IMG/VR virus record: IMGVR_UViG_3300030107_007304
Location: 1-24,314 of that record
Origin: a virus
DNA length: 24,314 bases
Direction: 5' to 3' (one strand)
The position numbers and the translations under genes are program-made. A model generated the notes under the pieces. The model worked only from the letters and a program-made list of their open reading frames with translations, did no database searches and was not told the origin of the DNA. Each line of letters begins with the position of its first letter. Positions within the stretch are counted from its first letter, which is position 1. This document shows, piece after piece, positions 1 through 24,314 of the stretch.

Positions 1-84
1 GATTCAACGCATGGTCTGAATCCAGACTCGACTAACCAACGCGGGGGCTTCGGCCCCCATCCCCTCACAACAAAAGGCAAGCAA
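1..84. other. Non-coding left edge with a small hairpin
   Basis: No gene is supported here. A perfect small hairpin lies at 14-27 (GTCTG, loop AATC, CAGAC), followed by the repeated hairpin/leader module listed separately at 43-77. The stretch probably lies between the previous gene, outside the window, and the small gene at 85. The ACCA-like end near 35-39 prompted a check for a tRNA 3' end, but no T-loop or acceptor stem can be drawn. Confidence 0.4.
43..77 (+). repeat. Intergenic hairpin + Shine-Dalgarno module, copy 1
   Basis: A strong hairpin (GGGGGC 43-48, loop TTCG 49-52, GCCCCC 53-58) is followed by an A/C-rich leader ending in the Shine-Dalgarno AAAAGG just before the gene at 85. 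The same 35 bases occur identically at 288-322 before the next gene. A UUCG-capped GC stem is a very stable RNA structure. There is no T-tract after it, so it looks more like an mRNA stabiliser, processing boundary or translational insulator than an intrinsic terminator. Confidence 0.75.
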
Positions 85-282
85 ATGATCTTAACTGACA
101 CTAACGGAAAACGCTGGAAGCTCCACACTCGGCTGAGCGGCGAAAGGTATCAGATATATCCGAACCACTCACAATTGAATCTCAGCAAAGAGGGCGGCGA
201 CCGTCCGACTACTGGTCTAACAATACCCGACCACATTGCCGATGAATGGATAGCGGGCAGAGTGAGAGTCAAGGTCGATTGA
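85..282 (+). CDS. Hypothetical phage protein, 65 aa
   Basis: A small soluble protein of unknown function. The ATG at 85 follows AAAAGG with suitable spacing in the module copy at 43-77. It has no membrane segment and no cysteine cluster. Mixed basic and hydrophobic residues in the first half suggest a small mostly beta fold, but this is weak. It is followed without delay by the second copy of the hairpin/leader module and another small gene of similar size. The two genes look like successive accessory cassettes, each carrying its own leader. I do not recognise the family. Confidence 0.65.
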   Translation: MILTDTNGKRWKLHTRLSGERYQIYPNHSQLNLSKEGGDRPTTGLTIPDHIADEWIAGRVRVKVD

Positions 283-287
283 TTGGT

Positions 288-322
288 GGGGGCTTCGGCC
301 CCCATCCCCTCACAACAAAAGG
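288..322 (+). repeat. Intergenic hairpin + Shine-Dalgarno module, copy 2
   Basis: Identical over 35 bases to 43-77: stem GGGGGC/GCCCCC with a TTCG loop at 288-303, then the same leader ending in AAAAGG before the ATG at 330. An exact copy in two adjacent intergenic gaps points to recent cassette duplication or to recombination between leaders. Confidence 0.75.
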
Positions 323-329
323 AAATCGA

Positions 330-536
330 ATGAACTGGCATGAAAAAGCAGAGCGTCAACACTTTGCCGTTCTTAAAAATGGGCGGTTGTTTAGTTTAGG
401 TGAACATGATGATTCAGCAGCGGCGGAAGCGGCAGCGAATCGCAGAGGCTTAGAGTGGGTGGTTGTTATTGATGGGTCAAGAGCACTTAACTGGCGCGCA
501 AAAATCGGCTGGGTAACAGGTATTGGGGGCGACTAG
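330..536 (+). CDS. Hypothetical phage protein, 68 aa
   Basis: A small soluble protein of unknown function. The open frame extends upstream to 246, but the start at 330 is preferred because AAAAGG of the repeated leader lies just before it; the longer version would translate the hairpin module. Residues near 30-45 form an alanine/glutamate-rich helix (AAAEAAANRRG). The C-terminus runs into the terminator: the TAG stop at 534-536 lies in the loop and 3' arm of the terminator hairpin, so the gene and its terminator are fused. No family recognised. Confidence 0.65.
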   Translation: MNWHEKAERQHFAVLKNGRLFSLGEHDDSAAAEAAANRRGLEWVVVIDGSRALNWRAKIGWVTGIGGD

Positions 537-548
537 CCCCCATTTTTT
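525..548 (+). terminator. Rho-independent terminator
   Basis: The stem GGGGGC (525-530) and GCCCCC (536-541) with loop GACTA is followed by A and six T residues (543-548). It ends the two-gene cassette at 85-536 and includes the stop codon of the second gene. Confidence 0.85.
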
Positions 549-562
549 AATCGGATCCGATT
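549..562. promoter_or_regulatory. 14-bp perfect palindrome, possible operator
   Basis: AATCGGATCCGATT reads the same on both strands and lies directly after the terminator T-tract, upstream of the GP88 gene. A dyad of this size in a promoter region fits binding by a dimeric regulator, but no cognate regulator is identifiable in the window. A related 12-bp palindrome, GATCCGCGGATC, occurs at 2034-2045 at the same relative place, after a hairpin overlapping a stop codon and before the other GGCCGCAAGC cluster. Confidence 0.4.
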
Positions 563-590
563 GGCCTGGCACCGACCTGGCCGGATCAAG

Positions 591-670
591 CAGGCCGCGG
601 GCGCCCAAGGCCGCAAGCAAATATATATAGATGGCCAAAGGCCGCAAGCTTGGCGGGCCGCAAGGCGCCA
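591..670 (+). repeat. GGCCGCAAGC repeat cluster 1
   Basis: Copies or near copies of GGCCGCAAGC lie at about 592-601 (variant), 609-618, 639-648 and 655-665 (variant). An AT stretch (ATATATATAGAT, about 621-632) separates two of them. The same arrangement, repeat then ATATATAT then GAT then repeat, recurs at 2051-2094. The gap 537-754 holds no supported gene. Function unknown; iteron, regulator-binding or RNA-structure roles are all possible. Confidence 0.6.
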
Positions 671-699
671 AAAAAAATGTGCAAATGCCTAGCAAAATT

Positions 700-708
700 T
701 GTTAAAAT
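700..708 (+). promoter_or_regulatory. Possible extended -10 promoter for the GP88 operon
   Basis: TGTTAAAAT contains a TG one base before TAAAAT, an extended -10 form. No convincing -35 is found 17 bases upstream. A small stem (CCGGC 716-720 with GCCGG 730-734) lies in the presumed leader before the ATG at 755. Confidence 0.35.
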
Positions 709-754
709 CTAGCGACCGGCGAAGCAAAAGCCGGCAACAAAAGGACACAAAAGG

Positions 755-1369
755 ATGAAAGTATCAGAAGCACGCGCCGCCGTGGGCGGACTATCACAAA
801 CTAGCAAGATGCCTTGCAAGTCTTGGGGTATCAGTGCCAAGGCATGCAAGACCGGCAGCAAGCTTGCCAAAGTAGAAGGCACGGTGTGCCATGGGTGCTA
901 CGCGCTCAAGGGTGCATATGTTTGGCCGGTGGTGGAAAAAGCGCACGCCAAACGGCTGGACGCAATCTTCACCGCTGGCTGGGTCGATGCCATGGTCACA
1001 GCGATTAATGGCGACGAGTATTTCCGCTGGTTTGACAGCGGCGATATTCAAAGCGACGAACACCTAGCCAATATTGTGCGCGTAGCAATCGCGACACCAA
1101 GCACCAAGCACTGGCTACCTACAAAAGAATATCTGATGGTTGCGCGATTCATGCGCAAGCACGGAAGATTCCCAAAGAATTTGATCGTGCGCGTATCGTC
1201 GCCCAATATTGACCAAACACCGATAAAGCACTACCAGCACACAAGCACTGTCCACACTGGCAAGCCATTCGGGCGCGAGTGCATCGCGTACAAACAAGAC
1301 AACGAGTGCAAAGATTGTCGCGCATGCTGGAATCCACGCATCAAAAACATTAGCTACAAGTACCACTAA
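755..1369 (+). CDS. GP88 family phage protein
   Basis: A 204-residue protein matching the phage Gene product 88 family as I know it. The conserved N-terminal block runs from SKMP through CKSW, ACKTGSKL and CHGCYALKGAY. Cysteines at residues 21, 31, 45 and 48, and a second set at 176, 185, 188 and 191 (ECKDCRAC), could bind zinc or an iron-sulfur cluster; this is inference, since the family's biochemical role is unknown to me. The central FDSGDIQSDEHL segment is also typical. The start follows two AAAAGG boxes, one 10 bases upstream and one abutting the ATG. It is first in an accessory operon with the genes at 1383 and 1772. Confidence 0.8.
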   Translation: MKVSEARAAVGGLSQTSKMPCKSWGISAKACKTGSKLAKVEGTVCHGCYALKGAYVWPVVEKAHAKRLDAIFTAGWVDAMVTAINGDEYFRWFDSGDIQSDEHLANIVRVAIATPSTKHWLPTKEYLMVARFMRKHGRFPKNLIVRVSSPNIDQTPIKHYQHTSTVHTGKPFGRECIAYKQDNECKDCRACWNPRIKNISYKYH

Positions 1370-1382
1370 GGAGACAAAGACA

Positions 1383-1778
1383 ATGGCTATTACTTGGAAA
1401 AACTACATAAACGCAGAAGCAATTTTTACTTTCGCAAACCATGAGCAAGAAATGGGTGAGCAAATGTTTATGCTTGACGTGACCGAGTCGGAAGACCGAG
1501 TCATTTACAACATCATTAAATCAATGTTTGACACAGACAACGAAGACGAACGCGAACTGATGAGCGATATCATCAAAGTATCATTCTGCTTTTCTGATGC
1601 TCCCTCATACCCACAAAAGAAATTGACGAAGAAGGAGGAAGAGCAACTGTGGAAGCTTCCTGTAATGAAAGCCTTTCTTGCCCGCAACGGTAAGTACTAC
1701 TTCGACGAGGAGCAACGCGACGAGGTAGAGTCATCCATCAAGGAGTTGCTGGACTGCTGGAGAGAAGAGATATGCTAA
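1383..1778 (+). CDS. Hypothetical acidic protein, 131 aa
   Basis: An acidic soluble protein of unknown function. The ATG at 1383 follows AAGGAGAC with good spacing, 13 bases after the GP88 stop, so the two are co-transcribed. Residues 40-65 are strongly acidic and near residue 80 there is a lysine-rich patch (KKLTKKEEE). No signal peptide, membrane segment or cysteine cluster is visible. The stop overlaps the start of the next gene, implying translational coupling. Small acidic proteins in phage early regions sometimes inhibit host enzymes, but nothing here shows that. Confidence 0.7.
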   Translation: MAITWKNYINAEAIFTFANHEQEMGEQMFMLDVTESEDRVIYNIIKSMFDTDNEDERELMSDIIKVSFCFSDAPSYPQKKLTKKEEEQLWKLPVMKAFLARNGKYYFDEEQRDEVESSIKELLDCWREEIC

Positions 1779-2005
1779 AGACTTACATAGTCACGGTGGA
1801 CATCAAGGAGAGCCACACATACGAAGTCAAAGCCAGCAGCAAAAGCGAAGCATACGAAAAAATCGCTTGGGCAGAATTGTACGAACCAAGCGAACCAGTG
1901 AGCTCTGATACCGGCGAGCCGCTGCCTGGCGTCGAGTACGGCGATTGCGAAGTCTACGAAAAATCAGTCTCGGACTACATTCAAGAAGTGGAGGCGGGGG
2001 AGTAG
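1772..2005 (+). CDS. Hypothetical protein, 77 aa
   Basis: A short protein overlapping the previous gene by 7 bases. The N-terminus (MLKTYIVTVDIKESHTYEVKA) reads as two beta strands, followed by a helix with SKSEAYEKI, a pattern of small phage beta-beta-alpha proteins with no assigned function. The TAG stop at 2003-2005 lies inside a GGGGG/CCCCC hairpin (1996-2011), as the stop at 536 lies in its terminator. Function unknown. Confidence 0.65.
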   Translation: MLKTYIVTVDIKESHTYEVKASSKSEAYEKIAWAELYEPSEPVSSDTGEPLPGVEYGDCEVYEKSVSDYIQEVEAGE

Positions 2006-2011
2006 TCCCCC
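1996..2011 (+). other. GC hairpin overlapping a stop codon
   Basis: GGGGG (1996-2000), loop AGTAGT, CCCCC (2007-2011) encloses the stop of the 77-residue gene. No T-tract follows, so intrinsic termination is doubtful. It may stop 3' exonucleases or act with a factor. The 12-bp palindrome GATCCGCGGATC follows at 2034-2045. Confidence 0.5.
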
Positions 2012-2050
2012 GGTCCTCCGGGCCCGCCGCCGTGATCCGCGGATCGGCTC

Positions 2051-2179
2051 AGGCCGCAAGCCGCAAGCATATATATTCGATCAAGGCCGCAAGCCCGCAA
2101 GCATGCGTAAAAAATCTTAGAAGGCCGCAAGCTCTCAGGCGCAAGCACGGCCCCGTACAAGGCCGCAAGGCCGCAAGCC
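2051..2179 (+). repeat. GGCCGCAAGC repeat cluster 2
   Basis: Around eight copies of GGCCGCAAGC or its core CCGCAAGC are seen near 2051-2061, 2061-2068, 2083-2094, 2094-2102, 2121-2132, 2137-2146 (variant GGCGCAAGC), 2159-2170 and 2168-2179. An ATATATAT element and GATC sit between copies as in cluster 1. Spacing is irregular. No gene is supported across 2006-2374: the open frame crossing it on the plus strand has repeat-driven composition and no ribosome binding site. Confidence 0.65.
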
Positions 2180-2234
2180 TGCTTCAACCCCTAGGCGGGC
2201 GGGAAAACGCCTCAAATCAAACGCTAGACCCCTT

Positions 2235-2266
2235 GTGGGAGGGGGCGGGAGCGACTCCACCCCCAC
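2235..2266 (+). terminator. Possible weak terminator or GC hairpin
   Basis: GTGGG (2235-2239) can pair with CCCAC (2262-2266) around a G-rich loop that can pair further with the C-rich arm. Only a distant T-run (about 2288-2292) follows. The position, after the operon and before the promoter at 2314, suits a terminator, but the match to the standard form is poor. Confidence 0.3.
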
Positions 2267-2313
2267 AAATCCCCACAATTTGGATACTTTTTGTCGGCAC
2301 TCATAATTTTCTA

Positions 2314-2341
2314 TTGACATAGAACACCAAAGCATTAATAT
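2314..2341 (+). promoter_or_regulatory. Sigma70-type promoter
   Basis: TTGACA (2314-2319), a 16-base spacer and TAATAT (2336-2341) lie 34 bases before the ATG at 2375. This is the best housekeeping-type promoter in the window and should drive the operon 2375-4196, using host RNA polymerase. Confidence 0.75.
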
Positions 2342-2374
2342 CGAACGCGCATAGCAAACAAAAGGAGTAAGCAA

Positions 2375-2542
2375 ATGCAACTTAAAGAATGGCCAGCACC
2401 CTCAGAAAACTCACTGACTCAAGCGGTGAGAGAAATGATTACCCACGAGATCGACATCATTCACGAGAGTGATTGGTGGAAAGAGATGATTGATGAAGCC
2501 GTAGATCGCAGGCTCGCTGAACGCGAACAGGAGGCTAAGTAA
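2375..2542 (+). CDS. Hypothetical protein, 55 aa
   Basis: A short gene that length cut-offs would miss. The ATG at 2375 follows AAAAGGAG with 8-base spacing and lies just downstream of the promoter at 2314. The product is acidic and helical, with a tryptophan-rich segment (ESDWWKEMIDEAVDRRL) in the C-terminal half. Its stop is two bases before the next start, so the pair is coupled. First gene of the operon, function unknown. Confidence 0.65.
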   Translation: MQLKEWPAPSENSLTQAVREMITHEIDIIHESDWWKEMIDEAVDRRLAEREQEAK

Positions 2543-2544
2543 TC

Positions 2545-3174
2545 ATGGCACCACGCAACAAGAAACCATTCCAGCCCAAAGATCTTGACCCCACGCTTGC
2601 GGCGATGGAGCCGCGCTCTGCAATGGAACTCAAGAACCTTAGCCTCAACACAAGCATCTCTGAGGAGACACACTGCTTCAGAGCATCTGTCTACATCAAC
2701 GGCAAGCGCATGTTCACTGCCTCTAACGGTGGCAAAGGTGGCCCAAACTTTTACTCGCCATCTGATTTCGGTAAAGGCAAAGAAGCGTTTGAAGAAGCCA
2801 TGGCAATCGCCCGTGAAGAAGCCAAGCAATATACGCTCAAGAAGATTGAGCTAGGCGAGGACCTGCAGTGGGCGATAGATGCATTCGGTGATGGCAAGAG
2901 TGACGAACTAATCGATTGGCTGATCACGGATCTGATCAACGAACAACTGACGCTCAAAGAAATGCGCAAGACGTTGAAGAAAAAGATCACTATCTACGAC
3001 CCAAAGAAAAAACAAATGTTTAGCCTTGGAAAAGACAACCCCACCAATGGAAACATAGATAAGTACAAAGATCACTTCGCCACAAAAAGCGACGAAAAGA
3101 ATGCCAAAGACTGGGTATGGCTCAACACGATCCCAGAGGCGGAAGCCTACAAGTATTGGAGGACTGCATCATGA
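2545..3174 (+). CDS. Hypothetical protein, 209 aa
   Basis: A soluble, charged protein of unknown function. The start follows CAGGAGGC, 9 bases upstream, inside the previous gene. The N-terminus is basic and proline-containing (residues 1-15). Residues 45-75 carry a glycine-rich beta-type segment (NGGKGGPNFYSP), then a long charged helix (about residues 80-100). Residues 145-165 contain a lysine-rich stretch (KKKITIYDPKKK) that could contact nucleic acid. It ends in an ATGA overlap with the next gene. Confidence 0.7.
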   Translation: MAPRNKKPFQPKDLDPTLAAMEPRSAMELKNLSLNTSISEETHCFRASVYINGKRMFTASNGGKGGPNFYSPSDFGKGKEAFEEAMAIAREEAKQYTLKKIELGEDLQWAIDAFGDGKSDELIDWLITDLINEQLTLKEMRKTLKKKITIYDPKKKQMFSLGKDNPTNGNIDKYKDHFATKSDEKNAKDWVWLNTIPEAEAYKYWRTAS

Positions 3175-3668
3175 GTTCAATCGACGGCAAGATTTCCTGT
3201 GACCGCTGTGGTGAGTACAACCATGAGCGAAGCATGGTGTTTCACGGCACCACCGCGATGTGCATTGGATGCGATGATGAGGTCGAAGAGTTGGAAGAGA
3301 TGTGTTGGTTTGGTGGTTTGTGCATTGGCGATGATGAGATCGAAGAGTTGGATTCATCCGAAGACATCTTCTTCCCCTGCGACGAGTGCGGCACGATGAC
3401 TGCTGAACACATGCTTGCAAAAGTTCCAACCAACGCAGGCACGCTCAACTGCTGCCCGATGTGCTACAGCGAATGCTACGAAGACCCTCGTGGTGTTTCG
3501 ACTGAGTACACCATCAACTACCTTGAAGTAATCAAGCACGAAGTGAGGGTCACGGCCATGAGCCGTGCCCAAGCGGAGCGCATCACATTGTCTGGGAACA
3601 AGGCGTTTGCCTTGCGTAAAACCCGACTGCCTCAGACTATTGGCAAATCAATAGTTAAGGAAACTTAA
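3171..3668 (+). CDS. Zinc-finger protein with two CxxC pairs per half
   Basis: A 165-residue protein. The ATG at 3171 is chosen because TTGGAGG lies 8 bases upstream and the ATGA overlap couples it to the previous gene; the upstream extension to 3117 lacks a site. Cysteines 10 and 13 pair with 31 and 34, and 70 and 73 with 95 and 98, making two probable zinc ribbons. Between them is an acidic duplication (CIGCDDEVEELEE, then CIGDDEIEELDS). The C-terminal 50 residues look like a beta-strand domain (TEYTINYLEVIKHEVRVTA). The family is not recognised; nucleic acid or protein binding is likely. Confidence 0.7.
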   Translation: MSSIDGKISCDRCGEYNHERSMVFHGTTAMCIGCDDEVEELEEMCWFGGLCIGDDEIEELDSSEDIFFPCDECGTMTAEHMLAKVPTNAGTLNCCPMCYSECYEDPRGVSTEYTINYLEVIKHEVRVTAMSRAQAERITLSGNKAFALRKTRLPQTIGKSIVKET

Positions 3669-3669
3669 G

Positions 3670-3864
3670 ATGTTAAATCTTAGAATTCGTTTTGTGGACA
3701 GCAGGGAAGATTTAATTGTTCCGTGCCCAATTAATTACATGATCAGCGGCAACTACTGGGTTTTGTTTAAGTATCTATCTGAGTTGTTACGCACCAGATG
3801 CATCCATGAGGATGAGGTTCTAGAAGTGAATACGACTGAGCTTCCGCTCACTGAGGTCGCATAG
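3670..3864 (+). CDS. Hypothetical protein, 64 aa
   Basis: A short soluble protein that starts one base after the previous stop, with AAGGAAACTTAAG upstream as ribosome binding site. It begins with a predicted beta strand (LNLRIRFVDS) and has a central helix (VLFKYLSELLRTR). No motif recognised. It belongs to the 2375-4196 operon. Confidence 0.6.
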   Translation: MLNLRIRFVDSREDLIVPCPINYMISGNYWVLFKYLSELLRTRCIHEDEVLEVNTTELPLTEVA

Positions 3865-3866
3865 CC

Positions 3867-4196
3867 ATGGACGATCTTATCTCATCAACAGACCCCTACG
3901 AAAAAGAAACCCGTGGTGGCATGAGAGACAACTCATCCACCATGCATCAATACAAAGTTGAGCGTGAGTTCACATGCTTGTGGTGTGATGTGAAGTTCAA
4001 AAGCACGCAGGCATCAGCCAAGTACTGCTGTCAGGCGCATAGAAGCAAAGCCTTTCGAGCAGTGAGGAGAATTGATAAGCCAAAGCGGATCACCCAGTTG
4101 AGGCGTAGAGGCAAGGGTTTTAGGCCACCGATTGCGTTGGTTCGTTACCATGCGTCCTCTTCACCACCATCGGATGGCTCTTCGTCCGATTCGTAA
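3867..4196 (+). CDS. Small zinc-finger protein (CxxC, CCxxH)
   Basis: A 109-residue protein with one probable treble-clef or MYM-like zinc finger: C37, C40, C54 or C55, and H58, then the basic helix HRSKAFRAVRRIDKPKR. Such fingers occur in small phage DNA-binding proteins. The start at 3867 has GAGGT about 10 bases upstream; an internal ATG at 3921 is possible. The C-terminus is serine-rich and its last 52 bases overlap the 3' end of the terminase gene on the other strand, a tail-to-tail arrangement. It is the last gene of the plus-strand accessory region. Confidence 0.65.
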   Translation: MDDLISSTDPYEKETRGGMRDNSSTMHQYKVEREFTCLWCDVKFKSTQASAKYCCQAHRSKAFRAVRRIDKPKRITQLRRRGKGFRPPIALVRYHASSSPPSDGSSSDS

Positions 4197-4843
4197 TCAT
4201 CCTCTTCACCTAAATCATCCTCACTTGAATCTTCATCCTCACCATCAAGGAGCCCCGCTGCGGGCTCCTCATCTTCCGTCACATAATCCTCCTGCTCCTC
4301 AAACTCCGCCTCCTCAACATCCATCACGCTGTCATCTACCACTGCAGCGCGCAAGCCAGGGATCAACTGGTTCTTATCGAGCAGAGCATTCAGCCTGGCC
4401 TCAACTTCTGATCGATCCATCTGATCGATTCGCCCGTGCTTGATCTCTTTCTTCTCAACCATCAAGCCCGCAAGTTTTGCTCTGCCCAACTCTGCTGTGA
4501 CGGCTGCACCATACGAGCCATCCTCAACTGCACGGTCTCTGATCATCTGCAAGTCACGCGCAACCTTCTCAAACGTGATCTCATACTTCTTCTGCTGCGC
4601 CTCTTGGAGCTCACGAATCTTCATCTGCAAGTTCATGTATCTGGGATCATGCAAAAGCACATACGCAATTTGCCGTGGGTTTGAGTAGCCTGCTCGATGC
4701 GCAGCTTCGGTGTTAGTCAGATCGTGATACACATAGTGCTGAATAAACGCCTGCTGCTTCTTTGTGAACGGCTTTTCTTTGTGCCTCTCAGGCAGACTTC
4801 GCTTTGGGTTATTCAACATATCCACCGCTTGATTCTTGGCCAT
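4145..4843 (-). CDS. terS: Terminase small subunit
   Basis: A 232-residue DNA-packaging protein. Residues 26-56 (FTKKQQAFIQHYV, then NTEAAHRAGYSNP) match the N-terminal helix-turn-helix of the Terminase_2 small subunit family, which recognises phage DNA and feeds it to the large subunit. Residues 70-165 are helical, as expected for the oligomerisation core. The last 60 residues are extremely acidic (runs such as EDEDSSEDDLGEEDD), longer than usual. AAGGGA lies 8 bases before the ATG. No large subunit is in the window; the gene is last on its strand, so terL must lie elsewhere. A stable hairpin at 4248-4269 lies inside the acidic-tail coding region. Confidence 0.85.
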   Translation of the reverse strand: MAKNQAVDMLNNPKRSLPERHKEKPFTKKQQAFIQHYVYHDLTNTEAAHRAGYSNPRQIAYVLLHDPRYMNLQMKIRELQEAQQKKYEITFEKVARDLQMIRDRAVEDGSYGAAVTAELGRAKLAGLMVEKKEIKHGRIDQMDRSEVEARLNALLDKNQLIPGLRAAVVDDSVMDVEEAEFEEQEDYVTEDEEPAAGLLDGEDEDSSEDDLGEEDDYESDEEPSDGGEEDAW

Positions 4844-4910
4844 ACAAAATCCCTTCTATGCGCCCTTGTTTCTCATCCTACAAAAAATTTTTTTTCTTTT
4901 CTTCCTCTCT

Positions 4911-4978
4911 CTCTAAAGGGGGAGAAAGGGGGTGTCCCGTAGGGGAGATATTTCATATATCTCTCCCCCTCTTTAGAG
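4911..4978. repeat. Imperfect long inverted repeat
   Basis: CTCTAAAGGGGGAGA (4911-4925) and TCTCCCCCTCTTTAGAG (4962-4978) are complementary apart from one CT insertion. A second nested pair (GGGGAGATAT 4942-4951 against ATATCTCTCCCC) lies between them. The two arms can compete, so two alternative folds are possible upstream of terS. Confidence 0.55.
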
Positions 4979-5111
4979 GTGCCCCTATGCCCCTATGCCC
5001 CTACCCTTATAAATCAATGACTTAGACACCCGTAGGGGCAAGGGGCACGCAGGGGCACGTTGCCCCTATGCCCCTACTTGCCCCTACTATATAAATCAAC
5101 AACTTACAGAC

Positions 5112-5120
5112 TTATCCACA
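5112..5120 (+). promoter_or_regulatory. Consensus DnaA box
   Basis: TTATCCACA is an exact match to the bacterial DnaA-binding consensus. It sits next to a TAGGGGC unit in the repeat-rich gap. A single 9-mer can arise by chance, so its value rests on the neighbouring repeats. Confidence 0.45.
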
Positions 5121-5201
5121 GGGGTAGGGGCAAAATGAAAAACACCCTTTGCCCCTACGCTTTTTGGGTAAACCGGCTGTTCCGCGAACCTCGAAACTAC
5201 T

Positions 5202-5414
5202 TTAACTTTCACTTGTAAGTTCATTCCTATGACTCTCAACCGACTCTTTTTCTCGCTCATGACTCGCCCTATAATCTGTAATCAACAAGGCGTCCCGGCC
5301 ACACTTTCTGCACCCTTTTCTGGGGTACTCAGCTAGGTAGTATTGTGCCCCGCAGACAAGGCATTCGATGTGCCATTCATATACATGCAATCCGTTTGTT
5401 TCTTTATCTTTCAT
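5202..5414 (-). CDS. Zinc-ribbon protein, 70 aa
   Basis: A small protein with C18 and C21 (ECLVCGAQYY) and C35 and C38 (GCRKCGRDALL), a classical zinc ribbon, then a charged C-terminal tail rich in glutamate and serine. The frame allows GTG at 5417 followed at once by ATG at 5414; ATG is preferred, though no strong Shine-Dalgarno is visible. It follows the PP-loop gene on the same strand. Nucleic acid or protein binding is likely; no specific role can be assigned. Confidence 0.6.
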   Translation of the reverse strand: MKDKETNGLHVYEWHIECLVCGAQYYLAEYPRKGCRKCGRDALLITDYRASHEREKESVESHRNELTSES

Positions 5415-5491
5415 CACGCTATTCGATGCTTTACTTTATCAATTCTGTGCCGTATCTTCCGCCTAACACGATGTCTCCTTAACAGAGTGTT

Positions 5492-5540
5492 AGCCCCGCT
5501 TGGCGTCTTTATCCTTTTGTTCGTCTTGCGGGGCTTTTTT
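5492..5540 (+). terminator. Intrinsic terminator facing against the flanking genes
   Basis: AGCCCCGC (5492-5499) pairs with GCGGGGCT (5528-5535) across a 28-base loop, with a T-run through 5540. It would work on the plus strand, yet both neighbouring genes are on the minus strand. The non-gene gap 5418-5551 otherwise holds nothing clear. Confidence 0.6.
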
Positions 5541-5551
5541 ATGCCTGCTCG

Positions 5552-6355
5552 TCACACCCCGCACATCCCGTCGCACTCGTCACCAAAGTCCATCACGATC
5601 TGATCCGCTGCTGGGTCAGCCAAGTCTGCTTGATCTAGGGGCACAAGTGATCGGTGTATGTAGATCTTGCTTGTTGTGCCACGAAAGTCATCGCGTATGT
5701 GTTTGTCCACAGCCACCGCCTGCTCCCATGATTTCGGGTCATTGGCCTTCATCTCACGCCATGTTGCGTTGTCATGATAGGGACAGAAAGTGCATGCGCT
5801 TTTGCGCGGCAGTTCATTGTAGCCATTGTCACGCATCCAGCGCAGGCAGTGCCACCGTGACATGTGTTTCTCAATCAAGGGCCATCGGTTGTTGCACCAC
5901 TTCTCTGGCGCGTCTTTCATACGCTGTATCTCGTCAGTGCTGATACCTATCCACTGTTCAACTGTGTCTGCCGGGATACGTTGACGAGTTTTGTAGCCCG
6001 CCAGTTCGCGTAGTTTGCGTTGGATCGGCGTGATCTTGTAGTCGCGGGTACACTGACGCATGAGTATGCCCTCACCCACCCCGCTTGGTGATGCAGTGAA
6101 GAACGGCGGTGATGCGCTACGATCCTCTGGGTTCATGATGTCATCGAGCAGACTGCCTCGTGTGACACGCAGAACGGGGAACGGCAGCTGACTTTCTAGC
6201 CAGTCGAGCCACTCGTAGATGTGATCAGGCTCTGCTTGTGTGTCTGCAAAGATCGCGTAATCAGGCATGGGCGTGATCTCACCTTTCGCTGCCATTAATG
6301 CCATCACGCTTGACTGTACACCTGCGCCTAGGCTAATTACTGTTAGCTTTTGCAT
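5552..6355 (-). CDS. PP-loop ATPase, phage PAPS reductase-like family
   Basis: A 267-residue adenine nucleotide alpha-hydrolase-type protein. The PP-loop is SLGAGVQSS (residues 8-16), followed by the IFADTQAEP strand typical of the PAPS reductase/FAD synthetase group. A central QWIGISTDE segment and a C-terminal SACTFCPYH (C188, C191, H194) suggest a metal site; two more cysteines end the protein (CDGMC). Such phage proteins are usually labelled phosphoadenosine phosphosulfate reductase, but several relatives carry out RNA thiolation or DNA phosphorothioation, so the substrate is open. The ATG at 6355 is preferred over the longer GTG start because GGAGAAGG lies 7 bases upstream. It overlaps the preceding gene by 23 bases. 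Confidence 0.75.
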   Translation of the reverse strand: MQKLTVISLGAGVQSSVMALMAAKGEITPMPDYAIFADTQAEPDHIYEWLDWLESQLPFPVLRVTRGSLLDDIMNPEDRSASPPFFTASPSGVGEGILMRQCTRDYKITPIQRKLRELAGYKTRQRIPADTVEQWIGISTDEIQRMKDAPEKWCNNRWPLIEKHMSRWHCLRWMRDNGYNELPRKSACTFCPYHDNATWREMKANDPKSWEQAVAVDKHIRDDFRGTTSKIYIHRSLVPLDQADLADPAADQIVMDFGDECDGMCGV

Positions 6356-6632
6356 ACCCGTGCCTTCTCCAGTAAACACCAGTCGCGCTGTCGTTTGCTT
6401 TCTCTATCTCATCCTGATGATCGGCCCAGAAGATATCATCGCTCACTAAGAAGTCGCCTCTCACTTGAGCCACTTCAAATCGAAGCCTTGGGTATCTTTC
6501 TTCCATGTGTTCTTTGACCTGCATGGCAGAATCTTTTTCTGTGTACCGGCCATCCATAAATGGTGTGCCGATAAATAGAACAACCCACCCGACTTGAAGC
6601 GTTGAGTTTTTTTGTGTGTTTACTTCATTCAT
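6333..6632 (-). CDS. Hypothetical protein, 99 aa
   Basis: A small soluble protein of unknown function. The start ATG at 6632 has GGAGGA 7 bases upstream and lies directly after the primase stop (6635). It has predicted beta strands early (LQVGWVVLFIGTPF), then a helix with KEHMEERYPRLRFEV. It is co-transcribed between the primase-helicase and the PP-loop gene. Confidence 0.65.
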   Translation of the reverse strand: MNEVNTQKNSTLQVGWVVLFIGTPFMDGRYTEKDSAMQVKEHMEERYPRLRFEVAQVRGDFLVSDDIFWADHQDEIEKANDSATGVYWRRHGYAKANSN

Positions 6633-6634
6633 AA

Positions 6635-8674
6635 TTATTCCTCCCAAGGCTTTGTCATTTCATTTGATTCCAGATAGTGCCACACGGCTGCGCCAGGGAC
6701 GGCATGTGTCTTGACCACTGCGCCCTTATACTTCTGCACATAGGACACAGCTTTTCTTGCAGATTTTTCTCCACTAGCCAATCCAGCCTTGCTTAATGCC
6801 TCTTTCGCTAGGATCTCAAGTTCTTTGCGCTTGTAAAATGTTGTACTACTCATCGCATCAACTATGATGCTTGCTATCTTAACCTCATCCTCCTCACTGA
6901 GTTGAGGCTTGACGTTGCGCGGCGTGAAGTCGTTGACCTTCCATAGGCCGTCATCGAAGTCGAAACTTGCTAAGTGTTCCTTAGGCTCTCGGGCGTTACG
7001 CGCCTCGTAGAAGACAGACACATCGGGCTTCTCGCCGCTGAGCTTCACGCCACTATCGAACCAACCGGCGAACACACTGCCTCCTCGTGCCGACATGAAT
7101 GACTTATCATCTGCCCGTTCTTTGCCTGTATGGTGAGCGATGATTACGCTGATACCATGCATCTCAATGAGCATATCAACACGATCAAGGAGTTTGCGTA
7201 TCTCTGTGTTGGAGTTCTCCTCGCCATCAAAGAAGTTGATGATCGGGTCTATCAGCACGATGTCGGGTTTGTGGAACGCTATCTCATCTGAGAACGCCTG
7301 TATGTCTTGGTCTTTCATGAGGTTCTTGCGCAGCCTGCCACTGATGATCAAGTTGTTGTGCCCCATCGATATCAGATCTTGGTCAAGCTCAAAGCGCCTG
7401 AAGTAAGTATCGATCCTACGCTTCAAGAACTCTGCGATGATCTCTGCTTGGAACCACATCACCTTCAATGGTTTGCTGAACTCTTCGCCCATGAAGTCTG
7501 TGCCAGTGGTCGCCCCTGCTGCAAAGGCGCCTAGCCAGTTGGACTTACCTATCTTGGGCTTACCTAGCAGCAGCACCCGACTCTTCTGAAAGATGAATGC
7601 ATCGCCCCAAAACTGTTCGATGCCATCGTCGGTCATGTCAGACCATGTGTCTGCACTGAACGGTTGCAGTCCTAGCGGCCCTGACTGTGCCTCTTCATCT
7701 CCATCGCGCTTGAGTTCATCGAGCGGGTCTTCTTGTGACTGTATCTCTTTGAGATCTTCGTTGATCTCTGTCTGCCACTTCGATGTCTGCCATGCCATGA
7801 TGCCTGCATCGACATCATCAGGGTGTCGTTTGATGTGACCGTTGACGATGCTAATGGTGGTGCGGGTTACCTCTATCAAGTCCATCGGCGGCACACAGGA
7901 TTGATTCCAGTCTTGCGCTTTGATCAGCACCTCGCGCATACCCCAGCCTTCTTTGACCCACTTGCCGACCAAGCGCGCTAGTGTGTCGTTGCGACTGCCT
8001 TGTTCTTTGGGTTCTTCTGTCAGCTTCTCGCGTATACTCTCGACTTTGTTGCCGGTGTTGAACACATGGACCTGTTGGATATCCGCTTCACCGAGCAATG
8101 GCAGGTCATCGATTGAAGACACACCGTATGCTTGATCACACTTCATGTGATAGCCGACACTTGGTGCAACCATGATGTATCCGCCATCGCCACGGACATC
8201 TAGTTTGTTTTGGCCGACGCTGTTGCGGATCAGCGCGTTGGCACCACCGATAGAATAGAAGTAGTGCTTCCCGCCTTTGGGCGAGGTTTGTGTTAGTGGT
8301 GTTCGCGTGATGCCGCCTGCATCGATCCAGTTTACGGCATCGTCTGAGTCTGCATCGACCACGGCGAATGATATGCCGGTGATAGCTGCCCAGTTTGCGC
8401 CGGGGTATTGGGCATGCCACTGGGTGATCTCATCCTGTGAAGGCTGGATCTTTTGGTAGTGCTGCCATTTGACTCGTGGTGTTTTGGCCCACTTGGCCTT
8501 GAGATCTTCCTCGGTATCAAACGGGTGACGTTGTCTGAAGTATTGCGGCACCACCTCGCTGGGTGAACCGCATGGGATGATGTGCATCCCGTGTTCCCAC
8601 ATCGTGTGCAAGAGTTCTTCTTTGGCTTCGGGTGACATGGGCCCGTCTGAGTCGGAGGATAAGAACGGCATCAT
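6635..8674 (-). CDS. Primase-polymerase / RepA-like helicase fusion
   Basis: A 679-residue replication protein. The N-terminal archaeo-eukaryotic primase (prim-pol) domain has the metal-binding DAD at residues 107-109, GGKHYFY (134-140) and LDVRGDGGYIMVAPS (158-172). A linker with GSRNDTLARLVG (227-238) resembles the primase C-terminal helical domain. The C-terminal RecA-like helicase has Walker A GKPKIGKS (371-378), Walker B DIVLIDP (471-477) and an IIAHHTGK segment (511-518). It should prime and unwind phage DNA. The start overlaps the preceding stop (TAATG at 8676-8672), so translation is coupled; two ATGs stand side by side. It is the largest gene of the minus-strand replication cassette. 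Confidence 0.88.
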   Translation of the reverse strand: MMPFLSSDSDGPMSPEAKEELLHTMWEHGMHIIPCGSPSEVVPQYFRQRHPFDTEEDLKAKWAKTPRVKWQHYQKIQPSQDEITQWHAQYPGANWAAITGISFAVVDADSDDAVNWIDAGGITRTPLTQTSPKGGKHYFYSIGGANALIRNSVGQNKLDVRGDGGYIMVAPSVGYHMKCDQAYGVSSIDDLPLLGEADIQQVHVFNTGNKVESIREKLTEEPKEQGSRNDTLARLVGKWVKEGWGMREVLIKAQDWNQSCVPPMDLIEVTRTTISIVNGHIKRHPDDVDAGIMAWQTSKWQTEINEDLKEIQSQEDPLDELKRDGDEEAQSGPLGLQPFSADTWSDMTDDGIEQFWGDAFIFQKSRVLLLGKPKIGKSNWLGAFAAGATTGTDFMGEEFSKPLKVMWFQAEIIAEFLKRRIDTYFRRFELDQDLISMGHNNLIISGRLRKNLMKDQDIQAFSDEIAFHKPDIVLIDPIINFFDGEENSNTEIRKLLDRVDMLIEMHGISVIIAHHTGKERADDKSFMSARGGSVFAGWFDSGVKLSGEKPDVSVFYEARNAREPKEHLASFDFDDGLWKVNDFTPRNVKPQLSEEDEVKIASIIVDAMSSTTFYKRKELEILAKEALSKAGLASGEKSARKAVSYVQKYKGAVVKTHAVPGAAVWHYLESNEMTKPWEE

Positions 8675-8895
8675 TACTGGACCCGTTGTATCCAGTAGAG
8701 GCCTTCTTTGATGCGCCTTGATTTGATCTTCATGCCTAACTTATAGGCTGATGTCCTGATCGACCTGACTTCTTCCTCGCTTTTTACTGTGGTTGTGTCG
8801 TTTATCTCCATCTTTGCCAAAAGCTTTTGCCATTTGCCTGACCCTTTTGTAGGGTGTGGTGGCACAGGAGCATTCTTTTCAATCACATATTCCAT
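8674..8895 (-). CDS. Small basic protein, 73 aa
   Basis: First gene of the minus-strand cassette, with AAGGAGAAGTA just before the ATG. Residues 36-73 (TTVKSEEEVRSIRTSAYKLG, then KIKSRRIKEGLYWIQRV) form a pattern of helices and a beta hairpin like small winged-helix proteins. A DNA-binding role next to the primase is plausible but not shown. The stop shares one base with the primase start. Confidence 0.65.
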   Translation of the reverse strand: MEYVIEKNAPVPPHPTKGSGKWQKLLAKMEINDTTTVKSEEEVRSIRTSAYKLGMKIKSRRIKEGLYWIQRVQ

Positions 8896-9094
8896 TACTT
8901 CTCCTTATGAAGCCCGCCTTCTGGCACACGGACGGGAACGTGCGTTTCAGGGCTGGAGAACCCTTGCCAGGCCTGATACTAACCCCCTCAAAAATTTAAT
9001 ACAATTTTTTTTACAAAAGGTATTGCACTTTTCTTTTGCCTAGGTCATTCTCGGTTTCGTAGAGAGATGAGTTGAGTGAGAAAAGGAAAAGGAT
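8896..9094. other. Divergent intergenic control region
   Basis: This gap separates the two divergent replication cassettes and must hold both promoters. An AT-rich core (about 8986-9016) is flanked by GC-rich leader sequence toward 8895. TTGCAC near 9024 could be a -35 for the plus strand, but its -10 is poor; on the minus strand TATTAA near 9000 is a candidate -10 without a good -35. No promoter can be called with confidence. Confidence 0.4.
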
Positions 9095-9514
9095 ATGCAA
9101 AATGCTAAGTGTTTGGCGCACCAGATTATTGGAGCGAAAGAAAAGAAAGCAGAGCTTGATAGGCTGATCAAAAAGCTTGAACGCGACCTGCTCGATACCC
9201 AGTTAGTCAGTGCTCTATTGACTACAATCAATAACGAAGGCGGCGAGAGAACGGACGGTGCTTACACCGTAGAGATTCCCCGCACTCATGTGTGGGATCA
9301 ATCCATGGTTGATGAAATCCTTGAGGCTACGCCCCCAAGCGATTGGCCCTCCTTTGTTACCCAGCAGACCACCTACAAAATCGATATGCGTAAGTTCAAG
9401 GACTTTGCGGTCAACCATCCTAGTGAGGCTGGCCCATGGCATGACGCGCATTCGATTAAGCTAGGTGATTCTAAAATCAAAAAAATCGACGCTGATAAAC
9501 TAGAGGAGGACTAA
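9095..9514 (+). CDS. Hypothetical coiled-coil protein, 139 aa
   Basis: First gene of the plus-strand recombination operon, with AAAAGGAT before the ATG. Residues 12-40 form a strongly charged helix with coiled-coil spacing (KEKKAELDRLIKKLERDLL). The second half is mixed and tryptophan-containing. Its stop overlaps the start of the Sak4-like gene (TAATG). The position suggests an accessory factor of the ATPase and SSB. Family not recognised. Confidence 0.7.
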   Translation: MQNAKCLAHQIIGAKEKKAELDRLIKKLERDLLDTQLVSALLTTINNEGGERTDGAYTVEIPRTHVWDQSMVDEILEATPPSDWPSFVTQQTTYKIDMRKFKDFAVNHPSEAGPWHDAHSIKLGDSKIKKIDADKLEED

Positions 9515-10287
9515 TGTCTTTACTTCAGCAAATCACGAGCACCCGTCCTTCGGGTGGCCCGATACCTCCAGTGCGGATGAACATCCAAGGCACTGACGGC
9601 ATCGGCAAAAGCACCTTCGGTGCAGGGGCAATAGACCCTATCTTCATACAGGCAGAAGACGGTTTGTCTTTTATTGATGTGCCACGCTTCCCCCAGGCAA
9701 ACACTTGGGGCGAGTTGCTACAGCAGATCAAGGCTCTGGTGGATGAGGAGCAGTCGTATAAGACTGTTGTGCTCGATACCACAGACGCTGCAGCTAAGCT
9801 TGGCGAAGAGTATGTCTGTGAGAAGAACGGCTGGTCATCAGCAGCTGATCCCAAAGCAGGCTACGGTGCGTTCTACGTTGCCGAAGAAAATGCTTGGGTG
9901 CACCTGTTGTCTGGGCTCAATGTTCTGCACACACAGAAGGGCATGAACGTCATTCTGCTCAGCCACGTTGCTTCCAAGGCATACAAAGATCCTGAACTGG
10001 AGCCGTATGACCGCTGGGAGATGCGCTGCAACAAGAAAGTCAACTCACTTATCAAAGACTGGGTGGACTTCAACTTGTTTGCGAACTACGAAACGCAGTT
10101 GATCAAGGATGGTCAGAAGGCCAGAGGTGTCAGCTACGGCAACCGTGGTTTGTTCACGCAGTTCGCTGCAGCTTATGACGCCAAGTCTCGTTTGGCTTTG
10201 CCAAGCAAGCTTGAATTTTCATGGAACGCTTTCATGGAAGCCTACACCGCAGCACTCGCTGCAACCACTAACACTGAAGCAGCTTGA
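9514..10287 (+). CDS. Sak4-like RecA-fold ATPase (phage nucleotide-binding AAA_24 type)
   Basis: A 257-residue single-domain RecA-fold ATPase. Walker A is GTDGIGKST (26-34), Walker B TVVLDT (84-89), and VILLSHVA lies further on in the usual sensor position. The length and layout match the AAA_24/Sak4 group, single-strand annealing or recombination proteins that usually sit beside an SSB gene, as here. GAGGAGGA precedes the ATG. It likely loads on single strands with the DUF669-type protein downstream. Confidence 0.8.
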   Translation: MSLLQQITSTRPSGGPIPPVRMNIQGTDGIGKSTFGAGAIDPIFIQAEDGLSFIDVPRFPQANTWGELLQQIKALVDEEQSYKTVVLDTTDAAAKLGEEYVCEKNGWSSAADPKAGYGAFYVAEENAWVHLLSGLNVLHTQKGMNVILLSHVASKAYKDPELEPYDRWEMRCNKKVNSLIKDWVDFNLFANYETQLIKDGQKARGVSYGNRGLFTQFAAAYDAKSRLALPSKLEFSWNAFMEAYTAALAATTNTEAA

Positions 10288-10300
10288 GGAGTAATTAATT

Positions 10301-10801
10301 ATGTCTTTAGACAGTCTTAACATCAATCTTGATGATGTGCAGGAAACTTCGGGGGGTTCTACACCGTTCCCACCGGGTGAGTACACGCTCTCTGCAGCGT
10401 TGTACGAGCACAAGGTATCGGCGGCGGGTAACAACATGTTGGAGTTTGAATTCAACGTGGTAGGCCCAACTCACGCAGGCCGTAAGGTCTGGGATCGGTT
10501 TGTACTCAACAACCAAGTGGCCATGGGGCGCCTGAAGTCTTGGATGAGTGCAACAGGTGGTAACCCATCTGGGAACCTTAGTGATGACATGGTGCGTAGC
10601 TGCATGGGCAAGCCCTTCTCAGCGAACATCGTGATCGAAGAAGGTGACGCTAGACCCGGCGGTGGGAAGTATGCAGACAAGAACAAGATCTCTTCGTTCA
10701 AGTCTGGTGCTGGCCCAGCACAACCACACGCTCAGACTGAGCAGCCACAACAGGCACCGGCACAACCTGCCCCTGGCCTGAACACGGCAAGCTGGTCTTA
10801 G
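10301..10801 (+). CDS. DUF669-type single-strand DNA-binding protein
   Basis: A 166-residue protein with PFPPGEYTL (22-30), a long beta-rich core with VVGPTHAGRKVWDRFVL and a low-complexity glutamine/proline/alanine tail from about 138. This matches the DUF669/phage SSB pattern of an OB-like core with a flexible tail. The usual acidic tip of bacterial SSB is missing; the protein ends LNTASWS. GAGGAG lies 10 bases before the ATG. It follows the Sak4-like ATPase by 13 bases, which supports the call. Confidence 0.75.
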   Translation: MSLDSLNINLDDVQETSGGSTPFPPGEYTLSAALYEHKVSAAGNNMLEFEFNVVGPTHAGRKVWDRFVLNNQVAMGRLKSWMSATGGNPSGNLSDDMVRSCMGKPFSANIVIEEGDARPGGGKYADKNKISSFKSGAGPAQPHAQTEQPQQAPAQPAPGLNTASWS

Positions 10802-10850
10802 GCATTTGGGGTAGGTAAGTCGGGTGAGCGGTGGCGTCCGACTAATCCTG

Positions 10851-10871
10851 TGCGCTCTCATTGGCGCATTT
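10851..10871 (+). terminator. Weak hairpin, possible attenuator
   Basis: TGCGC (10851-10855) and GCGCA (10864-10868) enclose an 8-base loop, followed by TTT and then eight A residues. The T-tract is too short for an efficient terminator. It may reduce read-through from the SSB gene into the tas region. Confidence 0.3.
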
Positions 10872-10965
10872 AAAAAAAAGGTGAGATGAAGTGCTCCCCC
10901 CACGGAAGAATCAGGAGCCAATTTCACCAACCACCGCATTAATTAACATTACAAAAGGAACCGTT

Positions 10966-11304
10966 ATGAAATCTGAAACCAAACAAGAACTGCGCGAACA
11001 GATAGAAAACTTGGATAGCAGGATAGTTGAGTTGCAGGAGCAAAATCATCTGCGCCGTCCTAACACAATCGTCCTCACAAACGAGGAGGTTGCACAGATT
11101 CTAGACCTGATTGGTAGAGCCAAGAGGGACGTCGGGGATGACATACATGAGCATGAAGTGGCTGGCGACTTGAGCGGTAATGCACAGATTGCTTTGCTCC
11201 AATACGAATGTTCGTTGGAGTTGTTGTGCAAAACGATCACGAATCAGTGTGAATCTGAGTTTGCATTCAGAACTGAAACGCAGAAAGTTGAAGTAAAAAT
11301 TTAG
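10966..11304 (+). CDS. Hypothetical coiled-coil protein upstream of tas, 112 aa
   Basis: The ATG at 10966 has ACAAAAGGAA upstream; the frame is open further back to 10891 but no site supports that. Residues 3-28 form a coiled coil (TKQELREQIENLDSRIVELQ). The rest is helical and acidic with cysteines 84, 88 and 95. It ends 9 bases before the tas start and so belongs to the same transcript. Whether it takes part in the Tas system or only shares the operon is unknown. Confidence 0.65.
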   Translation: MKSETKQELREQIENLDSRIVELQEQNHLRRPNTIVLTNEEVAQILDLIGRAKRDVGDDIHEHEVAGDLSGNAQIALLQYECSLELLCKTITNQCESEFAFRTETQKVEVKI

Positions 11305-11313
11305 GAGAACAAA

Positions 11314-12183
11314 GTGAAAGATCTATCAGTGCAAAATGCGATGCTCAAAGCATCAGTGAACGGCTTCTACAGCATGCAGAAGACACGCATTCGGATCGGC
11401 AACAATATCGTTGCCAACTTCAAGATAAAGATCGGGCAGGAGCCTGGCAAGCCTGAAGAAACCTTGGATGCAGATGCAAAGATGCTGCTATCTAACCTTC
11501 GTGTCAGCTACAAAAAGATCACCGATGGTGTTGCTGGCATGAACCCTCGCAAGTTTAAGGAAGATGGTTTGATCAGTGAGTACAGCGAGTTCTCTTTGGT
11601 CAAGCAGTACTTCGATCTGGTCGAGGCTGAAGAGAATGCGCTCAAACAGATTACCTACAGCGTCAAGCAGTTCCCTATATACCGTGCATTCCTAGAGGAT
11701 GTGAAAGGTGTGGGCCCAACCATGGCTGCGGTGATCATCTCAGGCTTCGATATTCACAAGGCGCAGTATGCGTCCTCTTTGTGGGCGTATGCTGGGCTTG
11801 ATGTGGTTGGCGACAAAGGCAGGTCTAGGATCAAAGAGCACCTAGTTGATCAGACCTACATCGATGCCGATGGCAAAGAGCAGACCAAGAAAGGTATCTC
11901 GTTCAATCCGTTCATGAAGACGAAGCTGATCGGCGTGCTTGGCTCGTCGTTTGTAAAGACCAACGGCAAGTACCGTGAGATCTACGACAACTACAAGCAT
12001 CGTATTACCCACATGCCTGCTCATGTTGAGAAGACCAAGGGGCACATCAACAACATGGCGATACGCTACACGGTGAAGCGGTTCCTTGTGGACCTGTACA
12101 CCGCATGGCGCACGCTAGAGGGACTGCCGGTTGCGGATGAGTATTCCAAAGGCAAGCTTGGGATCAATCACAAGGTTGCTTGA
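11314..12183 (+). CDS. Tas protein of a TIGR-Tas system, nuclease-less (IS110/Nop-like)
   Basis: A 289-residue protein. Residues 126-165 (FLEDVKGVGPTMAAVIISGF, then ASSLWAYAGLDVV) match the helix-hairpin-helix and following core shared by IS110 transposase C-terminal domains and the Nop domain of box C/D RNP proteins. Residues 193-270 (KGISFNPFMKTKLIG, then GKYREIYDNYKHR and KRFLVDLYTAW) follow the same order as IS110. There is no N-terminal DEDD/RuvC domain and no HNH motif, so it cannot be a transposase. It fits the nuclease-less Tas class (TasA, as I recall the naming). AGGAG lies 8 bases before the GTG. Its stop lies inside the first repeat of the 36-nt array. Expected role: binding 36-nt guide RNAs and, through them, DNA. 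Confidence 0.82.
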   Translation: MKDLSVQNAMLKASVNGFYSMQKTRIRIGNNIVANFKIKIGQEPGKPEETLDADAKMLLSNLRVSYKKITDGVAGMNPRKFKEDGLISEYSEFSLVKQYFDLVEAEENALKQITYSVKQFPIYRAFLEDVKGVGPTMAAVIISGFDIHKAQYASSLWAYAGLDVVGDKGRSRIKEHLVDQTYIDADGKEQTKKGISFNPFMKTKLIGVLGSSFVKTNGKYREIYDNYKHRITHMPAHVEKTKGHINNMAIRYTVKRFLVDLYTAWRTLEGLPVADEYSKGKLGINHKVA

Positions 12184-12835
12184 GCCACATTTGCGCAGAA
12201 AACCATGGACTCAAAGCGAGCCAAGTAATTTTAGAAAACCAGTCGCAGAAAGCGAGCCAGTAGCCTAGAGAAACCCGCACATAGCAAGCGAGCCACATCT
12301 GGCTAGAAAACCACAAAACTGAAGCGAGCCATCTAGACAGAAAAAACCAAGCTTACCAAGCGGGTCATTCCAAGGAAGACAGCCAAGTAAAATTAGCGAG
12401 CCACTTCGGCTTAGAAAGCCATAAAACCGAAGCGAGCCATAGACGCGAAGAAAACCAGGCTTACGAAGCGAGCCAAAAGTGCACAGAAGACCAACAATGA
12501 AAAGCGAGCCAACGTGGAGGAGAAAACCAGCGAAGTTAAGCGAGCCAATATGCTAGAGAAAACCAGAGAACTGAAGCGAGCCAGTGCGGAGGAGAAAACC
12601 AGCGAGGTTAAGCGAGCCACTTCGGGCTAGAAAACCACAAAACTGAAGCGAGTCAAAAAAAGCAAGAAAACCATTCATTGGGAGCGAGCCAGAGTCCTCC
12701 AGAAAACCAGAACAGACGAGCGAGCTAGAAGGACATAGCAACCCGTCCTTACGAAGCGAGCCAAGGTGGTCAAGAAAACCAAGCGACTGAAGCGAGCCAA
12801 TAGGGTGAATACCCCCAAAAGGACATAGCGAATCA
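12179..12835 (+). repeat. TIGR array: 36-nt units with two 9-nt spacers each
   Basis: Repeat 1 (consensus AGCGAGCCA) ends at 12187 and every 36 bases to 12799: 18 copies, 14 exact. Repeat 2 (AGAAAACCA) ends at 12205 and every 36 bases to 12781: 17 copies, 11 exact. All spacers are 9 nt. A/B pairs in order: catttgcgc/tggactcaa, agtaatttt/gtcgcagaa, gtagcctag/cacatagca, catctggct/caaaactga, tctagacag/agcttacca, ttccaagga/agtaaaatt, cttcggctt/taaaaccga, tagacgcga/ggcttacga, aaagtgcac/acaatgaaa, acgtggagg/gcgaagtta, atatgctag/gagaactga, gtgcggagg/gcgaggtta, cttcgggct/caaaactga, aaaaaagca/ttcattggg, gagtcctcc/gaacagacg, gaaggacat/tccttacga, aggtggtca/agcgactga. A decayed unit follows to 12835. In known systems such arrays are processed to 36-nt guide RNAs. 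Confidence 0.9.
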
Positions 12836-12855
12836 AACAAACAAGAGTGAAAGTT

Positions 12856-13128
12856 ATGGAAGATGACTTTGAAATGGAAATGGAAGGCGGCAGTGAGGAT
12901 CACGAGTACGCCATGGACTTGATCAGAAACTTGGTGAAGGTCAGCAAAGAAGAGCTAGACCCACGCATTCTGTTTGAAGTCATGATGGTTTATTCACTGG
13001 GTTGGAACTTAGCTCATGGTGATCATGAACTTATGACCAAGCTATTGCCAAATATATTGGAGAGCATCAATGATGGCTCTTACACCGATGTGGCAGAAAT
13101 CATGGAGGACGAAAGGATATGTCATTAG
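12856..13128 (+). CDS. Hypothetical acidic protein after the array, 90 aa
   Basis: A very acidic N-terminus (EDDFEMEMEGGSEDHE) is followed by a helical region (AMDLIRNLVKVSKEELDPRILFEVMMVY). Either GTG at 12847 or ATG at 12856 could start it; ATG is preferred, with AAGAGTGA upstream, but neither site is strong. It begins 20 bases after the last decayed array unit and overlaps the next small gene. Function unknown. Its place beside the array makes it a candidate partner of the Tas system, though it may simply be the next gene of the operon. Confidence 0.6.
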   Translation: MEDDFEMEMEGGSEDHEYAMDLIRNLVKVSKEELDPRILFEVMMVYSLGWNLAHGDHELMTKLLPNILESINDGSYTDVAEIMEDERICH

Positions 13129-13295
13129 CAACAGAAGACTCATCTAAGTTCAAAGAACGTAAGCGTGCCGTGCTGCGGTGCATTTATAAATCACCAGAGG
13201 ACAGTTGGGCCAAAGAATATTGGCGCAACACCTATCGCAAACTCATGGAAGAAAGAAGAAATGGAGCTCAGGTACTATCAGCGCGAAGCCGTTGA
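13119..13295 (+). CDS. Hypothetical small basic protein, 58 aa
   Basis: A short gene that length cut-offs would miss. GAAAGGAT lies directly before the ATG and the start overlaps the previous stop by 10 bases. The product is basic and helical (KFKERKRAVLRCIYKSPED, then KEYWRNTYRKLMEERR). It overlaps the start of the helicase gene (13261) in another frame by 35 bases, which suggests coupled translation. Function unknown. Confidence 0.55.
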   Translation: MSLATEDSSKFKERKRAVLRCIYKSPEDSWAKEYWRNTYRKLMEERRNGAQVLSARSR

Positions 13296-14955
13296 TGCGG
13301 CAGTCCATTGGTTCAACACTCAAGACACGCATCCACTCATCGTTCTACCTACAGGGGCTGGCAAGACTGTTGTCTTTGCCACCCTAATCAAGGAGATCTT
13401 TGAGCGAGAGCCCGACTGCAGGATTCTGATCCTAGCTCACCGGCAAGAACTGGTCAGCCAGGCTGAAGACAAACTCAAGAAGGTATGGCCATGTGCGCCG
13501 TCAGGCATTCTGGCTGCGGGATTGAACCAATACGAAGTCGATGGGCGCATCGTCATTGCCAGTCGAGATACCCTGGCAACACCAAGCAGGCTTGATACCT
13601 CTGGTGATTTTGACTACATCATCGTGGATGAAGCGCACCATGTGGCGCCAGACCCAAACACTCGATATCGCAAGATCTTTGATCACTTTGAGTCCTCCAT
13701 CTGGAGAACGCCACGCATACTGGGAGTCACCGCTACACCCTATCGCATGGGCCAGGGCTTCATATACGGCCTTGAGGAGCACTTCTTTGCAGGGGTTGCC
13801 TACCGTGTGGGTATACCTGAAATGATCCGAGAGGGCTTCCTCTGCCGTCTGTCGGCCTTCAAGGTAAACGATGAGGCTGTAATCGATGCATCAACTGCAC
13901 GGGTCAAGTTCAAAGGTGGTGACTATCGTGAATCAGACATTGAGAAGCTGGCTATGGAGGATCAAACCATGTTCGCCATCATCGATGACTGGGTTGAGAA
14001 GGCGTATACCAAAGGCCGATTAAGTACGGTCTTCTTTTGTGTGACTGTAGCTCATGCCGAAAAGATGTGCCTGTACCTGCGCCAAGCTGGTGTAGAGGCT
14101 GAAGTTGTGACCGGCGAGACACCAAAGGCTCGACGCGAAGATGTGCTAGAACGCTTTGAGAATGGTCAGATCAACGCGCTGTGCAACGTGTCTGTCTTGA
14201 CTGAAGGCTGGGATGCACCACGCACAGACTGCATCGCACTGCTGCGTCCCACCAAGTCGCTTGGCCTGTATGTGCAGATCTGTGGTCGAGGCATGCGAAC
14301 CTGGGGCGACAAGAAAGACTGCATGCTGCTGGACTATGGCGAGAACATGGATCGGCACGGCTGCATAGACACCGCCCGCCCATCAGTTCCAAGCAAAGAA
14401 GACAAAGAGAAAGAGCCTAAGATATGGATATGCGACTCATGCGTGGCGGTCAACGACATAGATCGTGATACATGCATTGAGTGCGGTGCTTTGAAGCCAG
14501 TGCTTGCAAAAAAAGAAGATGATTTAGTATTCATCGATGGTTTTTCGCCCGGATATAACGAGCGTGAAGCGGCTTCTACAAGACAGGCTGCAGAAGGTCA
14601 GGTGTTATCTGATGAGCTTGAAGACCCAGTAGAAAGGCACGAGCGAATCAAGAACGTAGAGTGGGTTTCAGCTGAGTTAAAAACATCAAAGAATGGCAAC
14701 GACTATCTCAATGTCATGTTCTCAAGTCCCGGCGACTACTGGCCACAGAGCATGCCGCTGATGATCGGCATGAGAGGCAAGGCTGGCATGATGGCAGAGA
14801 AAAAGTGGCGGTCACTGACCAACAACTATTGGTGCCCCAGCACCATCGAGCAGGCTTTGGTTGAAGTCAACCACAACGGAGCCATGCAACACATCAAACA
14901 AATCACTGTAAGAAAAGAGGGTAAGTACTGGAATGTCGTTAGCGTCCATTTTTGA
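13261..14955 (+). CDS. Superfamily 2 DEAH helicase with zinc ribbon
   Basis: A 564-residue helicase. Motif I is LPTGAGKT (29-36), motif II DEAH (123-126), motif III TATP (157-160), and the second domain carries SVLTEGWDAPRTD (311-323) and QICGRGMR (339-346). This matches the UvsW/RecG-like and type I restriction-like SF2 helicases of phages. A zinc ribbon follows (C391, C394, C405, C408). The C-terminal 150 residues are an extra domain of unknown role. The upstream extension to 13165 is rejected because it lies in the small gene before it and lacks a binding site. It overlaps the nuclease gene by 23 bases, so the two proteins probably work together in DNA processing. Confidence 0.85.
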   Translation: MELRYYQREAVDAAVHWFNTQDTHPLIVLPTGAGKTVVFATLIKEIFEREPDCRILILAHRQELVSQAEDKLKKVWPCAPSGILAAGLNQYEVDGRIVIASRDTLATPSRLDTSGDFDYIIVDEAHHVAPDPNTRYRKIFDHFESSIWRTPRILGVTATPYRMGQGFIYGLEEHFFAGVAYRVGIPEMIREGFLCRLSAFKVNDEAVIDASTARVKFKGGDYRESDIEKLAMEDQTMFAIIDDWVEKAYTKGRLSTVFFCVTVAHAEKMCLYLRQAGVEAEVVTGETPKARREDVLERFENGQINALCNVSVLTEGWDAPRTDCIALLRPTKSLGLYVQICGRGMRTWGDKKDCMLLDYGENMDRHGCIDTARPSVPSKEDKEKEPKIWICDSCVAVNDIDRDTCIECGALKPVLAKKEDDLVFIDGFSPGYNEREAASTRQAAEGQVLSDELEDPVERHERIKNVEWVSAELKTSKNGNDYLNVMFSSPGDYWPQSMPLMIGMRGKAGMMAEKKWRSLTNNYWCPSTIEQALVEVNHNGAMQHIKQITVRKEGKYWNVVSVHF

Positions 14956-16024
14956 TCGGATCGATAAACAACTAGCGGAGAAAGAAAACCGCTTTCGTGG
15001 CCACCTGGGCTTCAGCGGCATCGGTGATGACGATGAGTACAAACTGTGGATGGGCTTTCGCTGGTGTCTACCGGCAAGCTTTAGCGGCAGGATGCTGCGG
15101 CTGTTTGATCTAGGCAACCGCATCGAGGACCAGGTGGTTGAGAACATACGCGATACCGATGTGGTGTCTATCGCCTCGCATGACAAGGACGGCAACCAGT
15201 TTCGTGCATCGTTCTTTGGCGGGCACTTCGCAGGCTCTTGTGACGGCCTTCTCAAAGGCATATTCCCGCCGCCTAGTGAAGAGGTCATCTTGCTACTAGA
15301 GGTCAAGAGTGCCAACGACAAACGGTTCAAAGAGCTTGTGAAGCTGCAGAGCTACGAAGAATGGAGTGAAACCTATCGATGGCAGATCCATGCCTACATG
15401 GGTGCTCTTGGGTTAGGGTTGTGCATGGTTGTGGTGGTCAATAAGAACACCAGTGAGGTTTATGAAGAGATTATCGACTTCAACCCACACGTTTGGGACA
15501 AGGCGCAAGCTAGAGCTTGGCGCATCATTACTAGTAACGCACCCGATAAGAACACGCGCATGTCAGAAAAGGACTGGCGCATGAAGAACGAGTCGGAGTT
15601 GTATCGCAACATCTACTTTGGTCGCCGCCTGCCTGAGTCGGTCAACTGCAGGAACTGCAAGAACGTGAAGCCACTGACTGAATCAAACGGCGCCGTGTGG
15701 TTTTGTAGTCGAAGCAAGAGATCAATACCGCTTGAAGAGCAGAAGCTTGGCTGCAAAGACCACTTGTGGATACCAGAACTTGTGAACGCAAACCATCTGC
15801 CAGGCAAAAGCACGGAAGATTCTGTGGCCTATCAGGTTGGGATCATGGAGTTCTACAACTCAACGTCTGAGGTGACGGGTGAGTATCACTACAGCAGCAC
15901 AGAGATGCGTGAGTTATCTAAGGCAGACTTTGAAGCTGGCTTGATGATGACCGGCGAGAGTGTGAGGCGTGAATTCCCTGGCAGTTATCTTGAGAACGTT
16001 GACGAGCGTAAGATGCCGTTCTAG
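14933..16024 (+). CDS. PD-(D/E)XK exonuclease, Cas4/YqaJ-like
   Basis: A 363-residue nuclease. Catalytic residues are D104 (GSCDGLL), E123 and K125 (LLEVKSA) and Q151 (YRWQIHAY), the standard order of the PD-(D/E)XK fold. Cysteines 239, 242, 258 and 274 (VNCRNCK, WFCSR, LGCKDH) could hold a metal ion or an iron-sulfur cluster as in Cas4 and AddB. It is translated from inside the helicase gene end. With the helicase it may form an end-resection pair for recombination or host DNA breakdown. Its 3' end overlaps the DUF1064 gene on the other strand by four bases. Confidence 0.8.
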   Translation: MSLASIFDRIDKQLAEKENRFRGHLGFSGIGDDDEYKLWMGFRWCLPASFSGRMLRLFDLGNRIEDQVVENIRDTDVVSIASHDKDGNQFRASFFGGHFAGSCDGLLKGIFPPPSEEVILLLEVKSANDKRFKELVKLQSYEEWSETYRWQIHAYMGALGLGLCMVVVVNKNTSEVYEEIIDFNPHVWDKAQARAWRIITSNAPDKNTRMSEKDWRMKNESELYRNIYFGRRLPESVNCRNCKNVKPLTESNGAVWFCSRSKRSIPLEEQKLGCKDHLWIPELVNANHLPGKSTEDSVAYQVGIMEFYNSTSEVTGEYHYSSTEMRELSKADFEAGLMMTGESVRREFPGSYLENVDERKMPF

Positions 16025-16386
16025 GCCCACTCTCGTGGGTCTTTGACGATCAGTATCTTGAGGCCGGGGTAGAGGGCTTCGACAAGCTTCTTCTTGAGGG
16101 TGAATACCTGAGTGATGATGCCCTTGGTGTCCTCTACTACTACCTCGCCATCGCGCTTGTAACGAAAGTCCGCAACGTATGAACAGATCTTTTTGTCTTC
16201 ACCTTCTACGGTGATCACGCATGGGAAGTCCACCTGAACTTCAAGATCAGTGATCTCACCAGCTTCTTCATGACGCTTGAGTATCTTGTATCGAGCAGCC
16301 TCAAGCTTGGAGTCAAACACGATCCCATCGTATTCAACCTTCTTTGCAAAGTACTTGTTCTTCTTCGGGGCTCGTTTGGGAATCAC
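16021..16386 (-). CDS. DUF1064 phage endonuclease-like protein
   Basis: A 121-residue protein matching DUF1064: the opening NKYFAKKVEYDGIVFDSKLE (10-29), YVADFRYKRDG (70-80), then VVVEDTKG (82-89) and FTLKKKLVEALYPGLKI. The family is predicted to be a PD-(D/E)XK-type or VSR-like endonuclease; E29, D72, D86 and K88 are candidate active-site residues. The GTG start at 16386 lies one base after the stop of the large gene upstream, implying coupling. It stands last in the late operon, perhaps for DNA processing before packaging. Confidence 0.75.
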   Translation of the reverse strand: MIPKRAPKKNKYFAKKVEYDGIVFDSKLEAARYKILKRHEEAGEITDLEVQVDFPCVITVEGEDKKICSYVADFRYKRDGEVVVEDTKGIITQVFTLKKKLVEALYPGLKILIVKDPREWA

Positions 16387-16387
16387 G

Positions 16388-19300
16388 TTAGCTTCCGCCT
16401 AGTAGTTTCTCTTCTTCTTGTTGGCGTAAAAATTGTGCCGCCCTTTGAAACAAACTGAGATCTTGAGGCGCAGATGGTGGCGTAGGCGCTGTGCTAGGCT
16501 GTGCAGGCGCTGTTTGAGGCGCAGGCTGTGGTGGTGGTGCAGGTTGAGCAGCAGCCTCTTGTGCGGCTTGTGCTTCGGCTCTAGCTTCTGGCCTGAAAAG
16601 TTTGCCTTGAAAGCTCTGCCTGGCTTCAGACATGGCACCAAAGTCGAATGGGTTCGACAGTTTGTCCTCGTTACTCTGCATGGCAAAAGATATTGTTTCT
16701 GCGCTCGGAAAGAATGCGTTGAACCTACCGGCCAAAAGAAAATTAATTTGCGGCACCTTGGCCCTTTTTAATGGCCTAACAATCTCAGACGTAGAAAGGC
16801 CAAGAGTTTTTGCATCTTCAATCGCCATGTTCAGGTCGCGCAGCGCCTTGAAGCGTTGTTCATTTGCCGTGATGTAAGCCTTCGTAAGATCCTCTGCGTC
16901 TGCTTTGCCGCTAGTCTTAGCTATCTGGTTAAAAATACCAGCAGCATCTCTAACTTGTCTTCCAGCTTCATAGCCACGATACATCAACGTAGTTCCAACT
17001 CTGGGCTTTATTGATTTTAGTCCGGTCAAGGCTTCAACAAATTCACCTGCAGGGTCAATCCTGATGCCTGATCTCTTCACCACATCCTCTTGATCAATGG
17101 CACCTGCAGCCAATCCAAGGGCTTTTGGAAAATCCTTGGCAGTTGCGGTAAATCCGAGAGGTAAATCTGATGTAACTGTGGCCTTTAGCTCAAACGGCAA
17201 AGCGCCAGGCGATAAACCTTCAGCGATATGAGCTAACTGCTTGCCCACTTTAACGTCAAACGGATCGTTTTCATTGTAAACAGGACTGCCAAACCGAGTT
17301 CTATTTCTTGTGAGGTCTAACATTTTTTCAGTGAGTATCGACTCGCTCAAAAACGGAGAGAAGAACTCTCTTGCGCTTTCACTAGCTGCATCTAAAGCAA
17401 TTTGATTGAGCTCTTTTTCTGATGTTATGCCATTGTTAACTGCGTTAAAGATAGCTCTGCCAGAACGAGTTAAGTAGTCGTATGGATTCGTGTAAGAGAA
17501 GTTATACAGGTCTGTGATGTTTCCATCTTTATCTGTTGCAAGAGGGATCAGCATCGCGTTGCGCTCCCAGTCTTGCGCAAATGAACGTTTGTAAGCGTTC
17601 ACTTGTTCCATATCGCTTCCAGTTAAGGCAAGACCGCCTGCCAATAGCCCACCATACAGCCCGCCGTCAACAGTCAGAGAGCCAAGTAATCTACGCATGC
17701 CGATTGATCTAATTGCAGCAGACTCGTTGCCAAGTTCCTTCATGGCTCTTCCGTACACAGCCCCACTGGTTCTGATAATTTCAGCTGGAAAAGCGATGAA
17801 GTTACCAACTGGCAACCTTCTTAGAGCTTGAATCGCTTCAGGGACGCGAGCGTAGTTAGGAACCGTGTCTTTTACGATAGACGCTGCCTCTCGCTTTAGA
17901 AACTTTTGAAGATCATCACCTGTTAAATCAGCAACAGACTTGTTGCTTCTTCTCAACATCAAAAGGTTTTCAACATCTGTTACGGGTATGTTACTTGCGC
18001 CTTTTTTGAAAGCGTCCATGAGCCTGCCAAGCTCCATCTCGTAGCTATAAATCTTCCAGATATCGTCTGATCCCTGGTAAAGCTTGCCTGCAAAAGTGTT
18101 TTGTATGTTTGCAGCCCTTTCGACCAACTCTCTCTTAAAAACCCCTTGCTTTGCACTAAGCGCGTCCTTGAATAGGTTTTCAAACTCACCAATCTTTGCG
18201 TTAGTGTTAACAATTCCAAGTTCTATCAGATCATCATAATAAGCGTCGATGTCTCCTTTTTTGATATTTACCTTGTCATCAACTCGATTAACAACTCTTC
18301 CTGATCTTTCAATCTTTTTAGCCAGATCATCAGATGCGCTACCCGCAGGCAGATCAACAAGTCGTTGGCCTATCTGACTAAATACTGTTTGAGCGGAGTC
18401 AACTAGGTTTTCTGCATTGCCAAAGTTTCCATTCTTCAAGGCGAAGAAAGATGCTGTGGTGGCATTCCTTATCTGAGTGATTGGACTTAGCACCGTCTTT
18501 GCTACTTGAGAAAAGCCTTTTGCTGCAAGAAATGTAGCCCAAATCTTGTTGGTATCTGCGCTTAAAAACTGTGTAGGAACATCTTCTATGGCGCGAAGAT
18601 AGTCTTCTTTAACAAACTTACCAGCTAACGCTCCGTACTTAGCTATAGCTTCCTCAGTTACCTCTGCGTTAAACAAAGCGCCTTCCATGCCAACTCTTTT
18701 GTATTGAAGTTGCTCTTCAACAGACAAATTTGAAGGTATCTCGTCAAAGATGAATCTGCCCTGAGGTGGCAATGTTTGATTGTATGCGTTCAAGTTTTCA
18801 AAGTACTTTGATTTTGTGATGGTCTTTGTTATCCCATCAATTGTCTCTACAGCCCTTGCTCTAAGACCAAGTCTTTGTTCTTCTACTGAACGTTTCCTGA
18901 TAACTTCTGTGCCAAACGTTCCATCTGCTCTTTTGACTCTACCAAGCACATCAGCAGCACCAGAATACTCACCTAAGAAGTCTCGCACAGCGGGCAAGCT
19001 ATCAAGTTGTCTGCCCTTTAATATTTTTCTGTTAATCGCTTTCAGCGTGTCTTCTGAAAACTGATCTTTAGGGGTCATCTTGGCGTTGTTGAAAGAGACT
19101 TTGTTTCGCAGTTGAAGCAAAGCTCCTTGAGCCTCTCTGTCGGACATGATTTCGCCCGGATTTTGAGCGTTGTAGATGTTCTTTATCTCGTCAAGTGCTG
19201 CGTTCTCTTGAGCAATAGTTGGCTTGTATTCAGAGTTATCTTTGAGGGTTCTATACATCCTGGTTGCATAGAATCCTTTGTTGTCATCAATTGCAGAAGT

Positions 19301-20536
19301 TATTTCTTTTGACATGCTTTCACTGAGGAATTTGTCTTCTCGGATTGTTTTTGAAAGATTATCTATTTGCTTTCTAAACCCGTCTGCTGCTTGAAATAAA
19401 CTTAAAGATCGCTCTCCTCCGAACAAAGTTTTGGCACCTTTAAGCTTTTCATCTAAAGCCAAAAGAGCTTGCCTGCCATCCTCTCTCACAGTGGCTCTAG
19501 GCATAAATCCCGGCGTTCCCTTGACTCCTATGTCTTCGGCAAACATGTAATTGTTTAGTGAGTTAAGTATTAGTCGCTCATTTGTTTCGTTTAGATCTCC
19601 AGTTCTTTTTAGCTGTTTGAGAGCGTTATCAACCTGCTCCATGCTTTGTCTAGCACGTTGATTTTGAGCACTGATTTGTTGTGTTCTTAGTGCTTGTATT
19701 TGACGAGATAAAACGTCAGGCATACGGCCTTGAAAGGTTAAATACCTAGTCGCAAGCTTGCTTGCTTTGGCCATGTTTCTCTCTAGAAACGTGGGATCTT
19801 CTATGTCTGCCTTAACGCCTACGTTGCTCAAAATGCTGTCAGGGTCTTTGATTGCTTGTGCAGTTCTCTTAACAACATCTGTGCTTGCGACTGCATCAAC
19901 GCCTTTGCCAAAAACAGGGGCGGCAACTTTGATAGCACGAGGTACTCCAAGCACTATAGTTGCTCCTTCAGCAGCAACCTTCAGCCTGTTACCAAGCTCC
20001 GCAGCCGCTCTCTCAGCGCCTTCAAGCTCAGCAGTATCGATCCGCTTGGTGGGTCCACCATCAAAGAAGTCGCCAAGAGTTTCAACGTCAGGAGTGGTTG
20101 CTGCAACATCTGCAGCAGCAAAAGCACTAACTTGCCCAGCACGCCCTAGTTTGGCTGCTTTTGCAGCCTTTGCAGCAAAGCCACCAGGCACAGCAAACTG
20201 TGTGATGAACTTAGCAACTTCACCTAATGTGGTGGATGTAGTTGGTTTGTATTGACCAAAAAACTCTCTGACCGTTGCGGCTTTGCTTTCATCTGCGTCA
20301 GTGGTGTAGTCAATCAACTCTGCCGGGAGTGAAGCTATTCCTTCTGCAGCACCGACAAGACCGGCCCCTATTCCTCGACCAATATCACCAAGCGCAGAAA
20401 TATCTTCTTCGCCCAGCTGTGCGCCACGTTCAGTAATAGGATTGTCTTTGGCCCAACTAGCTGCAGCGTTTTTTGCAGCTTCAACATCATCAGTAGGAAT
20501 ATCAATGCTTCTTCCATCAGGGAGGCGAACTATCAT
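16388..20536 (-). CDS. Large virion-associated protein, probable DNA ejection/internal protein, 1382 aa
   Basis: One of the largest genes of this phage type. The N-terminus (MIVRLPDGRSIDIPTDDVEA) is a short motif seen on large phage virion proteins. Residues 50-75 form a glycine/alanine-rich hydrophobic segment (IGRGIGAGLVGAAEGIASLP) that might insert into membranes. The middle is long and helical, with another glycine-rich segment near residue 970 (GLYGGLLAGGLALTG). The tail before the last 35 residues is alanine/proline/glutamine-rich. These properties fit internal virion or ejection proteins of podovirus-like phages, but no catalytic motif was found. It starts one base after the stop of the previous gene. 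Confidence 0.55.
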   Translation of the reverse strand: MIVRLPDGRSIDIPTDDVEAAKNAAASWAKDNPITERGAQLGEEDISALGDIGRGIGAGLVGAAEGIASLPAELIDYTTDADESKAATVREFFGQYKPTTSTTLGEVAKFITQFAVPGGFAAKAAKAAKLGRAGQVSAFAAADVAATTPDVETLGDFFDGGPTKRIDTAELEGAERAAAELGNRLKVAAEGATIVLGVPRAIKVAAPVFGKGVDAVASTDVVKRTAQAIKDPDSILSNVGVKADIEDPTFLERNMAKASKLATRYLTFQGRMPDVLSRQIQALRTQQISAQNQRARQSMEQVDNALKQLKRTGDLNETNERLILNSLNNYMFAEDIGVKGTPGFMPRATVREDGRQALLALDEKLKGAKTLFGGERSLSLFQAADGFRKQIDNLSKTIREDKFLSESMSKEITSAIDDNKGFYATRMYRTLKDNSEYKPTIAQENAALDEIKNIYNAQNPGEIMSDREAQGALLQLRNKVSFNNAKMTPKDQFSEDTLKAINRKILKGRQLDSLPAVRDFLGEYSGAADVLGRVKRADGTFGTEVIRKRSVEEQRLGLRARAVETIDGITKTITKSKYFENLNAYNQTLPPQGRFIFDEIPSNLSVEEQLQYKRVGMEGALFNAEVTEEAIAKYGALAGKFVKEDYLRAIEDVPTQFLSADTNKIWATFLAAKGFSQVAKTVLSPITQIRNATTASFFALKNGNFGNAENLVDSAQTVFSQIGQRLVDLPAGSASDDLAKKIERSGRVVNRVDDKVNIKKGDIDAYYDDLIELGIVNTNAKIGEFENLFKDALSAKQGVFKRELVERAANIQNTFAGKLYQGSDDIWKIYSYEMELGRLMDAFKKGASNIPVTDVENLLMLRRSNKSVADLTGDDLQKFLKREAASIVKDTVPNYARVPEAIQALRRLPVGNFIAFPAEIIRTSGAVYGRAMKELGNESAAIRSIGMRRLLGSLTVDGGLYGGLLAGGLALTGSDMEQVNAYKRSFAQDWERNAMLIPLATDKDGNITDLYNFSYTNPYDYLTRSGRAIFNAVNNGITSEKELNQIALDAASESAREFFSPFLSESILTEKMLDLTRNRTRFGSPVYNENDPFDVKVGKQLAHIAEGLSPGALPFELKATVTSDLPLGFTATAKDFPKALGLAAGAIDQEDVVKRSGIRIDPAGEFVEALTGLKSIKPRVGTTLMYRGYEAGRQVRDAAGIFNQIAKTSGKADAEDLTKAYITANEQRFKALRDLNMAIEDAKTLGLSTSEIVRPLKRAKVPQINFLLAGRFNAFFPSAETISFAMQSNEDKLSNPFDFGAMSEARQSFQGKLFRPEARAEAQAAQEAAAQPAPPPQPAPQTAPAQPSTAPTPPSAPQDLSLFQRAAQFLRQQEEEKLLGGS

Positions 20537-20537
20537 T

Positions 20538-22298
20538 TTAACCCTGCCTTTGCTTGAGTTCCTCTTCAGACATTTTAACAGTGCCCTCGCTTGCGTCAGA
20601 CATTCCTGCTAAAGGTATTCCATATATATTTGCCGCCTCTTGCCTTGCCTCTGAAAGCAACTCTTGTTCTGATCTACCTGTGTTTTCTGGTTCTGATGAT
20701 TTTTTGGTGAAAAGACTTAAAACAGCGTCTTGATACCTTTCTATCAAATCGCTCTCAGTGTCCTTGCTCAACAACAAATTTAGTAACTCATCAACACTTG
20801 CTTCGGGTTTTTCTGCTTTTAACAACTTTAAGTTCTTCATCAACGCAGTTTCGTCATCATCTTCAAGAGATTTTCTTCGAGCTTCAAGCTGTTTGTATTC
20901 CTCTTTAGCTAAAACAAAATCGCTCAAAGCGTTACGAGGGACAAACCCTTCTGTTGGCTGTGCAGCTTTTGCTAAAGCATACTGGGTGGCAGGATCAGAG
21001 TAAAAATCACGCAGCCTTTCGTTAGCAGCATTAAACATCTCTCTAAATGTTTGCGGCGTTTTTTTATCTGTGCTCTCATCGCCACCAGTATCTTCATCAA
21101 CTTCGATGCTTAGATCAGTTGGAAAACCCTCTGCTCTTGCTTTCTCTACATCTGAAAGTCTTGATTTAGCATAATCAGTAAGCTCAGGTGCTTCAGGGGG
21201 CGTAGGCATCCCTGCTATGAATCCTGTTCCAGCGCCAGTTGCTCCTAGGGCAGCTGCTGTCCTTGGTCCAACCCCTCTTCTAGCCGCAGCCGCCATGCGG
21301 CCACCTATGGTTTGAGGAACAACCTCTGCAACATCAGATGCGGCATCAGCAGCTTTAGCGCCAACCGCTGCGACGTTATAAGAAGAGCCTGGCGATAATG
21401 AAACTTCCATAATATCACCGGCTTCTTCTGGAGTTAGTTTTTCATCGTCCAAAGCTTTTTGAATATCTTTGGTTACATCTTCGCCTTTTTCCGCTTTCTT
21501 AAAGATACGATTGAAGATTGCGCTTACAAACTTGCCAGCAGCGTATCCAGGTACAGAAGCTATGCCTCCAGCTGACATGTTGCGAGCCGCTCTACTACGA
21601 CCTCCTACTATCTCTGGCGTATCCTCCTGTTTCATCAGAGTTTCTATGCCTTCGGGAGATACGTCAGGAACAGGGGTAGGCATTTCTTGAGCCATCGCCT
21701 CCTCTCCCATCATAGCCATGGGAACTCCAGCACCCACTTGAACTTGTAAACCAGTAGCTGCGCGAGAAGATCCGCCACCCAACTTGCCAGGTATCGCTTC
21801 TTGAGCCTTAACTACTTTTTGAACTTGCTCAGCTGCTTTGTTTGCACTCACGCCCATTTTTAACAATCTCGCAGCGATTGCAGCAGGAGGAAAAGCCATG
21901 AGCCCTATGGTTGCGTAATCAATCGGGTCTTCAGGATCAAAGAAAAAATCTGTGACATCGCGAAGGTTCATGCCAGAACCTTCTTCAGTCTTCTCAAGTG
22001 TAAAGAAGTCATCTGATACAAGGTCGCCTTCCGCATACCCACGAATCGGCGCAATACCTGCCATGATGCCTCCACCCTCACGCATCTGTGGTGTTTGGAA
22101 CATGGGTCTGTTCATGATTTCGTTGTACATCATGCCACCTTGATTCATCGCGTTTGCTTCTGACAGCGCAATCGCTATCGCTTGCTTTGGATTTGTTACC
22201 TGTCTACCCGAACCGCCAGACTTAAGAGTTCCTTCCTTGAACTCTCCCATGACCTTGCTGATCTTTTTCTCACGCTTGCTTTTGCTCACGCTCCTCAA
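20538..22298 (-). CDS. DUF6496-containing virion-type protein, 586 aa
   Basis: The N-terminus (KISKVMGEFKEGTLKSG, then VTNPKQAIAIALSEA) matches the short DUF6496 domain as I know it, often found on phage structural proteins. After it come repeated glycine-rich motifs (GGGIMAGIAPIRGYAEG, GGIASVPGYAAGKFVS) and a long charged C-terminal half. The frame opens with TTG at 22298; GTG at 22289 is another choice and neither has a clearly spaced site. It overlaps the preceding gene by four bases. A structural or ejection role beside the 1382-residue protein is likely, the function unproven. Confidence 0.55.
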   Translation of the reverse strand: MRSVSKSKREKKISKVMGEFKEGTLKSGGSGRQVTNPKQAIAIALSEANAMNQGGMMYNEIMNRPMFQTPQMREGGGIMAGIAPIRGYAEGDLVSDDFFTLEKTEEGSGMNLRDVTDFFFDPEDPIDYATIGLMAFPPAAIAARLLKMGVSANKAAEQVQKVVKAQEAIPGKLGGGSSRAATGLQVQVGAGVPMAMMGEEAMAQEMPTPVPDVSPEGIETLMKQEDTPEIVGGRSRAARNMSAGGIASVPGYAAGKFVSAIFNRIFKKAEKGEDVTKDIQKALDDEKLTPEEAGDIMEVSLSPGSSYNVAAVGAKAADAASDVAEVVPQTIGGRMAAAARRGVGPRTAAALGATGAGTGFIAGMPTPPEAPELTDYAKSRLSDVEKARAEGFPTDLSIEVDEDTGGDESTDKKTPQTFREMFNAANERLRDFYSDPATQYALAKAAQPTEGFVPRNALSDFVLAKEEYKQLEARRKSLEDDDETALMKNLKLLKAEKPEASVDELLNLLLSKDTESDLIERYQDAVLSLFTKKSSEPENTGRSEQELLSEARQEAANIYGIPLAGMSDASEGTVKMSEEELKQRQG

Positions 22299-24310
22299 CT
22301 CGTAAACGGCGTTAAGAAGCTAAGAGCTTGAGCGCCTCTAGTAAATGCATTTGGTTGTTGATAAGCGCCTATACCTGATTGTCCTGTTTGAAAACCACTC
22401 TTGAATGTAGGCATGAAAGGCTGGCCTTGCCCAAGGACTTGGAACCCTCTTTGCAATCTCATGAATGGCTCGTCCGCTTGTTGTGTTGCAGCTTGATATT
22501 GAGCGCCAAATCCTCGATCTTGTATTCCTCGGCCAATTCCACCAAGGTCTGACAGCGTGCCAATCTGGTTTCTCAACATATCAAAGCCTTGTTGCCCTAA
22601 TCCTGCGATGCCTGTTGCGCCTGCTCGCATACCTTGTTGGCCAGCTTGAAATGCACTCAAGGCATCGCCCATGGCACCACGAGTGAGCCTGTCCATACCA
22701 CCAGCAGCACCTTGGATACGGGCCATTTGGTCGCCAAATATTCCAGAACCAAGTTGTTGAGCAGACTGAAAGTCTCTGCCCAAGCCTGCGCCTATATCTG
22801 CTCGCTGTCCTGCCAGACCACCAATACCTTGTTGAGCCTGCAGTCCAAGGGCGCCACCTTGTTGAGCAAGCCTGCCTGCCAACTCTTGAGTAGATATACC
22901 CATTTGAGCAGCGCGTTGAGCGATGTCTGCTTGAGAAGTCAGGCCACTAAGACCAAGCTGTCCACCCTCAAGCGCGCCACGTTGGGCCAACTGTTCTGCA
23001 CTCAACCCTAGGTTAGCTGCTTGCTGTGCCGCACTGATGCCTGTCTGAGCGCCCGCTTGACCAAGTTGACCTGTAAGCTGAGCAGCTTGCTGCCTGCGTC
23101 CTTGAGCTTGCTCAAACGCCTGTTGTGCAGCCTGCTGAGCCTGCTGGAACCCTTGTGATCTTAATTCTGCTCCAGTTCTAGCTTGTTGCTCTAACGTGTT
23201 TCTATCTATCTCTGCTTGAGCTATTGCTGCACGAGAGCCACCAAACGCGCCTGCTCCTATGGCTTGGTCGCCAGCAGCTAGTTTTTGTTTTTCACCAAGG
23301 CGAGCTATCTCTGCTTGCTGAGCATCAATAACATTTTGAGTGAACGGGTCCATGAAGCGGCTTACGCTTGATGGATCAAACTGCCTCCCTGTTCCCCGTA
23401 GTCGATCAATGCCTTGTCTTGCCGTGCCTATGCCCATCCTGCCAGCGCGACCAAGGGCTTGGCCTGCTTGACCAACTTGCCTTCTAGCACGCCTAGTTGC
23501 CCCCATGGCACCTGACTGAGCGTCACCAACTTCATCCATTATCCCTGAACTGGCTCGACGCATGCCTCTTTGGCCAACACGAGACTCTCTGCCTGCGCCC
23601 ATAGAAGCATCCATCATGCCTCTTTGAGCCATAGCGGCCTCTCTGCCCATACCTAGCTCAGCGCTACGAATATCACCAGCAGCACCCATTTGCATAGCTC
23701 TGGCGCCTTGATCCATAAACTGCGAACCCATGCGCGGGTCATAAGCACCGATACTTTGTTCATACAGTTGACGAGCGCGAGGGTCTGCAAACATACCTGC
23801 AGACCTTGGATCAAAGCCTTGTGAAGCTTGCCGAAACATGTCTTGTGCTTCGGAAAGTTGTTGACCAAAACCACCAAGGCCTTGACTCAAGTTGCGTGCT
23901 TGAACTTCTAGTGGCGAAAGACCAGCCACCTGGCGAACTGGTATTGGGATGGGCTGAGTTATCATCCCTGTTTGAGGATTAAGATATAAATCCATCAAGT
24001 TTCGTGCAGCAAACTCTGATGCTGGATCAGCAGAGGTGAACTGCATGCTTGGCTGAACTACCGGGACAGACTCATCGTATGTCTTGGTCTTGCTGCCTTT
24101 GGCTCCGCCAATTGCTTGAGCGCCTGCGGCTATGAATGGAAGAGCGGCCAAAAGCGGATTAGCTTCTGGTTGTCCTGTTTGAGGATTAGTTGGCAGTCCA
24201 CCAGTAGGCGATAATTTTCTAAGAGCATCGACTTCTACTGGATTCATGTGAACCAGCATTGAGTCTCCATAACGGCCTTGTTTGGCAAGCTTTTCTGCTT
24301 GCTTCTGCAT
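22295..24310 (-). CDS. Low-complexity virion-type protein, 671 aa or longer
   Basis: A glutamine/alanine/glycine-rich protein. After GRYGDSMLVHMNP (12-24), a motif like that found on phage virion proteins, comes a hydrophobic stretch (LLAALPFIAAGAQAIGG, 53-69), then about 400 residues of imperfect helical repeats rich in QQA, AQRG and LGQ. Near the end are short aromatic motifs (GFGAQYQAATQQ). This resembles internal virion proteins of podoviruses. Only four bases are seen upstream of the ATG and no stop intervenes, so the gene may continue outside the window. Confidence 0.5.
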   Translation of the reverse strand: MQKQAEKLAKQGRYGDSMLVHMNPVEVDALRKLSPTGGLPTNPQTGQPEANPLLAALPFIAAGAQAIGGAKGSKTKTYDESVPVVQPSMQFTSADPASEFAARNLMDLYLNPQTGMITQPIPIPVRQVAGLSPLEVQARNLSQGLGGFGQQLSEAQDMFRQASQGFDPRSAGMFADPRARQLYEQSIGAYDPRMGSQFMDQGARAMQMGAAGDIRSAELGMGREAAMAQRGMMDASMGAGRESRVGQRGMRRASSGIMDEVGDAQSGAMGATRRARRQVGQAGQALGRAGRMGIGTARQGIDRLRGTGRQFDPSSVSRFMDPFTQNVIDAQQAEIARLGEKQKLAAGDQAIGAGAFGGSRAAIAQAEIDRNTLEQQARTGAELRSQGFQQAQQAAQQAFEQAQGRRQQAAQLTGQLGQAGAQTGISAAQQAANLGLSAEQLAQRGALEGGQLGLSGLTSQADIAQRAAQMGISTQELAGRLAQQGGALGLQAQQGIGGLAGQRADIGAGLGRDFQSAQQLGSGIFGDQMARIQGAAGGMDRLTRGAMGDALSAFQAGQQGMRAGATGIAGLGQQGFDMLRNQIGTLSDLGGIGRGIQDRGFGAQYQAATQQADEPFMRLQRGFQVLGQGQPFMPTFKSGFQTGQSGIGAYQQPNAFTRGAQALSFLTPFTS

Positions 24311-24314
24311 GGGG

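What the first reader, a model, noticed from the sequence alone, without database searches (positions are those of the whole stretch)
12179..12835. TIGR guide array with perfect 36-nt period, not CRISPR
Seen: 18 copies of repeat 1 and 17 of repeat 2 alternate with 9-nt spacers at an exact 36-nt period over 17 units, without a single insertion or deletion, while spacers vary. Known, from memory: TIGR-Tas arrays have two alternating repeats, two 9-nt spacers per unit and 36-nt mature guides whose spacers A and B read opposite DNA strands. Inference: this phage carries 17 dual-spacer guides. The two repeats share the pattern AGnnAnCCA, so each unit may be an ancient doubling of an 18-nt half-unit.
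Basis: partly seen in the sequence, partly recalled or inferred. Interest (0 to 1): 0.97.

Follow-up and report, generated by a model that had tools for sequence, protein, structure and literature searches.

The report
Phage TIGR guide-RNA array with TasA
A marine phage carries a TIGR-Tas system, a recently described RNA-guided DNA-binding system unrelated to CRISPR, made of one nuclease-free TasA protein and 18 two-part guides; it is a new member of a known family, and close relatives carry many different guide sets whose targets could not be found.

Summary
From 12179 two 9-nt repeats (edge AGCGAGCCA, loop AGAAAACCA) alternate with 9-nt spacers at an exact 36-nt period. The full span is 18 units plus a degenerate terminal edge repeat. 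The interpretation also holds. The gene directly upstream (11314-12183), whose stop codon lies inside the first edge repeat, encodes a 289-aa protein matching the solved TasR (9mty, E 8e-14) and TasH (21kl, E 2e-6) by sequence. Its modelled fold matches TasR, TasH, then IS110 recombinases. It has no nuclease domain, so it is TasA of TIGR-Tas (Faure et al. 2025). A 36-nt array was confirmed downstream of 40 of 42 relatives in IMG/VR (38-99% identity), and the repeats covary as the TasR structure predicts. It is a new member of a known kind. New detail: the cassette is accessory (many close relatives lack it; one looks like a deletion scar); about 250 distinct guides occur in about 25 related arrays with interior mosaic turnover; one unit is a conserved hairpin. 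Guide targets were not found in about 1 Mb of related phages, about 0.9 Mb of T4-like phages or four IMG/VR pattern scans. The biological role stays inferred: RNA-guided DNA binding without cutting.

The parts
11314..12183 (+). tasA: nuclease-free Tas (Nop-domain) protein, 289 aa, GTG start
   Evidence: TasR 9mty E 8e-14 and TasH 21kl E 2e-6; fold match to TasR/TasH/IS110; dN/dS about 0.05-0.11 where it could be estimated
12179..12826 (+). [quoted passage not shown]
12179..12187 (+). first, 5'-truncated edge repeat CTTGAGCCA, containing the tasA stop codon (TGA 12181-12183)
   Evidence: same arrangement in many relatives
12719..12754 (+). unusual unit GAAGGACAT-AGCAACCCG-TCCTTACGA whose two spacers pair with each other (stem AAGGAC/GTCCTT); conserved in at least nine other arrays
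   Evidence: RNA fold z -3.8; copies in L001, L002, L003, L004, L008, L013, L021, L022, L023
12791..12826 (+). conserved last unit ATAGGGTGA-ATACCCCCA-AAAGGACAT, with a degenerate loop repeat
   Evidence: also last in L001, L002, L003, L005-L007, L016, L021, L052
12827..12855 (+). degenerate terminal edge repeat AGCGAATCA plus leader of the next gene; no terminator found after the array
11305..12817 (+). extent of the accessory cassette (tasA plus array) that is missing in relative L080
12856..13128 (+). small conserved gene downstream (90 aa from ATG; function unknown), present with or without the cassette

Best explanation
This is a TIGR-TasA system of a marine tailed phage. Inferred from the known family: tasA and the array are transcribed together, the transcript is cut inside each edge repeat into 36-nt tigRNAs, and a TasA dimer loads each one. 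Spacer A pairs with one strand and spacer B with the other strand of an 18-bp DNA site. As TasA has no nuclease, it would bind, unwind and bend the site and so block transcription or replication there, most likely in competing mobile elements (target identity is a guess). Shown here: the protein's homology and fold, the array's exact anatomy, base-pair covariation in the edge repeat, purifying selection on tasA, and rapid turnover and accessory status of the cassette.
For: Sequence and profile matches to TasR and TasH; best structure matches are all TIGR-Tas complexes, then IS110 recombinases, then weakly Nop5. No RuvC or HNH family match, and no strand is predicted in residues 1-120. An array of 36-nt period was confirmed downstream of Tas in 40 of 42 relatives of 38-99% identity; the other two are L223 (array further downstream) and L212 (contig ends too soon). 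Edge positions 2-7 pair in 356 of 376 repeats (shuffle maximum 340) with G-C, G-U and A-U, and 3-6 pair in 365 of 376 (shuffle maximum 348) with C-G and U-A, as the TasR structure paper describes. Loop repeat with an AAAA middle, as in TasR. dN/dS about 0.05-0.11.
Against: No target found for any guide in relatives, in T4-like phages or in four IMG/VR scans. No small-RNA data. Box D reads AG here rather than the UG of TasR. No rho-independent terminator follows the array, unlike the typical case. The AlphaFold model is only moderate (pLDDT 68, pTM 0.66). Covariation counts are inflated by shared ancestry of the repeats, and the parse of L235 mixes some edge and loop repeats.
Confidence: 0.88

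Rival explanations
1. Same system, but the guides act on host chromosomal genes or host defence loci (gene silencing for take-over or counter-defence) rather than on competing mobile elements.
For: No excess of target matches in related phages or T4-like phages; TasA lacks a nuclease, which suits silencing.
Against: Guides turn over fast between close relatives, which fits changing competitors better than fixed host genes; host unknown, so not tested.
Confidence: 0.3
2. The guides act on the phage's own or close kin's DNA (packaging, replication, segregation or superinfection exclusion).
For: The paper suggests DNA bending or ParB-linked roles for some TasA loci.
Against: In about 0.96 Mb of own and related loci no guide of 248 matches at 0 mismatches, and the counts at 1-2 mismatches do not exceed shuffled pairings.
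Confidence: 0.07
3. The repeat is a coding repeat or a structural DNA element rather than a guide array.
For: 36 is a multiple of 3, so long reverse-strand frames stay open (12411-12620, 12553-12903).
Against: Spacers are random-like while repeats are fixed; relatives contain units shifted by one base and insertions that break any frame; the array follows a Tas gene throughout the relatives.
Confidence: 0.01
4. A CRISPR array or an IS110 transposon with a bridge RNA.
For: Interspaced repeats; weak Transposase_20 match (E 0.003, below the curated cut-off).
Against: Two alternating 9-nt repeats; no predicted strands in residues 1-120 where a DEDD domain should lie; TasR and TasH are nearer than IS110 by fold; the guide is a long array, not one two-loop RNA.
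Confidence: 0.01

Closest known systems
TIGR-TasA with a dual-repeat array (e.g. Flavonifractor plautii FpTIGR; Faure et al. 2025, PMC12045711)
   Same: Solo Nop-type Tas protein, two alternating repeats, 9-nt spacers, 36-nt unit, array downstream of the gene.
   Different: Different repeats (AG...CCA boxes), more units (18; usually 5-15), array starts inside the tasA stop codon and runs into the next gene's leader without a terminator; FpTasA itself was not compared.
TasR (PDB 9mty) and TasH (PDB 21kl and related)
   Same: Homologous protein and fold; edge/loop repeats with box C (CCA) and covarying edge pairs.
   Different: Those carry RuvC or HNH nucleases and cut DNA; this protein has neither. 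Box D is UG in TasR.
Microcystis phage Mvi-JY20 hypothetical protein (PP438412.1, 21367-22092)
   Same: Closest match among annotated phage records (29% identity, E 1e-17) and followed by an unannotated 36-nt dual-repeat array.
   Different: Repeats ATGCGAGCC/ACGAAACCC; the cassette is flanked by 37-bp perfect direct repeats.
IS110/IS621 recombinase and archaeal box C/D Nop5
   Same: Shared fold, weaker.
   Different: Extra catalytic DEDD or fibrillarin-binding domains; different guide RNAs.

Membership tests
TIGR-Tas (dual-repeat arrays) | Adjacent gene for a Nop-domain Tas protein | tested here: met
   Sequence and fold matches to TasR and TasH; gene ends inside the array
TIGR-Tas (dual-repeat arrays) | Two alternating 8-12-nt repeats with two spacers of about 9 nt per unit | tested here: met
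TIGR-Tas (dual-repeat arrays) | Box C (CCA) and box D motifs shared by edge and loop repeats, with covarying edge pairs | tested here: met
   CCA in both repeats, box D reads AG in both; positions 2-7 and 3-6 covary
[quoted passage not shown]
   Degenerate terminal edge AGCGAATCA is present, but no + strand terminator follows
TIGR-Tas (dual-repeat arrays) | Processing to 36-nt tigRNAs | not testable with these tools
   Needs small-RNA sequencing
TIGR-Tas (dual-repeat arrays) | Spacers A and B pair with opposite strands of one DNA target | tested here: inconclusive
   No targets found; one guide pair in swapped order is weak support, 22 of 2000 shuffles
TasR / TasH | N-terminal RuvC or HNH nuclease domain | tested here: not met
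   No such family match; residues 1-120 predicted helical with no strand
CRISPR-Cas | One repeat of about 25-36 nt with spacers of similar size, and cas genes | tested here: not met
   Two 9-nt repeats; among the ten window proteins scanned the only Cas-like hit is a phage Cas4-domain exonuclease among recombination genes
IS110 transposon | DEDD catalytic domain and a single bridge RNA | tested here: not met

The most novel reading that the evidence does not exclude
These phages add and swap whole dual-spacer guides within the array from a shared pool of targets, without adaptation genes and not at one end, and distant phages have captured the same 18-bp site independently in opposite orientations. 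That would make this phage group a system in which the unknown origin of TIGR spacers can be read out.
Probability: 0.2. Interest if true: 0.75.

Novelty: new member of a known kind. Interest (0 to 1): 0.5.

Why it matters
The role of nuclease-free TasA, the natural targets, and how TIGR arrays gain guides are stated open questions in the discovery paper. This group offers about 25 related arrays with some 250 distinct guides in otherwise similar phages, both with and without the cassette, which allows gain, loss and guide turnover to be followed.

Tried and rejected
(1) Target search: 248 guide pairs as A + rc(B), gaps 0-2, against about 0.96 Mb of own and related loci; no excess over shuffled pairings or other geometries. 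(2) IMG/VR exact scans for four shared guides: chance-level hits with no common gene. (3) One hit lay in what looks from memory to be a clamp-loader (gp62-like) gene of a T4-like phage; 80 T4-like loci were fetched and tested, no significant excess. (4) The idea that related guides differ by synonymous codons (one family reads K-T-E-A-R) was not supported by a position-modulo-3 test over all families. (5) No Rfam match, no PADLOC match, no relatives found in a scan of GTDB genomes. (6) My unit parser drops some degenerate units (e.g. window 12359), so guide totals are lower bounds.

Full report
Observation. From 12179 to 12835 two 9-nt repeats alternate at an exact 36-nt period: edge AGCGAGCCA, spacer A, loop AGAAAACCA, spacer B. 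All 14 exact edge copies and all 11 exact loop copies in the 24.3-kb window lie in this stretch, against about 0.1 expected for each. The stretch holds 18 units plus a terminal degenerate edge AGCGAATCA. No unit is longer or shorter than 36 nt. Spacer columns are close to random, apart from a mostly-A last base of spacer B.

Protein. The gene directly upstream, 11314-12183, has its stop codon inside the first edge repeat CTTGAGCCA. Its product matches the solved TasR chain 9mty (E 8e-14) and TasH 21kl (E 2e-6), more strongly with a 15-member profile. A moderate AlphaFold model (pLDDT 68, pTM 0.66) finds TasR and TasH complexes first in the PDB, then IS110/IS621 recombinases, and archaeal Nop5 only weakly. 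No nuclease family is matched and the first 120 residues are predicted helical with no strand, so this is the nuclease-free type, TasA. It is under strong purifying selection (dN/dS about 0.05-0.11 in the pairs where it could be estimated).

Relatives. IMG/VR holds 42 relatives found with the profile. In 40 of them a 36-nt period was confirmed downstream of Tas, down to 38% protein identity. In L223, the same contig as L017, the array lies further downstream, and in L212 too little sequence follows the gene. Edge repeats differ between clades in a pairing-preserving way: positions 2-7 are G-C, G-U or A-U, positions 3-6 C-G or U-A, more often paired than any shuffle (relatedness inflates this). 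The discovery paper reports the same kind of covariation for TasR edge repeats and an A-rich loop repeat (PMC12045711).

Accessory cassette. A helicase search returned 80 related loci, nearly all of the new ones without an array. Of the aligned ones, several are 85-92% identical in the flanks and carry other small genes in the slot between the SSB-like gene and the helicase. In L080 the upstream and downstream genes abut and the segment 11305-12817 is missing, yet the leader with the terminal edge AGCGAATCA remains; the other array-less relatives inspected lack that leader. A deletion that left the last edge repeat is the simplest reading.

Guide turnover. About 25 arrays give at least 266 distinct A/B pairs, 248 of them with 9+9 spacers. 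Close relatives share runs of units but differ by interior insertions and losses, not by growth at one end. Six pairs of units share one spacer exactly and not the other, against about 0.6 expected by chance, which suggests recombination inside repeats. One unit occurs in swapped A/B order in two distant phages (2 mismatches of 18; 22 of 2000 shuffles have such a pair). A swapped guide would address the same site, as the paper shows for TasR. This is weak support for tandem targeting. Two units are conserved across arrays, one of them a hairpin (12719, z -3.8), and may be structural rather than guides.

Targets. None found. Guides do not match related phages beyond chance, nor T4-like phages, nor any common gene in four IMG/VR scans. 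This speaks against targeting of close kin, within about 1 Mb. The host is unknown and host targeting was not tested. That the phage is marine is inferred from the sample series of its relatives, not tested.

Verdict. Member of TIGR-Tas, type TasA, by protein, array anatomy and repeat covariation. RNA processing and DNA targeting are inferred from the family. The cellular role remains open.

Noticed in passing
L024 2888-2924 and 4017-4053 (PP438412.1, 21330 and 22459): In Microcystis phage Mvi-JY20 the Tas gene and an unannotated 36-nt dual-repeat array (3666-3982) lie between two perfect 37-bp direct repeats; a 29-base core pattern from that repeat, searched with up to 3 mismatches, occurs only at these two places in the 108-kb genome. 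They could mark a mobile or excisable cassette, or be duplicated promoters.
   Followed up: partly
window 12719-12754; L001 11334, L002 1482, L004 4403, L008 7999, L013 7369, L023 6741: A unit whose spacers A and B are complementary to each other, with an odd loop repeat (AGCAACCCG), is kept in arrays of distant relatives; it may serve processing or array stability.
   Followed up: partly
L015 about 11386-11580, L017 about 4500-4720, L018 about 5520-5740: A small ORF with cysteine motifs (MRMKECACGKLIKP...) sits between two parts of the array in this clade.
   Followed up: no
L237 (236-kb contig), Tas 3001-3921: A 36-nt dual-repeat array with edges AGTGTATCA/AGTGTACCA and loop AGAAACCCA follows a 38% identical Tas in a very large phage contig.
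   Followed up: no
window 5552-6379: Phosphoadenosine phosphosulfate reductase-like gene (PHROG 424, E 1e-47).
   Followed up: no
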